Assembly: GCA_947502645.1 (NCBI GenBank)
Contig: CANNAD010000001.1
Span: 124,001 to 188,000, forward strand
Direction: 5' to 3'
Source of the DNA: an uncultured Micrococcaceae bacterium
Lineage (GTDB): Bacteria; Actinomycetota; Actinomycetes; Actinomycetales; Micrococcaceae
Length of the DNA stretch: 64,000 bases
Shown here: piece by piece, positions 1-64,000 of the stretch
Position numbering within the stretch: position 1 is the stretch's first letter
Layout of the letters: the number at the start of each line of letters is the position of its first letter
Position numbers and translations under genes: made by a program
The notes under the pieces: model-generated
The model's database searches: none
What the model saw: only the letters and a program-made list of their open reading frames with translations
What the model was told of the DNA's origin: nothing

Positions 1-2
1 GT

Positions 3-617
3 CTCCTCTTCGGCCTCGGACGTCTCTCTGCCTTCGCTCCCCTGCGCTGGGTCACCGGAACGATCGTGGAGTTCCTGCGCGCAGTGCCCGTGCTGCTCAT
101 GATGATCTTCCTGTGGTTCGGCATCTCCATGCTGGAGATCATGCCGGCAGGAAACGTCCCGTTCGTCGCCGTCGTCACCGCATTGACCCTCTACAACGGC
201 TCCGTGATTGCCGAACTGGTCCGGTCCGGTGTCTTCGGGCTGCCGAAGGGGCAGCGGGAAGCCGCGCTGGCTATCGGGATGACACGGCCGCAGTCGCTGC
301 GTGCCATCGAGGTACCACAGGCGCTGGTGGCCATGCTGCCGGCCCTGATCAGCCAATTCGTGGTCATCCTCAAGGACTCCGCGCTCGGATACATCATTAC
401 CTTCTCGGAGCTTCTGTCCACCTCCCGCAGGCTTGGCTCGGGAGAGGGCAACATGCTGCCCGCGCTGATCGTCGCGGCCGTGATTTTCATTGTCATCAAC
501 TACGCGCTGTCAGCGCTGGCGCAATGGCTTTCCCGATTCCTCAGTCACCGCTCAGGCAAGCCCGCCCGCGACGAAGAGCCGCTGATGGATGCGAACAACA
601 ACGCGGGAACGCTCTAA
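3..617 (+). CDS. amino acid ABC transporter permease, C-terminal part (5' end outside window)
   Basis: The frame is open from base 3, so the gene starts before the window; the GTG at 66 in the ORF track is internal. The segment has the EFLRAVPVLLMM pattern of HisM/GluD-type permeases and the conserved inner-loop region EAALAIGMTRPQSLRAIEVPQA that docks on the ATPase. Several hydrophobic helices follow, with a polar tail of about 30 residues. By family it forms the membrane channel for uptake of a polar amino acid, most likely glutamate or a relative; substrate is inference. It runs toward dapE, with only 12 bases between the two stops and no clear terminator there. Confidence 0.85.
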   Translation, partial: LLFGLGRLSAFAPLRWVTGTIVEFLRAVPVLLMMIFLWFGISMLEIMPAGNVPFVAVVTALTLYNGSVIAELVRSGVFGLPKGQREAALAIGMTRPQSLRAIEVPQALVAMLPALISQFVVILKDSALGYIITFSELLSTSRRLGSGEGNMLPALIVAAVIFIVINYALSALAQWLSRFLSHRSGKPARDEEPLMDANNNAGTL

Positions 618-629
618 CCCTGAGCAGGA

Positions 630-1712
630 TCAGGACAGCCAGGTCCTCAGCGCCGACAGGCACCGCCGGATTTCTTCGGCTGCGACGTGCTCATTGTCCG
701 AGTGCGCCAGCAGGGCATCCCCCGGACCAAAGTTCACCGCTGGAATGCCGAGTTCACTGAAGCGGGCGACGTCGGTCCATCCGTATTTGGGCTTCGGTTC
801 GGCCCCTACAGTTTTGACGAATGCTGCAGCAGCCGGGTGCGTGAGACCGGGCCGGGCGCCAGCGGCGGCATCTGTTCGCACGAGGTCGACGCCGTCAAGA
901 ACAGTCCGCACGTACGTCTCGGCTTCCTCGATGGACCTGGACGGCGCGAAGCGGTAATTGATTTCAACCACGGTGCTGTCGGGGATGACGTTGCCTGCGG
1001 TTCCACCGATGATCCGGACGGCGTTCAGGCCCTCACGAAATTCCAGTCCGTCAACGTTGATCGTCAATGGCTCGTGGTCGCGCAGCCGGGACAGGACATC
1101 CGCTGCGGCATGGATGGCGTTCTCCCCCATCCATGCACGAGCCGAATGGGCGGCGCGTCCTGCGAGCGCCGCTTCGAAGCGCATGGTGCCGTTGCAGCCG
1201 CCCTCCACTGTTCCGTTGGTGGGCTCGAGCAGAATGGCGAAGTCGCCGTCGAGCAGTTCCGGATGGTTCCGCGCCAGCCGGCCGAGGCCGCTCTTGGATG
1301 CTTCGACTTCTTCGTGATCGTAGAAGACGTAGGTGATGTCCCGGTCTGTCTCCTGCAGGGATGCTGCGAGCGCGAGCTGGACGGCGACTCCGCCCTTCAT
1401 GTCCGTGGCGCCGCGGCCATACAACACGTCACCGTCCCAGGACGCCGGGACGGTCCCCCTGGATCCGGGGGCGGTGGGCAGCGGAACGGTGTCGAGATGC
1501 CCTGCAAGAATGACCCGTTCGCTGCGTCCCTGTTCGGTTCGGGCGATGAGCGCATCGCCGTCGCGCACCACCGTCAGATGTGGGAGTCGCATAAGGGACG
1601 CCTCCACGGCGTCTGCAAGAGGCGTCTCCTGACCGGAGACGCTGTTGATGTTCAGAAGCGCGTGCGTCAGCTCCGCTACGTCCGCTGTCAGATCCAGGGC
1701 TGCATAATTCAC
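630..1712 (-). CDS. dapE: succinyl-diaminopimelate desuccinylase
   Basis: This M20-family zinc peptidase removes succinate from N-succinyl-LL-diaminopimelate, giving LL-DAP for lysine and the cell wall. Metal and catalytic residues are visible: GHLDTVPLP near residue 71, GRGATDMKGG near 99 and the DHEEVEA segment near 132 with the general-base Glu. A C-terminal LLAHSDNEH carries the last metal histidine. The length of 360 aa is normal for the actinobacterial form. The start is GTG at 1712, and a TAGGCT box lies exactly 6 nt upstream with no Shine-Dalgarno site, so a leaderless message is likely. It is divergent from dapD, so two steps of one pathway share a promoter region. Confidence 0.95.
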   Translation of the reverse strand: MNYAALDLTADVAELTHALLNINSVSGQETPLADAVEASLMRLPHLTVVRDGDALIARTEQGRSERVILAGHLDTVPLPTAPGSRGTVPASWDGDVLYGRGATDMKGGVAVQLALAASLQETDRDITYVFYDHEEVEASKSGLGRLARNHPELLDGDFAILLEPTNGTVEGGCNGTMRFEAALAGRAAHSARAWMGENAIHAAADVLSRLRDHEPLTINVDGLEFREGLNAVRIIGGTAGNVIPDSTVVEINYRFAPSRSIEEAETYVRTVLDGVDLVRTDAAAGARPGLTHPAAAAFVKTVGAEPKPKYGWTDVARFSELGIPAVNFGPGDALLAHSDNEHVAAEEIRRCLSALRTWLS

Positions 1713-1718
1713 GATCCC

Positions 1719-1724
1719 AGCCTA
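1719..1724 (-). promoter_or_regulatory. -10 box of dapE, probable leaderless start
   Basis: TAGGCT on the minus strand ends 6 nt before the GTG start of dapE, and no ribosome binding site lies between. The same arrangement recurs at ten other genes in the window. Confidence 0.6.
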
Positions 1725-1773
1725 GGTCACCGCAAGGATCGGTCATAGAGTCTTCTCCCTGAGGTGTCCTCGT

Positions 1774-1779
1774 TAGACT
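1774..1779 (+). promoter_or_regulatory. -10 box of dapD, probable leaderless start
   Basis: TAGACT ends 6 nt before the ATG of dapD; the intervening TGGAAC is too short to hold a useful ribosome site. A clear -35 box was not seen. Confidence 0.6.
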
Positions 1780-1785
1780 TGGAAC

Positions 1786-2763
1786 ATGACTGATCGCACC
1801 GCTGGTAAGAACGAATTCCTCCCTGTTGCCCCGCGTACCGCCTATGGAAGCGGCATTGCTACCGTGTCCGATGACGGCACCGTCCTTGACGTCTGGTATC
1901 CGAAGCCTGGTCTTGGTTCCACAACGACTGACGCTGAACTGGACACGGTGCTCGGACAGTTGGACGGCGACAGGGACGACGCCCGGAAAACTGCTCTGCA
2001 GAGGATCGATCGTGAGATTGCCCTCGACGATGCACCGGTGGACACCGCTGACGCCTATCTGCGGCTGCATCTGTTGTCGCATTGCCTGACGCCGCCGAAC
2101 AGCATCAATCTTGACGGCATTTTCGCGTTGCTTCCGAATGTGGTGTGGACCAACTTCGGACCCTGCGCAGCGGAGGGGTTCGAGACCACGCGTGCCCGGC
2201 TGCGTCTGCGCGGAACTGTCACCGTTTACGGTGTGGACAAGTTTCCGCGCCTGGTGGACTACGTCGTCCCCCAGGGTGTGCGGATTGCCGACGCCGACCG
2301 GGTGAGGCTGGGAGCGCATCTGGCGCCGGGAACCACGGTCATGCATGAGGGCTTCGTGAACTTCAACGCCGGCACGCTCGGAACCTCCATGGTGGAGGGC
2401 CGCATTTCGGCTGGTGTGGTGGTCGGTGACGGGACCGACGTCGGCGGCGGCGCCTCGATCATGGGCACCCTTTCCGGTGGCGGCAGGGAGAAGATCACGC
2501 TCGGTGAGAGGGTTCTGCTGGGGGCAAATGCCGGTGTTGGCATCAGTATCGGGGATGACAGTGTGGTGGAGGCCGGGCTGTATATCACTGCTGGCACGCT
2601 CGTTCGGGTGGCCTCCCCCGATGGTGCGGAAACGGTGAAAGCCGTGGAACTATCCGGTGTCCCCCACCTGCTATTCCGCCGGAACTCGGTGTCCGGTGCG
2701 GTGGAGGCCCTACCCCGCGATGGCCAGAGTGTTGAGCTCAACTCTGTGCTGCACGCCAACTAG
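1786..2763 (+). CDS. dapD: 2,3,4,5-tetrahydropyridine-2,6-dicarboxylate N-succinyltransferase
   Basis: This enzyme transfers a succinyl group from succinyl-CoA to tetrahydrodipicolinate, the first committed step of the succinylase route to meso-DAP. The 325-aa protein matches the larger actinobacterial DapD type rather than the 275-aa proteobacterial one. The C-terminal half shows hexapeptide-repeat sequence typical of a left-handed beta helix, including [20 protein letters not shown] and [19 protein letters not shown]. It is divergent from dapE. The next gene begins on the base after its stop codon, so the two are probably translated from one message. Confidence 0.96.
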
Positions 2764-3642
2764 ATGCCTTCTCGTTCAGCCAGTGCTATCAGGGAACGAC
2801 GGCGACGTCGCGCCCAGACCGCGCTGGTCATGCTGGTGCTCATTTTACTGACCAGTGCGGGCGGTTTCCTGGCGGTATCCGCTCTTGAACCATCGGAGGC
2901 GGTCCTTCGGGAACGGTGCGCCGCCGTCGTCGGCCCTGATACATACGAGCTGACGCCAGAGCAGGCGTCCAACGCGGCCCTTATCGCCGGGGTTGCCCTG
3001 AGCAGGGGGCTGCCGCCACGGGCGGCGTCCATCGCCATCGCGACGGCAATCCAGGAGTCCGGGCTGCGGAACCTGGACTATGGGGACAATGCCGGCCCCG
3101 ACTCGCGCGGGCTGTTCCAGCAGCGACCATCGCAGGGGTGGGGTACCGAGGAGCAGATCATGGACCCGTATTATGCTGCCCACGCGTTCTATAACGGGCT
3201 CGTGAAGGTACCTGGTTACACCGAGATGCCAGTGACAGAAGCCGCTCAGCAGGTCCAGATCAGCGCCTTCCCCGAAGCATATGCCGATCATGAGCCGGAA
3301 GCCCGAGCTTTCGCATCGGCACTCACGGGGCATTCGGCCGCTGCCCTGGACTGCGTACTGCGAAGCGCGGATGGTTCCGGGAATCCTGTACAGGTTGTCG
3401 AGGAAGCCGCCGTTGTCTTCGGGAACCAGTCCGCGGTCATCGATGGATCCAACATCACGTTGAAGGCCACGGACCGGACGGGGTGGGCGACGGCGCAGTG
3501 GGCGGTGGCCAATGCTAAGCGACTGAATCTGACCGGGGTTTCATTCGGCGGCCTCCAGTGGGTTCGCTCCGGCGGGTGGTCCACTGCGGAAACCGCGCCC
3601 GGAATCGTCACCGTCCAGGTGGCGACGGGCGCCTGGCAGTAG
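2764..3642 (+). CDS. membrane-anchored lysozyme-like protein, dapD-coupled
   Basis: The ATG follows the dapD stop with no gap. The protein has a basic N-terminus (RERRRRRAQ), one hydrophobic segment at about 18-40 acting as signal or anchor, then an outside domain. Residues about 90-160 read like a lysozyme or transglycosylase fold: IAIATAIQESGLRN offers a catalytic Glu, and SRGLFQQRPSQGWG resembles the conserved Gly-Leu-Phe-Gln element. A second region (about 205-292) is unassigned. Function as a peptidoglycan hydrolase is inference. Its position behind dapD ties it to wall metabolism. Similar proteins are widespread in Actinobacteria as unnamed secreted proteins. Confidence 0.75.
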   Translation: MPSRSASAIRERRRRRAQTALVMLVLILLTSAGGFLAVSALEPSEAVLRERCAAVVGPDTYELTPEQASNAALIAGVALSRGLPPRAASIAIATAIQESGLRNLDYGDNAGPDSRGLFQQRPSQGWGTEEQIMDPYYAAHAFYNGLVKVPGYTEMPVTEAAQQVQISAFPEAYADHEPEARAFASALTGHSAAALDCVLRSADGSGNPVQVVEEAAVVFGNQSAVIDGSNITLKATDRTGWATAQWAVANAKRLNLTGVSFGGLQWVRSGGWSTAETAPGIVTVQVATGAWQ

Positions 3643-3669
3643 GTCCGCCTAGAACAGCCATCTACGAAC

Positions 3670-3675
3670 TAGGCT
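3670..3675 (+). promoter_or_regulatory. -10 box of galE, probable leaderless start
   Basis: TAGGCT ends 6 nt before the galE ATG and no Shine-Dalgarno sequence is present in GGTGCC between them. Confidence 0.6.
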
Positions 3676-3681
3676 GGTGCC

Positions 3682-4695
3682 ATGAGAATTTTGGTTACCG
3701 GCGGAAGCGGTTACATAGGCTCCCACACAGTGCTCGCTCTCCTTGAGGCCGGGCATGATGTTGTGGTGATAGATAATCTGGCGAACTCGAATCAGGAGTC
3801 CCTTCGCCGGGTGGGGGAAATTGCGGGCAGGTCCGCGGAGTTCCTTCAGGTTGATCTGCTGGACGAGACAGCTCTGGATAACGCATTCAGCAGCCAGAAT
3901 GTTGACGCCGTCATCCACTTCGCAGGCTTGAAAGCCGTGGGCGAGTCTGTTGAGAAACCGCTGTATTACTACCACAACAACGTGGGCGGCACACTGAATC
4001 TGTTGCGCTGCATGGAGCGGCACGACGTCCGCACCCTCGTCTTCAGTTCGTCGGCGACAGTCTATGGGGCTTCCGAGGAAGTTCCCCTGGTGGAGAAGCT
4101 TCCTCTCGACGCCGTCAACCCATATGGGCGGACCAAGGAACAGATCGAGGACATCCTGTCCGACGTCGGCGCTGCTGACGAGCGGTGGAACATTGCGCTT
4201 CTGCGTTACTTCAACCCGGTAGGCGCGCACGAGTCCGGGAGAATCGGCGAGGACCCAACAGGGACGCCGAACAACCTATTGCCGTTCGTTGCCCAGGTTG
4301 CTGTGGGACGGCGCGAGAAGGTCATGGTTTTCGGCAATGATTATCCGACGCCGGACGGTACCGGAATCCGCGACTATATTCACGTGGTGGACCTGGCGGC
4401 AGGACACCTGGCAGCCTTGGACTACGTCCATTCCCACAGCGGCGTCCACCGTTGGAATCTGGGGACCGGGAAGGGGTCCTCCGTACTGGAGGTCCTCGCG
4501 GCATTCTCTGCCGCCGCAGGCCACGAGGTGCCTTACGAGTTCGGTCCCCGACGTCCGGGCGATGCTGCCGTGAGCTATGCGGATCCCTCCGCTGCGCTTG
4601 CAGACCTCGGTTGGTCCGCACACAAAACCCTGCAGCAGATGTGTGACGATCACTGGCGCTGGCAGAAGGAAAATCCCCTGGGTTACTCCTCCTGA
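3682..4695 (+). CDS. galE: UDP-glucose 4-epimerase
   Basis: GalE interconverts UDP-glucose and UDP-galactose for galactose use and for cell-surface sugars. The N-terminal VTGGSGYIGSHT is the Rossmann NAD-binding loop, VFSSSATVYG carries the active-site Ser/Thr, and NPYGRTKEQIED is the YxxxK catalytic pair near residue 150. The length of 337 aa is typical. It has its own leaderless-type promoter and ends at a long hairpin shared with gltA on the other strand. galU, which makes UDP-glucose, is far away in the same window. Confidence 0.96.
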   Translation: MRILVTGGSGYIGSHTVLALLEAGHDVVVIDNLANSNQESLRRVGEIAGRSAEFLQVDLLDETALDNAFSSQNVDAVIHFAGLKAVGESVEKPLYYYHNNVGGTLNLLRCMERHDVRTLVFSSSATVYGASEEVPLVEKLPLDAVNPYGRTKEQIEDILSDVGAADERWNIALLRYFNPVGAHESGRIGEDPTGTPNNLLPFVAQVAVGRREKVMVFGNDYPTPDGTGIRDYIHVVDLAAGHLAALDYVHSHSGVHRWNLGTGKGSSVLEVLAAFSAAAGHEVPYEFGPRRPGDAAVSYADPSAALADLGWSAHKTLQQMCDDHWRWQKENPLGYSS

Positions 4696-4714
4696 GCATC
4701 CCCCTTAAATGACT

Positions 4715-4761
4715 CTGCAGTAGGGGCAGTTCCCGGATCCCGGGAACTGCCCCTACTGCAG
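4715..4761. terminator. bidirectional terminator between galE and gltA
   Basis: Two perfectly complementary 22-base arms separated by the three bases ATC lie between two convergent genes. No long T run follows on either side, but the stem is GC rich and very stable. It most likely ends both galE and gltA transcripts. Confidence 0.75.
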
Positions 4762-4777
4762 AATCAACAAGTTTGTA

Positions 4778-6070
4778 CTAGATAGCCGGGTACTGCCGCT
4801 CGGGCTCACCCGTGTACAGCTGACGCGGACGGCCGATCTTGGTCTGCGGGTCCTGCATCATTTCGCGCCACTGAGCGATCCAGCCGGGAAGCCGGCCCAT
4901 GGCGAACAGCACCGTGAACATCTTCTCCGGGAAGCCCATGGCCTTGTAGATCAGGCCCGTGTAGAAGTCCACGTTCGGGTACAGCTTGCGCTCAATGAAG
5001 TAGTCATCCGCGAGGGCCTTCTCCTCAAGCCGCATGGCGATGTCCAGCAGTTCATCGTTGCCGCCGAGTTTTTCAAGAATCTCGTGGGCTGTGGCCTTGA
5101 CGATCTTGGCGCGCGGGTCATAGTTTTTGTAGACACGGTGTCCGAAGCCCATCAGCTTCACACCGTCTTCCTTGTTCTTGACCTTCTCCATGAAGTCCTC
5201 AGGCTCCATGCCCTTGGCCTTGATCTCGCGCAGCATGTTGAGCACAGCCTCATTGGCGCCGCCGTGAAGCGGGCCGAACAGCGCGTTGATGCCAGCTGAG
5301 ACGGAGGCGAACATGTTGGCGTTGGAACTGCCCACCAACCGAACCGTTGACGTTGAGCAGTTCTGTTCATGGTCCGCATGAAGAATGAGCAGCAGGTCCA
5401 GGGCCTTGACCATCGTGGGATCAAGCTCGTAGGGCTCTGCAGGCAGCCCAAAGCTGAGCCGCATGAAGTTCTCCACCAGGTTCATGGAGTTATCCGGGTA
5501 GAGCATCGGCTGACCGATGGACTTCTTGTGCGCGTACGCAGCGATTACCGGAAGCTTGGCCATCAGACGGAACGTGGAGAGCTCTACCTGTTCGTCGTCG
5601 AACGGGTCCAGGCTGTCCTGATAGAACGTGGACAGTGCTGATACTGCCGAGGACAGGACGGGCATCGGGTGTGCGTCCCGCGGGAAGCCGCCAAAGAAGC
5701 CCTTCAGCTCCTCATGCAGCAGAGTGTGCCTGCGAATTCGCTGGTCGAATGCGTCCAGCTCGGAGGCGCTCGGCAGGTTTCCGTAGATCAGGAGGTAGGA
5801 AACTTCCAGGAAGCTTGAGTGCTGCGCGAGCTGGTCGATGCCATACCCGCGGTACCGCAGAATGCCCTTCTCACCGTCGATGAATGTGATGGCGGAGGTT
5901 GTTGCCGCGGTATTCATGAAACCGGGGTCAAAGGTGACATTTCCGGTTTCCTTCAGCAGACGGGAAACGTCGTAGCCGTGGTTACCCTGTGCCGCTTGTA
6001 CGCGTGGAAGGTCCAGTCCCTGTTGCTGGTCCTGGCCGAAAACGAGTCTGGCTCCGGCTTGCTCAGTCAT
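4778..6070 (-). CDS. gltA: citrate synthase
   Basis: GltA condenses oxaloacetate and acetyl-CoA at the entry of the TCA cycle. The protein is the long 430-aa hexameric-type form, with the N-terminal extension before the catalytic core. Active-site stretches are present: ILHADHEQNCSTSTVRL, FGPLHGGANEAVL and MGFGHRVYKNYDPRA, which carry the two histidines and substrate-binding arginine. The ATG at 6070 is preceded by GAAGGAGATTTC, a strong ribosome site, unlike the leaderless genes nearby. The 169 bases upstream up to dapC hold its promoter, which could not be fixed with confidence. Confidence 0.97.
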   Translation of the reverse strand: MTEQAGARLVFGQDQQQGLDLPRVQAAQGNHGYDVSRLLKETGNVTFDPGFMNTAATTSAITFIDGEKGILRYRGYGIDQLAQHSSFLEVSYLLIYGNLPSASELDAFDQRIRRHTLLHEELKGFFGGFPRDAHPMPVLSSAVSALSTFYQDSLDPFDDEQVELSTFRLMAKLPVIAAYAHKKSIGQPMLYPDNSMNLVENFMRLSFGLPAEPYELDPTMVKALDLLLILHADHEQNCSTSTVRLVGSSNANMFASVSAGINALFGPLHGGANEAVLNMLREIKAKGMEPEDFMEKVKNKEDGVKLMGFGHRVYKNYDPRAKIVKATAHEILEKLGGNDELLDIAMRLEEKALADDYFIERKLYPNVDFYTGLIYKAMGFPEKMFTVLFAMGRLPGWIAQWREMMQDPQTKIGRPRQLYTGEPERQYPAI

Positions 6071-6239
6071 GAAATCTCCTTCAGGAGGTGCTCAGTCAAC
6101 TTACGCAGCCCTGCCGATGTCCAGGGCCAAGATGCATATTCCCCTAAAACGCTACCCGTAAATGAGCGCTCGGCACTAATTGAACGGGTGATTTCTGTCG
6201 GATCGGGATGAAGACGTTACCCGTTGGTACGGTGATTAA

Positions 6240-7358
6240 CTACGCCAGCAGCCTCTCGACAGCAGCGTCCACGCGTTCGTCTGTGGCGGTCAGCGCTACC
6301 CTGATATGGCCGTTGCCGGCCTCACCGTAGAACGTTCCCGGACCGACGACGATCCCTCTGTCTGCCAGCCTGCCAACCGTTGTCCAGGTGTCCTCGCCGG
6401 CACTACCCCATAGGTAAAGGCCAGCCTCTGACTGGCTGATCTCCACGCCGAAATCCTGAAGGGCTGGCAGCAGCCTCTGCCTCCGGGAGCGATAGAGGTT
6501 CTTCTGCTCAACGACGTGCGCTTCGTCCTCGAGCGCAGCGCGCATAGCTTCCTGCACTGGGAAGGGAACGATCATCCCGGCATGCTTGCGGCTGTTGACC
6601 AGGTTGGCCATTACCTCCGGATCACCGCCGATGAAGGCTGCACGGTATCCGGCCATATTGGATTGCTTGCTCATGGAGTACACCGTCAGTAGGCCCTTAT
6701 GGCTTCCAGCGGACGCTACCGGATCTAGAATGCTCGGCACTGTGTGATCATCCCAATCACCCCATCCGAGCTCCGCATAACACTCATCAGAGGCCACGAG
6801 CGCACCGATGGCTCGCGCCTGTTCAACGATGGATGCCAGTGACTCCCTGGAACGAACAGCTCCCGTGGGGTTACCGGGGCTGTTGACCCAGATGAGCCGC
6901 ACGCGGGATCTCGTCGCGGCATCGAGCTCATCGAGGTTGTCAGCGGCAACGGAAGTGGCGCCTGCCAGACGCGCACCGACGTCGTAGGTGGGATACGCCA
7001 CCACAGGACGGACGACGATGTCGCCGGCCCCCAGCCCCAACAGCGTTGGAAGCCACGCCACCATTTCCTTGGATCCGACCGTCGGCATGATGTGCTGCGG
7101 ATCGAGATCTGGAACCCCACGGCGTCGCGCGAACCACGCCGAAATGGCGGCCCTCAGGGCGTCGGTCCCGTGCGTCGTCGGGTAACCGGGCGCGTCCGAG
7201 GCCGCGGCCAGAGCGTCCCGGACTACTGCGGGGGTGGGATCAACAGGGGTTCCGATGGAAAGATTGACGATGCCGTCAGCGTGCTGGGATGCCCGGGCCA
7301 GGTACGGCGCCATCGCCTCCCACGGGTACTCGGGCAGATCAAGGCCGAATTGGGCCAC
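6240..7358 (-). CDS. dapC: succinyldiaminopimelate transaminase (DapC type)
   Basis: This PLP-dependent class I/II aminotransferase makes N-succinyl-LL-DAP, the step between DapD and DapE. The start MAQFGLDLPEYPWEAM and the 372-aa length fit actinobacterial DapC. The active-site lysine sits in VYSMSKQSNMAGYR, and WVNSPGNPTGAV is the PLP-phosphate and substrate region. It begins 3 bases after the stop of fdxA, so the two form an operon; this fdxA-dapC pairing is common in Actinobacteria. With dapE and dapD nearby, three of the succinylase steps lie within 7 kb. Confidence 0.92.
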   Translation of the reverse strand: MAQFGLDLPEYPWEAMAPYLARASQHADGIVNLSIGTPVDPTPAVVRDALAAASDAPGYPTTHGTDALRAAISAWFARRRGVPDLDPQHIMPTVGSKEMVAWLPTLLGLGAGDIVVRPVVAYPTYDVGARLAGATSVAADNLDELDAATRSRVRLIWVNSPGNPTGAVRSRESLASIVEQARAIGALVASDECYAELGWGDWDDHTVPSILDPVASAGSHKGLLTVYSMSKQSNMAGYRAAFIGGDPEVMANLVNSRKHAGMIVPFPVQEAMRAALEDEAHVVEQKNLYRSRRQRLLPALQDFGVEISQSEAGLYLWGSAGEDTWTTVGRLADRGIVVGPGTFYGEAGNGHIRVALTATDERVDAAVERLLA

Positions 7359-7361
7359 GCC

Positions 7362-7685
7362 TCACTCCTGGTTCTGCGGAGGCAGGGACGCGATGCCGGG
7401 GTGGTCCTTGTGCGTATTGCCGAGTTTGGCTGCACCGCCAGGAGAACCGAGGTCATCGAAGAACTCGACGTTGAACTTGTAGTACTCCGCCCATTCCTCG
7501 GGCGTGTCATCCTCGTAGTAGATAGCTTCGACCGGGCAAACGGGCTCGCATGCGCCGCAATCCACGCACTCGTCCGGATGTATGTAGAGGGAGCGTTCAC
7601 CTTCATAGATGCAATCTACGGGGCATTCTTCGATGCACGCCTTGTCCTTGACATCCACGCACGGCTGCGCGATTACATACGTCAC
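7362..7685 (-). CDS. fdxA: 7Fe ferredoxin
   Basis: This small electron carrier has one [3Fe-4S] and one [4Fe-4S] cluster. The cysteine spacing is seen in CVDVKDKACIEECPVDC and CVDCGACEPVCPVEAI. The ORF track starts at 7739, but homologous proteins begin with the residues TYVIAQPC. The in-frame GTG at 7685, with GGAAAGG upstream, gives a normal 107-aa protein. The first gene of the fdxA-dapC operon, it is divergent from the small SH3-like ORF at 7799. The redox partner cannot be told from the sequence. Confidence 0.93.
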   Translation of the reverse strand: MTYVIAQPCVDVKDKACIEECPVDCIYEGERSLYIHPDECVDCGACEPVCPVEAIYYEDDTPEEWAEYYKFNVEFFDDLGSPGGAAKLGNTHKDHPGIASLPPQNQE

Positions 7686-7786
7686 GACCCAACGCCTTTC
7701 CTTCGGGCACTTTGACTCACCCAATACACCGGGAGCCACTCTTCGACCAGCTTAGTAACCAAATCCGCAATACCCTAGCCGGACCA

Positions 7787-7792
7787 TAAACT
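7787..7792 (+). promoter_or_regulatory. -10 box of the 74-aa ORF, probable leaderless start
   Basis: TAAACT ends 6 nt before the ATG at 7799, with ATCAGC between and no ribosome site. Confidence 0.55.
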
Positions 7793-7798
7793 ATCAGC

Positions 7799-8023
7799 AT
7801 GGACCCTCGAAATCTTCTCCTGTCATTGGAAGTCGGAGCCCGCGTAGTGGTCCGCTACCGAATTGATGTCGGGTTCACGGATGCGTTGGGGGATCTCCTG
7901 GAGATCAGCGACACTGCGTGCACGGTGAGGACCCGGCGGACCGACGTCGCGATAGCTCTGGACACTGTGACGGCCGCCCGCGTGGTGCCTCCCGCTCCCC
8001 CTCGCCGAAGCCGCTCGCACTGA
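7799..8023 (+). CDS. small SH3-like protein resembling the N-terminus of Rv0428c-type acetyltransferases
   Basis: The 74-aa protein shows the pattern GARVVVRYRIDVGFTDALGD followed by CTVRTRRTDVAIALDTVTAARVVPP. This resembles the small beta-barrel domain found in front of the GNAT domain of actinobacterial Rv0428c-like acetyltransferases. In many Actinobacteria such a gene stands divergent to fdxA, as here, but here the GNAT part is missing. The downstream frame runs out in a basic tail and the next gene is a regulator, so the domain seems to stand alone. It may be a remnant of a longer gene. The family link is from memory of the pattern and should be treated as likely, not proven. Confidence 0.65.
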   Translation: MDPRNLLLSLEVGARVVVRYRIDVGFTDALGDLLEISDTACTVRTRRTDVAIALDTVTAARVVPPAPPRRSRSH

Positions 8024-8044
8024 AACAAGCCATTGATCTTTGTC

Positions 8045-8072
8045 AATCATAGGGGCCAGATACCGTATGATT
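8045..8072. promoter_or_regulatory. inverted repeat overlapping the -10 box of the ArsR-like gene
   Basis: AATCATA and TATGATT form 7-base arms 14 nt apart. The right arm contains the -10 box TATGAT (8066-8071), which ends 6 nt before the ATG at 8078. An autoregulatory operator for the encoded winged-helix protein is a reasonable guess. Confidence 0.5.
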
Positions 8073-8077
8073 TCCCT

Positions 8078-8572
8078 ATGGCTACAGACGAGGACGTACA
8101 GGCGCGGGGACGGGCCCTGAGCTCACCCGTGAGACTCCGCATCCTTCGGCTCTGCCTCCACAAGGCACGAACGAACAAGGAAATCGCCGAAAGTCTCAAC
8201 CTGAACCCAGCAACATCACTGCACCACGTGCGCACGCTCCTGTCCACAGGGTTCCTTGCCGCAGAGGAAAGCCGGACAGGCAACCGCGGCGCCAAGGAAA
8301 TCCCCTACCGAGCCACCGGCCTTTCCTGGTCCTCCAAAATCCCGGACGCCGCCCCCATCCTGGTTGAAACGTTCCTCCAGGAAATCGACGGGCTGACGCC
8401 GTCGGACATCGACGTCTGGCGCATGGGTGTAAAACTCAATGATGAGAACCGACGCGAAATGATGGCCAAACTCCGCGAAGTCTTCGAAGAGTACGCAGCG
8501 AAGGAAGCGGACGACGACGGCACCGCCACGTCAATCCTCCTCGCCCACCACATAGACCGCACGGCCAACTAG
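8078..8572 (+). CDS. ArsR-family winged-helix transcriptional regulator
   Basis: The ORF track begins at 8033, but the ATG at 8078 directly after a leaderless-type promoter is the better start, giving 164 aa. Residues about 8-75 form the DNA-binding domain: ALSSPVRLRILRLCLHKART, then NKEIAESLNLNPATSLHHVR as the helix-turn-helix, then a wing. No CxC or CxCxxC metal motif of the ArsR sensors is present, so metal sensing is unlikely. The C-terminal 80 residues are helical and acidic and may serve dimerisation. Its target is unknown; the palindrome over its own promoter suggests self-control. Its stop overlaps that of the membrane protein on the other strand. Confidence 0.8.
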   Translation: MATDEDVQARGRALSSPVRLRILRLCLHKARTNKEIAESLNLNPATSLHHVRTLLSTGFLAAEESRTGNRGAKEIPYRATGLSWSSKIPDAAPILVETFLQEIDGLTPSDIDVWRMGVKLNDENRREMMAKLREVFEEYAAKEADDDGTATSILLAHHIDRTAN

Positions 8573-9081
8573 CCGGCCGAGCCCGGAACAGCTTTCCGGT
8601 CACCGGTTTTCCGATACGTCCGCAGCACCAGGGTCACGACCACCACGGCCAGAATCCCGACGACGGCCTGCCCGAAGATCCACAGGTTTCCTGCTACCGC
8701 GACAGGCAAGGTCTGCAGGCCAGTGGAACCAGTAACAATCAACGTTGACGGGCCGCCGGACGTAGCGAGAAGCCCCGTCATCGAATAGGTGAGCACTGCC
8801 ACCGCAGCCGTTGGCCACACGCTCCTGGACCAGGCCCCCACAAAGACCGCCACGGAACCGCTCAAGACCAGCGCAGCTAGGGCGCCCAACGGGAACCCGT
8901 CCAGAGTCTGCGCGTGGAGCCCAGCCCCCAGAGCTGTGGCAGCAACCGCTCCCGCGATTACCACCAGCAACGTTCCCAGTAATGACCGGGCAGAGCGCTG
9001 CTTACGGGCCAAGGCGTCGTCGGGTTTGGGCTTAACGGCCAACGGCAGCCCACTGTTGGTGGGCTGCCGTTGGATCGTCAT
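8569..9081 (-). CDS. membrane protein with four predicted helices
   Basis: The 170-aa protein has a polar, lysine-rich N-terminus (about 1-30) and four hydrophobic segments at about 33-55, 63-82, 88-107 and 128-152, ending in a basic tail. No family motif is recognised. It lies 9 bases downstream of the typA stop on the same strand. Its first 14 codons contain a perfect 15-bp hairpin that looks like the typA terminator, so transcription may be attenuated, or translation may begin elsewhere. No better start codon was found, so the ATG at 9081 is kept. Confidence 0.6.
   Translation of the reverse strand: MTIQRQPTNSGLPLAVKPKPDDALARKQRSARSLLGTLLVVIAGAVAATALGAGLHAQTLDGFPLGALAALVLSGSVAVFVGAWSRSVWPTAAVAVLTYSMTGLLATSGGPSTLIVTGSTGLQTLPVAVAGNLWIFGQAVVGILAVVVVTLVLRTYRKTGDRKAVPGSAG
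9039..9073 (-). terminator. hairpin behind typA, inside the start of the next ORF
   Basis: Perfect 15-base arms (9039-9053 and 9059-9073) with the loop TGTTG begin 17 bases after the typA stop codon. No T run follows on the minus strand, so it may be a weak terminator, an attenuator or an mRNA-stabilising element. Confidence 0.5.
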
Positions 9082-9090
9082 GCGTTTACT

Positions 9091-11013
9091 CTATGCGCGA
9101 GAACGTGAACGCGCGGCCTTGGCGCGCTCGCTCGCATTGAGGATGAGCTTCCGGATACGGATGGTTTCCGGAGTCACCTCAACACACTCATCCTCGCGGG
9201 CGAACTCGAGTGACTCTTCCAGCGTGAGCTTGCGCGGCGGGGTAAGGTTCTCGAAGGAATCAGAAGAAGCAGCACGCATGTTGGTGAGCTTCTTTTCCTT
9301 GGTGATGTTGATGTCCATGTCGTCGGCGCGGGAGTTCTCCCCAACGATCTGGCCCTCGTACACCTCGGATGTGGGCTCCACGAAGAAGGATCCACGCTCC
9401 TGCAGGTTGATCATCGCGAACGGCGTGACGACGCCGGCGCGGTCAGCGATCAGCGAACCGTTGGTGCGATACTCGATGTCGCCGGCCCACGGCTCGTAAC
9501 CGTCAGAGTAGGACGCCGCGATGCCAGCACCGCGGGTGTCCGTCAGGAACCGGGTGCGGAAACCGATCAGACCACGGGCAGGAACCATGAATTCCATCCG
9601 GACCCAGCCGGTACCGTGGTTGGCCATATTGGTCATGCGTCCCTTACGGGCAGCCAGCAGCTGCGTCACGTTGCCGAGGAACTCCTCGGGGACGTCGATG
9701 GTCATGTGCTCGATCGGCTCGTGAACCTTGCCGTCCACGATGCGGGTCACAACCTGCGGCTTTCCAACCGTGAGCTCAAAACCCTCACGGCGCATCTGCT
9801 CAACGAGGATGGCCAGAGCCAACTCGCCGCGGCCTTGGACCTCCCAGGAGTCAGGACGTTCCGTGGGCAGAACACGCAGGGAAACGTTACCGATGAGTTC
9901 CTTGTCCAGACGATCCTTCACCTGGCGTGCAGTGACCTTGGAACCCTTGACACGGCCCGCGAGCGGGGACGTGTTGATACCGATGGTCATGGAGATCGCA
10001 GGATCATCCACGGTGATCAGCGGCAACGGGCGGGGGTCATCCACATCAGTCAGCGTCTCACCGATGGTGATGTCCTCGATACCGGCGACGGCGACAATTT
10101 CACCGGGGCCAGCGGAATCGGTGGGCACACGATCCAGGGCTTTGGTAGCCAGCAGCTCAGTGATCTTCACGGTCTTCAGCTGGCCGTCCTGGCGCGCCCA
10201 GGCAACCTGCTGGCCCTTGCGGAGTGTGCCGTTGAAAATACGAAGCAGTGCCAGACGTCCGAGGAACGGCGAGGCGTCAAGGTTCGTGACGTGCGCCTGA
10301 AGAACACCATTGGGGTCATAAGTGGGCGCAGGGATGTGATCAACGATGGTCTTGAACAGCGGTTCCAGATTGTCGTTGTCCGGTGCAGTGCCGTCAGCAG
10401 GCTGCTCGAGCGAAGCTGCGCCGACACGTGCTGCGGCGTAGACCACAGGAACGTTGAGAATGGAGTCGAGGTCCAGATCTGGCACCTCATCAGACAGGTC
10501 CGAGGCAAGGCCCAACAGCAGGTCCATGGACTCGCTGACGACGTCTTCGATCCGGGAGTCTGGGCGGTCCGTCTTGTTGACCAGGAGGATCACGGGCAGT
10601 TTTGCAGCCAGCGCTTTACGCAGCACGAAGCGGGTCTGCGGGAGAGGGCCCTCGGATGCGTCAACGAGGAGGACGACGCCGTCGACCATGGACAGTCCAC
10701 GCTCAACCTCGCCACCGAAGTCCGCGTGACCCGGGGTGTCAATCACGTTGATGGTGATCGTTTCGCCATTGGCTGCCGGACCGTCATAGAACACGGTTGT
10801 GTTCTTCGCGAGAATGGTGATGCCCTTTTCGCGTTCGAGGTCTCCGGAGTCCATGACTCTCTCTGCGACTTCGCCGTGGGCGGCGAAAGAGTTCGTCTGG
10901 CGAAGCATTGCATCGACCAGGGTGGTCTTTCCATGGTCAACGTGGGCTACGATTGCCACATTGCGGAGGTCGCTCCGCGTAGCGGTTTCGACGGCCGAGT
11001 TGGTTTCAGACAT
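9091..11013 (-). CDS. typA: translational GTPase TypA/BipA
   Basis: TypA is a ribosome-associated GTPase of the EF-G family with roles in stress and ribosome assembly. The GTP-binding motifs are present: [12 protein letters not shown] (G1), [18 protein letters not shown] (G3) and [10 protein letters not shown] (G4). EF-G-like domains and the TypA-specific C-terminal region follow ([34 protein letters not shown]). The ORF track start at 11079 adds 22 residues without family character; the ATG at 11013 giving MSETNSAVE and 640 aa fits better. The ribosome site before it is weak. Confidence 0.95.
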
Positions 11014-11185
11014 GCGTGAAGACTCAATTCCGGTTGTTAAGAACAGAATGCGCCCGGTTGGGGCAGTTATGGCCGCCAAGCCCTGGGGCCTACTAATTCC
11101 GGCAAAGACTTCCGGTCCGACAAGGCAGCAGCCCTATTCTACGTTATAAGGCAATTGATGGCCTAACGGGCATTGGCTTTAAGCA

Positions 11186-11217
11186 CCGATGGCGCACTGC
11201 GGGCAGTGCGCCATCGG
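11186..11217 (-). terminator. terminator of the first peptide ABC operon
   Basis: CCGATGGCGCACTGC and its exact complement form a 15-bp stem with a minimal loop, 13 bases after the stop of the ATPase gene that ends the minus-strand operon. Confidence 0.7.
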
Positions 11218-11230
11218 GTTGAGCGAACGG

Positions 11231-12940
11231 TCAGGCCACCTCAGGGGGCAGCATCAGACCAGCGCCGGGAATAGCATCCAGCAACGCCTGGGTGTAGGCA
11301 GTCTGCGGCTTCTCGAACACATCATCCGTAGTGCCCTTCTCCACCAGCTTCCCCTTCTCCATCACACAAACGTGATCCGCGATCTGCCGGACTACGGCGA
11401 GATCGTGGGTGATGAACAGGTAGCTCAGGCCCAACTCCGACTGCAGATCAGCCAGGAGCTTCAGGATCTGAGCCTGTACCAGAACGTCCAATGCCGAGAC
11501 AGCTTCGTCGCAGATCACCACTTCAGGATCCAGCGCCAGAGCCCGTGCGATGGCCACCCGCTGCCGCTGCCCACCCGAGAGCTCGTTCGGGAAGCGCTGC
11601 ATCATGGAGGCAGGCAATGCCACCTGATCCAACAGGTTGCGAACCTTCGCCTCACGGCTTTTGGCATTACCTACGCCGTGAACGCGCAGAGGCTCCTCGA
11701 TGGTCCGGAAGATGTTGTACATCGGATCCAGTGAACCGTACGGGTCCTGGAAAATCGGCTGCACACGGCGACGGAAATTGAACATCTCCTTCCGACCGAG
11801 CGACGTGATGTCGACACCGTCGAAAGTGATGCTGCCATCCGTGGCATCCTCCAGGCCAAGCACCATCTTTGCCACCGTGGACTTGCCGGAACCCGACTCC
11901 CCCACGACCGCCGTCGTCGTACCCCGCTTGATAGCGAACGAGACATCATCCACGGCCTTGAAATCGGAGGACTTCCCCCAACCGCCGCGGATCTTGTACA
12001 CCTTGACCAGGTTTTTGACCTCAATGACGTTATCCGTCTGGAGGTCCTCAGCGTGAGGTGCGAGCACCTCATCCGATTCCCGCCCGGTCCCCTTGGAGGA
12101 CTCGATCCGGCGTGAAGCCAACGACGGCGCGGACGCCACGAGCTTCTGCGTGTACGGGTGCTGTGGGTTCGTCAGCAGTTCAAGTGCCGGCCCTGATTCC
12201 ACAACCTGCCCCTTGTACATGACCACAACCTTGTGAGCGCGTTCCGCCGCAAGGCCCAGGTCATGGGTAATCAGCAGAACGGCGGTGCCCAACTCATCGG
12301 TCATCGTCTCCAGATGGTCCAGAATTTGCCGCTGCACCGTCACGTCCAGGGCCGACGTCGGCTCATCAGCGATAAGCAGACGTGGACGGCACGCAAGACC
12401 AATGGCGATCAACGCACGCTGGCGCATACCACCGGAGAACTCATGCGGATACTGGTTTGCACGCGCCGCAGCATCCGGAAGCCCTGCCTCGGTCAGCACC
12501 TTGGCAACATCCTTCGGGCCGCTCGGCAGCCCGTTGGCCTTCAACGTCTCCTTCACCTGGAAACCGATCTTCCACACCGGGTTGAGGTTGGACATCGGAT
12601 CCTGCGGAACCATCCCGATCGATGAACCACGAAGCTGGATCATCCGTTTCTCGCTGACGTTCGTCAGATCCTCACCATCGAAAACGATGCTGCCGCCCGA
12701 GACACGCCCGTTCGAGGGAAGCAGACCAATAGCGGCCAGCGCCGTCGTCGACTTCCCCGAACCGGACTCCCCCACAATGGCAACCGTCTCGCCCGGCATG
12801 ATCGTCAGATCCGCCCGCTTCACAGCCGGCACTTCACCGTTGTTGGTTTTGAACGTGATCGCAAGATCCTTCAGCTCCAACAACGGAGCCACAGGATTCT
12901 GTGCTGATGGGTTCTCAGTATTCATCTCCGCCCCGTTCAT
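11231..12940 (-). CDS. peptide-type ABC importer, fused double ATPase (DppD-DppF type), copy 1
   Basis: The 569-aa protein holds two complete ATP-binding domains that are separate subunits in Opp/Dpp systems of enteric bacteria. Domain 1 has GESGSGKSTT near residue 57 and FSGGMRQRALIAIGL with LLIADEPTSALD. Domain 2 has GESGSGKSTVAKM and LSGGQRQRVAIARAL with VICDEAVSALD; in that Walker B the usual DEP is DEA. The typical C-terminal HPYTQKL and TAYTQALL elements of the oligopeptide family follow each domain. It overlaps the upstream permease gene by 4 bases (ATGA), so translation is coupled. It powers the importer at 12937-16613. Confidence 0.92.
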   Translation of the reverse strand: MNGAEMNTENPSAQNPVAPLLELKDLAITFKTNNGEVPAVKRADLTIMPGETVAIVGESGSGKSTTALAAIGLLPSNGRVSGGSIVFDGEDLTNVSEKRMIQLRGSSIGMVPQDPMSNLNPVWKIGFQVKETLKANGLPSGPKDVAKVLTEAGLPDAAARANQYPHEFSGGMRQRALIAIGLACRPRLLIADEPTSALDVTVQRQILDHLETMTDELGTAVLLITHDLGLAAERAHKVVVMYKGQVVESGPALELLTNPQHPYTQKLVASAPSLASRRIESSKGTGRESDEVLAPHAEDLQTDNVIEVKNLVKVYKIRGGWGKSSDFKAVDDVSFAIKRGTTTAVVGESGSGKSTVAKMVLGLEDATDGSITFDGVDITSLGRKEMFNFRRRVQPIFQDPYGSLDPMYNIFRTIEEPLRVHGVGNAKSREAKVRNLLDQVALPASMMQRFPNELSGGQRQRVAIARALALDPEVVICDEAVSALDVLVQAQILKLLADLQSELGLSYLFITHDLAVVRQIADHVCVMEKGKLVEKGTTDDVFEKPQTAYTQALLDAIPGAGLMLPPEVA

Positions 12941-13929
12941 CGTTTACGCGCCTTCGGGTCAAGAGCATCCTGCAGGGCATCGCCCAACATGATGAAGCTC
13001 AAAACCGTCAGGGAAAGTGCCAGACCCGGCCAGAACAGCGCCATCGGGTTGGTCCGCAGCGAACTCTTCGCAGCGAAGATGTCATTCCCCCAGGACATGA
13101 CGTCCGGCGGAAGTCCGATACCCAGATAGGACAGTGTGGACTCCGCAACAATGAAGATACCCAGCGAGATGGTCGCGATCACGATCACCGGAGCCAGCGC
13201 ATTCGGAATAACGTGACGCACCAGAGCACCGAACGGGCTCACACCGAGAGACCTCGCCGCCGTCACAAAATCAGCATTCCGAACTTCGATCACAGCAGCA
13301 CGCGTGATACGCGCAATCTGCGGCCAGCCGAACGTCATGAGGATCAGCACAAGGGTCCACACATTCCGGTTTTCCCGGAAGAAGGGAACCTGCACAATAA
13401 CAATGGCGCCAAGAATCAGCGGCAGCGCGAAGAAGATATCTCCCAGACGGGCAAGAATGGCGTCAACCCAGCCACCGAAGTAGCCGGACACTGCACCGAT
13501 CAGGCCACCGACAATGACAACGCCGATCGTGGCAAACAGCCCCACCGTCAGCGAGGACTGCGTGCCGTATACAACGCGCGCCAGAATGTCGCAGCCCTGC
13601 TGGGTAAAGCCCAACAGGTGACCCGGCGCAGGACCGCCGTCTGAATTACTGAGCATGCAGTTGTCATTCGGGGCCTCATTGGTGAACAGGCCCGGAAACA
13701 ACGCCACAAAAATGACAGCAATGATCAGAATCGCGCTGATGATGAACAGCGGCTGCTTTCGCAGATTGCGCCAGGCCTCGCGCCACAGGCTCGTCGGCGC
13801 ATCGTCAGAAATTTTGCTGTCGGTAGCGGCCACCGGGGTCTCCGAGACGTCCGCAACAAAATGCTCAACCGGGTAGGCCGAGGTTTTCGCCCTTCTCGGC
13901 GAAGGTGTGGGGTTTTCTATTTCAGGCAT
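12937..13929 (-). CDS. peptide-type ABC importer permease, DppC type, copy 1
   Basis: The 330-aa inner-membrane subunit has a cytosolic N-terminus of about 55 residues with WREAWRNLRKQPLF, then a first helix. The family's EAA-like loop reads DFVTAARSLGVSPFGALVRHVIPN, which contacts the ATPase. The sequence ends with LGDALQDALDPKARKR, the usual DppC tail. The periplasmic loop contains a cysteine pair (CMLSN and GCDIL), common in actinobacterial versions. The start overlaps the stop of the DppB-type gene by 8 bases. Confidence 0.92.
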   Translation of the reverse strand: MPEIENPTPSPRRAKTSAYPVEHFVADVSETPVAATDSKISDDAPTSLWREAWRNLRKQPLFIISAILIIAVIFVALFPGLFTNEAPNDNCMLSNSDGGPAPGHLLGFTQQGCDILARVVYGTQSSLTVGLFATIGVVIVGGLIGAVSGYFGGWVDAILARLGDIFFALPLILGAIVIVQVPFFRENRNVWTLVLILMTFGWPQIARITRAAVIEVRNADFVTAARSLGVSPFGALVRHVIPNALAPVIVIATISLGIFIVAESTLSYLGIGLPPDVMSWGNDIFAAKSSLRTNPMALFWPGLALSLTVLSFIMLGDALQDALDPKARKR

Positions 13930-14848
13930 ATCGAATCCTCGGGTCCAGCCACGCGTACAGAAGATCCACCAGCAGATTAGCCAGGCAGAAAATCAGAATG
14001 AGTACTGTGACAATGGAGACGACCACGGGGGCCTCACCATTGAGCACTGCGCGGTACAGGGTGTTGCCAACTCCGTTGACGTTGAAAATACCTTCGGTGA
14101 CAATCGCGCCGCCCATGAGGGCACCAAGATCCGCACCAAGGAATGTAGCCACAGGAATCATGGAATTTCGCATGACATGAACGCCGATGACACGGCGGCG
14201 GCTCAAGCCCTTCGCTGTCGCCGTGCGCACGTAATCGGCGCTCGCGTTTTCGATCACGGCCGTGCGGGTAAGCCTCAGTACATACGCGAAGGAAACCAGA
14301 CCCAGCACGAGCGCGGGAAGGATGAGTTCCGTGAAAGTGGCGTCGCCGCTGACCGTGGGATTGGTCCACTCAAGCTTCACACCAATCAGGAACTGCATGA
14401 GGAAGCCCAACACGAAAATCGGGACAGCGATGACAACCAGTGACACCACCAGCACGGTCGAGTCGAAGAGTTTCCCCTTCTTGAGACCGGCAAAAAGACC
14501 AACGACGACGCCGGCAACAGCTTCGAAGACCAGAGCCATGACAGCAAGTTTGGCCGTCGTCGGGAAGACATTCGCGATGATTTCGGCGATCGGGCGACCA
14601 GCAAAATTGGTTCCCAGATCAAACGTCAGCAGCCCCTTCAGATACAGGAAGTACTGCACCCAGAAAGGCTCGTCGAGGTTATATTGCGCACGAATGGAAG
14701 CCTCAACCGCAGGTGTACAACCCTTTTCGCCACAAATTGCGGCAGTCGCATCGCCGGGAAGGCTGAAAACCAGAAAGTAGATGAGCAGCGTCGCGCCAAG
14801 GAATACGGGGATCAGCTGCAGGAATCGGCGGACCAGGTACCAGGCCAT
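13922..14848 (-). CDS. peptide-type ABC importer permease, DppB type, copy 1
   Basis: The protein opens with MAWYLVRRFLQLIPVFLGATLLIYFLV, the standard first helix of DppB/OppB. The ATPase contact loop ASADYVRTATAKGLSRRRVIGVHVMRN lies near residue 220, and the tail LVDLLYAWLDPRIRYA closes it. At 308 aa it has the usual family length, in contrast to the oversized copy at 20501. A cysteine pair (ICGEKGC) lies in the first outside loop. It pairs with the DppC-type subunit to form the channel. Confidence 0.92.
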   Translation of the reverse strand: MAWYLVRRFLQLIPVFLGATLLIYFLVFSLPGDATAAICGEKGCTPAVEASIRAQYNLDEPFWVQYFLYLKGLLTFDLGTNFAGRPIAEIIANVFPTTAKLAVMALVFEAVAGVVVGLFAGLKKGKLFDSTVLVVSLVVIAVPIFVLGFLMQFLIGVKLEWTNPTVSGDATFTELILPALVLGLVSFAYVLRLTRTAVIENASADYVRTATAKGLSRRRVIGVHVMRNSMIPVATFLGADLGALMGGAIVTEGIFNVNGVGNTLYRAVLNGEAPVVVSIVTVLILIFCLANLLVDLLYAWLDPRIRYA

Positions 14849-14932
14849 CAGGCCTCACCCGCCGCGGCGTGCGTCCGGACGGAACGCTCGGTAAATATCA
14901 TCAGAGTTTAACCTCTTTGTAGTGGGCACGCG

Positions 14933-14967
14933 TGCGGGGGCCGTCCCTGTAGGGACCGGCCCCCGCA
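14933..14967 (-). terminator. hairpin behind the substrate-binding protein gene
   Basis: TGCGGGGGCC and GGCCCCCGCA arms, extended by TCCC/GGGA with one bulged base and a TGTA loop, lie 11 bases after the lipoprotein stop. In such operons a hairpin here usually lowers, but does not abolish, read-through into the permeases, keeping the binding protein in excess. Confidence 0.65.
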
Positions 14968-14978
14968 AACGAATGGGA

Positions 14979-16613
14979 TTACTTGCCGGTGATGGCGTAA
15001 TAGAGTGGTACGCCGTTCCAGCCGAACTCAACGTTTTCTACGTTGTTGCTCCAGCCGCCCTGAGCAACCTGGTACCAGAGCGGAATCGCCGGCAGGTCCT
15101 CGAGGAGCATTTCCTGGGCGTCGTTCATAGCCTGGTTGCCCTCTTCAACGGAACCAGCCGACAGACCTTCCGAAACCGCCTTGTCGAACTTCTCGTTCGA
15201 GTAACGCGCATCGTTCGAGCCCGCACCCGTGGTGTAGATCGGGCCGAGGAAGTTGGCCAGCGACGGATAGTCTGCCTGCCACCCGGCGCGAATCGCACCG
15301 GTCAGCTTGCCCTCGGTCGCTACCGTCCGGACCTCCTTGAAGGAAGCGAACGGCTTACCCGTTACCTCGATGCCGAGTTCGTTCTTGATGCTGTTGACCA
15401 CAGCCTGAACCCAGGTCTTGTGATCGCCCTTGTCGGCGTTGTACGCGATGGTCAGCGGCTTGCTCTTGTCGAATGGCTCGAGCTCTTCGGCCTGCTTCCA
15501 GAGTTCCTTGGCCTTCTCCGGGTTGAACTCAAGGTTCTCGCTGCCTTCCAGGCTGTCCGAGTAACCGTCCAGAACAGGTGCGGTGAATTCCTTGGCCGGA
15601 GTGCGACCGTTGTTGAAGATCACCTTGGTGATCTCGTCGCGGTTGATCGCCATGGAGATGGCCTGACGGCGCAGCTTGCCCGCTTCTCCATCCCAGTTAT
15701 CCAGGTAGTACGGGATAGCGATGGTCTGGTTGCCAGCGTACGGCGCCTCAATCCAGCGGTCGCCGAGGTCGTTCTTGAAGTTCTGGATGTCCGAGGTCGG
15801 GATGGTCTTCAGAACATCCAGGTTGTCGGAGATCAGATCCTGGTACGCCGTGGTGTCGTTCTGGTACATCTTGAACGTCACGCCGCCGTTCTGGGCCTCG
15901 CGGGGACCTTCGTAGTCCTCGTTCGGAACCAGATCGATCTGCTGGTTGTGCTGCCAGGCGCCCTCGCCGTCGAACTTGTAGGGGCCGTTGCCCACAGGGT
16001 TCTCGCCGAACTTCTCAGGGTTCTCCAGTGCCTCTGCGGGCATCGGGTAGAACGCGCTGTAACCAAGACGCAAGGGGAAGTCGGATTCCGGCTGGCTCAG
16101 CTTGACCGTGAACGTCAGGTCATCGACGACCTTCAGCCCGGACATCTCCTCCACCGTGGAGCCCTCGGCGGCAGCCTCGTCATAGCCTTCGATGCTCTCG
16201 AAGAAGTAGCTGCTCAACTGTGCATTCTTCGCTGCGGCGCCATAGTTCCAGGCGTCAACGAATGAGCTGGCTGTCACAGGATCACCGTTGGTGAAGGTCT
16301 TGCCTTCCTTCAGCGTGATCGTGTAGTTCTGCGAATCCTCAGTCTCGATGGACTCGGCCATCTCGTTCTGGGACTTGCCTTCGGCGTCGTAACTGATCAG
16401 TCCGGCAAAGAGAAGGTCAAGGACCTGTCCGCCGCCAACTTCGTTGGTGTTGGTGGGGATCAGTGGGTGCTGGGGCTCTGAACCATCCACAACGATGACA
16501 CGGCTGGCGTCGCCCTCTGATTCGGTGGAACTGTCTCCCCCGCCGCATGCGCTCAGTGCCAGAGCAGCGATAGCTGCTACGCCGAGCATTTTGGAAGTGC
16601 GCGAATAACGCAT
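14979..16613 (-). CDS. peptide-type ABC importer, substrate-binding lipoprotein, copy 1
   Basis: The start at 16613 (MRYSRTSKMLGV) is chosen over the track's 16643 because AGGAGGCGG sits just before it. A basic n-region, a hydrophobic stretch and the lipobox LSAC follow, so the mature protein is tethered to the outside of the membrane by its cysteine near residue 23. The remaining 520 residues have SBP family 5 character (GKTFTNGDPVTASSFVDAWN and the long two-lobed layout). It should bind a peptide or similar ligand and deliver it to the permeases encoded downstream. Its 5' end is nearly identical to that of the copy at 22232. Confidence 0.92.
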   Translation of the reverse strand: MRYSRTSKMLGVAAIAALALSACGGGDSSTESEGDASRVIVVDGSEPQHPLIPTNTNEVGGGQVLDLLFAGLISYDAEGKSQNEMAESIETEDSQNYTITLKEGKTFTNGDPVTASSFVDAWNYGAAAKNAQLSSYFFESIEGYDEAAAEGSTVEEMSGLKVVDDLTFTVKLSQPESDFPLRLGYSAFYPMPAEALENPEKFGENPVGNGPYKFDGEGAWQHNQQIDLVPNEDYEGPREAQNGGVTFKMYQNDTTAYQDLISDNLDVLKTIPTSDIQNFKNDLGDRWIEAPYAGNQTIAIPYYLDNWDGEAGKLRRQAISMAINRDEITKVIFNNGRTPAKEFTAPVLDGYSDSLEGSENLEFNPEKAKELWKQAEELEPFDKSKPLTIAYNADKGDHKTWVQAVVNSIKNELGIEVTGKPFASFKEVRTVATEGKLTGAIRAGWQADYPSLANFLGPIYTTGAGSNDARYSNEKFDKAVSEGLSAGSVEEGNQAMNDAQEMLLEDLPAIPLWYQVAQGGWSNNVENVEFGWNGVPLYYAITGK

Positions 16614-16764
16614 TCCGCCTCCTTGGTTAACGTATGGCGCCAAGGAAATGTCCGAGGCGGACCAATCGACTTTGATGATGTATGAGTTGATTCACACGTC
16701 GTACAGCCTAGAACAAAAATGCTCATGTTGCTGACATCACGTTGTTCGATCGGTCACGCCGCGA

Positions 16765-16793
16765 CCGACGCCGGAAGATTCCTCCGGCGTCGG
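16765..16793 (-). terminator. terminator behind the copy-2 ATPase gene
   Basis: CCGACGCCGGA and TCCGGCGTCGG form an 11-bp stem with a 7-base loop, 11 bases after the stop of the ATPase gene. Confidence 0.65.
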
Positions 16794-16804
16794 GCGAAGT
16801 GTAC

Positions 16805-18634
16805 CTACTCCCCTACAGTTGCGAGAAGTTTCGCACGCAGTTCACGCCGTTCTTTCTGCTTCTCCGGGTCCGGCAGCGGGACAGCCGCAAGCAGTCTCTG
16901 AGTGTAGGGATCCTGCGGATTCCGTAGGATATTGTCCCGCGAACCCTGCTCGACGATCCGTCCACGACGCATCACACAGATGTGATCAGAAACAGCATCC
17001 ACAACCGCGAGGTCGTGCGTGACGAACAATGCCGCGAAGCCAAGTTCCCGCTGCAATTCCTGGAACAGCTCAAGCACCGTGGCCTGAACTGAAACATCCA
17101 GGGCCGACGTCGGCTCATCAGCTACCATGAGCTTCGGCTTCAGGGACAGCGCCCGGGCGATGCCCACACGCTGCTTCTGACCGCCGGAAAGCTCATGCGG
17201 GTAGCGGTTGCGGTATGCACGCGGCAACTGCACCTGATCGAGCAGCTGCTCAATGCGCTTCTGCAGCTCAGCACCCTTGGCCTCCTTGGCAAGGAACATC
17301 GGCTCACCGATGCTCTCACCAATGGGAAGCCGCGGATTCAGCGACGACGACGGGTCCTGGAAGACCATTCCCACGTCCCGACGCAGCTCGTGGAGCTCCT
17401 TCGAGTTCCGCTTCAGATTGGCAATATCCTTGCCCACGACCTTGAGCGAGCCGGAAGCCACGGGCAGGAGACCCACCGCGGCACGGCCGATGGTGGTCTT
17501 TCCCGAACCCGATTCCCCAACGAGACCAACAACCTGGCCGGGGTACACCACGAGATTGGCACCTTCAACTGCCCGGAACGCGGGAACCCGACCCTGTTTG
17601 GGGTACTCGATCGCGACGTCGCTCAGTTCCAGAACTGGCTGTTCCGTGTGCTGCTGATCACGGTCTGACTTCAGCCCAGCCAGAACCGCCTGTTCGCGTC
17701 TCTCAAGTTCGGTCTTGTCTACGCCCTCGATCTCGGCGTGAGTTGCTGCAGCGAGAGCGGCAGTGATATCCACACCACCATCTTCTCCGCGTCCGCCAAG
17801 GTGTGGGACGGCAGCCAGCAGAGCCTGTGTGTACTCGTGCTGAGGATTCTTGAAGATATCCTCGGCCGTACCGCTCTCCACAATTCGACCCTGACGCATA
17901 ACGGCAATGCGGTCTGCGAGGTCGGCCACCACGCCCATATCGTGGGTGATGAGCACGATTGCGCTGTTCAGTTTGTTCTTGAGGCTGCGGATCAGGTCAA
18001 GAATCTCAGCCTGGACAGTCACGTCAAGTGCCGTGGTGGGCTCATCGGCAAGGAGCAGCTTCGGATCACAGGAAAGTGACTGCGCGATCATGGCACGCTG
18101 ACGCTGACCGCCGGAAAGCTGGTGAGGGTAGGATTTGAAGGCTTTTTCCGGATCCGGAAGTTCAACCATTTCCAGCATCTTCAGAGCCCGCTGCTTGGCT
18201 TCGTCCGGAGAGATCTCGTTATGGAGTCGCAGGGTCTCGATGATCTGGAATCCCACGGTATATACCGGGTTCAGGGCTGTCATCGGCTCCTGGAAGATCA
18301 CGGCGACATCATTCCCACGGATCTGACGCAGCTTTGCCGGGGATAGCTCGAGAACGGACTTCCCGTTGAGCATCACATTCCCGGTGACACGGGAGTTCGA
18401 TGGCAGGAGCCCAAGAAGAGCCATGGAGCTGGCGCTCTTGCCTGATCCGGACTCGCCGACGATGGCCAGCACCTCACCGGCGTTGACGTAATAGTTGAGG
18501 TCGATAGCGGCGGGGACCCATTCTTTCTCCACGCCAAAATCCACGCACAGGTTTTCCACCTGAAGCACAGGGCCGCCCTTGCTACCACGCCTTGTGGGCA
18601 GGTTGTCTGAATTTTCGATGACTCCATCAGTCAT
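16805..18634 (-). CDS. peptide-type ABC importer, fused double ATPase, copy 2
   Basis: The 609-aa protein again joins two ATPase domains. Domain 1 carries GESGSGKSASSMA, LSGGQRQRAMIAQSL and LLADEPTTALD. Domain 2, after a linker of about 50 residues that contains ITAALAAATHAEIEG, carries GESGSGKTTIGRA, LSGGQKQRVGIARAL and MVADEPTSALD. All catalytic motifs look intact. It belongs functionally with the importer at 19473-24007 but is cut off from it by a plus-strand gene, so it needs its own promoter in the 92 bases before 18727. It lies just upstream of importer copy 1 and could serve both. Confidence 0.92.
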   Translation of the reverse strand: MTDGVIENSDNLPTRRGSKGGPVLQVENLCVDFGVEKEWVPAAIDLNYYVNAGEVLAIVGESGSGKSASSMALLGLLPSNSRVTGNVMLNGKSVLELSPAKLRQIRGNDVAVIFQEPMTALNPVYTVGFQIIETLRLHNEISPDEAKQRALKMLEMVELPDPEKAFKSYPHQLSGGQRQRAMIAQSLSCDPKLLLADEPTTALDVTVQAEILDLIRSLKNKLNSAIVLITHDMGVVADLADRIAVMRQGRIVESGTAEDIFKNPQHEYTQALLAAVPHLGGRGEDGGVDITAALAAATHAEIEGVDKTELERREQAVLAGLKSDRDQQHTEQPVLELSDVAIEYPKQGRVPAFRAVEGANLVVYPGQVVGLVGESGSGKTTIGRAAVGLLPVASGSLKVVGKDIANLKRNSKELHELRRDVGMVFQDPSSSLNPRLPIGESIGEPMFLAKEAKGAELQKRIEQLLDQVQLPRAYRNRYPHELSGGQKQRVGIARALSLKPKLMVADEPTSALDVSVQATVLELFQELQRELGFAALFVTHDLAVVDAVSDHICVMRRGRIVEQGSRDNILRNPQDPYTQRLLAAVPLPDPEKQKERRELRAKLLATVGE

Positions 18635-18726
18635 GGCTACTACTTTCCTTCCGACCGGGCCGGATGCTGCCGGGAATTCCCGGGATTGATTTCAGCACTG
18701 GCACGGAATCCTGAAACTATAGGGTT

Positions 18727-19362
18727 ATGACAAACCCACAAAACATGGCCAGCACCGATGTGTTCCGACCCCGCACTTCCATCTGGTTCACTGGACTGGC
18801 GCTGGTGCTGGTTGTCCTTGGATTGATTTCTTCGGTCATGATCTACGGCCTTGCTGCCGGCGTTGCCGGCTCCTGGCCACTGATCGTCATTGCTTTTCTC
18901 GCGTGGTGGCTGTTCTGGTATCCACGCATCGAGGTTTCCCCGAGCGCTGTCACTATCTACAATCCGCTCCAGGTGATCGAGACTCCCTGGGAAGCGCTCA
19001 TCAATGTGGATACCCGGTTCGCCATGAAACTCGTGACGCCTGGTGGCAGCTTCACCGCCTGGGCCGCACCTGCGCCCGGCATTATTGGCACACACCGCGG
19101 CCGCAAGGAACACGTGCAGGGTTTGCCTGCCACGACCTACGGTCCGGCGCAGTCCATCAGGCCCGGCGATTTGAAGAACACGGACTCCGGAGCTGCGGCA
19201 TACCTTGTCCGTTCCCGCTGGGAGAACCTCGTGGAGGCCGGCGCCATCGACATCCACGCCACGGAGGCCGCTCTCGTGAACAAGAAGGCCAACGTTCTGC
19301 AGATCGCAACCTTTGTTGCACTGGTGGCTGCTGGGCTGCTCGTAGCGCCGCTGTTCTACTGA
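18727..19362 (+). CDS. PH-like domain membrane protein
   Basis: The 211-aa protein has two adjacent helices (about 19-41 and 47-65), then a region reading YPRIEVSPSAVTIYNPLQVI and ETPWEALINVDTRFAMKLV, the style of small actinobacterial membrane proteins with a PH-like fold. A last helix lies at about 190-210. No enzymatic motif is visible. It is inserted on the opposite strand inside the second peptide importer operon, divergent from the ATPase and convergent with a permease. Link to the transporter is unproven. Confidence 0.7.
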   Translation: MTNPQNMASTDVFRPRTSIWFTGLALVLVVLGLISSVMIYGLAAGVAGSWPLIVIAFLAWWLFWYPRIEVSPSAVTIYNPLQVIETPWEALINVDTRFAMKLVTPGGSFTAWAAPAPGIIGTHRGRKEHVQGLPATTYGPAQSIRPGDLKNTDSGAAAYLVRSRWENLVEAGAIDIHATEAALVNKKANVLQIATFVALVAAGLLVAPLFY

Positions 19363-19421
19363 GAACCGCTGGAGGGACCTTGCACGAGGATCCCTCCCGC
19401 GTGGCTTCTGGGCCCGGCTGC

Positions 19422-19450
19422 CTCCCCCACTACATTGTGCAGTGTGGGAG
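19422..19450. terminator. possible bidirectional terminator between convergent genes
   Basis: CTCCCCCACT and AGTGTGGGAG pair at nine of ten positions with a 9-base loop, between the PH-like gene and the DppC-type gene. Confidence 0.45.
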
Positions 19451-19472
19451 ACAGCCAACGGAGAGAGTTTCA

Positions 19473-20504
19473 TTACGCTTCAGATACCCTGTCTTTGGCC
19501 CGCTTGGCATTGAATTTCTTCTGCCGCGGGTCGAAGGCGTCCCGTAGCCCATCACCGATGAAGTTGATGGACAGGCAGATCACCACGATGAATAGGCCAG
19601 GGAACCAGAACAGCCAAGGCCGCGTCTGGAATGCTTCCTGATTATCACTGATCAGTTTGCCCAGTGACACATCCGGTGCCTGCACGCCGAAACCGATGTA
19701 ACTCAGAGCGGTTTCAATCAGGATGGCTGCAGCCATCAGCAAGGTGGTGTTCACGATGATGACACCAACAGCGTTCGGCAGGATGTGCTTGAAGATGATC
19801 CGGTTGTTGGATGCTCCGGCAATCTTCGCGGCGTCGACAAACTCCCGCTCACGCAGGGACAGGAATTCACCGCGAACCAAACGAGCCATACCAGTCCAGG
19901 CGATGAGCCCGATAAGGACCCCCAGGAAGTAGATTCCTGCACCACGACCGAATGTTTCCTGAGCGATCTTTCCAAGAACGGCTGCGAGAACGATCACCGG
20001 AACAATGATGATGACGTCGGTGAGGCGCATGAGCACGGCTTCGATCATGCCCCGGAAGTATCCGGAGACGGCGCCGACAACTACGCCCACGAACGTGGCG
20101 AGGATGCCGATGATGAACATGATCACGATGGAGTTCTGAGCACCGCGCATGGTCATGGCGAACACGTCACGACCGATGGTGTCCTGGCCAAAAGGATGAT
20201 CACCCCAGCTGAATAGGTGCTGGTACGTTGGCGCACCGTTGTTGACGAGCGTCATCGGCTCAGTGTGGCTGTACTTCCACCAGCCCGGGATACCGAAGTA
20301 CCCCATTGAGCTGAAGGACAGGAGGACGATCATCACAAACACCACGAGAGAGACGATGGCCGCGGTGTTGCCGAGGAATCGTTTCCGAACAAGCTGCGCC
20401 TGGGAAAGGCCCTTGGTGTTGTCAAGGACTTCCTTCGACTGGCTCTCCTTGGGATCTGGGCCGGGCTCCGTGCTTGGCGTATCCGGCGGATTCTGAATAG
20501 TCAT
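19473..20504 (-). CDS. peptide-type ABC importer permease, DppC type, copy 2
   Basis: The 343-aa protein has a long acidic cytosolic N-terminus (about 1-45), a first helix at about 49-70, and the family sequences GQDTIGRDVFAMTMRGAQNS, REFVDAAKIAGASNNRIIFKH (ATPase contact loop) and LGKLISDNQEAF. The tail IGDGLRDAFDPRQKKF is typical of OppC. It starts within the last 4 bases of the upstream permease gene. It is more diverged from copy 1 than the binding proteins are from each other. Confidence 0.9.
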   Translation of the reverse strand: MTIQNPPDTPSTEPGPDPKESQSKEVLDNTKGLSQAQLVRKRFLGNTAAIVSLVVFVMIVLLSFSSMGYFGIPGWWKYSHTEPMTLVNNGAPTYQHLFSWGDHPFGQDTIGRDVFAMTMRGAQNSIVIMFIIGILATFVGVVVGAVSGYFRGMIEAVLMRLTDVIIIVPVIVLAAVLGKIAQETFGRGAGIYFLGVLIGLIAWTGMARLVRGEFLSLREREFVDAAKIAGASNNRIIFKHILPNAVGVIIVNTTLLMAAAILIETALSYIGFGVQAPDVSLGKLISDNQEAFQTRPWLFWFPGLFIVVICLSINFIGDGLRDAFDPRQKKFNAKRAKDRVSEA

Positions 20505-22054
20505 GCTTTCACCCTTACGCGCGGATCGAGGACGGAGTAGGCAAGGTCAGCGATGAGGTTGAAAACCAGCGCCAGAATGCCTGTAATCAGGAAGAAGCCC
20601 ATGATGGGGTTAGGGTCCACACGGTTCAGCGCGTTGATGAACAAAGCTCCCATGCCGCTGAACGCAAAGACCGATTCCGTGATGACCGCACCGCCGATGA
20701 GCGCGCCGATATCGAACGCCACGAGAGTAGCCAACGGAATCAGGGCGTTGCGGAATGCGTGACGCATAACCACTGTGCGTTCGGACAAGCCCTTGGCGCG
20801 TGCCGTGCGGATGTAGTCCATGCTCATAATTTCGAGCATCGAGGATCGTGAATAGCGGCTGTAGCCGGCCAATGAGGCAAGCATCAGGGCTATCGTGGGC
20901 AACAACAGGTGCGTGAAGTTGTCCAGACCGGAGATCCAGAAGTCACCGTCAAGACCCGGGGTGGAGGCGCCTGTTGTTGCAATGGGCCTGCCGCGGACGC
21001 GTGAGTGGCTGGAGTAGGCGGACCAGGTGACGAGAAACCTGTCCAGAACAATCAGTCCACCGATGAGGAACGCTGAGATGGCCCCGGCTCGCATACTCTG
21101 ACCGCGATCGTAGCCACCCATAAAGTAACCGACGATACAACCAACCAGAATGGTTGCCACTGCCAGCAGAACGATCATCAACGGTGTTGCCATGGACAGG
21201 AGCGGATTGATTGCGTAGTAGGAGATCAGCCCGATCGGAACCATCAACAGGGCTGTGTAAAGCGCTCTGCGGTTCTTCAACCCGGAGGTTAGTCCGGTGA
21301 CCGCGTAGGCCACTCCCACGCCGAAGATGGCGATAAGAACCGGCCCGAGTCCTGGATTAACAAACCATCCGGTCTTGTCCATGACGAACAGGATGGCGAA
21401 GGCCACGACGAAGCCGATCAGGGCTGCGAGACCTTTGCGCTTCCAGGAGCCGCCTGCCAAGATGCCCCAAATGACGGCACTCACAAGCCCAATAATGAGT
21501 AGGGCCGATAACGGAATCTTTGGTTCTGCCAGGAAATCGTTGAATCCGATTGCGGCGTATTCCTTGAGAAGCACTGCGAGCCAGAAGATCGGCAGTGAGA
21601 AGAAAAGGAAGGCCATGAAGGTGACGCCGTAGTCCAGTCCGCTGTACTGGCGGAGAGCTGTGATGATACCGAGCGAGATTCCGACGATGATAGCCAGGAC
21701 CGTGGCTGCTGTTACCAGCGAGATAGTTTGACCCATAGCGCGTGCCAGCGCTTCAGTGACCGGTTCGCCCTGAATGCTCTGGCCGAGATCACAAGTGCCA
21801 AGGAACGGGACGACGCACTTCACGGCCCCCGAGAGCCAGATGAAGTACCGGATGGGTGGTGGTGTATTCAGGTCCAGCAGCTCAGTGCGGGCCTGAATGA
21901 GGGCGTCCTTGTTCGGTGTCCTTAGCTGGCGGAGATCGGCCAGCGGGTCCCCTGACAGAGCTGTCAGGACATAAACGATGAAGGAGGCACCAAACAGGAT
22001 AAGGACGGCGGTAATAAGGCGCCGAACAATGTAGGTAACCATAGTTGCTTTCAA
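20501..22054 (-). CDS. oversized peptide-type ABC importer permease, DppB type, copy 2
   Basis: The ends are ordinary DppB: YIVRRLITAVLILFGASFIV at the start, and DYIRTARAKGLSERTVVMRH, DIGALIGGAVITESVF and ADLAYSVLDPRVRVKA toward the end. The protein is 517 aa instead of about 310. Residues about 178-372 are extra and hold roughly six more hydrophobic segments between the normal third and fourth helices, with a short polar outside loop (SSHSRVRGRPIATTGAST). The frame is open throughout, so this is not an assembly error. It pairs with the DppC-type gene overlapping its stop. Confidence 0.9.
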   Translation of the reverse strand: MKATMVTYIVRRLITAVLILFGASFIVYVLTALSGDPLADLRQLRTPNKDALIQARTELLDLNTPPPIRYFIWLSGAVKCVVPFLGTCDLGQSIQGEPVTEALARAMGQTISLVTAATVLAIIVGISLGIITALRQYSGLDYGVTFMAFLFFSLPIFWLAVLLKEYAAIGFNDFLAEPKIPLSALLIIGLVSAVIWGILAGGSWKRKGLAALIGFVVAFAILFVMDKTGWFVNPGLGPVLIAIFGVGVAYAVTGLTSGLKNRRALYTALLMVPIGLISYYAINPLLSMATPLMIVLLAVATILVGCIVGYFMGGYDRGQSMRAGAISAFLIGGLIVLDRFLVTWSAYSSHSRVRGRPIATTGASTPGLDGDFWISGLDNFTHLLLPTIALMLASLAGYSRYSRSSMLEIMSMDYIRTARAKGLSERTVVMRHAFRNALIPLATLVAFDIGALIGGAVITESVFAFSGMGALFINALNRVDPNPIMGFFLITGILALVFNLIADLAYSVLDPRVRVKA

Positions 22055-22171
22055 GCCTCGAATGTTGGGGTCCGGGGATCGCCCGGCGATATGGCAAGAG
22101 TGTAATCCAGCTCACGACATCTGGGAATTTGGCAAGTGCCAATCACTGACGTTTGTTATGTATTCATACTA

Positions 22172-22206
22172 AAGGCGCCAAGACCAGTACCTGGTCCTGG
22201 CGCCTT
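22172..22206 (-). terminator. hairpin behind the copy-2 substrate-binding protein gene
   Basis: AAGGCGCCAAGACCAG pairs with CTGGTCCTGGCGCCTT at 15 of 16 positions around a TAC loop. It sits between the lipoprotein gene and the permease genes, the same place as the hairpin in copy 1, and likely sets the ratio of binding protein to membrane parts. Confidence 0.7.
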
Positions 22207-22231
22207 CAGATGGTGAAGGAACTATGTTCCG

Positions 22232-24007
22232 TTACTCTTTGACGGACCACTCCCAGAAGTTCCACCAGACACCGGTCTGGTTAGGCATGTACTTCACGCC
22301 TTCGATGCGGTCGCTGTATGCGTCCACGCCGACTGGCTGGAAGAGCGGCAGACCGAAGCGGTCACCCCAGAGCTCTGTGTCGATCTTGATCTGAATTTCT
22401 TCCTGCTTCTTCGGGTCGGTCTCGAGGATCAGCTGATTCGAGAGCTCGTCGACCGTCTCGTTGGAGTAACCACTGTAGTTACCGCCGCCATCAGTGCTGA
22501 ACAGCTGCGGGACGCCGGTTACGCCAACGCCGGAGTTGACCCAGCCGAAGATGGATGCATCATAAGTACCCGTGCCCAGGGCGCTGCCCCAGTCGGAGGC
22601 ACCGAGGCCGCCATCAACAACCTTGAAGCCGGCCTTTTCAGCCGATGCTGCGATCAGCGTGTAGGCGTCAACACGGTTGGGGTTGGCGTTGTTGTACATG
22701 ATCTTGACTTCGGGAGTCTTGCCATTGAGAAGCTCCTTGGCCTTCTCAATGTCGACTTCCTGGAAGTTCTCGGATCCGTTGGCCTTGACTGCCTCAGCAT
22801 AGGCTGCCTGCTCCGGGAGGAAGATCTGCGAATCCAAGGGGGAACCCTCAGGATTCAGTGGCTTCATGATCGCATCGTAGATCGCGTCGCGGGGAACGGT
22901 CAGCATGAATGCTTCGCGAACATCCTTATCGGCGAACGGACCGGTGAAGTTCAGGTCCAGGTGGTCGTAGGAGAGCTGGTTGCCTCTCTCGACCGTGACG
23001 CCGTCGAGTGCTTCAAGCTGCTCGATGGTGTCGGCTGAAGCCTGCGGAGCGATGATGTCTACTTCACCGTTGTCCAGCGCCTGGATCTGTGCCGGAGCTT
23101 CTCCGATGTACTTGACTGTGATCTCATCGATCTTGGGCATGGGGCCCCAGTTGTAGTCTTCGTTGCGCACCATGGTCATGGACTGCTCAGGAACGATGTC
23201 CTTGACGATGAACGGGCCGCTGGAAAGGTACAGCGATGCATCGCTTGGCAGTGACTTGGTATCAAAACCGGTGTTCCAGAAGTCTGCAACCTTCTTGAGT
23301 TCGGGGCGTTCCTGGGGCTTTGCCGGGTCACCCTCGGGTGCCGACTGGAGGAGCTCGATGAGAGCATCCTCGTCAGCGAGTCCACCCTGGGTGGCTACAA
23401 CGTGTGCAGGGACGCCAACGCCGAAGGAGATTTCCCAGTCAGCGAAGGGCTTTTCATACACGAGAGTGATGGAACGGCCGTCTTCGCCAATTTCAGGAAC
23501 ATCAGTCAGGCCGAGACCGGAAGTGTCGCCTGCGTAGTCGAAGTAGTTGTGTCCGGAGACAACTTCGCCCTCTTTGTCCGTCTTGGCGTCATTGAAGTGA
23601 CCGGACATGACTGCCCAGCTCAGCATGAGGTCGCCAGCGTCAATGGGCTCGCCGTCGGACCACTTGACACCTTCGTTGACCGTGTACTTGACCGTCAGCG
23701 GATCTTCGGAGACGACTTCGTAGGAACCGAACTTCTCGTTCTTGACGATTTCGAGATCGTTGTTGATGTAGTTGAAGTCCGAATGCGTTGCATATTCGAT
23801 CTTGCTGTTGATGTCGACATTGCCCTTGGCTGTGTCCGGGTTGAACGAGCTGAACGCGTTCACCTCAACGACGCGAACTTCACCGCCGCTCTCCTCGCCG
23901 CCGCCATTGCCGCCGTCTTCTGTGCCTGTGTTTGCAGCACAGGCGCTCAGTGCGAGTGCAGCAACTGCTGCAACTCCCACAGCTTTGGAAGTACGTCCGA
24001 AACGCAT
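22232..24007 (-). CDS. peptide-type ABC importer, substrate-binding lipoprotein, copy 2
   Basis: The protein begins MRFGRTSKAVGVAAVAALAL and has the lipobox LSAC, then a low-complexity Gly/Glu/Asp linker (TGTEDGGNGGGEESGG). The rest is a 560-residue SBP family 5 domain, with NEGVKWSDGEPIDAGDLMLSW near the N-terminal lobe. AGGAGGCGGAATGCG at the start is identical to copy 1, and the two signal peptides differ at only a few places, so the genes are paralogues from a duplication. Their mature parts differ widely, which suggests different ligands. Confidence 0.92.
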   Translation of the reverse strand: MRFGRTSKAVGVAAVAALALSACAANTGTEDGGNGGGEESGGEVRVVEVNAFSSFNPDTAKGNVDINSKIEYATHSDFNYINNDLEIVKNEKFGSYEVVSEDPLTVKYTVNEGVKWSDGEPIDAGDLMLSWAVMSGHFNDAKTDKEGEVVSGHNYFDYAGDTSGLGLTDVPEIGEDGRSITLVYEKPFADWEISFGVGVPAHVVATQGGLADEDALIELLQSAPEGDPAKPQERPELKKVADFWNTGFDTKSLPSDASLYLSSGPFIVKDIVPEQSMTMVRNEDYNWGPMPKIDEITVKYIGEAPAQIQALDNGEVDIIAPQASADTIEQLEALDGVTVERGNQLSYDHLDLNFTGPFADKDVREAFMLTVPRDAIYDAIMKPLNPEGSPLDSQIFLPEQAAYAEAVKANGSENFQEVDIEKAKELLNGKTPEVKIMYNNANPNRVDAYTLIAASAEKAGFKVVDGGLGASDWGSALGTGTYDASIFGWVNSGVGVTGVPQLFSTDGGGNYSGYSNETVDELSNQLILETDPKKQEEIQIKIDTELWGDRFGLPLFQPVGVDAYSDRIEGVKYMPNQTGVWWNFWEWSVKE

Positions 24008-24189
24008 TCCGCCTCCTATTTATTCGTGTAGTGATAATTCCGGACGATCTGGCCAGGAACCGACAACCATGGATAGTGGCGTGTCTCACATGCCTAGAAT
24101 CCTAAGTGGTGTTCGTCACTTCCGTGTAGTTAAAACCACCAAAAAACACGGATGTTATCGAGATGAAACCTAAGGCCTTCAGGAGCCGA
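24008..24189. other. intergenic region upstream of the copy-2 importer
   Basis: Carries the promoter of the lipoprotein gene, not precisely located. The region is AT richer than its neighbours, with an A-rich stretch near 24140, and no gene was seen. Confidence 0.4.
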
Positions 24190-24471
24190 TCAGCTAACGC
24201 TCAGCCAAGAGCGAGCCTGCGGGAGTTGTTGGGATTTGCCATTCACTTCTGCGAGTAGGTCAGCGACGGCGTCCGTGAGCGGAATTCCGCACAGCCCTTC
24301 GCTCTCGATGGGGTAGCGAGGACACGGTTGCCAATGACGTGGACCCTCTGGTGGTCGGTGCCAGTCACGAAGTACTGCAGTATGAGCCGCGTGCACCACA
24401 GCGTCGGTTAGGTCAGATTGTGACGAATTGTGTAAACAGGATGTCTGAATCCCGTTCAGGGTAATCCTCAA
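24190..24471 (-). CDS. possible small protein downstream of the NYN gene
   Basis: A 93-aa frame starts with TTG overlapping the TGA of the NYN gene (TTGA). It has no recognised domain. A stretch near residues 35-75 with several Trp, His and Pro residues followed by LTDAVADLLAEVNG could be a real fold or chance. The only support is the stop-start overlap; coding character is weak. If it is not a gene, the region 24008-24467 is a 460-base gap. Confidence 0.25.
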   Translation of the reverse strand: MRITLNGIQTSCLHNSSQSDLTDAVVHAAHTAVLRDWHRPPEGPRHWQPCPRYPIESEGLCGIPLTDAVADLLAEVNGKSQQLPQARSWLSVS

Positions 24472-25226
24472 GGGGCAGCGCTTTTTGCCAGAGTGCGCTT
24501 GTCACGAACAAGGACTATCTGGTTGTCTCTCCTGAGATCGAACAGCCCGATGGCTTCGATGAGGTCACTCAACTTTCGATAACCGTAATTGCGGGAATCC
24601 AGTGACGCCTGATTGCCTATTTGACTTCCTACCGCAGCTAAATGCGCCCAACCGTCATCTCCACTGGCAGCTTCGACCGCGTTACGCATCAAGAGCACGA
24701 GACGGGTATCGCTGCGCAACCTTTTCGGGTCAACGCGTCCTTCAGGCACTGCATCAGGGGTAGCGCGTGATTGCCCCAATCCCTCGACGTAGGTGAATAG
24801 AGAACAAGCATTGACGAACGGCTCCGGCGTTTTTCTCTGACCGAACCCGTACACTTTCAGGCCATCCGCCAGGATGCGCATAACCAGCGGAGTGAAGTCC
24901 GCGTCGCTGGAGACAAGAGCAAAGGCATCGACCGAACCTCCACTCAGCAAATCCATGGCGTCAATCACCATGGCCATATCAGCAGCATTCTTGCCACTGC
25001 TGTAAGCAAACTGCTGCATAGGCCGAATCGCATACGGGTGGAGTGCGGCTTCCCATTGCTGTAGATATGGGCTCTTCCAATCACCATAGGCACGCCGCAC
25101 ATTAGCAACTCCATGACGCGCCACTTCAGCAAGGACAACATCAACCTTGGAGGCTGGTGCGTTGTCAGCATCGATGAGCAAGGCAATGCGATTCTCTACA
25201 GGCTTCACCTGTAGAGAATGTGGCAA
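24468..25226 (-). CDS. NYN-domain protein with C-terminal OST-HTH/LOTUS-like domain
   Basis: Residues about 12-150 form a NYN (PIN-like) nuclease domain: RIALLIDADNAPASKVDVVL, KNAADMAMVIDAMDLL and AFALVSSDADFTPLVMRI supply the conserved acidic residues. Residues about 175-245 (LLMRNAVEAASGDDGWAHLAAVG and NYGYRKLSDLIEAIGLFDLR) match the OST-HTH/LOTUS pattern of RNA-binding modules. The pair suggests an RNA-processing or decay factor. The start is uncertain: TTG at 25226 gives 252 aa, GTG at 25208 gives 246 aa. A 12-bp hairpin covers both and could shut translation down. Confidence 0.85.
   Translation of the reverse strand: MPHSLQVKPVENRIALLIDADNAPASKVDVVLAEVARHGVANVRRAYGDWKSPYLQQWEAALHPYAIRPMQQFAYSSGKNAADMAMVIDAMDLLSGGSVDAFALVSSDADFTPLVMRILADGLKVYGFGQRKTPEPFVNACSLFTYVEGLGQSRATPDAVPEGRVDPKRLRSDTRLVLLMRNAVEAASGDDGWAHLAAVGSQIGNQASLDSRNYGYRKLSDLIEAIGLFDLRRDNQIVLVRDKRTLAKSAAP
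25191..25219. promoter_or_regulatory. hairpin over the start of the NYN gene
   Basis: ATTCTCTACAGG and CCTGTAGAGAAT are perfect 12-base arms around CTTCA. In the mRNA the stem would include or touch both candidate start codons. As DNA it is also a possible operator. Confidence 0.55.
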
Positions 25227-25268
25227 GAAACCGAACCGGTCAACTCAAATGATGATTCGACGGGTGGT

Positions 25269-25274
25269 TAGGCT
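25269..25274 (+). promoter_or_regulatory. -10 box of the histidine phosphatase gene, probable leaderless start
   Basis: TAGGCT ends 6 nt before the ATG at 25281; GACTGC between them is not a ribosome site. Confidence 0.6.
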
Positions 25275-25280
25275 GACTGC

Positions 25281-25994
25281 ATGGCGACAGTTATTCTCGT
25301 GCGGCACGGCCGCACCACAGCAAATGCCACCGGGCTGCTGGCCGGTAGGTCCTTCGGCGTAAGCCTGGACCAGATCGGGCGCGACCAAGCGGCTCTCACC
25401 GGAGAACGGCTGGCGACAGTTCCCCTCGTGGCGGTGGTGTCGAGCCCCCTTGAGCGTTGCCAGCAGACCGCCCAGCACATCCTCGATCGACAGACGGGCA
25501 CGCCATTCACGGAGGATGATCCCGATCTCATCGAATGCGACTACGGCCAGTGGCAGGGCCGCACGCTCACCGATCTCGCAACCGAAGATTTGTGGCCGCT
25601 GGTGCAGTCGCAACCATCCGCCGTCGTCTTCCCCGGCGGTGAATCCATGGCGGCGATGCAGGCCCGGTCGGTGGCAGCGATTCGCCGCCACGATGCAGCC
25701 TTCGAAGCCGAACATGGACCCGAGGCCGTGTGGGTTGCGGTCAGCCATGGTGACATCATCAAGTCAATACTCGCCGACGCGCTCGGCATGCACCTTGACC
25801 TGTTCCAGCGCATCAACGTGGGCCCCGCATCCGTATCGATCGTGACCTATGGTGCTGGCCGGCCGAGCGTCCACGCAACCAACACCGATGCAGGTGATCT
25901 TTCGTGGCTGTCGAAGGGTACGCACTCTGGCGATGCGCCGGTGGGTGGCGGGGCAGGACAAGGCGCCGTGAACCACAAGCGCCTAGAATACTGA
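25281..25994 (+). CDS. histidine phosphatase family protein (MSMEG_4193 type)
   Basis: The signature LVRHGRTTANATGLLAG at residue 5 supplies the phosphorylated His and Arg, VSSPLERCQQTA the second Arg, DLIECDYGQWQGRTL the acid, and WVAVSHGDIIKSI the second His. The 237-aa length and the unusual C-terminal tail (about 195-237, Gly-rich) fit the actinobacterial MSMEG_4193 subgroup. Substrate is not known. It is the first of three adjacent plus-strand genes (phosphatase, DUF3090, SCO1664 type) found together in many Actinobacteria. Confidence 0.92.
   Translation: MATVILVRHGRTTANATGLLAGRSFGVSLDQIGRDQAALTGERLATVPLVAVVSSPLERCQQTAQHILDRQTGTPFTEDDPDLIECDYGQWQGRTLTDLATEDLWPLVQSQPSAVVFPGGESMAAMQARSVAAIRRHDAAFEAEHGPEAVWVAVSHGDIIKSILADALGMHLDLFQRINVGPASVSIVTYGAGRPSVHATNTDAGDLSWLSKGTHSGDAPVGGGAGQGAVNHKRLEY
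25984..25989 (+). promoter_or_regulatory. -10 box of the DUF3090 gene, probable leaderless start
   Basis: TAGAAT lies at the very end of the upstream gene and stops 6 nt before the ATG at 25996, so DUF3090 has its own promoter despite the close spacing. Confidence 0.6.
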
Positions 25995-25995
25995 T

Positions 25996-26550
25996 ATGCC
26001 TACACGTGTTCACGAGTTTGCCTGGCCTGATCGGGTCGTCGTTGGCACCATCGGACCTCCGGGGGCACGCACGTTCTACCTGCAGGTGCGTGCAGGGACA
26101 CAGGTGGTGACCATCGCCCTCGAGAAGCAGCAGTCGGCGCTGCTCGCGGAGAAGATCGACGAGATTCTCGACCAGCTCATCACCGTCGAGGGAAACCGCT
26201 TCAGCGTTCCGACGAGCACTCCCATTGAACTTGTCGACAATGACCAGCTCGAAGATGTCCAGGAGCAGTTCCGCGTCGGCGCCATGAGCCTGGGCTGGGA
26301 CCCAACCACGGCCCAGGTTGTCATCGAAGCCCACGCCATCACCGACGGCGATGCTGATAACAACGACGAATTGCTTGCTGAGGACGGCGCGCGCGAAACT
26401 GAAATGCTGCTGGTGCGAATGCCTGTTGGCACTGCCCGCGCATTCGCCAAGCGCACCCGCGAGATCGTCGGCGCCGGACGCCCGGCGTGCCCGCTCTGCG
26501 GTTACCCCATAGACGCCGACGGACACATCTGCACCCCTCCCGAGGCCTGA
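25996..26550 (+). CDS. DUF3090 family protein with zinc-ribbon-like end
   Basis: The 184-aa protein starts with the family pattern VHEFAWPDRVVVGTIGPPGARTFYLQ. Residues 1-160 are a mixed alpha/beta domain of unknown function. The tail RPACPLCGYPIDADGHICTP has the CxxC and HxC spacing of a small metal site. It overlaps the next gene by one base (TGATG). Function is unknown; co-occurrence with the phosphatase and the SCO1664-type protein implies one pathway. Confidence 0.9.
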   Translation: MPTRVHEFAWPDRVVVGTIGPPGARTFYLQVRAGTQVVTIALEKQQSALLAEKIDEILDQLITVEGNRFSVPTSTPIELVDNDQLEDVQEQFRVGAMSLGWDPTTAQVVIEAHAITDGDADNNDELLAEDGARETEMLLVRMPVGTARAFAKRTREIVGAGRPACPLCGYPIDADGHICTPPEA

Positions 26551-27317
26551 TGCCAGCACAGGACCTGGTGACCGCCGAACTGACACTCACCGGGCGCATC
26601 AGGACGGCTTCCAACGCTACATTTCTGGGCAACATCGGCGACGTGAGCGTCGTCTATAAGCCGATAGCCGGCGAAAGTCCGCTGTGGGACTTCCCCGACG
26701 GCGCCCTGGCGCACCGCGAGGTAGCCGCCTACCTGGTCTCGGAAGCCTTCGGCTGGGACGTGGTACCGCACACCTGGCTCCGCGATGGTCCGGCGGGCGA
26801 AGGCATGGTGCAACTCTGGCAGGAGCAAGACCCCGAACAGATCGCCGTCGACCTGGTCGCTACAGACCAGGTGCCGGAGACGGGCTGGAAACACGTTCTC
26901 GAAGGGCAAGACCAAACCGGGCAGATGGTCACCCTCGTTCACGAGGACTCACCAGCGCTCAGGCGAATGGCTGTGTTTGACCTGGTCGTCAACAACGCCG
27001 ACCGCAAAGGCGACCACATCCTTGCCATGACGGACGGACGCCGATACGGCGTGGATCATGGGCTCACCTTCCACCGTGACCACAAACTGCGCACGGTTCT
27101 GTGGGGATGGCTGGGAGAGACTCTGACTGCCGAGGAGCACGACGGCCTCGAGCGTGTCAGGGAAGGACTACACGGTGAACTGGGCCGACACCTGGCGGAC
27201 TTGCTCAGCGCCGAAGAAATCTCAGCGCTCGCTGCTCGCTGCGCTGGATTGCGCCTGACAGGGCGGTTTCCGGCTCCCTCCGGTGAGATGCCGGCGGTTC
27301 CCTGGCCACTGTTCTGA
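26550..27317 (+). CDS. SCO1664-family protein with kinase-like fold
   Basis: The ORF track begins at 26487, but the ATG at 26550 shares its A with the DUF3090 stop and gives the family-like start MPAQDLVTAELTLTGRI (255 aa). Elements recalling PI3/4-kinase-like folds are visible: SVVYKPIAGESPLWDFP (a lysine and an acidic/aromatic loop), AVFDLVVNNADRKGDHIL (catalytic-loop-like Asp and Asn) and RYGVDHGLTFHRD (DxG-like). The family's chemistry is not established. Third gene of the conserved trio. Confidence 0.9.
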   Translation: MPAQDLVTAELTLTGRIRTASNATFLGNIGDVSVVYKPIAGESPLWDFPDGALAHREVAAYLVSEAFGWDVVPHTWLRDGPAGEGMVQLWQEQDPEQIAVDLVATDQVPETGWKHVLEGQDQTGQMVTLVHEDSPALRRMAVFDLVVNNADRKGDHILAMTDGRRYGVDHGLTFHRDHKLRTVLWGWLGETLTAEEHDGLERVREGLHGELGRHLADLLSAEEISALAARCAGLRLTGRFPAPSGEMPAVPWPLF

Positions 27318-27469
27318 GGGAATTACGGCTAGGGGCTTCGCCGGCCTTTGTGAGGATAAGCCGGTCCCTGCGGGGCGCCACGCACTAGGCAAGAACGGTG
27401 CATTGAGTCTTTTGGCCCGTTTAGATGAGGGTCACGACGACTACCGGTGATCCTACTTCTGCGCGGCGG
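27318..27469. other. boundary between core genes and the accessory island
   Basis: Nothing recognisable was found between the end of the conserved trio and the DUF1877 gene. Gene content changes here from conserved actinobacterial genes to accessory genes. Confidence 0.4.
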
Positions 27470-27991
27470 TCACCCGATCATGTAGGCGAATCCGCGTCCC
27501 TCCGACGCGACCGCCCGGACGAAGTTTTTGGCTCGATGAAGGAACTGGGTGGCATAGGCGACGGACTCGGTCTCAAGTATCTGAGGCGAGTAGTACCGCT
27601 CCAGACCTGCTTCGATGTCGTGATCGCCAATCGTCTCTATATCCCGGGCGATCAGTGCGACCTCGTCCGGTGGGAGTGTCCGCAGCCATGGGTGCCATGC
27701 GAAACCGTCCGTGTAGGTCACGTGTCCTTCGAACATGCGATAGGCCGGTCTGGCTCTAGCACCCGGAGTAGGCGGTTCAGTGAGTCGCTGTAAATACGAC
27801 CATGCCTTGTCAAGGTAGAGAAGGTCGCGCTCCGGAACGGATTGTCGGAAATCTGTGATGCCCTGCGTGAAGCCCTCTTCGAGTCCCAAAACGTCTGCGA
27901 GCGGGTCCGAGCCGATCACGGCGAGTGGGTCGGCGAGCGCCTTCTCGGTCTGCTCGCTGGCGAACGCGTATGCGTAGTATCTGATTCCCAT
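27470..27991 (-). CDS. DUF1877 (YfbM-like) family protein
   Basis: The 173-aa protein has the layout of DUF1877: MGIRYYAYAF at the start, LYLDKAWSYLQRLTEPP near residue 58, AYRMFEGHVTYTDGFAWHPW in the middle, then the conserved LPPDEVALIARDIETI and the C-terminal YYSPQILETESVAYATQFLHRAKNF. Function is unknown. Such genes are spread patchily across bacteria, often in variable regions, which fits this location. It has a leaderless-type promoter. Confidence 0.85.
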   Translation of the reverse strand: MGIRYYAYAFASEQTEKALADPLAVIGSDPLADVLGLEEGFTQGITDFRQSVPERDLLYLDKAWSYLQRLTEPPTPGARARPAYRMFEGHVTYTDGFAWHPWLRTLPPDEVALIARDIETIGDHDIEAGLERYYSPQILETESVAYATQFLHRAKNFVRAVASEGRGFAYMIG

Positions 27992-27997
27992 ACGACG

Positions 27998-28003
27998 ACT
28001 CTA
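27998..28003 (-). promoter_or_regulatory. -10 box of the DUF1877 gene, probable leaderless start
   Basis: TAGAGT on the minus strand ends 6 nt before the ATG at 27991. Confidence 0.55.
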
Positions 28004-28076
28004 GGACTGCACATATGCTTTCGCTCGTCGGCACCTGCTATCTGTGGATAACTCAACCTCACAGGGCACGCGGTCG

Positions 28077-28109
28077 TCAGACGTTGAACGGGAACTCCTC
28101 CACGTCGCC
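28077..28109 (-). repeat. ychF-tail-like repeat, copy E
   Basis: Read on the minus strand, this stretch gives GDVEEFPFNV and a stop, against [10 protein letters not shown] and a stop at the end of ychF in this window. Base identity to the ychF tail is 21 of 30. It may be the outer attachment-site remnant of the island. Confidence 0.5.
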
Positions 28110-28179
28110 GCCCGGAGAAACGTCACGGAGCGGCGAACGCCGGCACCGGGGCCATCCTGTCTATCGGCCGCTTCGTTCG

Positions 28180-28485
28180 TCAGGCGACCTGCAGTCGCTG
28201 GTCGCCGACGACGTATTCAACGGCCATCCCGCCGCCGACGGCTTCAAGGTAGCCGCGGATCGTCCCGATCTTTGCGCTGTCGAGGTCGCCGTGCTCGATC
28301 TTGGAGATCTGGCGTTGGCCGACGCCGATGCGCTCTGCCAGCTGGGCCTGTGTGAGACCGGCCTGCTCGCGCAGCTCACGCAGGCGATAGGCGCGGACCT
28401 CGGCGAGCATCCGCTCCTTGTGCGCCTCGACGCGTTCCCGATCCACAGGCTGCTCTGCGACGAAGTCCTTCAGGGTCCTGGTCAT
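28180..28485 (-). CDS. XRE-family antitoxin-like DNA-binding protein
   Basis: The 101-aa protein (start MTRTLKDFVAEQ) has an N-terminal helical arm and then a helix-turn-helix of the XRE type at about 40-80: LREQAGLTQAQLAERIGVGQ followed by RQISKIEHGDLDSAKIGTI. This is the usual antitoxin partner of RelE/HigB-like toxins encoded immediately upstream. Here only a C-terminal piece of the toxin remains. An alternative GTG at 28494 overlaps the toxin stop. The ATG is favoured by AGGAG at a good distance. Confidence 0.8.
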   Translation of the reverse strand: MTRTLKDFVAEQPVDRERVEAHKERMLAEVRAYRLRELREQAGLTQAQLAERIGVGQRQISKIEHGDLDSAKIGTIRGYLEAVGGGMAVEYVVGDQRLQVA

Positions 28486-28490
28486 CTCAG

Positions 28491-28613
28491 TCACTCTCCT
28501 CTTAGCCTGCACAGGTGGTCGTCGAACAGGTCGTCGGCCACCGGGATGTTCTTCTTGTACCAGCGAGTCCAGTTACCTGCCTTGTCACCGGCCGTCAGCA
28601 TAGACCCTGCAAG
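28491..28613 (-). pseudogene. RelE/HigB-like toxin, C-terminal remnant
   Basis: Directly before the antitoxin, the minus strand reads MLTAGDKAGNWTRWYKKNIP and then VADDLFDDHLCRLRGE with a TGA. This is the C-terminal 35-40 residues of the RelE-type toxins whose ends read like GDKSGNW..WY...IP.AD..FDEHL. The roughly 70 residues that should precede it are not found in any frame, so the toxin has lost its N-terminal part, including most of the core sheet. It is too short for the ORF track. Confidence 0.7.
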
Positions 28614-28839
28614 GTCTGCCTGCAACGAACCCCCATTCCACTGCGGCGCCATCCCATATAAGTCCCTTGGGTGCAGTGATCGATCATAATTACACCCACC
28701 CGAGCGCCGTTGCCGCTGCTACCGTCCCCGCCCATAACGCTACGTTGAAACAGAACTCCACTACGTTGCGTAGCCGAATAACGTCATGTTCGTACACGCT
28801 GTCACGTGCGAAGCCTCGGAGTTGGGGCACAATAATCGT
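28614..28839. other. gap before arfB holding only a repeat copy
   Basis: No coding sequence is supported here. It contains repeat copy A and the presumed promoter of arfB. The missing part of the toxin gene should have been here. Confidence 0.4.
28741..28785 (-). repeat. island repeat, copy A
   Basis: 45 bases match copy C at 37 positions. Minus-strand reading gives RNVVEFCFNV without a stop. It contains CTACG-CAA-CGTAG, a short palindrome. Confidence 0.6.
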
Positions 28840-29280
28840 GTGGACGACTTGCGTGTTCCCCCGGGGCCCGGTTCGCCCCGCGGCCTCCGGGTACCGGCAG
28901 GAGAGCTGGCCGAGCAGTTCTCTCGCGCCTCCGGCCCTGGTGGCCAGAGCGTCAATACCGCCGACTCACGTGTGCAACTCAGTCTCGATCTAGGCACGAC
29001 AACGACGCTGAGCGAGGTCCAACGCAAACTCGCCATCGACCGCCTCTCCGAGAGACTCTCCGGCACGGTGCTTACCATCAGCGCCTCCGAGCACCGCTCC
29101 CAACGGCGTAACAGGGCCGCGGCGAGGCAACGCCTCGCGGCGGCCCTGCGAGACGCAGTGGCTCCCCCTGTCGTACGGCGAGCGACCCGCCCGACGAGTG
29201 GCTCGCGACGTCGTCGCCTCGAAGCAAAACGATTGCGCTCCGAGGCCAAGCGCAACCGCAGGCGCCCTGGGCCCGAATGA
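28840..29280 (+). CDS. arfB: alternative ribosome-rescue factor ArfB (peptidyl-tRNA hydrolase)
   Basis: ArfB enters stalled ribosomes that lack a stop codon and releases the peptide. The GGQ motif is in FSRASGPGGQSVNTADSRV, which matches the RF-domain consensus. The basic tail (RRRRLEAKRLRSEAKRNRRR) is the part that reaches into the empty mRNA channel. The ORF track starts at 28786, but the GTG at 28840 gives VDDLRVPPG and 146 aa, the normal family size. It is a housekeeping gene among accessory genes, so an island may have grown around it or it travelled with one. Its stop abuts the HigA remnant on the other strand. Confidence 0.88.
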   Translation: MDDLRVPPGPGSPRGLRVPAGELAEQFSRASGPGGQSVNTADSRVQLSLDLGTTTTLSEVQRKLAIDRLSERLSGTVLTISASEHRSQRRNRAAARQRLAAALRDAVAPPVVRRATRPTSGSRRRRLEAKRLRSEAKRNRRRPGPE

Positions 29281-29500
29281 GCTGCCTGATTTATGGAGTG
29301 TGGCACGCCGCTCGAGCCGCAGCTCGTAATTCGACTGCAGATTCATCCAGAACTCATCGGAGGTCCCGAAGTACCTCGCCAGACGGATCGCCGTGTCAGC
29401 CGTGATTCCCCACTTGCCGTGCACGATCTCGTTAATCCGACGCCGTGAGACGTCGATCGACACGGCGAGCTTGTTCTGAGTGATGCCGACGAGGTCACCG
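29281..29500 (-). pseudogene. HigA-type antitoxin remnant, both ends lost
   Basis: The minus strand reads GITQNKLAVSIDVSRRRINE, IVHGKWGITADTAIRLARYF and GTSDEFWMNLQSNYELRLE, which is the core of HigA/VapI antitoxins (XRE helix-turn-helix plus the RLARYFGTS element). The usual start (PIHPGE..L.EEFL) is missing and repeat copy B stands there. The C-terminal end runs without a stop into the antisense of arfB. No HigB toxin is nearby. The 28990-29742 entry of the ORF track is this remnant plus shadow sequence. Confidence 0.7.
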
Positions 29501-29513
29501 ACCAGCCGCCCCA

Positions 29514-29542
29514 AATTCAACCGCGTTCCGCAGCCGAATAAC
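29514..29542 (-). repeat. island repeat, copy B
   Basis: 29 bases match copy C at 25 positions. It lies where the N-terminus of the HigA gene should be, as if recombination at the repeat removed it. Confidence 0.55.
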
Positions 29543-29584
29543 CTGTTGCGCGCGGGCTCTTCGCACCGGAAGCCGAAAGCATCT

Positions 29585-29812
29585 TCACTCTGGATGCTGG
29601 CTGTGGTCTTCGACGTCTGGTTTCGCCCGCAGGACGTCGGCGATCTCTTCCTCCGGACGCGGCGCCGTCGTCTGGTCGACTTCAATCTCCGGGACGGTGG
29701 GTTCTTCAGGGTCGGGAATGTGCCCATTGGACGAATACTCATTGTGGGAAGACACGGCGAATCCTTCGGTTGGCAACACCCACAAGCCTATGCCGATCAC
29801 GGCGGCTCTGGC
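29585..29812 (-). CDS. possible small exported or membrane-anchored acidic protein
   Basis: The last 75 or so residues of the minus-strand frame 29585-30544 read RIARAAVIGIGLWVLPTEGF (basic then hydrophobic, signal-like) followed by an acidic, proline-rich tail with DPEEPTVPEIEVDQ and EEEIADVLRAK. Upstream of this the frame is antisense to the plus-strand ORF at 29876. No convincing start codon was found, so the 5' end is approximate. It may be a remnant. Confidence 0.3.
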   Translation of the reverse strand, partial: ARAAVIGIGLWVLPTEGFAVSSHNEYSSNGHIPDPEEPTVPEIEVDQTTAPRPEEEIADVLRAKPDVEDHSQHPE

Positions 29813-29875
29813 GATACGCCTTGCCGCTAGCTCGTCGGGTTCGTCGCCGCTAGTAGTAGAAGGGCAGCTCTTGGT

Positions 29876-30562
29876 TTGTTTCGACCGGAACAACGTCGTG
29901 GTTCGGTCAATAGCGAGTCGATCACCGGGATCGACTTGGACGACATCCGTGACGCCTTTGCTGACACGGCTCCTGCTGGTGCCGTCAGCGACCACGACGT
30001 CTCTGTCGTGCTGCGCATGCGCACCCCAGGCGGCAAGATGAGTCTGCTCTCCGACTTCGTCACCAGCCGCCTCAAGAGCCTGCCCGAGGGCACCCTGCGC
30101 CAGGCGGACCTGGACAACCTGCTGGTCATCGAGCGGATCTTCAGCCCGCTCGGTGCGGCCGTCAATGCCTCCCGATACATCGCTTTGGCCACCCATCCGG
30201 GTCTGCGGGAGGAATCCGACCGCGTTGATGCCGCCGAGGCGGCACTCGATGACACCATCCCTGCCGACGACCCACGCGTGGCACAGGTCGCTGCCGAACG
30301 GCACGCCTTCGAACAGGCGTTGAACGCCGTCATCGAGGATTCCGGCCTGGCGGAGGACGATGATGCGATTTTCGACTCCTGGGAAGATCTGCACCCCGCT
30401 GCCCCTGATGAAGACGAGGTCCGCCAAGACCCTGACACGGGGCAAGAGTCCATGAGCGCAGTCGAAGCCATCGGAAAGATGCCCTACGACTGGTCCCCGG
30501 CCCGCCTGCGTTGCATGGAACTGGCCCAAGAACTCGCGGCCCACGAGCCGCCCGCTTGCTAA
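29876..30562 (+). CDS. unrecognised acidic protein, possibly 5'-truncated
   Basis: The 228-aa frame starts with TTG and has no ribosome site, so the true start may have been lost. Codon use and a well-mixed helical composition support coding: SLLSDFVTSRLKSLPEGTLR, RQADLDNLLVIERIFSPLGA and RVDAAEAALDD. The C-terminal third is strongly acidic (EDDDAIFDSWEDLHPAAPDEDE). No family was recognised. It ends 30 bases before repeat copy C. The minus-strand frame over the same bases is treated as a shadow. Confidence 0.5.
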   Translation: MFRPEQRRGSVNSESITGIDLDDIRDAFADTAPAGAVSDHDVSVVLRMRTPGGKMSLLSDFVTSRLKSLPEGTLRQADLDNLLVIERIFSPLGAAVNASRYIALATHPGLREESDRVDAAEAALDDTIPADDPRVAQVAAERHAFEQALNAVIEDSGLAEDDDAIFDSWEDLHPAAPDEDEVRQDPDTGQESMSAVEAIGKMPYDWSPARLRCMELAQELAAHEPPAC

Positions 30563-30592
30563 GACAGGGCCTATGGAACCGGAATTCAGTCA

Positions 30593-30637
30593 CACATTGA
30601 AGCGGAACTCCACCGCGTTCCGTAGCCGAACAACGTC
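30593..30637 (-). repeat. ychF-tail-like repeat, copy C
   Basis: Minus-strand reading gives RNAVEFRFNV and a stop, identical to ychF in the last seven residues but with synonymous base changes. The first 12 bases match the ychF 3' end exactly, and identity over 30 bases is 22. It is the best candidate for the left border of the segment that ends at ychF. Confidence 0.55.
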
Positions 30638-30920
30638 TACGTAGACCACTGCAATCCCGGTGGCCCAGAGACTCCACTCCGTCTAGCCGTGATCCCAGCT
30701 CAGGGAAGACAACTCACCCCAGAGCAGCTCGGGTACCGCATCAACCGCCGGGTCCAAGAGAAACTCGATTCTCGACACCGATGCCGCGCAACACCGGATA
30801 TGGCGACAGCAACTCACGGACTTCTTCGGCCGGCGTCGCGTGCCGGTTCCCCAAACTGGGTACTCGGATTCCCAGGTCCGGGGTAAATGTTCTCCCGTTG
30901 TAGACATAAAACATCCGTGA
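30638..30920. other. gap with decayed coding fragments
   Basis: Short frames on both strands look protein-like in pieces, such as IWRQQLTDFFGRRRVPVP on the plus strand, but none has a credible start, length or family. Probably decayed island sequence. Confidence 0.35.
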
Positions 30921-33596
30921 TCAGACGGGCGTACCCGTCCCGCCATGGGCGTCAGCATCATGCGCCACCGGATCGATACCGAAAAAAAACACATGCGGAG
31001 CTTCGCCAGGCCACACAACGAAGTACTCGCCGGTTTCAACTCGGACACGCGGCTCATCCTCGTCCTCTATGTCCTCAAACACCCCGAGCGCAATCGAAGT
31101 ATCGCCAACCGGCTCGAGGCCCTCCTTCATCTCAGGCTTGCGGCAAGAAATCAAGGTCGTGCGCCGGTCGAAGAGAATTGCCTCTTCATACAGCGAGGAA
31201 GTCTCAAAGTGGCTCACACGGGCGAGCGCCTCTGAGAACGCAGTCGAATACCACTCACCCAAGTCCGTGAGTCCTCCATAGGGCGTCAAGAGAACGTAGT
31301 GCTCCGCCTGGTCTCCGAGCGAATCAATCTGTTCACGGATCGCCAGCGCCGACGGTTCAAGTACTCCCTCCTTAAGAGAACGCAGCATCCCGACGATCTT
31401 GCGTTCCTCGCCGTCGGTGAAGCCGCGCGCGATCATCTGGCCGAGATCTGCCGGGTCGGCGTAGGTTTGGTTAAAGATCCTGTCGACGAGGTAGAGCTTC
31501 GGAACGCGGAAGTTCATCCCGAGGATCGGTCTCGATGCGTCAGCCCCTTCTGCAACCTCACTTGAATGAGAAATCATGTCAGCGAGTCGCTCGCCAGCGT
31601 CGAGGGTCTCCTTCAGCGCGGTCCGCAAGACGTCAATTCGTGTGCCGGACAGCGGCTCGGTGGCCAGACGCGAATCTTCCGCGGTCTTCCATTTGTCGAT
31701 CTCTTCGACCAACGATTTCTTGAGATTAACCTCCTCTGTGGTTGAGCCTCCGTCATGCTCGTCGAGAAGCCTCAGGAGACGCTGGTACTCTGAGGCAGTC
31801 TGCTGATCATTGGCCGGGGGAAGCGGTCCATACGACAATGCGAGAGCGTTCAAAAGGGCCCTGTCAATGTAATGAGATAGCTCGAGCAACTGGGCGTGAA
31901 CAGACCCACTGAGCTCCGTCTCCCACCAGTCCCAGCGGCTGAACGGGGCCTCCCCTCGTTCGGCGAGACCTCGGGCGGCGAGGATCTCAGCCCATGTGCC
32001 ACTGGGCGTCAACAGCGCTCGGAGGTCATCATCGGTTGGGTCTCGATCGTCGCCCTTATCTGCGAGGTAGTCCAACCAGCCCGCCAGAACTAGTTGACCC
32101 GCTCTGACTTGCGCTCTCTGGCCGCCATCTCGGTCGGAATACTCGAACAGACCACCGAGTTCCCCTGCAGCGCGGACGGCAAATTCCGGCTTATGCGCAT
32201 CCAGAGCGAGTTTGACCAGTTCGACCATCGCCCACGTCGCGCGTCTTGAGAGATCCCCACGCTTCTCCGTTGTGGAGTACGCCGCAAGGTTTTGCACGCA
32301 TAGGACGATCCGGCCAGGAATCTGATCGAACTCCGTCCCGCCTTGCCGAAGGACGTCGAGCCAAATTCGGGTGAAGCTGCGGAGGCATTCGTCAACGTAT
32401 TCGGCCGAGCCTGTACGAGGAGCTTCAAGTGTCCTCGTCATAGCTTGGCTAACAAACATACTTGCCGCGCGTGGCGATAGGAGAGCATCCTGTTCAACTT
32501 CTCCGATGCTGCGAAATAGCCAGTCGCGTCGGGTGATGGATGCACGACGAGACGTGTCGACGCCGTCTAGCTGGATCATCCACACACCTCTCACGACGTG
32601 TCCGAGCAATTCGACGGCTCGCTCTGCCGTGGCGTAAGCACCGGATCGAATGTTGGTTCCGACGGCATCTTTCAGACTCGCGATCTCACGTTCTGTCTCT
32701 TCATCGGGCGTGACCACCTCCGGAGCCTCAAACTCGACGCTCGACTGCAGCAGTCGGATGATCCGGCTTCGGCCCAGGCCGTCCAGAGGTTCGTTTGTGA
32801 TAACGCGGAACGCTGTTTCGCCAAGGCGGGTACGATCGCCGGGCTCAACTTCCAGGATGATTTGGGCCGGGGCGTAGTCCTTGAGACTCTCCGCCTTGGT
32901 AGAGCGACCCTCAGTCGCCGGCGGCGCGAGTGCGTCGAGCGCTTGCCTCACAGCTTTCACCCTGATTGCTTTAACTACAGCGCCGACTTGAGGCACTGGC
33001 ACTCGAAGTGTGACGGTCTTAGGCCTAAGGTCAAAATGGGTCCAACCCCATGTGACGAGGCCGTCCAGCTGCTTAGTCGCTTCGGAATACCTATGCGAAA
33101 CCTCTTCGAGACGACTGGACAAGGAGCCAACTAAGGAGGTGCGGACCACTTCGTCGAGCAACGACGGGCGTCCGAAAAGCTTCGTCAATCTGACCGTCGA
33201 TACCACCAATAGGACAACTGTAGGTACAAACCAGACGAGGGCAATGAAGAGGACGCCGAGGCCGCTGGACAACCAAATCGTCTCGATAGCAATGACAGCG
33301 TTTCCGACAAGACCAACGCCGACGAACCGGCCGGCTCCGATGTACTTGAGCACTCGGTCTCGAGAGGCTCCGATCGCGAGCGGAGTCTCGGCAAATAGTT
33401 GCGCGGCTATAGCGAGTCCTGCCAACCCAACTGACAGGAACGTCGTTTGCACCTGCCATAAGATCCCGTCACCTCCGGGTGCGGCCGGCAGGTGCAAGGC
33501 GAGCCACGGGGGATCACCAAGGAGGCGGGTGATCGCAAGCAGTGCCACGCTCACGAATAGCGAGCACCCTAGGAAGGTCCAGCTCCGCCACGTCAC
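30921..33596 (-). CDS. large membrane-anchored protein of unknown family (891 aa)
   Basis: Four hydrophobic segments at about 5-27, 45-69, 87-107 and 110-135 form an N-terminal membrane domain. A soluble part of roughly 740 residues follows, rich in helix (ATKQLDGLVTWGWTHFD, LLRLLDEHDGGSTTEEVNLK) with no P-loop, nuclease or protease motif that could be recognised. The GTG start at 33596 overlaps the TGA of a 41-aa ORF (GTGA), so the two are translationally coupled. The C-terminus has a run of Phe (HVFFFGID) and an acidic stretch (FEDIEDEDEPRV). Location in an island next to ychF suggests an accessory role, possibly defence or competition; that is inference only. Confidence 0.8.
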   Translation of the reverse strand: MTWRSWTFLGCSLFVSVALLAITRLLGDPPWLALHLPAAPGGDGILWQVQTTFLSVGLAGLAIAAQLFAETPLAIGASRDRVLKYIGAGRFVGVGLVGNAVIAIETIWLSSGLGVLFIALVWFVPTVVLLVVSTVRLTKLFGRPSLLDEVVRTSLVGSLSSRLEEVSHRYSEATKQLDGLVTWGWTHFDLRPKTVTLRVPVPQVGAVVKAIRVKAVRQALDALAPPATEGRSTKAESLKDYAPAQIILEVEPGDRTRLGETAFRVITNEPLDGLGRSRIIRLLQSSVEFEAPEVVTPDEETEREIASLKDAVGTNIRSGAYATAERAVELLGHVVRGVWMIQLDGVDTSRRASITRRDWLFRSIGEVEQDALLSPRAASMFVSQAMTRTLEAPRTGSAEYVDECLRSFTRIWLDVLRQGGTEFDQIPGRIVLCVQNLAAYSTTEKRGDLSRRATWAMVELVKLALDAHKPEFAVRAAGELGGLFEYSDRDGGQRAQVRAGQLVLAGWLDYLADKGDDRDPTDDDLRALLTPSGTWAEILAARGLAERGEAPFSRWDWWETELSGSVHAQLLELSHYIDRALLNALALSYGPLPPANDQQTASEYQRLLRLLDEHDGGSTTEEVNLKKSLVEEIDKWKTAEDSRLATEPLSGTRIDVLRTALKETLDAGERLADMISHSSEVAEGADASRPILGMNFRVPKLYLVDRIFNQTYADPADLGQMIARGFTDGEERKIVGMLRSLKEGVLEPSALAIREQIDSLGDQAEHYVLLTPYGGLTDLGEWYSTAFSEALARVSHFETSSLYEEAILFDRRTTLISCRKPEMKEGLEPVGDTSIALGVFEDIEDEDEPRVRVETGEYFVVWPGEAPHVFFFGIDPVAHDADAHGGTGTPV

Positions 33597-33718
33597 CTCG
33601 CCGTGTCCCCCACATCGGCGGCCCTCAATTGCGCCTCAACATGGTGTGCCAAGGCGGGCGCCGTCAGGACGACGTGAGTGCTGCCTAGCCCATCTTCCTG
33701 GTGTTTCCCATGCTTCAT
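33593..33718 (-). CDS. 41-aa ORF coupled to the 891-aa gene
   Basis: This ORF is too short for the supplied track. ATG at 33718 is preceded by GGGAGAAG at a normal ribosome-site distance. The protein (MKHGKHQEDGLGSTHVVLTA, then PALAHHVEAQLRAADVGDTAR) ends in a TGA that shares bases with the GTG of the next gene. It is hydrophilic with four His residues. An in-frame ATG at 33739 would add seven residues, but its GGGAGAA lies too close. It may be a true small partner or a leader whose translation opens the downstream start. Confidence 0.55.
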   Translation of the reverse strand: MKHGKHQEDGLGSTHVVLTAPALAHHVEAQLRAADVGDTAR

Positions 33719-33826
33719 CACTACTTCTCCCAATGTCATTTCTCCCAACTATCCGTACCCGTATCGGAGCGTATGGCGACTCGATGTTCTGTCCCTATGC
33801 CTGCCCTGCTGTCCATCCGTTGGCGG

Positions 33827-35041
33827 TCACAAATAATTTATGTCGAAAGTGACGGAATTTCTGTCGTCGAGATCGGTGCTAGAGCACTCAAAGAAGACGA
33901 CCTTTGTCGCTTCCAAAGGAACGGATGTTAGCCACCCTCGCCGGCGATCACCGGGACCCTGGACGGCAACTGGTGTACACCAGCCCTCGCCCACGTCGTA
34001 TGCAACGCATAGTTGGGAATTTGTTACTACCGCCGAGCCATGAATTTCAAGCTGTTCTCCCACCCTCTGCTCGCCGATGACTTCGATATGGGGTCGCCCG
34101 TCATAGCTAATAGTTGCCGAGCGGTGTTGGGCCCATGGAATCAAATGGCGATAGAAGTCCATGACCGACGATACAAACGCCGGATTGGAGTTGTGTTTCT
34201 CAATACGTGCCTCAAGTAGGGTCTGGCGAACCCCGCCCATCGAACTTCGCGCTGGGTAATAACCAGCATGCTCTTGGCACAGCGCTTGAACAGATTGGGC
34301 ATCGCTCAATGGGTGGGATGCGGTTATCTGCGCCACTCCGTAGCTACCACTAGGAACGAGACGTCCTTTAGCTCGCTCCAGGCTCCGCATCCATCTCGGT
34401 CGTTGCAGTGCCTCCGCCGCCACGATGGCCTGTATCAAGACCGGCTCACAGTTAGCGTCAAGGGCAGCTTGATTCACAAACTCCCAAGTGTCTTCTCCTA
34501 TATCCCTCCGCGCCGCTGCCAATTTCTGTTCGACACTTAGCGCCGGGGAGCGTAAGAGCTGCTGGAAAGCAGTGGCGAGTACCGCGGCAAAGACGGCAGT
34601 CCATACAGCGAAAATGAGTTCATCCGGCTCTGGGATGAAAGCCGCGTACCAGTGATACGTAAAGTAGGACAGGACGACGAGCCCTGCGATCAGAACGAGA
34701 TTAAAGACGTAGTAGAACCACAACACGGGTCCCCTCCCTGCTCCCCCGCGCCGCAATCGCCAAAGGGCGCGACCATCGTTACCCAACGCATATGGGACGC
34801 CCATGCACACCAGTGCGACCAGTGCGTTACCGCCCAGCCGTTCCCCCGTGATGGCCAGCAGGCTACCAACCGCATAAGTCGGGAAGCAGCGGAAAAGCAA
34901 GTACCTCAATGCACTCGATCGAGGAGCACTGTCGAGCGCTGTCCGGACTGACATATAGGACTCTGGCCAATGGGATTGCATGCTTGTGTAAAGGACATGC
35001 AAGAAGCCTGCCCCTAGCAATCCGAGTATTACTGACGTCAT
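33827..35041 (-). CDS. membrane protein with C-terminal lysozyme/transglycosylase-like domain
   Basis: The first 165 residues contain about four or five helices (3-20, 43-62, 66-86, 105-128, 140-162). Residues about 175-290 look like a transglycosylase-type lysozyme fold: VLIQAIVAAEALQRP offers the catalytic Glu and SGSYGVAQITASHPL resembles the G-x-x-Q element of the SLT family. The final 100 residues are beta-rich and unassigned (GEQLEIHGSAVVTNSQL). AAGG 7 nt before the ATG is the ribosome site. It is the first gene of a minus-strand set with the 41-aa and 891-aa genes, 108 bases apart. The lysozyme-like call comes from motif spacing only. Confidence 0.7.
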   Translation of the reverse strand: MTSVILGLLGAGFLHVLYTSMQSHWPESYMSVRTALDSAPRSSALRYLLFRCFPTYAVGSLLAITGERLGGNALVALVCMGVPYALGNDGRALWRLRRGGAGRGPVLWFYYVFNLVLIAGLVVLSYFTYHWYAAFIPEPDELIFAVWTAVFAAVLATAFQQLLRSPALSVEQKLAAARRDIGEDTWEFVNQAALDANCEPVLIQAIVAAEALQRPRWMRSLERAKGRLVPSGSYGVAQITASHPLSDAQSVQALCQEHAGYYPARSSMGGVRQTLLEARIEKHNSNPAFVSSVMDFYRHLIPWAQHRSATISYDGRPHIEVIGEQRVGEQLEIHGSAVVTNSQLCVAYDVGEGWCTPVAVQGPGDRRRGWLTSVPLEATKVVFFECSSTDLDDRNSVTFDINYL

Positions 35042-35312
35042 GGGATTACCTTGAACGGTGAGCGCCCCAAAACAAAATCAACGACTGATCAGCGCCAGGC
35101 CAGACAATTTCTGAGAGGCCACCAGCTCCCTTCCACGCAGACCATACCTTGGCTCGATCGTACAACCGACAACCGTGGACTGGACTTCTGGGCGAAGGCA
35201 ATCGCAGATTCACTTCCACCTATATCCGAGAACTTGTAGCGCCAAAGCCTAGGGCCGCATTAGACGAAGATACATGAGGGTTAATCTCCTTTAGGCCCTC
35301 GAACCTGTTATA
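35042..35312. other. gap between the island genes and the ychF terminator
   Basis: Probably holds the promoter of the minus-strand membrane-protein set. A 62-aa plus-strand frame starting with TTG at 35051 has no ribosome site or family character and is not called. Confidence 0.35.
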
Positions 35313-35354
35313 AGAAATGCCGCCCTCATCGTTTCCGATGAGGGCGGCATTTCT
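35313..35354. terminator. strong terminator of ychF
   Basis: Perfect 19-base arms (AGAAATGCCGCCCTCATCG and complement) around TTTC. On the minus strand the stem is followed by TATAACAGG, and the A/T-rich base of the stem provides a T run, so it fits an intrinsic terminator for ychF. Confidence 0.8.
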
Positions 35355-35373
35355 ACTAATTCAGGCGAAGGGT

Positions 35374-35406
35374 CTACACATTGAAGCGAAATTCAACCAC
35401 ATCGCC
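35374..35406 (-). repeat. 3' end of ychF, reference copy D of the tail-like repeat
   Basis: This is the genuine end of ychF ([10 protein letters not shown] and stop). Copies C and E in the island resemble it at base and codon level. The 3' ends of conserved genes are frequent targets of site-specific integration. Confidence 0.5.
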
Positions 35407-36459
35407 GTCGACCATGACATAGTCCTTGCCTTCAATGCGGACCTTGCCGCGGGACTTGGCCTCGGACATTGATCCGGCGTCCATGAGGTCGTCGAAGGAG
35501 ACTACTTCAGCTTTGATGAAGCCTCGTTGGAAGTCTGAGTGAATGACTCCTGCAGCCTGCGGGGCGGTGTCTCCACGGTGGATGGTCCAGGCCCGCGTTT
35601 CTTTTGGCCCGGCCGTCAGGTAGGTCTGCAGTCCAAGAGTGTGGAAGCCTACCCGCGCCAACTGGTCAAGGCCGGACTCATCCTGTCCGTTCATCTCCAG
35701 CATTTCGCGGGCCTCTTCCTCGTCCAGCTCAACGAGGTCCGACTCAAGCTTCGCGTCAAGGAAAATGCAGTCCGCAGGAGCAACGAGTTTCCGCAGTTCG
35801 TCCTGCTTCTCCGTACTGCCGAGAATTCCCTCGTCAGCGTTGAAAACATAGATGAAAGGCTTCGCCGTCAGGAGACCGAGTTCCTTCAGGTGCTCCATCT
35901 CAAGTTTATCGCTCGTGATCGACGAGAAGATCGTGTCCCCACGTTCCAGAACGGTCAGCGCAGCCTTCAGCGCAGTAAGTTCCGAAGCCTCGCGCTTCTT
36001 GATCTTCACTTCTTTTTCGATGCGTGGGATAGCCTTTTCCACGGTCTGGAGGTCGGCGAGGATCAGTTCGGTGTTGATCGTCTCCATGTCTGAGGCAGGG
36101 TCAACCTTGCCGTCAACGTGAATAACATCAGGGTCATCAAAGACGCGCACTACCTGTGCGATGGCCTCCGCCTCACGGATGTTGGCCAGGAACTGGTTAC
36201 CCAGGCCCTCGCCCTCAGACGCCCCGCGGACGATCCCGGCGATGTCAACGAACGAGACAGTCGCAGGCAATATGCGCTGCGAACCGAAGACCTCAGCCAA
36301 CTTGGCCAGACGCGGATCAGGCAGACTGACGACGCCAACATTCGGTTCAATAGTGGCAAACGGATAGTTTGCCGCCAGAACCTGATTGCGCGTCAGCGCG
36401 TTGAAGAGGGTTGATTTGCCGACGTTGGGCAGTCCGACGATGCCAATAGTAAGAGCCAC
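35374..36459 (-). CDS. ychF: redox-regulated ATPase YchF
   Basis: YchF is a conserved Obg-family P-loop protein that prefers ATP and binds ribosomes. [18 protein letters not shown] is the P-loop, [20 protein letters not shown] holds the G3 region, and [10 protein letters not shown] stands at the G4 position, with NADE in place of NKxD as the family has. A TGS-like C-terminal domain closes at VVEFRFNV. The track start at 36498 is too long; GTG at 36459 gives 361 aa, the standard length. The gene's 3' end borders the accessory island. Confidence 0.96.
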
Positions 36460-36521
36460 GGTCCACCATCCTACCGGGGACCAAGTCCAAAATGTCACCG
36501 ACGCATGTCAGGCTAGCCACC

Positions 36522-37721
36522 ATGAACGCATTTACAGTTGTCCTGGCAATCCTGACCTGTCTCGCCGGTGCTGCCCTCGGCTTCGCCGTCGCCGCCTGGA
36601 TGGCCAGCCGGCGCATCCGCCCACTGGAATCAGAAGCGGACGACGCCGTCGCCCGCCTTTCCGAGGTACGCCAACAACTCGCGGCGGCAGAGGCCGAAAA
36701 CCGTCTACTCAAAGAGCACAACCACAGGCTGACGCGGCAGGGTGACGAGTCCGGTTCAGTGCTCAGAGCATTGGCACCTGTTGCGGAGAAACTGGGGCAC
36801 GTACAGCAGCAGGTATCCGTGCTGGAACGTGACCGCGTGGAACAGTTCGGTCATCTGACGGAAGCTCTCCGGCTGTCACGACACACGGATGAGCAGCTGC
36901 TGACCACTACGCAGTCCCTGTCAGCGGCGCTGCGCAACAACGCGGTTCGTGGCACGTGGGGTGAAGCCCAGCTACGTCGCGTGGTGGAGTCGGCCGGCAT
37001 GCTCAACAGCGTGGACTTCTCTGAGCAGGTCACCCTGACCGAACACGACGGCGGGCGGCCGGACATGGTGATAAATCTTCCCGGGTCCAAGTGCATGGTC
37101 CTGGACGCGAAGGTGCCTCTTTCGGCCTATCTCCGAGCGGAAGAAGCAGCGGCGAACGGCACGGACAAGGGAGTGCGGGAACAAGCCGAGCTCCTCAAGG
37201 AACACGCCAAAGCTGTCCGGGCTCACATCGATGCGCTGGCAGCACGCAGGTATTGGGAAGGTGCGCCCAACTCCCCAGAACTGGTGGTCTGCTTCATCCC
37301 CGCGGAGTCGTTCCTTTCGGCTGCGCTCCAGGCCGACTCCGGGCTCCTTGACTACGCGTTCACCAAGAACGTGGCTTTGGCCTCACCAGTAACATTGCTC
37401 GCCGTACTGAAAGCAGTAGCTTTCAGCTGGCGCCAGGACGTCCTTACAGAAAATGCGAAGGAGCTGTTTGACCTCTCCACCCAGCTGTACAACCGGTTGG
37501 GAACCATGGGAGAGCACGTCTCCAAGCTCGGCAACTCCCTCAAATCCTCGGTGGAGAAGTACAACGCGTTCGTGGGAACGCTCGAGTCTCGGGTACTGCC
37601 GACAGCAAGGAAAATCAATGAACTCGATCCCACCGGATTGCGGGAGAGCCGGGCACCAGCCGCCCTCGACACCACTCCCCGGTTACTGGGGTCCCCCGAA
37701 CTGATCGACGGCGTTTCGTAG
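36522..37721 (+). CDS. rmuC: DNA recombination protein RmuC
   Basis: RmuC proteins are membrane-tethered, with a coiled coil and a nuclease-like domain, and limit inversions at short repeats. A hydrophobic anchor at about 5-25 (VLAILTCLAGAALGFAVAAW) is followed by a coiled coil to about residue 130. The conserved core follows: RGTWGEAQLRRVVESAGML, RPDMVINLPGSKCMVLDAKVP (PD-(D/E)xK-like) and ELVVCFIPAESFLSAAL. The ATG at 36522 (MNAFTVV) is preferred over the track's 36492. Divergent from ychF. Confidence 0.94.
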   Translation: MNAFTVVLAILTCLAGAALGFAVAAWMASRRIRPLESEADDAVARLSEVRQQLAAAEAENRLLKEHNHRLTRQGDESGSVLRALAPVAEKLGHVQQQVSVLERDRVEQFGHLTEALRLSRHTDEQLLTTTQSLSAALRNNAVRGTWGEAQLRRVVESAGMLNSVDFSEQVTLTEHDGGRPDMVINLPGSKCMVLDAKVPLSAYLRAEEAAANGTDKGVREQAELLKEHAKAVRAHIDALAARRYWEGAPNSPELVVCFIPAESFLSAALQADSGLLDYAFTKNVALASPVTLLAVLKAVAFSWRQDVLTENAKELFDLSTQLYNRLGTMGEHVSKLGNSLKSSVEKYNAFVGTLESRVLPTARKINELDPTGLRESRAPAALDTTPRLLGSPELIDGVS

Positions 37722-37730
37722 ATGCGTAGG

Positions 37731-38579
37731 TCAGGCGCGATCAGTCCGACGACGGTCAAACCGACGGCCCACCATGCTCCGAATCACGCTCCCGAGGACG
37801 AAGACCACGGCTCCGGCACCCATCAGGTAAACCGTCCACAAGGAGAATTCGTCCGCCCCGCGAGCAAGCAGGGAATCCCGGAACAGGCGCCCAACCTCAG
37901 AGCCGCCGCCCTGTTGGGGAACCACGTCACGGTAGTTCTCCGTCAAATACCAGAGGAGCGCACCCGAAAGTGCCACGCCCAGACCCATCAGGGCCAACGT
38001 CGTCGAACGGACCTTCGCCACCAACAACGCGATAACCGCCGCCACACCGGCCACCACCGCGATGGGCAGCCACACGGATGCCACACGCTGCATCTGGTTC
38101 ACGAGTTGCCGCTCATTGCCGCTACCGACCTCCACGGGAACTGAGCCAGGAGCTTCAACATTGAACCCGGTCGATTCCGAAAAACTGCTGACTGCCAGGG
38201 CGACGATCGGAGCGATTTCCAGGGACAGCCCCTCGCCACCAGTTTGCTGCCCGGTGAAGATCAGCTCATGGGAGCGGTGCAGTGACTCATTCCAGGCGTC
38301 CTCGTAGCCGGGAAGGGTCGCCACAGACTGGACCGTCTCCGCGATCACCGGTTTCACCAGCGCGTTGAGCTCAGCGGGCAGACCGGTCTGCGTGCTCAGG
38401 TGCTCCCCCAGCGCATCAGCCAGTGACGACTGAAATTCCTCATCCCCACCCAACGGTCCGGCGAGTTCGACGAAACCCTGCTCGGAGACCACCTGCTGAT
38501 CCATCCAGGCCGCAGACACCGCGACGGGCGTCAGCACGATGGCGACAATAGCGAATAGCGCCGAAAACAAGGTTCGCAT
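37731..38579 (-). CDS. membrane protein with two outer and two inner helices, unknown function
   Basis: The true gene is the last 282 residues of the long frame 37731-39251; the rest is antisense to xseA. The ATG at 38579 has AAGG at a good distance. The N-terminal helix (LFSALFAIVAIVLTPVAVSAAW) is followed by an outside domain of about 140 residues (VSEQGFVELAGPLGGDEEFQ, LIFTGQQTGGEG), two or three helices at about 165-225, and a last one at about 245-270 before a basic end (RRFDRRRTDRA). The layout is that of actinobacterial membrane proteins of unknown role. Confidence 0.75.
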   Translation of the reverse strand: MRTLFSALFAIVAIVLTPVAVSAAWMDQQVVSEQGFVELAGPLGGDEEFQSSLADALGEHLSTQTGLPAELNALVKPVIAETVQSVATLPGYEDAWNESLHRSHELIFTGQQTGGEGLSLEIAPIVALAVSSFSESTGFNVEAPGSVPVEVGSGNERQLVNQMQRVASVWLPIAVVAGVAAVIALLVAKVRSTTLALMGLGVALSGALLWYLTENYRDVVPQQGGGSEVGRLFRDSLLARGADEFSLWTVYLMGAGAVVFVLGSVIRSMVGRRFDRRRTDRA

Positions 38580-38700
38580 GAGCATCCTTAGCGTTGACTT
38601 CTCCTGCACAGTACACGCTAGCGGTGGGCGTATTGGGGGTGGAAGCTGATAGACATAAACCTGACAACGAATTCCCACGGACACCAGGTGAAAAATCAGC

Positions 38701-39966
38701 ATGGATCCATCAGAAACATCGCCTCCGTCGAGTGCTGCAGAGACGACCCCGCCAGTTCTGGCAGCAACTGCAGCCGAGACAACAGCGGAAAACCCCTGGC
38801 CGCTGCACCTGCTCTCCGAGAAATTGAAAGCGCACATTGATCGGGCTCCAGCGGCGTGGATCGAGGGGCAGATCATTGAATACAACCGCCGCGCCAACGT
38901 CAGCTTCATCACTCTGCGGGATACTGACGCGGAAGTATCGCTACCCCTGACCGTGTGGCGGACCGTCCTCGACCGGCTGGACGCACCTCTGGAACAGGGC
39001 AATCGTGTTGTCGCGCATCTCAAAGCCGACTTCTGGACGAAGACCGGCCGTCTCTCCATGCAGACAAGAGACATCCGTCCCGTCGGATTGGGGGACCTTT
39101 TGGCACGCCTCGAACGGCTCAGGCAGGCACTGACCGCGGAGGGGCTCTTCGCCGCCCACAGAAAACGTCCCCTTCCGCTGCTCCCCCAACGAATCGGTCT
39201 GATCACCGGACGCGGCTCGGACGCCATGAAGGATGTGCTCCGCAACGCCACCCTGCGGTGGCCCTCAGTGGAGTTCGAGGTCCGGGAGGTAGCTGTTCAG
39301 GGCGTCCATGCAGTGCGTCAGGTCATGGGTGCCCTTCAGGAACTGGACGGCCACCCGGAGGTGGACGTCATCATCATCGCCCGCGGTGGCGGGTCCATGG
39401 AGGATCTGCTGCCCTTCAGCAACGAAGACCTCATCCGAGCAGTTTCAGCGGCGACAACACCAGTCGTCAGCGCAATCGGGCATGAAGCAGACCACCCACT
39501 GCTCGACGACGTCGCTGACCTTCGCGCGTCCACCCCCACGGACGCAGCCAAACGGACTGTGCCTGACGTAGCTGAGGAGCTCCAACGGGTCCGCCAGGCC
39601 AGAGAGCAGCTGGACCGCTGCATCGACCGCCTGCTCCTTCGGGAAAATGAGCGTCTCACGGCAGTGCGCAGCCGGCCCGCACTCGCCAACCCTGAAGGCC
39701 TGATCCAGGTGCGCGGCGAAGACGTCAGCCGGTTGTCAGACCGCGCACACCACTCGATGAGGGCAGCGGTCACCCGTGATCTGGACCGGATCCAGCACCT
39801 CAGAACGCAGGTGAGATCCCTCTCCCCTCAGAACACGCTGGACCGCGGATACGCCGTCGTGCAGTTGGAGGACGGCAGCGTTGTGCGTTCCCCCGAGGAA
39901 GTGAGCCCGGCCTCACCACTCCGGATCAGGGTGGCTCAGGGAGAGCTGCAGGCAACATCATCATGA
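38701..39966 (+). CDS. xseA: exodeoxyribonuclease VII large subunit
   Basis: XseA is the catalytic subunit of a nuclease that degrades single-stranded DNA from both ends. An N-terminal OB-fold domain (AAWIEGQIIEYNRRANVSFITL) is followed by the core with ERLRQALTAEGLFAAHRKRPLP, RIGLITGRGSDAMKDVLRNA and DVIIIARGGGSMEDLLPFSNE, then HEADHPLLDDVADLRASTPT. The C-terminus keeps RGYAVVQLEDGSVVRS. Its length of 421 aa is normal. The stop overlaps the start of xseB by 4 bases. Confidence 0.96.
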   Translation: MDPSETSPPSSAAETTPPVLAATAAETTAENPWPLHLLSEKLKAHIDRAPAAWIEGQIIEYNRRANVSFITLRDTDAEVSLPLTVWRTVLDRLDAPLEQGNRVVAHLKADFWTKTGRLSMQTRDIRPVGLGDLLARLERLRQALTAEGLFAAHRKRPLPLLPQRIGLITGRGSDAMKDVLRNATLRWPSVEFEVREVAVQGVHAVRQVMGALQELDGHPEVDVIIIARGGGSMEDLLPFSNEDLIRAVSAATTPVVSAIGHEADHPLLDDVADLRASTPTDAAKRTVPDVAEELQRVRQAREQLDRCIDRLLLRENERLTAVRSRPALANPEGLIQVRGEDVSRLSDRAHHSMRAAVTRDLDRIQHLRTQVRSLSPQNTLDRGYAVVQLEDGSVVRSPEEVSPASPLRIRVAQGELQATSS

Positions 39967-40238
39967 CAACAAACCATTCACCAGCCACGGGAGAAACCAT
40001 GAACGAGACACCATCCACGCCGGACACCTCCAACCCGGATGTTGCTGCCATGTCCTACGAGCAGGCCCGCGAAGAACTCGTGGCCGTCGTCGGGAAGCTC
40101 GAGACCGGCGGTGCGAGCCTGGAAGATTCACTCTCCCTGTGGGAGCGCGGGGAAGCCCTGGCGGCACGCTGCGAGTCGTGGCTAGAGGGAGCCCGGGAAC
40201 GGCTCGATGCGGCGCGTGCCCGGAAAGACAGCGAATAA
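39963..40238 (+). CDS. xseB: exodeoxyribonuclease VII small subunit
   Basis: XseB is a small helical protein that binds several copies to XseA. The core MSYEQAREELVAVVGKLETG and SLEDSLSLWERGEALAARCE is typical. The 91-aa frame starts at the ATGA overlap with xseA; a second ATG at 39999 (MNETPSTP) is an alternative. The first 30 residues are disordered-looking. It ends 4 bases before the stop of the convergent aminotransferase. Confidence 0.94.
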   Translation: MTTNHSPATGETMNETPSTPDTSNPDVAAMSYEQAREELVAVVGKLETGGASLEDSLSLWERGEALAARCESWLEGARERLDAARARKDSE

Positions 40239-40242
40239 CCCG

Positions 40243-41460
40243 CTACGGCTTGTAGGTCGCCAGGAACGCCGCCAACCTGGTGATCGCCGATTCAATCACT
40301 TCAACGGAAGGAAGCGTGACCATCCGGAAGTGGTCCGGCCGTACCCAGTTGAAGGCCGTCCCGTGGGAGATCAGGATTTTCTGCTGCTTGAGAAGATCCA
40401 GCGCGAAGAGCTCGTCATTCTTGACCGGATAGACCTCAGGGTCCAGGCGCGGGAAGAGGTATAGGGCGCCCTGTGCCTGCTCACAACTCACGCCGGGGAT
40501 GGCGTTCAGCATTTCATAGGCTCTGTCCCGTTGGGCTTTGAGCCTGCCTCCGGGCAGAATCAGGTCCTCGATGCTCTGGTGTCCGCCAAGGGCCGTCTGG
40601 ATAGCGTGCTGCGCAGGGACATTCGCACACATGCGCATGTTCGCCAGGAGGTTGATGCCCTTGATGTAGTCCTCGGCATCACGCTTCGGGCCGGAGATGG
40701 CCATCCAACCACTGCGGTACCCGGCGATCCGGTACGCCTTGGACAAGCCGCTGTAGGTCAGGCACAGCACATCATCGCCGGCGAGTGCTGCGGTGTGAAC
40801 GTGGACTGCGTCGTCGTAAAGGATCTTTTCGTAGATTTCATCGGCGAAGACGATCAGGCCGTGCTTCCGGGCGAGATCCACAATTTTGCGGATGACTGAC
40901 TCCGGGTAGACCGCGCCGGTGGGGTTGTTCGGATTGATCAGGACGATGCCCTTGGTCTGGGGCGTGATCTTGGATTCGATGTCCTCGACGTCTGGCCACC
41001 AGTGCTGTTCTTCGTCGCACAGGTAATGTACTGCGGTGCCTCCGGCGAGACTGACCGACGCCGTCCATAGCGGGTAGTCGGGGCTGGGCACCAGGATTTC
41101 GTCGCCGTCGTTCAGCAGTGCCTGCAGGGAGAGCGTGATGAGTTCACTCACGCCGTTGCCCAGGTAGATGTCGTCTACGTCGTAGTTGAGCAGGCCGCGG
41201 CTCTGGTAGTACTGCACCACGGCTGTCCGGGCTGAGTAGATTCCCCGGGAGTCGCTGTAGCCCTGTGCGTTGGGGAGGTTCCGGATCATGTCCACGAGGA
41301 TGGAGTCGGGCGCCTCAAAGCCGAACGGTGCCGGGTTTCCGATGTTGAGCTTGAGGATCCTGTGGCCCTCTGCTTCCATCCGCTGCGCCTGTTCCAGGAC
41401 GGGGCCCCGGATGTCGTAGAGGACGTTGTGAAGCTTGTTTGACTGTGTGAACTCTGGCAT
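40243..41460 (-). CDS. PLP-dependent aminotransferase (AlaA-like)
   Basis: The 405-aa class I/II aminotransferase has the start MPEFTQSNKLHNVLYDIRGP shared with the alanine-type enzymes (AlaA/AlaT). The PLP lysine is in LTYSGLSKAYRIAGYRSGWM, and VLINPNNPTGAVYP and VFADEIYEKILYDD hold other cofactor contacts. It likely makes alanine from pyruvate using glutamate; substrate is inference from overall similarity. No operon partner is evident. Confidence 0.9.
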   Translation of the reverse strand: MPEFTQSNKLHNVLYDIRGPVLEQAQRMEAEGHRILKLNIGNPAPFGFEAPDSILVDMIRNLPNAQGYSDSRGIYSARTAVVQYYQSRGLLNYDVDDIYLGNGVSELITLSLQALLNDGDEILVPSPDYPLWTASVSLAGGTAVHYLCDEEQHWWPDVEDIESKITPQTKGIVLINPNNPTGAVYPESVIRKIVDLARKHGLIVFADEIYEKILYDDAVHVHTAALAGDDVLCLTYSGLSKAYRIAGYRSGWMAISGPKRDAEDYIKGINLLANMRMCANVPAQHAIQTALGGHQSIEDLILPGGRLKAQRDRAYEMLNAIPGVSCEQAQGALYLFPRLDPEVYPVKNDELFALDLLKQQKILISHGTAFNWVRPDHFRMVTLPSVEVIESAITRLAAFLATYKP

Positions 41461-41480
41461 TTATCCAGCATGCCACAGCA

Positions 41481-41517
41481 GGAAACAGGCACCCTCGACA
41501 TGACGGGCACCTGTTCC
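41481..41517 (-). terminator. weak hairpin behind the quaternary-amine ABC operon
   Basis: GGAAACAGGCACCC and GGGCACCTGTTCC pair imperfectly around a 10-base loop, 20 bases after the last stop of the operon. Confidence 0.35.
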
Positions 41518-41536
41518 CAGTGTGTCGGCGAAAAAT

Positions 41537-42499
41537 TTAGCCGGTGAAGCCGTTCTCATTCAGCCAGTCTTCGGCAGCGGCGGCAGGGCTCTGTTTCGCA
41601 TCCCCGCTGACGGCCTTGTTGAGTTCCATCAGGTCCTCGGTGGTGAGCTTGGAGGAGACCTTGTTCAGCACGTCAACACCCTTGTCTCCGAGAGCGTCCT
41701 TGTTGATCAGCGGCACCACCTGCTGGGCCAGGAAGTTGTTCTTGGGGTCCTCCAGAACCACGAGTGAGTTCTCTTCGATGGAGGGGGTGGTGGTGTAGAT
41801 GTCTGCAACCTGAACCTTGTTGGCGAGGAGCGCGTCCAGGGTTACCGCTCCACCGCCGTCGTTGATTCCCTCGAAGCTCTTCGGTACGCAGTCATAGTTC
41901 TCTTTCAGCCCCGGCAGGCCGTAGGCCCGCTCCGCGAAGGTGCTCGGTGCTGCGAAGACGAGCTGGTCGCAGACCTCACTCAGGTCTTCGATGGAGGTGA
42001 GGTCGTACTTTTCTGCGGTGGCCTGTGTGACAACCAGGGAGTCCTTGTTCTGCGCCTCAGCTGGCTCAAGGACGCCGAGGTTCACATCCGGGGACTTCTC
42101 CTCAAGTGCTTTCGGTAGCGCTTCCATGATCTCCGATGCACTCGAAGCCTCCGTGTCGGAGTCGGCGAAGAGCAGCAGGTTTCCGGTGTATTCAGGGATG
42201 ACGTCGATGGAGCCGTCCTGCAGAGCCTCGTAGTAGATTTCGCGGGAGCCGATGTTCAGCTTGGTGCTCGATTCAACCCCGGCCGATTCGAGTGCGCCGG
42301 AGTAGATTTCAGCGATGATCTGGCTTTCGGGAAAATCTGCGGATCCGACGACGACGGGACCGGACGTCGAGCCGCCGTCGCCTGAGCCTTCCTCCAGTGG
42401 ATCTCCGCTGGCTCCGCACGCGGTCAGGGCGAGCATCAACGCCATTCCTGACGCTGCTGCGATTGTCCGCTTCCGGGTCCGTGACGTGCTCTTGCTCAT
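41537..42499 (-). CDS. quaternary-amine-type ABC importer, substrate-binding lipoprotein (OpuBC/OsmF-like)
   Basis: A basic n-region (SKSTSRTRKRTIAAASG), a hydrophobic stretch and the lipobox LTAC mark a lipoprotein with the anchor cysteine near residue 28. The mature part has the family pattern VVGSADFPESQIIAEIYSGA, REIYYEALQDGSIDVIPEYT and LDALLANKVQVADIYTTTPS. These proteins bind glycine betaine, choline, carnitine or related solutes; the exact ligand was not read. The start overlaps the upstream permease by 4 bases. Last gene of a four-gene operon. Confidence 0.92.
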   Translation of the reverse strand: MSKSTSRTRKRTIAAASGMALMLALTACGASGDPLEEGSGDGGSTSGPVVVGSADFPESQIIAEIYSGALESAGVESSTKLNIGSREIYYEALQDGSIDVIPEYTGNLLLFADSDTEASSASEIMEALPKALEEKSPDVNLGVLEPAEAQNKDSLVVTQATAEKYDLTSIEDLSEVCDQLVFAAPSTFAERAYGLPGLKENYDCVPKSFEGINDGGGAVTLDALLANKVQVADIYTTTPSIEENSLVVLEDPKNNFLAQQVVPLINKDALGDKGVDVLNKVSSKLTTEDLMELNKAVSGDAKQSPAAAAEDWLNENGFTG

Positions 42500-43242
42500 G
42501 CGCTTCCTCCCTGTACGCTGTCCGCCATCTGGCGGGCAGCCGTCGTGTGTTCCGCCGGACGGCGAACTGTTCTAAGACCCCGCGGGGTTGCGTTGCGTTG
42601 TAGCACCATCATGAGGCCGTCCACGAGGGCGGCAACGATGGCGATGACCACCGCGCCGCCGAAGAGCTGGCCGCCGTCGCTGAGCTGCGACCCGTCGATA
42701 AGGTACTTTCCGAGGCCGCCGAGGTTAATATACGCAACGATAGCGGCGGTAGCGATGACCTGCAGGACGGCGGCACGGAATCCTCCGAGGATGACCTGCA
42801 GGCCGTTGGGAACTTCCACCCGGAAAAGTATCTGCAGTTCGGTCATTCCCATACTTCTCGCCGCATCGACGACGTTCGTATTTACGGACGAGATGCCGGC
42901 GTAGACCCCGGCGAGAATAGGTGGCACTGCGAGGAGCACCAGCGACCAGATGGGCGGCATGAGCCCGATTCCGGATAGGAGCACGAACAGGATCAGCATA
43001 CCGAGGGTGGGAAGCGCCCGCAGAATACCGGCGAGCGCCACAATGACCACTCGGCCCCTCCCCGTGTGGCCTACATAGAATCCGACGGGCACAGCGATTG
43101 CGGCCGCAATCAGGATGGTCAGACCGGTGTAGCCAAGGTGTTCGAGGGTCCGCACCGGGATTCCCGCTGGACCGGACCAGTTAGTCGGGTTCGTCAGCCA
43201 TTCGTAGATCTGGACGAGCACGTTGTTCGACGAATAGTCCAT
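42496..43242 (-). CDS. quaternary-amine-type ABC importer permease 2
   Basis: The 248-aa membrane protein has about six helices and the ATPase contact segment DAARSMGMTELQILFRVEVP. The start (VLVQIYEWLTNPTNWSGPAG) has a short outside segment with aromatic residues seen in OpuCD-like subunits. It shares one base with the stop of the other permease and forms the channel with it. The two permeases are the usual pair of the OpuC/OpuB type. Confidence 0.92.
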   Translation of the reverse strand: MDYSSNNVLVQIYEWLTNPTNWSGPAGIPVRTLEHLGYTGLTILIAAAIAVPVGFYVGHTGRGRVVIVALAGILRALPTLGMLILFVLLSGIGLMPPIWSLVLLAVPPILAGVYAGISSVNTNVVDAARSMGMTELQILFRVEVPNGLQVILGGFRAAVLQVIATAAIVAYINLGGLGKYLIDGSQLSDGGQLFGGAVVIAIVAALVDGLMMVLQRNATPRGLRTVRRPAEHTTAARQMADSVQGGSA

Positions 43243-43919
43243 CAGGCCTGCCCTCCAACACTCACGGGGGTGTTCCGCCGGGACGGCCGGATGCGGGTCC
43301 AGGGCGTGAGCACCCGTTCCAGGAGGACGAGCAGAAGGTCCATGATGAGGGCAAGGGTCAGCGTCAGAACGATTCCGACGACGATCTCTGTCACGAAGGA
43401 ACGGTTCAATCCGTCGGTGAAGAGGGTGCCAAGGCTGGAAATGCCGATGAGGGCTCCCACGCTGACGAGGGAAATGTTGCTGACGGAAATGACCCGTAGC
43501 CCGGCGATCAGCACGGGGATGGACAGTGGGAGGTCCACCGTGAGGAAACGTCTCAACGGCTTGTAGCCCATGGCCGTTGCTGCCTGCCGGACGTCGTCGT
43601 CCACTGAATCAAGGGCGTCCGCCGTGGAGCGAACCAGCAAGGCCACGGCGTAGATGGTGAGCGCGACGATCACGTTGATCATGTCCAGGACCTTCGTTCC
43701 CAGAAGTATGGGCAGCAGAACGAACAGGGCCAGCGACGGAACAGTGTAGAGCAGCGAGGAAGCACCAAGGATCAGTGTTCCAGCGGTCTTGTTGAGCCTG
43801 GCAAGCTGCGCCAGAGGGACGGCAACGACCACGCTGAGCACCAGCGGCAGTACGGACTGGTACAGGTGCAGACCCGTCAGCTCCAGCACGTAGTCGATGT
43901 TGGTGAGGAACCAGTCCAT
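43242..43919 (-). CDS. quaternary-amine-type ABC importer permease 1
   Basis: The 225-aa protein begins WFLTNIDYVLELTGLHLYQS, typical of OpuCB. The ATPase contact loop reads DDDVRQAATAMGYKPLRRFL. About six helices are present. It starts one base after the stop of the ATPase gene, so the four genes are tightly packed and surely one transcript. Confidence 0.92.
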   Translation of the reverse strand: MDWFLTNIDYVLELTGLHLYQSVLPLVLSVVVAVPLAQLARLNKTAGTLILGASSLLYTVPSLALFVLLPILLGTKVLDMINVIVALTIYAVALLVRSTADALDSVDDDVRQAATAMGYKPLRRFLTVDLPLSIPVLIAGLRVISVSNISLVSVGALIGISSLGTLFTDGLNRSFVTEIVVGIVLTLTLALIMDLLLVLLERVLTPWTRIRPSRRNTPVSVGGQA

Positions 43920-43920
43920 G

Positions 43921-45057
43921 TCAGACCGCCGTGTGGTGGATTGACCGCGCTCTTTCGAGCCGCGCTGCGTCGATCAGGTCCATGATTTCGGTGGGGTGGA
44001 CAACGCCGACCAGGCGGCCGTCGTCGTCGACCGCCACTCCCCTGCCCGACGGTGATGAGAGGCCGGCGTCCAGCGCCTGCCGGAGTGTATCGCCGTGCTG
44101 GTAGAGGGAACCGCCAGGTACGAGGTCCTCAGCGTTCCGGATGTTGTCGCGCTCGTTCTCGGGAACCCAGCCCTTCGGCCGGTTGTCCGCGTCAACAGCC
44201 AGCGTCCATCCATCGCCGACGCGGACCGCAGGATCGACGAGTTGTTCCACGAAAATGGTGGGTACGTCATGCAGTGGCACGCTGCTTCCGTCCTGGAAAG
44301 CCAGGTGGCGGAAGCCGCGGTCCCGGCCGACAAATCCCGCCACGAAACTGTCAACGGGCGCGCGCAGGATTTCCTCAGGCGGAGCGTATTGAGCCAGCCG
44401 GCCGCCGACGTCGAACACGGCCACTTTGTCTCCCAGGGTCACCGCTTCATCAATGTCATGGGTGACGAAGACAATGGTTTTGGACAGATCGCGCTGCAGC
44501 CGCAGCAATTCCTGCTGCAGCTCGGCGCGGACCACCGGATCCACAGCGCTGAACGGTTCATCCATGAGGAGGATCGGCGGATCCGCCGCCAAAGCACGCG
44601 CAACGCCTACACGCTGCTGCTGCCCGCCAGAGAGCTGCGCGGGGTAACGCTTGCCGAGTTCGGGTGCGAGCCCAACGATTTCCAGCAGCTCCAGTGCGCG
44701 CTGCCTGGAGCTATGACGGGATACGCCGTTGAGCCGGGGGACGGTCGCAATGTTGTCCACGACGCTGCGATGAGGCAGAAGGCCCGAGGACTGCATGACA
44801 TAACCCATGGAGCGTCGAAGCTGGGACGGTTCCTGCCCTGAAATGTTCTGTCCGTCGACGAGTATAGTTCCCGTCGTCGGATCCACCATGCGGTTGATCA
44901 TCCGCAGCGATGTTGTTTTTCCGCAGCCGGACGGACCCACAAATACTGTGACAGCACCGCGGCCGATGTCCATACTCAAATCCTCGACGGCGGGGGTCCC
45001 CGGGCCGTACGACTTGGTCACGCTGTGAAATTCGATCATGGCTCCGGGACCTGGCAT
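43921..45057 (-). CDS. quaternary-amine-type ABC importer, ATPase with CBS region
   Basis: The start at 45057 (MPGPGAMIEFHSVTKSYGPG) is supported by GAGGGAAAG upstream and gives 378 aa; the track's 45189 is too long. Walker A is FVGPSGCGKTTSLRMINR, the signature LSGGQQQRVGVARAL and Walker B ILLMDEPFSAVDP. After about residue 245 come two CBS-like segments (DAGLSSPSGRGVAVDDDGRL with VGVVHPTEIMDLI), which in OpuA-type transporters sense ionic strength. Osmotic control of uptake is therefore plausible. First gene of the operon. Confidence 0.93.
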   Translation of the reverse strand: MPGPGAMIEFHSVTKSYGPGTPAVEDLSMDIGRGAVTVFVGPSGCGKTTSLRMINRMVDPTTGTILVDGQNISGQEPSQLRRSMGYVMQSSGLLPHRSVVDNIATVPRLNGVSRHSSRQRALELLEIVGLAPELGKRYPAQLSGGQQQRVGVARALAADPPILLMDEPFSAVDPVVRAELQQELLRLQRDLSKTIVFVTHDIDEAVTLGDKVAVFDVGGRLAQYAPPEEILRAPVDSFVAGFVGRDRGFRHLAFQDGSSVPLHDVPTIFVEQLVDPAVRVGDGWTLAVDADNRPKGWVPENERDNIRNAEDLVPGGSLYQHGDTLRQALDAGLSSPSGRGVAVDDDGRLVGVVHPTEIMDLIDAARLERARSIHHTAV

Positions 45058-45136
45058 AGCGTTGCTTTCCCTCGACGACGTGGGGCACTTCTGAGCCGAG
45101 TCTAGCGGCGGCGCCACAGCTCGTACAGCTGATATG

Positions 45137-46363
45137 TCACCGTACGCGGCGTGCCGCAAACCCTGCCAGCGCGAGGCAGGCCACCGCAATCACGGCTGAG
45201 AAGAACGCCACCGAAGCGGGCAATCCCCAGACGCCCGCAGCTGCACCAAGGCCAAGGACCGGCAGTGCGCTCCCCAGGTAGGTGATGACGTAGAGCATGC
45301 TGATGATCTGCGCGTGACGCGAACTTTCCACCTTGAGCGCGACGTCGTTAAACGCAACCCGGAATGCAAAGCCCTGACCTGCCCCCGCGGCAATGCACGC
45401 GACGATGAGCAGTGGCAGGCTTCCGAGCAGGCCAGCGACGGGGATGAGAGTTACACCAGCAGCCATGACACAGAGCCCGATGGGGATGATGAAACGGCCG
45501 CGCATGGCAATGAGCTGGCTGACAGCCGAGGCCATGAGGACGAGTGCGGCGAGAAGACCGACGGAAGCCGGAGTGCTGGCGTTGGCAATGTCAGCGAAGT
45601 ACGTGGGCGCGAGGCTCAGGGTGAATCCGAAGACGGAAAAGCTCACGAAACCGATGATCGACGCCATCCAGAACGTGGAACTCGCCTCTTTCGAGACCGA
45701 AGGCATCCGCGGCTTCAGTGCCTTCATGGGTCCTTCGACCGCCGGGCTGATAGCCGGTCGCGCTTTGAGCACGAGCAACGGAATCAGCACCAGGACCAGG
45801 ACGGTCACATGTAGTTGGAAAGGGACCCGAGTGGGGTCCGGAAAAATGCTGAGCAAACCGCCGATAACCGGCCCCGCGGCGACACCGCCGGCGGATGCAA
45901 GAAGCGTGAATCGTGACGCCCACTCGGGTCGATGCGGAAGCATCTCGCGCAAGGCAGCAGAGCTGGCGCCCGTCGCCAGAGCAACCGATGCGCCCTGCAG
46001 CCCGCGGCCAAGGCAGAGAGCCAGCAGCCCGTCCGCCGTCGAGAACACCATTCCGCCAATAATCCCGACGACGACGGCCAGGACCAGCGCTGCCCGCCTG
46101 CCAATGTGGTCGGACCAGTGCCCCACAGTCAGAAGCCCTGCGATGAGGGCTAGCACGTAGGTGGAGAAGGCAACCGTAACGTGGAATGCGCTCAGCCCGA
46201 GTTTCGCCTGTAGCAGCGGATATATGGGCGTTGCGAGGTTCGCTCCGATGAGGAGTACGGAAAAAACCAGTCCGGCAAGGACCAGCCGGACCGTTATCGA
46301 TGCGTCCCAGCCCCAGCGGTCGGCGATCACGGGACGCATTCGAAGTTCACTGATGACCGTCAA
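45137..46363 (-). CDS. MFS transporter (drug/metabolite exporter type)
   Basis: Twelve hydrophobic segments over 408 aa, with the motif-A-like sequence GHWSDHIGRRAALVLAVVVG after helix 2 and LGRGLQGASVALATGASSAA in helices 4-5, place it in the major facilitator superfamily. The central loop (about 205-230) is polar and basic. The ligand is unknown. It is divergent from an Lrp/AsnC regulator, and a palindrome lies between them, so the regulator probably controls this exporter; amino acid or amine export would fit. Confidence 0.88.
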   Translation of the reverse strand: MTVISELRMRPVIADRWGWDASITVRLVLAGLVFSVLLIGANLATPIYPLLQAKLGLSAFHVTVAFSTYVLALIAGLLTVGHWSDHIGRRAALVLAVVVGIIGGMVFSTADGLLALCLGRGLQGASVALATGASSAALREMLPHRPEWASRFTLLASAGGVAAGPVIGGLLSIFPDPTRVPFQLHVTVLVLVLIPLLVLKARPAISPAVEGPMKALKPRMPSVSKEASSTFWMASIIGFVSFSVFGFTLSLAPTYFADIANASTPASVGLLAALVLMASAVSQLIAMRGRFIIPIGLCVMAAGVTLIPVAGLLGSLPLLIVACIAAGAGQGFAFRVAFNDVALKVESSRHAQIISMLYVITYLGSALPVLGLGAAAGVWGLPASVAFFSAVIAVACLALAGFAARRVR

Positions 46364-46445
46364 AACAGCTCACTTTCCAGACGTCACGGGTAGTCTTGTC
46401 TATAGTGAATGATTCCTACCAATGAATCCGTTCCAGATCCGAAAT

Positions 46446-46462
46446 TTGATCATCGTGATCAA
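46446..46462. promoter_or_regulatory. palindromic operator between MFS and Lrp-type genes
   Basis: TTGATCA-TCG-TGATCAA is a perfect 7-base inverted repeat, 34 bases before the start of the regulator and 82 before the exporter. Its size and position fit an Lrp/AsnC binding site. Confidence 0.65.
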
Positions 46463-46496
46463 TCTGAGTAGATACAACTAATCTGGAGTGATCGTC

Positions 46497-46970
46497 GTGA
46501 GCAAACTCGACTCCCTCGACCTGAAGCTGCTGCTCGAACTCATCCGTGACCCCCGCGCGCAGATCGGCGAACTCAGTGAACTGCTCGGCGTCGCCCGGAA
46601 CACCGCTCAGGCACGGATCCGCCGGCTCCTGAGGGCCGGAGCCCTCCGTCATGGGGGCAGAGAACTCGACCTGGCAACGCTGGAGTACGACGTCGCAGCT
46701 TTCGTCACCCTTGAGGTGGTGCACCGCGAGCTCGACGGCGTGATCTCCTCGTTGAGGACGCTCGCCCAGGTCCTGGAGGTTCATGAGATCTCCGGCCGCG
46801 GCGACGTCTGGTGCCGGGTAGTAGCCTCTGACACCCACAACCTGCAGACCGTGCTTCGCGCCATCCTGCGGATCAAGGGCGTCATACGCTCGGAGACCGT
46901 GCTTGTTCTCCACGAACACATCCCCTACCGGACCGAACCTCTCCTCCGGAAACTGACGGGCACCCATTGA
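46497..46970 (+). CDS. Lrp/AsnC-family transcriptional regulator
   Basis: An N-terminal helix-turn-helix (LDSLDLKLLLELIRDPRAQI with LSELLGVARNTAQARIRRLL) is followed by the RAM/AsnC ligand domain from about residue 70 (FVTLEVVHRELDGVISSLRT, HEISGRGDVWCRVVASDTHN). GTG at 46497 is preferred because GGAG lies 8 nt upstream; the track start at 46488 overlaps that site. The expected ligand is an amino acid. It likely controls itself and the divergent MFS gene through the palindrome at 46446. Confidence 0.9.
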   Translation: MSKLDSLDLKLLLELIRDPRAQIGELSELLGVARNTAQARIRRLLRAGALRHGGRELDLATLEYDVAAFVTLEVVHRELDGVISSLRTLAQVLEVHEISGRGDVWCRVVASDTHNLQTVLRAILRIKGVIRSETVLVLHEHIPYRTEPLLRKLTGTH

Positions 46971-47015
46971 CGCGTCACCCCTGGTTTGCTCCAGTGGGCG
47001 TGGGCAGATAAGACT

Positions 47016-48752
47016 ATGGACATGGCCGATTCCGGATACCGAACCGACCGGCTCGAGGCTTTGCTCGCCGGGGACGGCAATCAACACGAGCCGACCACCC
47101 CGCTGGAGTACCTCCATCGGGGTTACGAACTGGCTTTCAGCGACCGCCCGGAGGCGGCGATTGACTCTGCCCAGGAAGCGTTGCGCACCGCAGAACCCTC
47201 CAGCGATCTTCGGCTGCGCATACTGGCCTTCATGGTTTCCCTGCTCCTGGGTGAAGGACACAGCGACAAGGCACAGGAACTCTTCGACGAACGGCTGGAG
47301 CTGCTCTCCACCATGGGCAGGGACGTTCAGCAGGAGGTGGAGGACCGGCTAGGGCTGATGCTTTTTCGGGAAGCCACCATCGAGGAACTGCCCATCCTGG
47401 CAGTGGAGCTCGAGACACAGACGGCGGCAGACGCCCCCGCCGCTGTTCTGGCTGACCTCTCCTTCGCCGTCGGCGCGGCACATTCATCCGGCGCATCGCA
47501 TATGGAAGCCACGATCCTCATGCGTTCAGCCGCTGAATACTACCGCGAGGATGACAACAGCGACGGCGAGGCAGCCGCACTCATGTACCTTTCCGGCAGT
47601 CTGATGGCCCTCGGCGACGAAGACCGCGCAGTGGAGGTCATCGGCCGGGCACTCGAACTTCCGGCGACGCCGACGATCCATGCATCTGTGCTGATGCTTC
47701 GCGCGCGAACCGGTTTCGGCACCCCCTCGCGCGCAGAGCGGGCCATCGACGACGCCATCTCCGCCCTGGAGATCTATCAGAGTGCAGGGATCCGGCAGGG
47801 CGCCATCGCGGCGGCTGCGACGGCGGGGCAGGAACTCCTGGAGCTCGACGAACCCTCCGACGCCGCCCTGGCACTGCGGATTGCAGCCGATGAGGCGGAG
47901 CGAGGCGAGCACCCCACCCTTCCCATCCTCCGGCTCAACCTCGGCAATGCCCTCTTGCAGTCCGCAGAGTACGCGGGCGCGATGTCCAACCTGTCGGATG
48001 CCCAACGACTCCTAAGCGTGGGCGGAAACCCTCCGGAACAACTCGCCAACGCCCTGTCCGGACTGGGTCACGCCCAACGCCACACAGGGCTCGACGACGA
48101 GGCTCTCGCCACCTGGCAGGAAGCAGCTGAGCTCTTCGAAACAGCAGGTCAGTTCGCTGAACAGGCACAGATCCTGGTCTCCATGGGAACCCTGCTGGCC
48201 AAGGGCGGCCGGCTGGATTCGGCGCTCGTCTCCTTCGAGGCCGCCGTTGTCGCAGCACGGCGTGAAGAGGCAAATCCGCTGGCGCTCCCCCAGGCCCTGC
48301 ACACCTGTGGTTACGCGCGGTGCGAAGCGGGCGATGCGCTCGGGCTCGTGGAACTCGATGAAGCCATCGAGCTGTCCAAAAAACTCAATACCCCGTGGCT
48401 CGTGGCGGACTTCACGGATTCTCGGGCACGCGGTCTCTTCACGCTCAATCGCCATGTCGAAGCGATTGCCTGCGCTCTCGAGGCAGCAGACATGTTCTCG
48501 GAAGCAGGAGACTACTCAGCTGCCGGGAACGCAGAACTGCTCGCGGGCCAGGTGCTCCTGTCACAGCATCAAGCCGCTGAGGCAGAAGCAATCCTCCGCA
48601 ACGCCATTGGTCACATGACGGAAGACTCAGGGCTCCGGGTAGCGGCGTGGACCGCCATCTCCGAGGCCTTGGACCAGCTGGAACGCCCCGAGGAAGCCGA
48701 AGCCGCCAGGGCGCAGGCAGCCGGCATTGCTGACGACCCGGACAACGTCTAA
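47016..48752 (+). CDS. tetratricopeptide-repeat protein
   Basis: The protein is almost wholly alpha-helical with about a dozen TPR-like helix pairs. Examples are YLHRGYELAFSDRPEAAIDS, NALSGLGHAQRHTGLDDEAL, ILVSMGTLLAKGGRLDSALV and IACALEAADMFSEAGDYSAA. There is no signal peptide, membrane helix or added catalytic domain, so it is a cytosolic scaffold or adaptor. The ATG at 47016 or 47022 is more likely than the track's 46986; TAAGAC just upstream may be a leaderless -10 box. The partner is unknown. The AlaX-like gene follows 36 bases later. Confidence 0.82.
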   Translation: MDMADSGYRTDRLEALLAGDGNQHEPTTPLEYLHRGYELAFSDRPEAAIDSAQEALRTAEPSSDLRLRILAFMVSLLLGEGHSDKAQELFDERLELLSTMGRDVQQEVEDRLGLMLFREATIEELPILAVELETQTAADAPAAVLADLSFAVGAAHSSGASHMEATILMRSAAEYYREDDNSDGEAAALMYLSGSLMALGDEDRAVEVIGRALELPATPTIHASVLMLRARTGFGTPSRAERAIDDAISALEIYQSAGIRQGAIAAAATAGQELLELDEPSDAALALRIAADEAERGEHPTLPILRLNLGNALLQSAEYAGAMSNLSDAQRLLSVGGNPPEQLANALSGLGHAQRHTGLDDEALATWQEAAELFETAGQFAEQAQILVSMGTLLAKGGRLDSALVSFEAAVVAARREEANPLALPQALHTCGYARCEAGDALGLVELDEAIELSKKLNTPWLVADFTDSRARGLFTLNRHVEAIACALEAADMFSEAGDYSAAGNAELLAGQVLLSQHQAAEAEAILRNAIGHMTEDSGLRVAAWTAISEALDQLERPEEAEAARAQAAGIADDPDNV

Positions 48753-48788
48753 CCACTCGCTGCAACCACCACCAAGAGAAGAGGCACC

Positions 48789-49652
48789 ATGACCCTGCCC
48801 TCCCAGGACACGCTTGTCACCTACCCCACCGGGACAACGCGCGACGACGCCGTCGTCCTCCATGTTCAGGAGCGGGAGGATGGCACCGCCGTCGTGCTCC
48901 TCGACTCGACTCCCGCCCACCCCGTTGACGCCGGGTGGCCGGACCAGGGTCCTGACCACGGCAGCCTGCTCGCGGGTGAGCGGGAACTGGACCTCGTGGA
49001 CTGCATCGTGGGCGCAACCGATGGGAACGAGCTATTCCTGGGCAGCGAGATTCCCGTCTCCAAGGGCACCGAGGGATGGAGTTTCGTGGTGTGTCACGTG
49101 GTGCAGGGAACAGCGCCGTCAGAGGGCAGCACCGTCTCCGTCGTCATTGACGAGGCACACAGGAACGCCCTGTCCGCAGGCCACACCGCCTGTCACGCAG
49201 CCTCGCTGGCCCTGAACCAGGCAACTGCCGGGCTGTGGAAGAAAGAAGTCCGCGCTGATGCGCTGGGATCACCGGACTTTGACGGCCTGGCCATCAGCAG
49301 CTCAACGATCACCGCGCACGGCTCCGTCGATGTGTACCGCATGGGAAAATCTCTTCGCCGCAAAGGATTTGTCACCCAGGACCTGGCCGTGGAGGACGTA
49401 CAGTCAGCGGTCAACAGCACACTGGCTGAGTGGGTTGCGTCCGGGGCGGACGTGACGATTGAACGGGACGGTGAGCTGCTAACCGACCGCCGCTACTGGA
49501 CCTGCACGCTCCCAGACGGAACGGCCCGCATCCCGTGCGGAGGAACCCACGCTGGCTCGCTCGCTGAATTCACAGCGATCACCGTGGCTCTCGAGTTGGA
49601 TGACGACGGCGGAACACCGGTGCTGCGTATGGTCACCAGCGCAGCACAGTGA
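48789..49652 (+). CDS. AlaX-like alanyl-tRNA editing hydrolase
   Basis: The two metal-binding motifs of the alanyl-tRNA synthetase editing domain are present: SAGHTACHAASLAL (HxxxH) and RIPCGGTHAGSLAEF (CxxxH). Such free-standing proteins remove serine or glycine wrongly attached to tRNA-Ala. At 287 aa it matches long AlaX forms, and the N-terminal 110 residues correspond to the beta-barrel domain. A purine-rich AAGAGAAGAGG precedes the ATG as ribosome site. It follows the TPR gene closely and may be co-transcribed. Confidence 0.87.
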   Translation: MTLPSQDTLVTYPTGTTRDDAVVLHVQEREDGTAVVLLDSTPAHPVDAGWPDQGPDHGSLLAGERELDLVDCIVGATDGNELFLGSEIPVSKGTEGWSFVVCHVVQGTAPSEGSTVSVVIDEAHRNALSAGHTACHAASLALNQATAGLWKKEVRADALGSPDFDGLAISSSTITAHGSVDVYRMGKSLRRKGFVTQDLAVEDVQSAVNSTLAEWVASGADVTIERDGELLTDRRYWTCTLPDGTARIPCGGTHAGSLAEFTAITVALELDDDGGTPVLRMVTSAAQ

Positions 49653-49669
49653 TCAGCGCCGTGCAGTGA

Positions 49670-50305
49670 TCAGGCCCGACGGCGCTGCAGGACGTCGTCG
49701 AGGTTGATCCGGCCCGTGGTGGGGCGGGGATCCTCGGCGACAGAATGGGTAGCTGCCCGATGCTCGGACGCTGCCTGCTTCATGGTCGGCTTGCCCTCGG
49801 GCTTTGGAGCCTCGGGGAGCCGCAATGGTTCGGGAGCTGGGCGTTCGGCCTTGGGAGCCTGAACGTAAACGGGTGTCGGGACCTCGGTTGGCTCCCAGGT
49901 TGCGCCCGCCGTGGGAGCCGAGTCGCCAGCCGCTGCTGCGACAGCCAGAGCTGCCTGACGAAGATCCTCGGCCGACAGCGGAGGCACCTCCGCGACTTCC
50001 TGCCCGTGCTCGGCGTCGAACAGTTCCGTATCCTTGTTCGGCTGCTCCGGCGCCTTCTGCTGCTGAGGGGCTGAGTACATGGCATCCCTGAAAGCAGCGT
50101 TCATGCGGGAACGGCGGTCACGAACTGCCAGAGTCCGCAGGATCACCACCGACAACGCCGTGACAGCCAGGGCAATCAGAGGGGCCCAACCGGAGACTGC
50201 CCCAAAGAGAGCTGCGACCGTCAGACCAACGGCAGCAACGAGCGCACAAGCACCAACGAGAGCCAGAGCTGTCCGTCCGTATCGGATCTTCAGTGCTGGC
50301 TGCAT
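49670..50305 (-). CDS. membrane protein with long disordered tail
   Basis: The ATG at 50305 (MQPALKIRYGRTALALVGAC) gives 211 aa; a GTG at 50329 is an alternative. Two helices at about 13-35 and 42-58 are followed by a basic stretch (RDRRSRMNAAFRDAM) and a tail of about 120 residues rich in Ala, Pro and Glu (EPTEVPTPVYVQAPKAERPA). The final INLDDVLQRRRA is a conserved-looking short motif that may bind a partner. No family recognised. Confidence 0.72.
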   Translation of the reverse strand: MQPALKIRYGRTALALVGACALVAAVGLTVAALFGAVSGWAPLIALAVTALSVVILRTLAVRDRRSRMNAAFRDAMYSAPQQQKAPEQPNKDTELFDAEHGQEVAEVPPLSAEDLRQAALAVAAAAGDSAPTAGATWEPTEVPTPVYVQAPKAERPAPEPLRLPEAPKPEGKPTMKQAASEHRAATHSVAEDPRPTTGRINLDDVLQRRRA

Positions 50306-50436
50306 CGGCTGCGCTGTTCCCTTCTGCACCGGTGGAGTGTTTCACCGTGGACGAATAATTGGTCCACTCTCAAACCGTAGGACTCTTTGAGTTCGCGCAG
50401 GTGTATTGGAAGCGGTGTGTCGAGGGGGAAGCCTGA

Positions 50437-51069
50437 TTATTTCTGTACGGCACGGCGTTCCAGCCACGGGTTCAATATGCCGTCCGGAACTTCATCCCGG
50501 GTCAACGCATAACTACGATGATCAGCCCACTGCCCATTGATGTGCAGGAAATTTCGCCGCAGACCCTCAAATCTGAATCCCAGCTTTTCAACAACACGGA
50601 GACTCGCAGCGTTCTCGGGCCGGATATTGATCTCCATCCGATGCAGACCCAATGCTCGGAAACAGTGATCCGTTGCCATGGCAACGGCCGTAGGAGCCAC
50701 TCCCCGACCGGCCACGGACTGATCCACCCAATATCCGATGGAAGCGCTCATCGCGGACCCCCAGATGATCGTGGAGACCGTCAGCTGACCGATGATGACC
50801 GGACGCTTCAGGGTGGGTCGTCTCTCCGTGATCACGAAGGGCAAAGCCGACAGGCTCCGAGCCTGCGCATTCAGGGACCTGACCATTTCGCGGAACGTGG
50901 GCAGCCTCCCCGTCGGTGACGGGTTGGATGCGTCCCACGGAGAGAGCCACTCAATGTTACGACTGCGGACGGAAGCCCACTCAGAGTGATCCCGGTACCG
51001 GATTGGCCGCAGAATCAAGTCGCCGCACTCCAGGCTTACCGGCCACACGTTATAGCCGGCTGAACTCAC
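50437..51069 (-). CDS. GNAT acetyltransferase, RimJ/RimL type
   Basis: The fold shows LECGDLILRPIRYRDHSEWA at the N-terminus, then ASIGYWVDQSVAGRGVAPTA (acetyl-CoA loop, R/Q-x-x-G-x-A/G variant) and HRMEINIRPENAASLRVVEK, characteristic of RimJ/RimL-like enzymes that acetylate protein N-termini. The start is uncertain: GTG at 51069, 4 bases after the galU stop, or GTG at 51048. The 51150 start of the track overlaps galU deeply and is rejected. It is read in the same direction as galU and may be co-transcribed. Confidence 0.85.
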   Translation of the reverse strand: MSSAGYNVWPVSLECGDLILRPIRYRDHSEWASVRSRNIEWLSPWDASNPSPTGRLPTFREMVRSLNAQARSLSALPFVITERRPTLKRPVIIGQLTVSTIIWGSAMSASIGYWVDQSVAGRGVAPTAVAMATDHCFRALGLHRMEINIRPENAASLRVVEKLGFRFEGLRRNFLHINGQWADHRSYALTRDEVPDGILNPWLERRAVQK

Positions 51070-51073
51070 AGAA

Positions 51074-51976
51074 TCAGGCGTCCAGACCGGCGGTGAAACC
51101 CTTGAGCCAGCTTCTGAGCTCAGGGCCAATGTCCTCGCGCTCGGAAGCAATGGTCATCACGGCCTGCAGGTAGCTGAGCTTGTCTCCTGTGTCATAACGC
51201 CGGCCGCGGAATACAACGCCATACACGCCGGAGCCTTCTCCGTCCGCCGCAGCGAGCGTCTGGAGAGCATCGGTGAGCTGGATTTCACCGCCGCGGCCCG
51301 GGCCCGTTTCCTCGAGCACATCGAAAACGCGCGGGTGCAGCACATAACGACCAATCATGGCGAGGTTCGACGGCGCTTCATCAACCGACGGCTTCTCCAC
51401 CATCTGCTTGACCTTGACGTAAGACTCGCCGTCCACCTCTTCAATATCGGCACAGCCGTAGGAGCTGATCTGCGACGGATCCACCTCGATCAGACCAACC
51501 ACAGAACCACCGGTGCGCTGCTGGACCTCAATCATCTGCGAGAGCAGATCCTCATGCTCATCAATCAGGTCATCGCCGAGCAGCACAGCAAACGGCTCAT
51601 CATCCACGTGCTGCTTGGCACGCAGTACCGCATGGCCCAGCCCCTTGGGGTCACCCTGACGCAGGTAGTGGATATCGCCGAGCTCGGTGGGCTGACGCAC
51701 AGCAGCGAGCTTCTCTGTATCACCCTTGTTCTCAAGGGTCTGTTCAATAAACGGAACGCGGTCAAAGTGATCCTCAAGTGAACGCTTGTTCCGGCCCGTG
51801 ATCATCAGCATGTTGTGCAGACCGGACTTCACGGCCTCTTCCACGACGTACTGGATGGCGGGTTTGTCCACCACGGGGAGCATTTCCTTGGGCATAGCCT
51901 TCGTTGCCGGAAGAAACCTGGTCCCCAGACCGGCAACAGGGATCACAGCTTTGGTTACGCGCTTTTCATTGGTCAT
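51074..51976 (-). CDS. galU: UTP-glucose-1-phosphate uridylyltransferase
   Basis: GalU makes UDP-glucose, the donor for surface glycans and the substrate of GalE. AVIPVAGLGTRFLPATKAMP and KEMLPVVDKPAIQYVVEEAV are the nucleotide-binding signature; VLLGDDLI holds the metal Asp, and VEKPSVDEAPSNLAMIGRYV is the sugar-binding region. 300 aa is the normal length. A TAGGGT box stands 6 nt before the ATG, so the message is probably leaderless. Divergent from the folate cyclo-ligase gene. Confidence 0.96.
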   Translation of the reverse strand: MTNEKRVTKAVIPVAGLGTRFLPATKAMPKEMLPVVDKPAIQYVVEEAVKSGLHNMLMITGRNKRSLEDHFDRVPFIEQTLENKGDTEKLAAVRQPTELGDIHYLRQGDPKGLGHAVLRAKQHVDDEPFAVLLGDDLIDEHEDLLSQMIEVQQRTGGSVVGLIEVDPSQISSYGCADIEEVDGESYVKVKQMVEKPSVDEAPSNLAMIGRYVLHPRVFDVLEETGPGRGGEIQLTDALQTLAAADGEGSGVYGVVFRGRRYDTGDKLSYLQAVMTIASEREDIGPELRSWLKGFTAGLDA

Positions 51977-51982
51977 GGCAAC

Positions 51983-51988
51983 ACCCTA
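51983..51988 (-). promoter_or_regulatory. -10 box of galU, probable leaderless start
   Basis: TAGGGT on the minus strand ends 6 nt before the galU ATG. Confidence 0.6.
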
Positions 51989-52070
51989 CAGAACGGTCAG
52001 TTGGATGTGTAAGCGAACGTGCCGATTTCGTTACCCCGAGAACCTTGCCCTCACTTGACACAATGGTTCC

Positions 52071-52706
52071 ATGGACTCCACCGCACCCCAGGCCCCTCAC
52101 CACACCAGACCGGAAAAGGAGCTGACACGGCAGCGGTACCGCTCGCTGCGAAAAGAGCTGACCGACACCGAACAGCAAAACGCCGCACAAGGTCTTCTAC
52201 ATCACGCCCAGCCACTGCTCGAGGAACTCTACAAAGGGACTCCCGGCACCATCGCCGCATACCTTTCCATCGGATCCGAACCCGGCACCGCTCCATTACT
52301 GGAGCTGCTCGCCGAGCAGGGGTACGACGTCGTCGTGCCCGTCTGTGAGAAGGACTACAGGTTGAGCTGGACCCACTGGAGTCCAGAGGTGGAACTGGTG
52401 CCCAGCCCGCGGTCCTGGGTCCGCGAACCTTCCGGGCCGCGCTCCGCATTCCATGAGCTTCCCGAGGTGCCGCTAATCCTGGTCCCAGGGTTGGTGCTCG
52501 ATCAGGACGGCAACCGGATGGGTCAGGGCGGAGGCTACTATGACCGCTTCTTGGCCGATGTCTATCAACATCCCAACCGCCCGGCTACCGTGGGCGTTGT
52601 TCATGCCCACGAGGTGGTGGAACCGGGCACCTTTGCATGCGACCCCCATGACATGCGCCTCGACGGTGTTCTCACCCCCGCAGAATTTTCATGGTTTTCA
52701 CGCTGA
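52071..52706 (+). CDS. 5-formyltetrahydrofolate cyclo-ligase
   Basis: This enzyme converts 5-formyl-THF to 5,10-methenyl-THF with ATP. RQRYRSLRKELTDTEQQNAA is the N-terminal phosphate-binding basic helix, IAAYLSIGSEPGTAPLLE the substrate loop, and LVLDQDGNRMGQGGGYYDRF the conserved GxGGGYYDR motif. 211 aa is normal. CACAAT ends 6 nt before the ATG, a less typical -10 at the same distance as in other genes here. fmdB follows 17 bases later with its own box. Confidence 0.92.
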   Translation: MDSTAPQAPHHTRPEKELTRQRYRSLRKELTDTEQQNAAQGLLHHAQPLLEELYKGTPGTIAAYLSIGSEPGTAPLLELLAEQGYDVVVPVCEKDYRLSWTHWSPEVELVPSPRSWVREPSGPRSAFHELPEVPLILVPGLVLDQDGNRMGQGGGYYDRFLADVYQHPNRPATVGVVHAHEVVEPGTFACDPHDMRLDGVLTPAEFSWFSR

Positions 52707-52711
52707 CGTAG

Positions 52712-52717
52712 TAGAAT
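52712..52717 (+). promoter_or_regulatory. -10 box of the FmdB-type gene, probable leaderless start
   Basis: TAGAAT ends 6 nt before the GTG at 52724; it overlaps the region just after the cyclo-ligase stop. Confidence 0.55.
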
Positions 52718-52723
52718 CCCGGG

Positions 52724-53053
52724 GTGCCCACATACGCTTACGCCTGCAAGGAATGCACGCATTCCTTCGATATCCAGCAGTCCTTCTCCGAGAACTCCCT
52801 GACGGAGTGCCCGGAGTGCGGCGGTGTCCTGCGCAAAAAGTTCAACAGTGTCGGCGTGGTCTTCAAGGGCTCCGGCTTCTACCGGAATGACTCCCGCAAC
52901 ACCACGAGCACCTCTTCGGCCGCGTCAGGCACCTCAGATTCTTCCTCGCCGAAGACTGAAACAGCGAAAACCGAGTCCAAGCCGTCGTCGTCCACTGGTT
53001 CGACATCCGGCAACTCCGGTTCAGGCGGCGGACAGGCTGCAGCCTCCAGCTAG
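52724..53053 (+). CDS. FmdB-family zinc ribbon protein
   Basis: MPTYAYACKECTHSFDIQQS and LTECPECGGVLRKKFNSVGV give the two CxxC pairs of the FmdB/CxxC_CxxC_SSSS putative regulatory family. VVFKGSGFYRND follows as in most members. The last 50 residues are a Ser/Thr/Gly-rich disordered tail. The role is unknown. The order cyclo-ligase, FmdB, SAF protein is common in Actinobacteria. Confidence 0.9.
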   Translation: MPTYAYACKECTHSFDIQQSFSENSLTECPECGGVLRKKFNSVGVVFKGSGFYRNDSRNTTSTSSAASGTSDSSSPKTETAKTESKPSSSTGSTSGNSGSGGGQAAASS

Positions 53054-53163
53054 GCGTTCCACCTGCACCACTTCTCCTCCACAATCATCGGCCGGCAGGG
53101 CCTCTTCCACAGAGCACGCTCTTGCACGGACCTAAGACCGGTTTGCGTTTTAGCGTCTATAGC

Positions 53164-53850
53164 ATGGCACCACCCACCAAGCTCACTCTGCCCCGCTACT
53201 CGCTAACTAGCCGCGTCCGGCGCTTCCTGTTTCGTCGCCGCCGCCTTCTTGCCGCGCTGCTGATGTGCGCGGCCGCTGGTGTGGCCGTCCAGCAGCTGAT
53301 CCCCGCCGATGCCACAACGACCGTCGCCGTAGTTGCGGCACAGGACCTGCCTGCAGGCATGGTGCTCACTGCCTCACATCTGACGGTTGAGACAGTCCCC
53401 GCCGGTGCGGCCGCCGCCCACGCCTTTACCGATACGGAAGGTCTGCTGGGAGAACAACTTGCCACACCGCTCTCAGCCGGAAGTCTGCTGGAGTCCACCT
53501 CTTTGGTAGGTCCCGGACTCCTGACAGGAACCGAACCCGGCACGGTGGCTGTCCCCATTCGACCAGCAGATGCATCAGTTCTGGAACTACTGACTCCCGG
53601 CCAGCTGGTGGACGTGGTTCACAGTACGGGCAACGGTTACGAGGTTGAGTCCACAAACACTGTCATTGCCCGGCACGTTGCCGTGCTGTGGGTTGCCGGT
53701 GCTGCCAATGACGCCGGAGCATGGCCCGGGGCCGGGAACAGCACCAGCGGCCTGGTGGTCATCGCCGCCACGCCAGAACAATCGACGGCGCTGGCAGGCG
53801 CGTCCAGCACGGGGAAGGTGCATCTGGTGCTCACCTCGGCGACCGACTGA
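53164..53850 (+). CDS. SAF-domain protein (CpaB/RcpC-like)
   Basis: After a basic N-terminus (SRVRRFLFRRRR) a single helix at about 36-55 anchors the protein. An SAF domain follows: VVAAQDLPAGMVLTASHLTV. A second beta-rich part (VAVPIRPADASVLELLTPGQ, LVDVVH) matches the RcpC/CpaB pilus-assembly type. In Actinobacteria such single-gene versions occur next to fmdB without a full pilus cluster, as here. The ATG at 53164 is preferred over 53122; TAGCGT 7 nt upstream may be the -10 box. Confidence 0.8.
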   Translation: MAPPTKLTLPRYSLTSRVRRFLFRRRRLLAALLMCAAAGVAVQQLIPADATTTVAVVAAQDLPAGMVLTASHLTVETVPAGAAAAHAFTDTEGLLGEQLATPLSAGSLLESTSLVGPGLLTGTEPGTVAVPIRPADASVLELLTPGQLVDVVHSTGNGYEVESTNTVIARHVAVLWVAGAANDAGAWPGAGNSTSGLVVIAATPEQSTALAGASSTGKVHLVLTSATD

Positions 53851-53889
53851 GCCGGTTCAGCGCGGGGTTTCCTGCCGGTTCAGCGCGGG
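53851..53889. repeat. 16-bp direct repeat between convergent genes
   Basis: GCCGGTTCAGCGCGGG occurs at 53851-53866 and again at 53874-53889, immediately after the SAF stop. No hairpin was found, so the role is unclear. Confidence 0.6.
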
Positions 53890-53906
53890 CGGGCATTCCG
53901 GGCGGT

Positions 53907-56900
53907 TTAGCCCCAGTGCGGCGGGCGCTGTTCCAGCAGCCAGGAATCGCGATCTTCTTCGCGGTCGCCCCACGCCTGCGGGCTATCAGCAGCACCGCTG
54001 GAGGGCAGGACGTCCTCCACCGGTGTGACAGCGGGCTGTTCCATCTTCTCTTCTTCCTCTACTGCTGATGGGTACCTCGGAACCTCTGCGGGTTCGAGTC
54101 CCAGATATGTGCCCACGAGGTCTGCACAGGCCTCGGGATCCGTGAAGACCTCGATGGTCCACAACGGCATGGCCCGCCACCCCAGGCGCTCAAGCAGCTG
54201 GGGGCGAAGACGTGAACGCTCCCGGACGGACATCCGCCGGTAGCGTTCAGTGCCATCAGATTCGATCGCTATAGGTGGCCGGTCGCTGTCCGGGCCCTCT
54301 GACTGAGGTCCAGAGGTTGCAGCGATGTCGAGCTCACCCTCAAAGGTGTCCCAGATGCGGGCTCCTCGCGCGGCCAGCCGATCCACGAGATCTGCCACCA
54401 GCGGATCGTCCTCCAACACGCTGCCGGACCCGGTTTTCTCACCCGTTGGTTGCCCATCCACGGGTTCCTCATTCACGGAAACATCGGATGCTGCGCTTTC
54501 CGGCTCGGCACCAATGCGGGCAGCCAGCAAGTCATAAAAGTCCCGCGCGCCGAATTCGAGCCGTGACGGATCCAGATCCTCGGGGCGGAAACAGGTCACC
54601 ACGTGCAGTCCCTGCCGCGCACGGGTCATCGCTGTCAGGAACCGGCCGCGTCCATCCGGCTGCGAAAGCGGACCAAAGTTATGTAACGCACGGCCGTGAG
54701 GTGTCCGGCCATAACCCAGGGAGAAAATGATGTTGTCCCGAACCAGGCCTGCCGCACGCTCAACGGGCACCACACGGAACGATTCCTTGCCTGGCTGGAA
54801 GAAGTCCGAAGCCCACGGGTAGTCGGCAAGGTAGAGCCGGGTCGCTTCCGCAACCCGGGCCGCATGACGCGCGCTGGCCGTGATGACCGACAGTGAATGG
54901 TTGGGGCGGCGCCGCACGTGTTCAAACACGAGGTCAACAACCCGGTTCACTTCCGCTGCAACACTTTCCACGCCACCGTGCTCTGAACTGGGCATACCCG
55001 TGCCGTCCGGAAGGTACTCGACGACGACGGCAGACCCGCTCTGGTCCAGTGATCGCGCTTCGGGCAGCCGGGAGAGCCTGCCGCCATAGAAGGCAGAGCT
55101 CAGTGATTCCACGAGCTTCTTGTCCACCCCCCGGTAGATCTCGGAGAGGCCCTCGATCGGCAGGACTCGCGTCAGTGCGGTGAAAGCACTCACCAGCTCA
55201 CTGCCCCCAGTGCCCTCGACGCCAGGATCCGTGCCAACGTTGAACGGCTGCGGCGCACCCAATTGGCCATCGCCAAACGCAATCACCTGGGTGGCCCTGC
55301 CCATTGCTGGAACGGCAGACTGCAACGACATTGACTCCGCATCAAGCAGCAGAACCGCGTCAAAACGTTTCTCCGCAGGAAGGATGGTGGAGAGCATCAA
55401 CGGACTTGCTGCCCACACAGGCATCAGCGCAGAGACCAGGTCCTCCGGCAGAGAGCTCAGCGAACCCAGACTCACTGAGCCTGCTTTCAAGAGCTCCCGA
55501 AGACTGGCCGACTCCGAGATTCGCTCGCCGATGGCCGAACGCCAACGTTCCGCCAGACCCCACCTCAGCCGGGAGCTGCCGGAAGCAATATGCGCATTGT
55601 CTGCCAGGCGGTATTCGGCTTCCAACCTGCGAAGGCTCTCGCCGTCAGACATGGCCAGATAGTCGTCTCCGCTGATCATGGCTTCCAGTGCCGACTGCCA
55701 CCAGGCCAGCTCGAGTTCGGACGCCACCTGGCGGTAACCGACTTCCCGTTCTGCAAGATCATCCAGAAGCTCGCCGAGCCCGTGCTCACGCATTTCATTC
55801 AGCAGCAGAGTGCGCTCCGGCAGCGTGGCCAGAGTCTCCTTATCCTGAACCAGCTTGTTCAGGTGCTCGATGAGGTCCTTCACGGGTAGCGCCTCTAACG
55901 ACGTATCCGGTGAGGTGGCAAGAATGCCTACCAGTTCCTCCATCTTGCGCTGGACCGACTGGTGGAAATTGTTGAGTTCGGCCAGGCCTGTGGGCACGGA
56001 GGGATGCCGTTGGGTGGTGGCGTACCGCGTCCAGGTGGTTCGTTGCTGCTGCACCAGCAACAACGAATTATGCAGATCCGAAATATGGACTCCCGGCCGG
56101 ACATATTCCTTGGCCACCCGGCGCAAGCGGGACCGGGTCATGGAGCTCATCTCGATGCCCCGCTCCTTGCGCCAACTAGAGGACGCAGTAGCGGAGATGA
56201 GGTCAGTGACTGGACGATCAAAAATGTCCGGAGTGAACTTGTCCAGGCTCCCGCGCACGGCGACCAGCAGATCCAGCTGCTCACCCCATTCGCCGAAGGT
56301 GTCTCCGAGTTCGATCTGCGAGTGATCTGCTACCTTCCGCAGCTCATCCTGCAAACGCGGAATCTCCTCAGCAAGCGCCGTCGCCAAAGCATGGGCTGAC
56401 TGGGTATCTGCCTTGTTGTGCAGTTTTGCGCCGTACCACGGGCTGTGCGTTGCAGCCTTGGAAAAACTTCCGAGCTCGGCAGCCCTGCGCAGGCGGCCCG
56501 TCACATCGCTACGATCCGTGATGCTGTCCAGCACGCTGCGCTTGAGCCGCACGGACGTGGACGGTGCGGGGCTCAGCGACGTGAGCTCAGCCAGGGACTG
56601 CATTGCCTGATACGGCGAACATCCCCATCGGCTCCGGACATTGTGCAGCGACTTGACGTGATCCTGCAGCTTGTGGCGGTTCTCCACCAGATTGCGGTGC
56701 AGACTCTCAAGTTGCGGTTCCGTGGCCTTTTCATTGCGGACAATGGCCCGGATCAGTTGGTCTTTGAGCTGCTGATCGGTGATATTCGCGTGCAGCTGCA
56801 GGATCAACGAGCCAAGATTCAGCTCGTCCAGTTCCTGAACGAGCTGGTTAAGGGTGCCCCGACGTTCTGCAGCAACGAGCACGCTCTTCCCCTGGTGGGC

Positions 56901-57827
56901 AAGGGCGGCTATCGCATTGATCGCGGTTTGGGTCTGCCCGCTCCCGGGAGGCGCGGACACCACCAGCGACTCCCCTGCGCTGATGCGGTTCAGGACCTGC
57001 TGCTGTGCGGCATCGGCGTCCTTCACGAGCATTTCCTCGTCAGGGTGCAGGCTGTCCAGGACCGCGCTGTCCACTGGGGCAGGGTTTACCGGTGAGCCTT
57101 CACCGAGGTCGCCGTCGACCGCCGATTTCATGAGCGCTTCAAGGATCGGATGATCCGGAGTGACAGCTGGATCATGTCCAACATCCCCCAGGTCCGCGAA
57201 CGTGGAGATCAGCAGGTGATGCTCAATGTTCATGCCGCGAACGTTTGCGGTCAGCGCACGCAGCCGTTCAAGCACCGGATGCGGATCGAACCGTGCGGTG
57301 CCGTAGGCCAGAGCGGACAACGCAGCCGCATCCACGGGAAGCTGCTCCTGCCGACGCAGATGCCTGACCAGCGCCGGGTTGAGCTTGGCCTGCTCTGTGA
57401 TCTGGAGCTCGTAATCATCCCTCGAAGAGTGGACGGTCAACGCCACAGCCGTTAGGAGAACCGGAGCGGTCAGCGTTTCGGAACGTCCGTCGTCGTTCTG
57501 GGCTCTCCAGCTCGCAGTGCCGGCAGCGAGGTAACCCACATCGATGCCGCGCTCGCTTCCGAGCTCGTAAATACGTGCACGGAGAGCCTTGGCAGCCTTC
57601 ATCGCCTGCGCATACTGTGCCGGATCCCTCAGCAGAGTGGACAGGCGGGTACGCCTGCCAGCCAGCAGCTGAGCGAGACCCGACGGATGCGCATGCGTGA
57701 GGTCGATGCTGTTGCCAGCCGACGCCGTGAAGTGGAGCAACGTGTCAGGACCCGCGTAGCTTCCGAGTCGCTGCAGCCACGGCAGGAGGAACGCCGAGGC
57801 GTTGTCCCCGGATAGTTCTTCCGTCAT
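53907..57827 (-). CDS. large helicase-like ATP-binding protein with Vsr-like C-terminus and altered P-loop
   Basis: The ATG at 57827 (MTEELSGDNAS) has GGAG upstream and gives 1306 aa. The N-terminal third resembles the DUF4011-type region of superfamily 1 helicase-like proteins (LRARIYELGSERGIDVGYLA). The P-loop reads VVSAPPGSGQTQTAINAIAA, with Gln where the catalytic Lys is expected. A Walker-B-like FDAVLLLDAESMSLQSAV and motif VI FLTAMTRARQGLHVVTCFRP are present. The end (PPIAIESDGTERYRRMSVRE, RLGWRAMPLWTIEVFTDPEA) resembles a Vsr-type endonuclease domain. It is convergent with the SAF gene. Whether it hydrolyses ATP is open; related actinobacterial proteins are unnamed. Confidence 0.82.
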   Translation of the reverse strand: MTEELSGDNASAFLLPWLQRLGSYAGPDTLLHFTASAGNSIDLTHAHPSGLAQLLAGRRTRLSTLLRDPAQYAQAMKAAKALRARIYELGSERGIDVGYLAAGTASWRAQNDDGRSETLTAPVLLTAVALTVHSSRDDYELQITEQAKLNPALVRHLRRQEQLPVDAAALSALAYGTARFDPHPVLERLRALTANVRGMNIEHHLLISTFADLGDVGHDPAVTPDHPILEALMKSAVDGDLGEGSPVNPAPVDSAVLDSLHPDEEMLVKDADAAQQQVLNRISAGESLVVSAPPGSGQTQTAINAIAALAHQGKSVLVAAERRGTLNQLVQELDELNLGSLILQLHANITDQQLKDQLIRAIVRNEKATEPQLESLHRNLVENRHKLQDHVKSLHNVRSRWGCSPYQAMQSLAELTSLSPAPSTSVRLKRSVLDSITDRSDVTGRLRRAAELGSFSKAATHSPWYGAKLHNKADTQSAHALATALAEEIPRLQDELRKVADHSQIELGDTFGEWGEQLDLLVAVRGSLDKFTPDIFDRPVTDLISATASSSWRKERGIEMSSMTRSRLRRVAKEYVRPGVHISDLHNSLLLVQQQRTTWTRYATTQRHPSVPTGLAELNNFHQSVQRKMEELVGILATSPDTSLEALPVKDLIEHLNKLVQDKETLATLPERTLLLNEMREHGLGELLDDLAEREVGYRQVASELELAWWQSALEAMISGDDYLAMSDGESLRRLEAEYRLADNAHIASGSSRLRWGLAERWRSAIGERISESASLRELLKAGSVSLGSLSSLPEDLVSALMPVWAASPLMLSTILPAEKRFDAVLLLDAESMSLQSAVPAMGRATQVIAFGDGQLGAPQPFNVGTDPGVEGTGGSELVSAFTALTRVLPIEGLSEIYRGVDKKLVESLSSAFYGGRLSRLPEARSLDQSGSAVVVEYLPDGTGMPSSEHGGVESVAAEVNRVVDLVFEHVRRRPNHSLSVITASARHAARVAEATRLYLADYPWASDFFQPGKESFRVVPVERAAGLVRDNIIFSLGYGRTPHGRALHNFGPLSQPDGRGRFLTAMTRARQGLHVVTCFRPEDLDPSRLEFGARDFYDLLAARIGAEPESAASDVSVNEEPVDGQPTGEKTGSGSVLEDDPLVADLVDRLAARGARIWDTFEGELDIAATSGPQSEGPDSDRPPIAIESDGTERYRRMSVRERSRLRPQLLERLGWRAMPLWTIEVFTDPEACADLVGTYLGLEPAEVPRYPSAVEEEEKMEQPAVTPVEDVLPSSGAADSPQAWGDREEDRDSWLLEQRPPHWG

Positions 57828-57974
57828 GTTAGGCATCTCTCCTGCACTTACGCGTGCTGATCGTGACCAGAGTGGCATATCTCCCAAGCTATCGGAAGTC
57901 ACCCGGTATGACGGTCAGGCAACACCGGGTGAGGTCCAAAAGTTAGCGTTGACCGCTCCCCCACGGGTGCGACG

Positions 57975-59564
57975 CTACTCCCATTCGATAGTTCCCGGCG
58001 GCTTGGACGTGACGTCGAGAACAACGCGATTGACGCCGTCGACCTCGTTGGTGATCCGATTGGAGATCCGAGCCAGCAGGTCATACGGCAACCGTGACCA
58101 GTCAGCCGTCATGGCGTCTTCGCTCGACACCGGACGGAGCACGATGGGGTGACCGTACGTCCGGCCGTCACCCTGGACGCCGACGCTGCGGACATCCGCC
58201 AGGAGAACAACCGGCATCTGCCAGACTTCCTGATCCAGTCCTGCCGCTGTGAGTTCTGCACGCGCGATCGCATCCGCACGGCGCAGCAGGTTCAGCCGCT
58301 CGGCAGTGACATCGCCCACGATACGGATGCCGAGACCGGGCCCGGGGAACGGCTGACGTCCGACGATCTCGGCCGGCAAACCAAGCTCAGCTCCGACAGC
58401 GCGGACCTCGTCCTTGAAGAGGTTACGCAACGGCTCAACCAGCTCGAAGCGCAGGTCCTCAGGAAGACCGCCCACGTTGTGGTGGCTCTTGATGTTTGCG
58501 GCACCTTCGCCGCCACCGGACTCGACAACATCAGGGTAGAGGGTGCCCTGGACGAGGAACTTGATCTGCTCGCCGTCAGCTTCAGCCTCACGGATGATGG
58601 CCCGCTCTGCCTCTTCGAAGGCCCTGATGAATTCCCGGCCGATGATCTTGCGCTTGGTTTCAGGGTCTGACACTCCGGCGAGCGCGTTCAGGAAGCGCTC
58701 CTGCTCATTGGCGACGTAGAGGTTTACCCCTGTTGCAGCAACGAAGTCCCGTTCAACTTGCTCCGCCTCGCCCTCACGCAGCAGTCCGTGATCAACGAAC
58801 ACACAGGTCAGCTGATCTCCCACGGCCCGCTGAACGAGTGCCGCAGCGACGGCGGAATCCACGCCGCCGGACAGTCCACAGATGACCCGTGAGGTGCCGA
58901 CCTGCTGGCGGATGCGGTCCACCTGCTCTTCCACGATGTTGCCCGTGGTCCACTCACCCTTGATGCCCGCACCCCGGTAGAGAAAGTTCTCCAGTACCTT
59001 CTGGCCGTGGGCTGAGTGCTTGACCTCTGGGTGCCACTGCACCCCGTAGAGCCGCTTCTGCTCGTTGGCGAATGCGGCAACCGGCGCGCCTGCGCTGCTG
59101 GCCAGCACGTCGAAGCCCTCAGGGGCAGCGTGAACGCTGTCCCCGTGGCTCATCCATGCATTCTGGTGTTCGGGGATACCTTCCAGAATGGAGCGGCAGC
59201 CATCCGTTGCGGCGACGTCTGTTGAACCATATTCACGCAGGCCTGTCTGGGCGACATTTCCGCCCAGCGCGTTTGCCATGGCCTGGAATCCGTAGCAGAT
59301 GCCCAGCACGGGCACACCGGCTTCAAAGAGATCCGGGCCCACACGGGGAGCCCCCTCTGCGTACACGCTCGACGGGCCGCCCGAAAGGATGATGGCGACA
59401 GGGTTCTTCGCGAGGATCTGTTCGGTGGTCCAGGTGTGTGGAACGACTTCCGAGAAGACGTTGGCCTCACGGACGCGGCGGGCGATCAGCTGTGCATACT
59501 GGGCACCGTAGTCCACAACGAGGACAGGCCGGTGTTCGGTCAGGGCGGAGTCGGGATTCATCAC
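57975..59564 (-). CDS. guaA: GMP synthase (glutamine-hydrolysing)
   Basis: GuaA turns XMP into GMP. The amidotransferase domain (1-200) has [16 protein letters not shown] with the catalytic Cys, and [14 protein letters not shown] with the His. The ATP pyrophosphatase domain has [18 protein letters not shown], and the C-terminal dimer domain ends KPPGTIEWE. The start is GTG at 59564, 6 nt after TAAACT, so probably leaderless; an in-frame ATG follows at once. Full length at 529 aa. Confidence 0.97.
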
Positions 59565-59570
59565 CAGCTC

Positions 59571-59576
59571 AGTTTA
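59571..59576 (-). promoter_or_regulatory. -10 box of guaA, probable leaderless start
   Basis: TAAACT on the minus strand ends 6 nt before the GTG of guaA. Confidence 0.6.
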
Positions 59577-59610
59577 TCTGCCGAAGTGCCCAGCCCAAAC
59601 CGGGGCTAGG

Positions 59611-60081
59611 TCAGTAACGCTTGGCGGCTTCGGGGTGTTCGGCCAGCTCGCGCTCCACCTGGCGATGAGTTCTGGTTTCGACGATGAAGGACATCAGCGG
59701 CACCACGCCGCCAAGGGCAAGAATGATGAACTTGCTGAAGGGCCACCGCATCATCTGCCACAGTCTGAAGTCGGCGAACAGGTAGACGACGTACATCCAG
59801 CCGTGAACGATGAGCACCATGGTGGAAAGGTTGATTCCCCCGGTATCAGCACCCTTCGTGAACATGCCCAGGGGCACCGTTTCGCCGGCTTCGTTGACCC
59901 CGCCGGCAATGATGTCCGATCCGAAACCGTAGGCAGCGATCATCTCGACAACCACCAGCAGCAGCATCACGCCCGTGGCGTAGGCGAGCACTTTGTAGAA
60001 CGTCAGGGCCGAGCGGATCTGGCTGTGGGTTCCGCCGAACCTCCGCTTTTTGGGTGTGGTGCCGGGCTGGGTTTCGGTCAC
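59611..60081 (-). CDS. DUF3817 membrane protein
   Basis: The 156-aa protein has three helices. The pattern ALTFYKVLAYATGVMLLLVV, LIVHGWMYVVYLFADFRLWQ, then PFSKFIILALGGVVPLMSFI with the tail VERELAEH is the DUF3817 family. Function is unknown. Its start overlaps the SURF1 gene by 4 bases, and guaA follows it; this SURF1-DUF3817-guaA order is common in Arthrobacter relatives. Confidence 0.9.
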   Translation of the reverse strand: MTETQPGTTPKKRRFGGTHSQIRSALTFYKVLAYATGVMLLLVVVEMIAAYGFGSDIIAGGVNEAGETVPLGMFTKGADTGGINLSTMVLIVHGWMYVVYLFADFRLWQMMRWPFSKFIILALGGVVPLMSFIVETRTHRQVERELAEHPEAAKRY

Positions 60082-60893
60082 TTCTGTACCTCGCTCTGGG
60101 ACTGGCTGGGGGAAAGTTGTTCTGCCGCGGCTGCATCTTCGGCGTCTTCCTGCTGTCTGCGGTAGTCATCGGCTACCAGGCGCCACCAGAGGAAACAGGC
60201 GAAACCAGCAAAGACGAACCACTCGATGGCGTAGAAAATATTCAGCCAGTTCAGCGGTGTCTCCTGCGGCTGCGGGTCAACGAGTACGCGCTCAACGCCT
60301 GAAGGAGCCTCTGCCGGCTCGCCTTGATAGGAAATCTCGCTTGCGGTGACGAACCCTGAGTACGACGGCGCGTCCCACAGGTTGACCAGTTGAGCCACGG
60401 ACAGGCTGGCCACCTGGCCGTCAGGCATGGGCCCGGCAATGGGGGCTTCTGTGGGCAGGAGGCGGCCGACGACGGTGGCGGTACCTGATTCGGGGTCCGG
60501 CGGCGCAGCGCCCTCATCGGCGATCCAGCCACGAACCACGGGAATGACGGGTGTCTCCCCTGCTGTCTCGGGCGCACTGGCTACGTGAAAAGCGTTGATG
60601 ACCCAGTAGCCTTCGCGCTCATCCTGCAAGCGTCCGGGAATCAGCAATTGCGTTCCGGCGAGAAAGGACCCGTCGATGCTCACGCGCTGGTCGGCGTCGG
60701 GCTTGTACAGTGGTTCGCCCGGTTTGAAAGTCTTTGTCAGCGGCTTGACGGTTTCCGTCCTGGAGGAGGGCGGCGGCGCATCTCCCTCTGACTGTGAGAA
60801 CTGCCACTGGCTGAGGACCACGAAGACCGATGCCAATACCAGCGCAAAGATCAACGACAGGATCCAGCGGGGTTTCAGGGCGGTCTTGAGCAC
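60078..60893 (-). CDS. SURF1-family protein
   Basis: SURF1 proteins help assemble the haem-copper centre of cytochrome c oxidase. The two membrane helices stand at the ends, ILSLIFALVLASVFVVLSQW and IFYAIEWFVFAGFACFLWWR. Between them lie the conserved VSIDGSFLAGTQLLIPGR, EGYWVINAF and VIPVVRGWIADEG. The length of 271 aa is normal, with a short Gln/Glu-rich tail. First gene of the SURF1-DUF3817 unit and divergent from the ABC exporter. Confidence 0.92.
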   Translation of the reverse strand: MLKTALKPRWILSLIFALVLASVFVVLSQWQFSQSEGDAPPPSSRTETVKPLTKTFKPGEPLYKPDADQRVSIDGSFLAGTQLLIPGRLQDEREGYWVINAFHVASAPETAGETPVIPVVRGWIADEGAAPPDPESGTATVVGRLLPTEAPIAGPMPDGQVASLSVAQLVNLWDAPSYSGFVTASEISYQGEPAEAPSGVERVLVDPQPQETPLNWLNIFYAIEWFVFAGFACFLWWRLVADDYRRQQEDAEDAAAAEQLSPSQSQSEVQK

Positions 60894-60991
60894 CCATTCA
60901 TGGTACTTCGACCCTGCGTAGAAAACCCAATGCAGACACTGATTGGGATTCGCCTATCGCTGTGGCGGAATTGTGACTAAGATGGATCCTC

Positions 60992-62710
60992 GTGCGCTCC
61001 TATCCCTACCCCGATCCCGGCAAGCCGGTACTGACCTCCCCTGCCCGCTACCTGCTCTGGCTCGCGTCGAAGCAGAAGGGCAATCTGTCCCTCGGCATCG
61101 TTTTCGGCATCGTCTGGATGGGCGCCCAGGCCTTTGTGCCCTTTGTCATAGGTAGCGCGATCGACGACGGGATTGTCGGAGGGGACACTGCGCAACTTGC
61201 CCAGTGGGTCCTGCTGCTCATCGGCCTCGTAGCGGTGCAGGTCGTCGCGGGAATGATGAGTCACCGTGCCTCCATCAGCAACTGGATGCAGGCAGTCTTC
61301 AAGTCCATCCGCCTCATCGGCTATCGCATCACCCGCACCGGCGATGCCCTCCCACGCAAGCTCTCCACGGGCGAAGTGGTTTCTACCGCGGCCTCTGATG
61401 CCACCCGGATCGGCGACACCTTCTACATGGTGGATGCCGCCGCGGGTGCCGTCGTCGGCTGGCTGACGGTGAGTGTGCTCATCACGCAGACCTCTCCCCT
61501 GCTCGGTCTCATCGTGTTCCTCGGCGTTCCGCTCGCCTGTGCCGTGCTCGCGCTGGTGGTCCGCCCGCTTCAGGAGAAACAGCGCGAACAGCGTGAAGCC
61601 TCCGGTCGTATGACCGCCGTCGGCGCAGACACCGTGGCCGGTCTCCGGGTGCTGCGGGGAATCGGCGGGGAAGACATTTTTGTGGGCCGCTACCGCGAGC
61701 GCTCGGCCGCCACGCGCGACGCCGGCATCAAGGTAGCTGGCTCGCTGGCCACGCTTGAGGCGTCGCAGGTGCTTCTTGCCGGCATTTTCGGTGTGGTCTT
61801 CACTTGGGTAGGTGCCACCCTGGCACTGAATGGTGAGATCCAGCCTGGGCAGCTGGTGGCCCTCTACGGTTACTCGGTGTTCCTGACGAGCCCCATCAGG
61901 TTTGCCTCGCAGGCGGCGTCGAGTTACATCCGGGCTCACGTGGGTGCCCGGAAGATTATCAACGTCCTGTCCATTGATCCCAACGTGTCCGACGACGGCC
62001 CAAGAGTTGGCGCACCAGCAGCAGCAAGCCCGCTGACGGATGCTCGCACCGGCGTCGTCGTCCATCCCGGCCGGATCACCGCCGTGGTGTCGCGCGATCC
62101 TGCACAGTCTTCGGAACTGGCTACACGGTTGGGGCGCTTTGACGACGAGATCCTCAGCGAGGCTGAGGTCCGGTGGGGCAAGGAGCTTCTGCACCACGTT
62201 CCCCTGGAGGAGATCCGGAACCGGATTATCGTCAGCGAGGCAAGCCCACAACTTTTCACCGGAACCCTCCGTTCACAGCTGGACCCCTATGCCAGGCACG
62301 ACGACGACGCCATCCTGACCGCACTGGATGCGGCCAGCGCGATGGACATCCTGGACGGGCTGGAGCACGGGCTGGATGAGGAAGTCACCGAACGTGGACG
62401 AAGCTTTTCGGGCGGGCAACGGCAACGGCTCGTCCTGGCCCGCGCCCTCCTGACGGAGGCGGAGTCCCTCGTGTTGATAGAGCCGACGTCGGCCGTTGAC
62501 GCGCATACCGAATCTCGTATCGCCGCACGGCTTCAGGCCGCCCGCGGCGGTAAGGACCGGACAACGGTGGTGATCACCGCGAGTCCGCTGATGCTCGGGG
62601 CCGTGGACCATGTTGTTTTTCTCAAGGACGGGCAGGTGCGCGGTGAAGGCCGCCACGAGGACCTGATCAACGATCCCGAGTACAGGAATGTGGTGATTCG
62701 CAGTGAGTGA
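60992..62710 (+). CDS. ABC exporter half 1, permease plus degenerate ATPase
   Basis: Six helices (about 20-290) form the exporter-type membrane domain, followed by an ATPase domain. That domain has lost its P-loop: GRITAVVSRDPAQSSELATR stands where GxxGxGKST should be. The Walker B end reads SLVLIEPTSAVDAHTE with Ile for the catalytic-site Asp, and the H-loop reads VVITASPLM with no His. The signature SFSGGQRQRLVLARAL is intact, so it can still complete the partner's ATP site. GTG at 60992 is the start; TAAGAT 8 nt upstream may be the -10 box. Its last 8 bases overlap the second half. Confidence 0.9.
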   Translation: MRSYPYPDPGKPVLTSPARYLLWLASKQKGNLSLGIVFGIVWMGAQAFVPFVIGSAIDDGIVGGDTAQLAQWVLLLIGLVAVQVVAGMMSHRASISNWMQAVFKSIRLIGYRITRTGDALPRKLSTGEVVSTAASDATRIGDTFYMVDAAAGAVVGWLTVSVLITQTSPLLGLIVFLGVPLACAVLALVVRPLQEKQREQREASGRMTAVGADTVAGLRVLRGIGGEDIFVGRYRERSAATRDAGIKVAGSLATLEASQVLLAGIFGVVFTWVGATLALNGEIQPGQLVALYGYSVFLTSPIRFASQAASSYIRAHVGARKIINVLSIDPNVSDDGPRVGAPAAASPLTDARTGVVVHPGRITAVVSRDPAQSSELATRLGRFDDEILSEAEVRWGKELLHHVPLEEIRNRIIVSEASPQLFTGTLRSQLDPYARHDDDAILTALDAASAMDILDGLEHGLDEEVTERGRSFSGGQRQRLVLARALLTEAESLVLIEPTSAVDAHTESRIAARLQAARGGKDRTTVVITASPLMLGAVDHVVFLKDGQVRGEGRHEDLINDPEYRNVVIRSE

Positions 62711-64000
62711 TACCCAGACTCTGACGGGGGAACCTGCCGCGCAGGCAGCGCACCAATCGGGCAAGCTCCCGATTGCCTCAGGGGATCAGGTCCGGCACGA
62801 GACAGGCCGGTTGATTCGTAAACACCGCAGCGGCCTGGCCCTGGTACTGGTGCTGTATGTCCTCTCCGCTGTGGCAGGGCTTGTTGGCCCGTACCTGATC
62901 GGACGCCTCATCGATGCCGTCATCGCGGGCACCACCTCCGAGACGGTGACCATCATTGCGAGCCTGATGCTGGCAGCGATCCTGGTGCAGACTGTGCTGC
63001 GGCGCTATGCCGTTTCGGCCGGCATGATTTTCGGTGAGCGCGTCTTCGCGGAGCTGCGTGACGATTTCATGGCCGACGTGACGTCGCTTCCACTCTCCAC
63101 GGTGGAGAAGGCCGGAACCGGTGACCTCGTGTCCCGAACCACGAACGACATTGATTCGGTGTCGCACTCAGTACGGTTCGGCATCCCCCAGGTGCTGGTC
63201 TCCGTGGTCACCATCGTTCTGACGGTTGGCGCGGCCGTACTGGTTTCGCCGGTCCTGTCCCTTGCGCTGCTGATCGGTCTGCCGATCCTGATTCCCATTA
63301 CGCGGTGGTACCTCAAGCGAAGCACCGCCGGGTATCAGCGCGAACGTGAATCGTACGCCGTCATCAACGGCGCGGTCACCGAGACGATCGAAGGCGCCCG
63401 CACTGTCGATGCCCTCAGCCTGGGCTCGTTGCGCCGGGAACGCATGGACGCGGCAATCGGAGGCAGTTTCAAGGCCGAGCGTTACACACTGTTTCTGCGT
63501 TCCGTACTCTTTCCTGCCGCGGACTTTGCGTTTTGGGTTCCCGTGGCAGGCGTACTTCTGTGGGGAAGCTGGCTGGCCGCCAACGATGCTGTCTCACCGG
63601 GTATGGTCTCGGCTGTGGCCCTGTTTGCCGTGCGCCTGATCGATCCCGTGGACACGCTGATCATGTGGACGGATGAAATTCAGGTGGGCGCCGCATCGCT
63701 GGCCCGCATCATTGGCATCAAGGATGTACCACCGGACCGCACCGCTTCCGCAGCCCAGCCTGTGAACGAGGATATTCTGCTCTCCGACGTCCGCTACGCG
63801 TACCGTCCCGGCCACGATGTCCTCCACGGCGTGAACCTCACCCTGAAACAGGGCGAGCGACTCGCCATGGTTGGGCCTTCGGGTGCCGGTAAATCGACGC
63901 TCGGCCGGCTGATTGCTGGTATCCATCCGCCGACGTCGGGCTCCGTCACCGTAGGTGGCGTACCCCTCGTGGACCGCCCGCTGGACGAGCTGCGGCGCGA
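62703..64000 (+). CDS. ABC exporter half 2, permease plus canonical ATPase (3' end outside window)
   Basis: The frame starting at GTG 62703 (MSDTQTLTGEPAAQ) is open to the window edge and therefore absent from the ORF track. Membrane-domain signatures are VEKAGTGDLVSRTTNDIDSV and GAVTETIEGARTVDAL. The ATPase domain begins about residue 350 with an intact Walker A, LAMVGPSGAGKSTLGRLIAG. The signature, Walker B and H-loop lie outside the window. It overlaps half 1 by 8 bases and surely forms a heterodimer with it. Substrate unknown; such pairs often export drugs, lipids or peptides. Confidence 0.92.
   Translation, partial: MSDTQTLTGEPAAQAAHQSGKLPIASGDQVRHETGRLIRKHRSGLALVLVLYVLSAVAGLVGPYLIGRLIDAVIAGTTSETVTIIASLMLAAILVQTVLRRYAVSAGMIFGERVFAELRDDFMADVTSLPLSTVEKAGTGDLVSRTTNDIDSVSHSVRFGIPQVLVSVVTIVLTVGAAVLVSPVLSLALLIGLPILIPITRWYLKRSTAGYQRERESYAVINGAVTETIEGARTVDALSLGSLRRERMDAAIGGSFKAERYTLFLRSVLFPAADFAFWVPVAGVLLWGSWLAANDAVSPGMVSAVALFAVRLIDPVDTLIMWTDEIQVGAASLARIIGIKDVPPDRTASAAQPVNEDILLSDVRYAYRPGHDVLHGVNLTLKQGERLAMVGPSGAGKSTLGRLIAGIHPPTSGSVTVGGVPLVDRPLDELRR

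Follow-up and report, generated by a model that had tools for sequence, protein, structure and literature searches.

Small mobile cassettes, probably stacked in tandem at the ychF 3' end, with two undescribed membrane-protein genes

The region from 28077 to 35418 of the window, i.e., the whole stretch of 64,000 nucleotides analysed here, very probably consists of small mobile cassettes arranged in tandem, which entered the 3' end of the ychF gene by site-specific recombination. The cassette adjoining ychF contains three minus-strand ORFs of 404, 41 and 891 amino acids (aa), which a first-pass annotation had placed in an accessory island and considered a candidate three-gene membrane system. 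The ORFs are all present as described, with the GTGA overlap between the TGA of the 41-aa ORF and the GTG of the 891-aa gene and with a ribosome-site-like stretch (GGGAGAAG) 5' of the 41-aa ORF. The accessory island was borne out as well, but the interpretation as a whole is only partly supported. The features are as follows.

26487..27317 (+), gene of the SCO1664 family, part of the chromosome beyond the array (TIGR03843, 2.8e-107)
28077..28121 (-), site 4, where the recognisable array ends distally (score 25.1)
28180..28512 (-), antitoxin gene of the HTH/HipB-like type, carried between sites 3 and 4 (Pfam HTH_3, 2.3e-12)
28738..28782 (-), site 3 (score 44.8)
28990..29742 (-), HigA-family antitoxin ORF, cassette 3 (NCBIfam TIGR02607, 1.1e-21)
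29498..29542 (-), site 2, with an intact element half and a decayed ychF half (score 20.2)
30590..30634 (-), attR-like site 1, which closes cassette 1 distally, GTTGTTCGGCTACGGAACGCGGTGGAGTTCCGCTTCAATGTGTGA (score 64.2)
30590..35373 (-), cassette 1, about 4.74 kb, between the ychF 3' end and site 1, with the 404-, 41- and 891-aa ORFs
30921-33596 (-), 891-aa protein ORF, four predicted N-terminal helices
33593-33718 (-), 41-aa ORF, junction-derived, with its stop codon overlapping the 891-aa gene start
33827-35041 (-), 404-aa protein ORF; lysozyme/SLT-like domain at residues about 183-300, with E210, GVAQ 235-238 and N284
35374..35418 (-), 3' terminus of ychF, an attB-like sequence that forms the chromosomal half-site and bounds cassette 1 proximally (profile score 25.9)
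35374..36498 (-), ychF (GTPase/ATPase YchF), anchor gene, ORF with intact C-terminus DVVEFRFNV

The array is delimited by a 45-bp site that combines an element-specific half with a half copied from the 3' end of ychF. A profile of this site, built from other loci with the window left out, detected five in the window, each on the same strand as ychF, with scores of 64-20, the next best score in the 64 kb being 7.4. For site 1, 0 matches are expected by chance. Site 2 cuts into the 5' part of the HigA-like gene; the HigA domain runs from about 29487 downward, and the 5' part of the ORF is site-2 sequence read as protein.

The anchor gene is conserved in 121/121 genomes of the family, and an analysis of 72 ychF loci revealed 86 sites downstream of the gene, 0 upstream and 0 reversed. 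Among loci fetched without selection and kept outside profile building, at least one site was present in 25 of the 33 loci of one genus and in 9/24 of the window's family. Up to five sites follow each other in one orientation, delimiting cassettes that mostly span 0.5-5 kb and hold one or two genes, and in one genome (G458, locus L097) the SCO1664 gene is located directly after ychF, which represents the empty site. In the loci read, the ychF product ends in DVVEFRFNV or a near variant, or in the alternative ...SGLTSGGKK. Genomes with an altered ychF end carry the second half of a dyad-symmetric 17-bp site: when reverse-complemented, their right arm matches the left arm seen at the array sites in 10/13 loci (criterion, at least 14/17 positions; random maximum, 12 in 20,000).

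Large serine recombinase genes are found in six surveyed loci, and their products match the Resolvase/Recombinase Pfam families and integrases of the TP901-1/PhiC31 type. At L103 and L126, the recombinase ORFs begin 21 bp from a site, and these recombinases are of the same family as the proteins with Pfam Resolvase and Recombinase domains of L098 and L100. A member of the large serine recombinase family is the likely catalyst and presumably acts on these sites. In the proposed mechanism, a circular element with the dyad-symmetric site GTTATTCGGCTACGGAA - core CGTGGTGGAG - TTCCGTAGCGGACTAAC would recombine with the last codons of ychF. The incoming element would supply a new 3' end to ychF, which would therefore remain functional, whilst the displaced end would mark the far boundary. 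Repeated insertion would stack the cassettes in a single orientation. Most cassettes do not contain a recombinase and would need one in trans. Presumably, the cassettes still move. The absence of a recombinase from the window's array, the half-decayed site 2 and the presence of cargo beyond defence count against the array explanation, as do the lack of an attR site beside the Actinopolyspora copy of the 891 gene, the L028 copy located away from ychF and the failure to find the 45-bp site in the phage and plasmid records searched.

Alternatively, an ordinary prophage or integrative element, now decayed, could have inserted once or twice at ychF and left the repeats as relics. Phages and islands commonly insert site-specifically at gene ends, elements of several kb that bear a recombinase are found at some ychF loci (L144, L098), and the attB site of a pneumococcal prophage adjoins ychF (PMC8637289). 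However, the window island contains neither a phage structural gene nor a recombinase, up to five equally oriented sites follow each other around small cassettes, and the 45-bp site was not found in the viral contigs searched. A decayed prophage or integrative element is an improbable source of the repeats. No paper describing ychF as an integration site in actinobacteria was found, which is weak evidence as the coverage of the literature was incomplete.

The cargo of the presumed cassettes is variable. Neighbouring cassettes at other loci encode AbiH, AAA_13/PDC-S06, AbiTii together with ApeA, GmrSD, and Abi_2. Relatives of the 891-aa gene do lie beside defence genes, in line with the first-pass annotation. 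MFS, HAD, SDR and glyoxalase genes are also found as cargo, which rules out that the cargo is restricted to defence. The 404- and 891-aa proteins share the type of cargo slot, but no detectable sequence, with AbiH, AbiTii, ApeA, PDC-S06 and GmrSD. It is somewhat less likely than not that they are defence effectors.

Because two sites bound the three ORFs and none lies in between, they constitute a single cassette here; a further, hidden site suspected between the 404- and 891-aa genes scored -24.1 (rank 151) and was dismissed. Together with the common strand, the overlap of the 41-aa stop with the 891 start, and the membrane anchors and predicted cytoplasmic parts of both large proteins, this would fit a true system for phage defence or contact competition, consisting of a lysozyme-like effector (404 aa), a small regulator and a sensor (891 aa). 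In one draw of 396 genomes, however, the 404 family was present in several other genomes and the 891 family in three, but never together, and a profile search did not detect the 404 family in five genomes carrying the 891 gene. Furthermore, the 41-aa ORF is absent from the 891 relatives and sits at a junction unique to the window's genome. Since the two families never occur together elsewhere and the 41-aa ORF is located at a unique junction, the three ORFs do not form a conserved three-gene system, and a functional system of this kind is very unlikely. Both observations, homologues that are always apart and a small ORF that is not conserved, had been named beforehand as refuting such a system; the common cassette agrees with the proposed single unit.

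The coding status of the 41-aa ORF is doubtful. An upstream ATG, seven codons before its start, would extend it to 48 aa. DNA homology of the 891-aa gene to its relatives starts at +3 of its GTG, and three of these relatives have 11-16 extra N-terminal codons and their own ribosome site. Cassette 1 very probably carries two independently travelling orphan membrane-protein genes, the junction of which would have given rise to the 41-aa ORF and to a shortened N-terminus of the 891-aa protein. A resemblance of the 41-aa ORF to a 64-aa ORF at L028, which has the same GTGA overlap, was discarded, as 65/2000 shuffles scored equally well and the DNA alignment was unconvincing.

Pfam, NCBIfam and PADLOC searches yielded no meaningful family for the 404- or the 891-aa protein, consistent with the earlier description of both as undescribed, and no relatives of either were found in the viral contigs, phages and plasmids searched. 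The 404-aa family, with 10 distant relatives located away from ychF and without an 891 partner, has five N-terminal helices according to averaged hydropathy, where four or five had been suggested, followed by the lysozyme/SLT-like domain and a C-terminal beta region. In a profile-profile alignment with SLT, E210 is paired with the catalytic Glu and GVAQ with GLMQ, with a score of 29.1 vs. at most 14.0 in 20 column shuffles, and a goose-type lysozyme ranks first among the PDB matches to the family profile (E 0.3), whilst none of 9 family members matches a lysozyme or SLT family in Pfam. These results, above the controls, weakly support the lysozyme-like domain that had been proposed. Like the SLT/goose-type lysozyme superfamily, the protein has an invariant Glu at a helix end, a GxxQ motif and a late invariant Asn. 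It differs by an insertion of ~10 residues (RPRWMRSLERAKG) after the Glu, by the fusion to five membrane helices and by similarity below Pfam detection. Also, positive-inside counts favour a cytoplasmic location of the domain, which may not face the peptidoglycan. An AlphaFold2 model of the sequence alone was unusable (pLDDT 43).

Averaged hydropathy of the 891-aa family reveals four N-terminal helices, in agreement with the earlier description, which also mentioned a large soluble part without motifs. This bulk of about 750 aa has no family match and, like the soluble part of the 404-aa protein, is predicted to face the cytoplasm by the positive-inside rule. PDB sequence searches gave no convincing match, and an AlphaFold2 model based on the protein and one relative was unusable (pLDDT 36). 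Five full-length relatives share 64-75% identity, and the family is under purifying selection (codon-position divergence 0.18/0.14/0.39). Matches in three further genomes (G014, G522 and G737; E 1e-3 to 1e-4) were regarded as spurious, being partial and, in one case, running through stop codons.

The 891 gene could instead be an ancient component of the ychF region, passed on vertically and lost in most lineages. It adjoins ychF in the same position in four lineages, and within genus g216 its identity tracks that of ychF (91% vs. 93%). Its distribution, however, is sporadic (2/57 genomes of one genus and 3/395 others in the order), and between orders its identity of 74-76% exceeds the 70% of ychF, with 74% vs. 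70% between the window and Actinopolyspora. Moreover, different cassettes (AbiH, AAA_13 or 404) lie between the 891 gene and ychF, and the L028 copy is not located at ychF. Vertical inheritance is very unlikely. Mobile cargo is also what single-gene cassettes with 891-family genes at L026, L027 and L034 suggest; an attR site sought beside the Actinopolyspora copy was not found.

The ychF array resembles, at another gene and in actinobacteria, the staphylococcal and enterococcal cassette chromosomes (SCC/ECC). These insert at the 3' end of a housekeeping gene, with dyad att sites in direct repeats of ~50 bp and large serine recombinases, and they display several attR sites in a row and variable cargo (PMC6222049). 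Likewise, the cassettes at ychF join a conserved gene at its 3' end and keep the reading frame, the 45-bp sites have one orientation and 17-bp arms that are reverse-complementary in 10/13 loci, and attR sites occur in series with variable cargo. Large serine recombinases are encoded in six surveyed loci, next to a site in L103 and L126, but not in the window array. The target is ychF instead of rlmH (orfX), and the host and the site sequence are different. Furthermore, most cassettes measure 0.5-5 kb, hold one or two genes and lack a recombinase, and whereas SCC/ECC use CcrA/B/C, the recombinases here are placed only as Resolvase/Recombinase Pfam, TP901-1/PhiC31-type proteins. If the resemblance holds, accessory and defence genes of actinobacteria could be found by reading the intervals between 45-bp sites downstream of ychF. 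The locus would also offer natural serine recombinase/attB pairs at a conserved, insertion-tolerant gene end, and the mobility in trans of small recombinase-free cassettes becomes a directly testable question.

With integrons, the ychF array shares tandem single-gene cassettes with recombination sites in between and one anchored end. However, integrons depend on the tyrosine recombinase IntI and attC hairpins, neither of which turned up incidentally in the analysis, whereas serine recombinases are seen in the ychF loci, where the sites resemble double-strand serine-recombinase sites with a copy of the host gene end and the cargo genes are on both strands. Tentatively, and with a probability somewhat below even, the locus may represent an actinobacterial capture system that resembles integrons but uses large serine recombinases. 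Single-gene cassettes without a recombinase, whose own site already contains a ychF 3' end, would be taken up at ychF by an enzyme acting in trans and would pile up by order of arrival, generating a defence-rich, fast-changing locus with the 891-aa family as a widely shared, undescribed defence cassette.

The three ORFs that the first-pass annotation had proposed as a three-gene membrane system were all found as described:

33827-35041, minus strand, 404-aa ORF
33593-33718, minus strand, 41-aa ORF
30921-33596, minus strand, 891-aa ORF, its GTG start overlapping the TGA of the 41-aa ORF

Neither large protein has a useful Pfam, NCBIfam or PADLOC match, and single-sequence searches against the PDB gave nothing convincing. 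However, the idea of a system did not hold, since the 404 and 891 families occur together only in the window's own genome in the same draw of 396 genomes, and a profile search found no 404 relative in five other 891-bearing genomes. Nor was the 41-aa ORF conserved. At the DNA level, the window's 891 gene is homologous to its relatives in loci L003, L026 and L034 from +3 of its GTG onward; these relatives have 11-16 extra codons, preceded by a ribosome site that is conserved among them. Judged from sequence, the best explanation of the 41-aa ORF and its GTGA overlap is therefore a junction that is specific to the window genome. In L028, a 64-aa ORF (8368-8562) upstream of an 894-aa homologue also ends in a GTGA overlap; its last 21 residues are faintly similar to the 41-aa ORF (65 of 2000 shuffles score at least as high), and the two look unrelated.

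Full-length 891-aa relatives are present in Actinopolyspora righensis (L003; 74-75% identity), in two species of one genus (G508, locus L026, 74%; G821, locus L034), in G521 (L027; 65%) and in G672 (L028; 64%). The family is sporadic (3/395 other genomes of the order; 2/57 in one genus), and no distant relatives were found. Differences from the Actinopolyspora gene at codon positions 1/2/3 are 0.18/0.14/0.39, and the protein is therefore under purifying selection. Throughout the family, it consistently shows four N-terminal helices and a large portion that is predicted to be cytoplasmic.

The 404-aa family has eight distant relatives in the order (20-28% identity over the alignment) and two more in the class, with invariant positions including E210, R214-P215, R219, E222, G235, Q238 and N284. 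The proposed lysozyme/transglycosylase-like domain behind helices was partly upheld: five N-terminal helices are predicted and, in a profile-profile alignment with SLT transglycosylases of related genomes (probability 43%, score 29.1; column shuffles ≤14.0, reversed profile 11.1), E210 aligns with the catalytic Glu and GVAQ with GLMQ, but Pfam offers no useful match. The helices, together with the charges of the loops, argue for a cytoplasmic location of this domain, so that any role in cutting murein is tentative. Members of the family elsewhere lie in mutually unrelated contexts, e.g., beside a Fic gene in L020, and none of the neighbourhoods examined is at ychF. In two genomes of another family (L124:8169-9911 and L125:8215-9944), the gene is convergent to an adjoining PIN/VapC-like ORF, with an integrase-like fragment adjoining the pair in L125.

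The 891-family gene is located 3' of ychF in the window and in L003, L026, L027 and L034, separated from it by a varying set of genes: none in L003 and L026, AbiH (Pfam 2e-18) in L027, an AAA_13/PDC-S06 gene in L034, and the 404- and 41-aa ORFs in the window. Pairwise alignment revealed short repeats holding the ychF 3' end, with the consensus GTTATTCGGCTACGGAACGTGGTGGAGTTCCGGTTTAACGTGTAG, i.e., an element half and the ychF end. A site profile built from other loci detected five in the window:

35418-35374, ychF strand, site at the ychF 3' end, score 25.9
30634-30590, ychF strand, site, score 64.2
29542-29498, ychF strand, site, score 20.2
28782-28738, ychF strand, site, score 44.8
28121-28077, ychF strand, site, score 25.1

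The next-best score anywhere in the window was 7.4, and the scan found no site between the 404- and 891-aa genes (best -24.1). A direct pattern search recovered the two best sites, where zero were expected. In G458, the SCO1664 gene, the window's chromosomal flank beyond the array, directly follows ychF, which is the empty arrangement. Within 29498-29742, a HigA-like ORF runs through the site at 29542-29498, which supplies its N-terminal part; a cassette boundary may have been fused to this antitoxin gene by recombination or deletion.

After 60 more ychF regions were fetched, the 72 loci with readable ychF contained 86 sites downstream, 0 upstream and 0 reversed, at a median spacing of 1.8 kb; most of the sites that score close to the 20-bit threshold have decayed, and chance resemblance to the ychF end may account for some of them. 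At least one site was present in 25/33 loci of genus g216 and 9/24 of the window's family (both unselected and outside the profile).

In 13 loci, the ychF end is altered (...SGLTSGGKK or ITSAAQGKK). In 10 of these, the new right arm matches the left arm of the array sites in reverse complement (match at least 14/17; maximum 12 in 20,000 random positions). Half-sites from different genomes thus combine into a single element site with dyad symmetry, which is what a serine-recombinase attP should look like. Resolvase/recombinase-type genes, with relatives including the TP901-1 and PhiC31 integrases, occur in six surveyed loci, and in L103 and L126 they begin 21 bp away from one of the sites; the window itself contains none. 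In A. righensis, the end of ychF (L003:7682-7741) reads SGLASGGKK where FNV would be usual, an alteration of the type seen in g216, which belongs to another order. It is therefore probable that the 891-aa gene spread to a further order through the same ychF-site route.

Among 58 cassette proteins scanned, partly chosen by length and hence a list, not a rate, GmrSD was the commonest family (4), and others included Abi_2/AbiD (2), AAA_13, AAA_15 and ApeA; MFS, HAD, SDR, glyoxalase, LtrA and KptA were also carried, and AbiTii was recognised separately. Defence genes are thus prominent, not exclusive. Both the 404- and the 891-aa protein are cargo of undescribed kinds, for which the company of neighbouring genes suggests a possible role in defence. 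A 1273-aa protein without Pfam or PADLOC family, which fills a whole cassette directly after ychF (L105:14326-18144), is possibly another. In L101 (1340-8488), an AAA_13/PDC-S06 gene and then a type III restriction-modification pair directly follow ychF, with no recognisable sites between them. Similar-looking cassette proteins of 821-837 aa follow ychF in two different families (L136:2804-5314 and L166:1697-4159), with N-termini around KKKARDLPSRRIVTAD.

The best reading of the window region is a tandem site-specific insertion at ychF resembling SCC/ECC, the staphylococcal and enterococcal cassette chromosomes: small cassettes would insert in tandem by site-specific recombination, with a recombinase mostly supplied in trans. 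SCC/ECC elements, compared here feature by feature, insert at a conserved gene's 3' end and have repeats of ~50 bp with dyad symmetry, several attR copies and large serine recombinases (PMC6222049). The target differs, being ychF here and another gene in SCC/ECC. Also, the window array has no recombinase of its own; those of the surveyed ychF loci matched Resolvase/Recombinase Pfam families and TP901-1/PhiC31-type integrases. By analogy, the ychF array would work like a cassette chromosome, but it is not classed as SCC.
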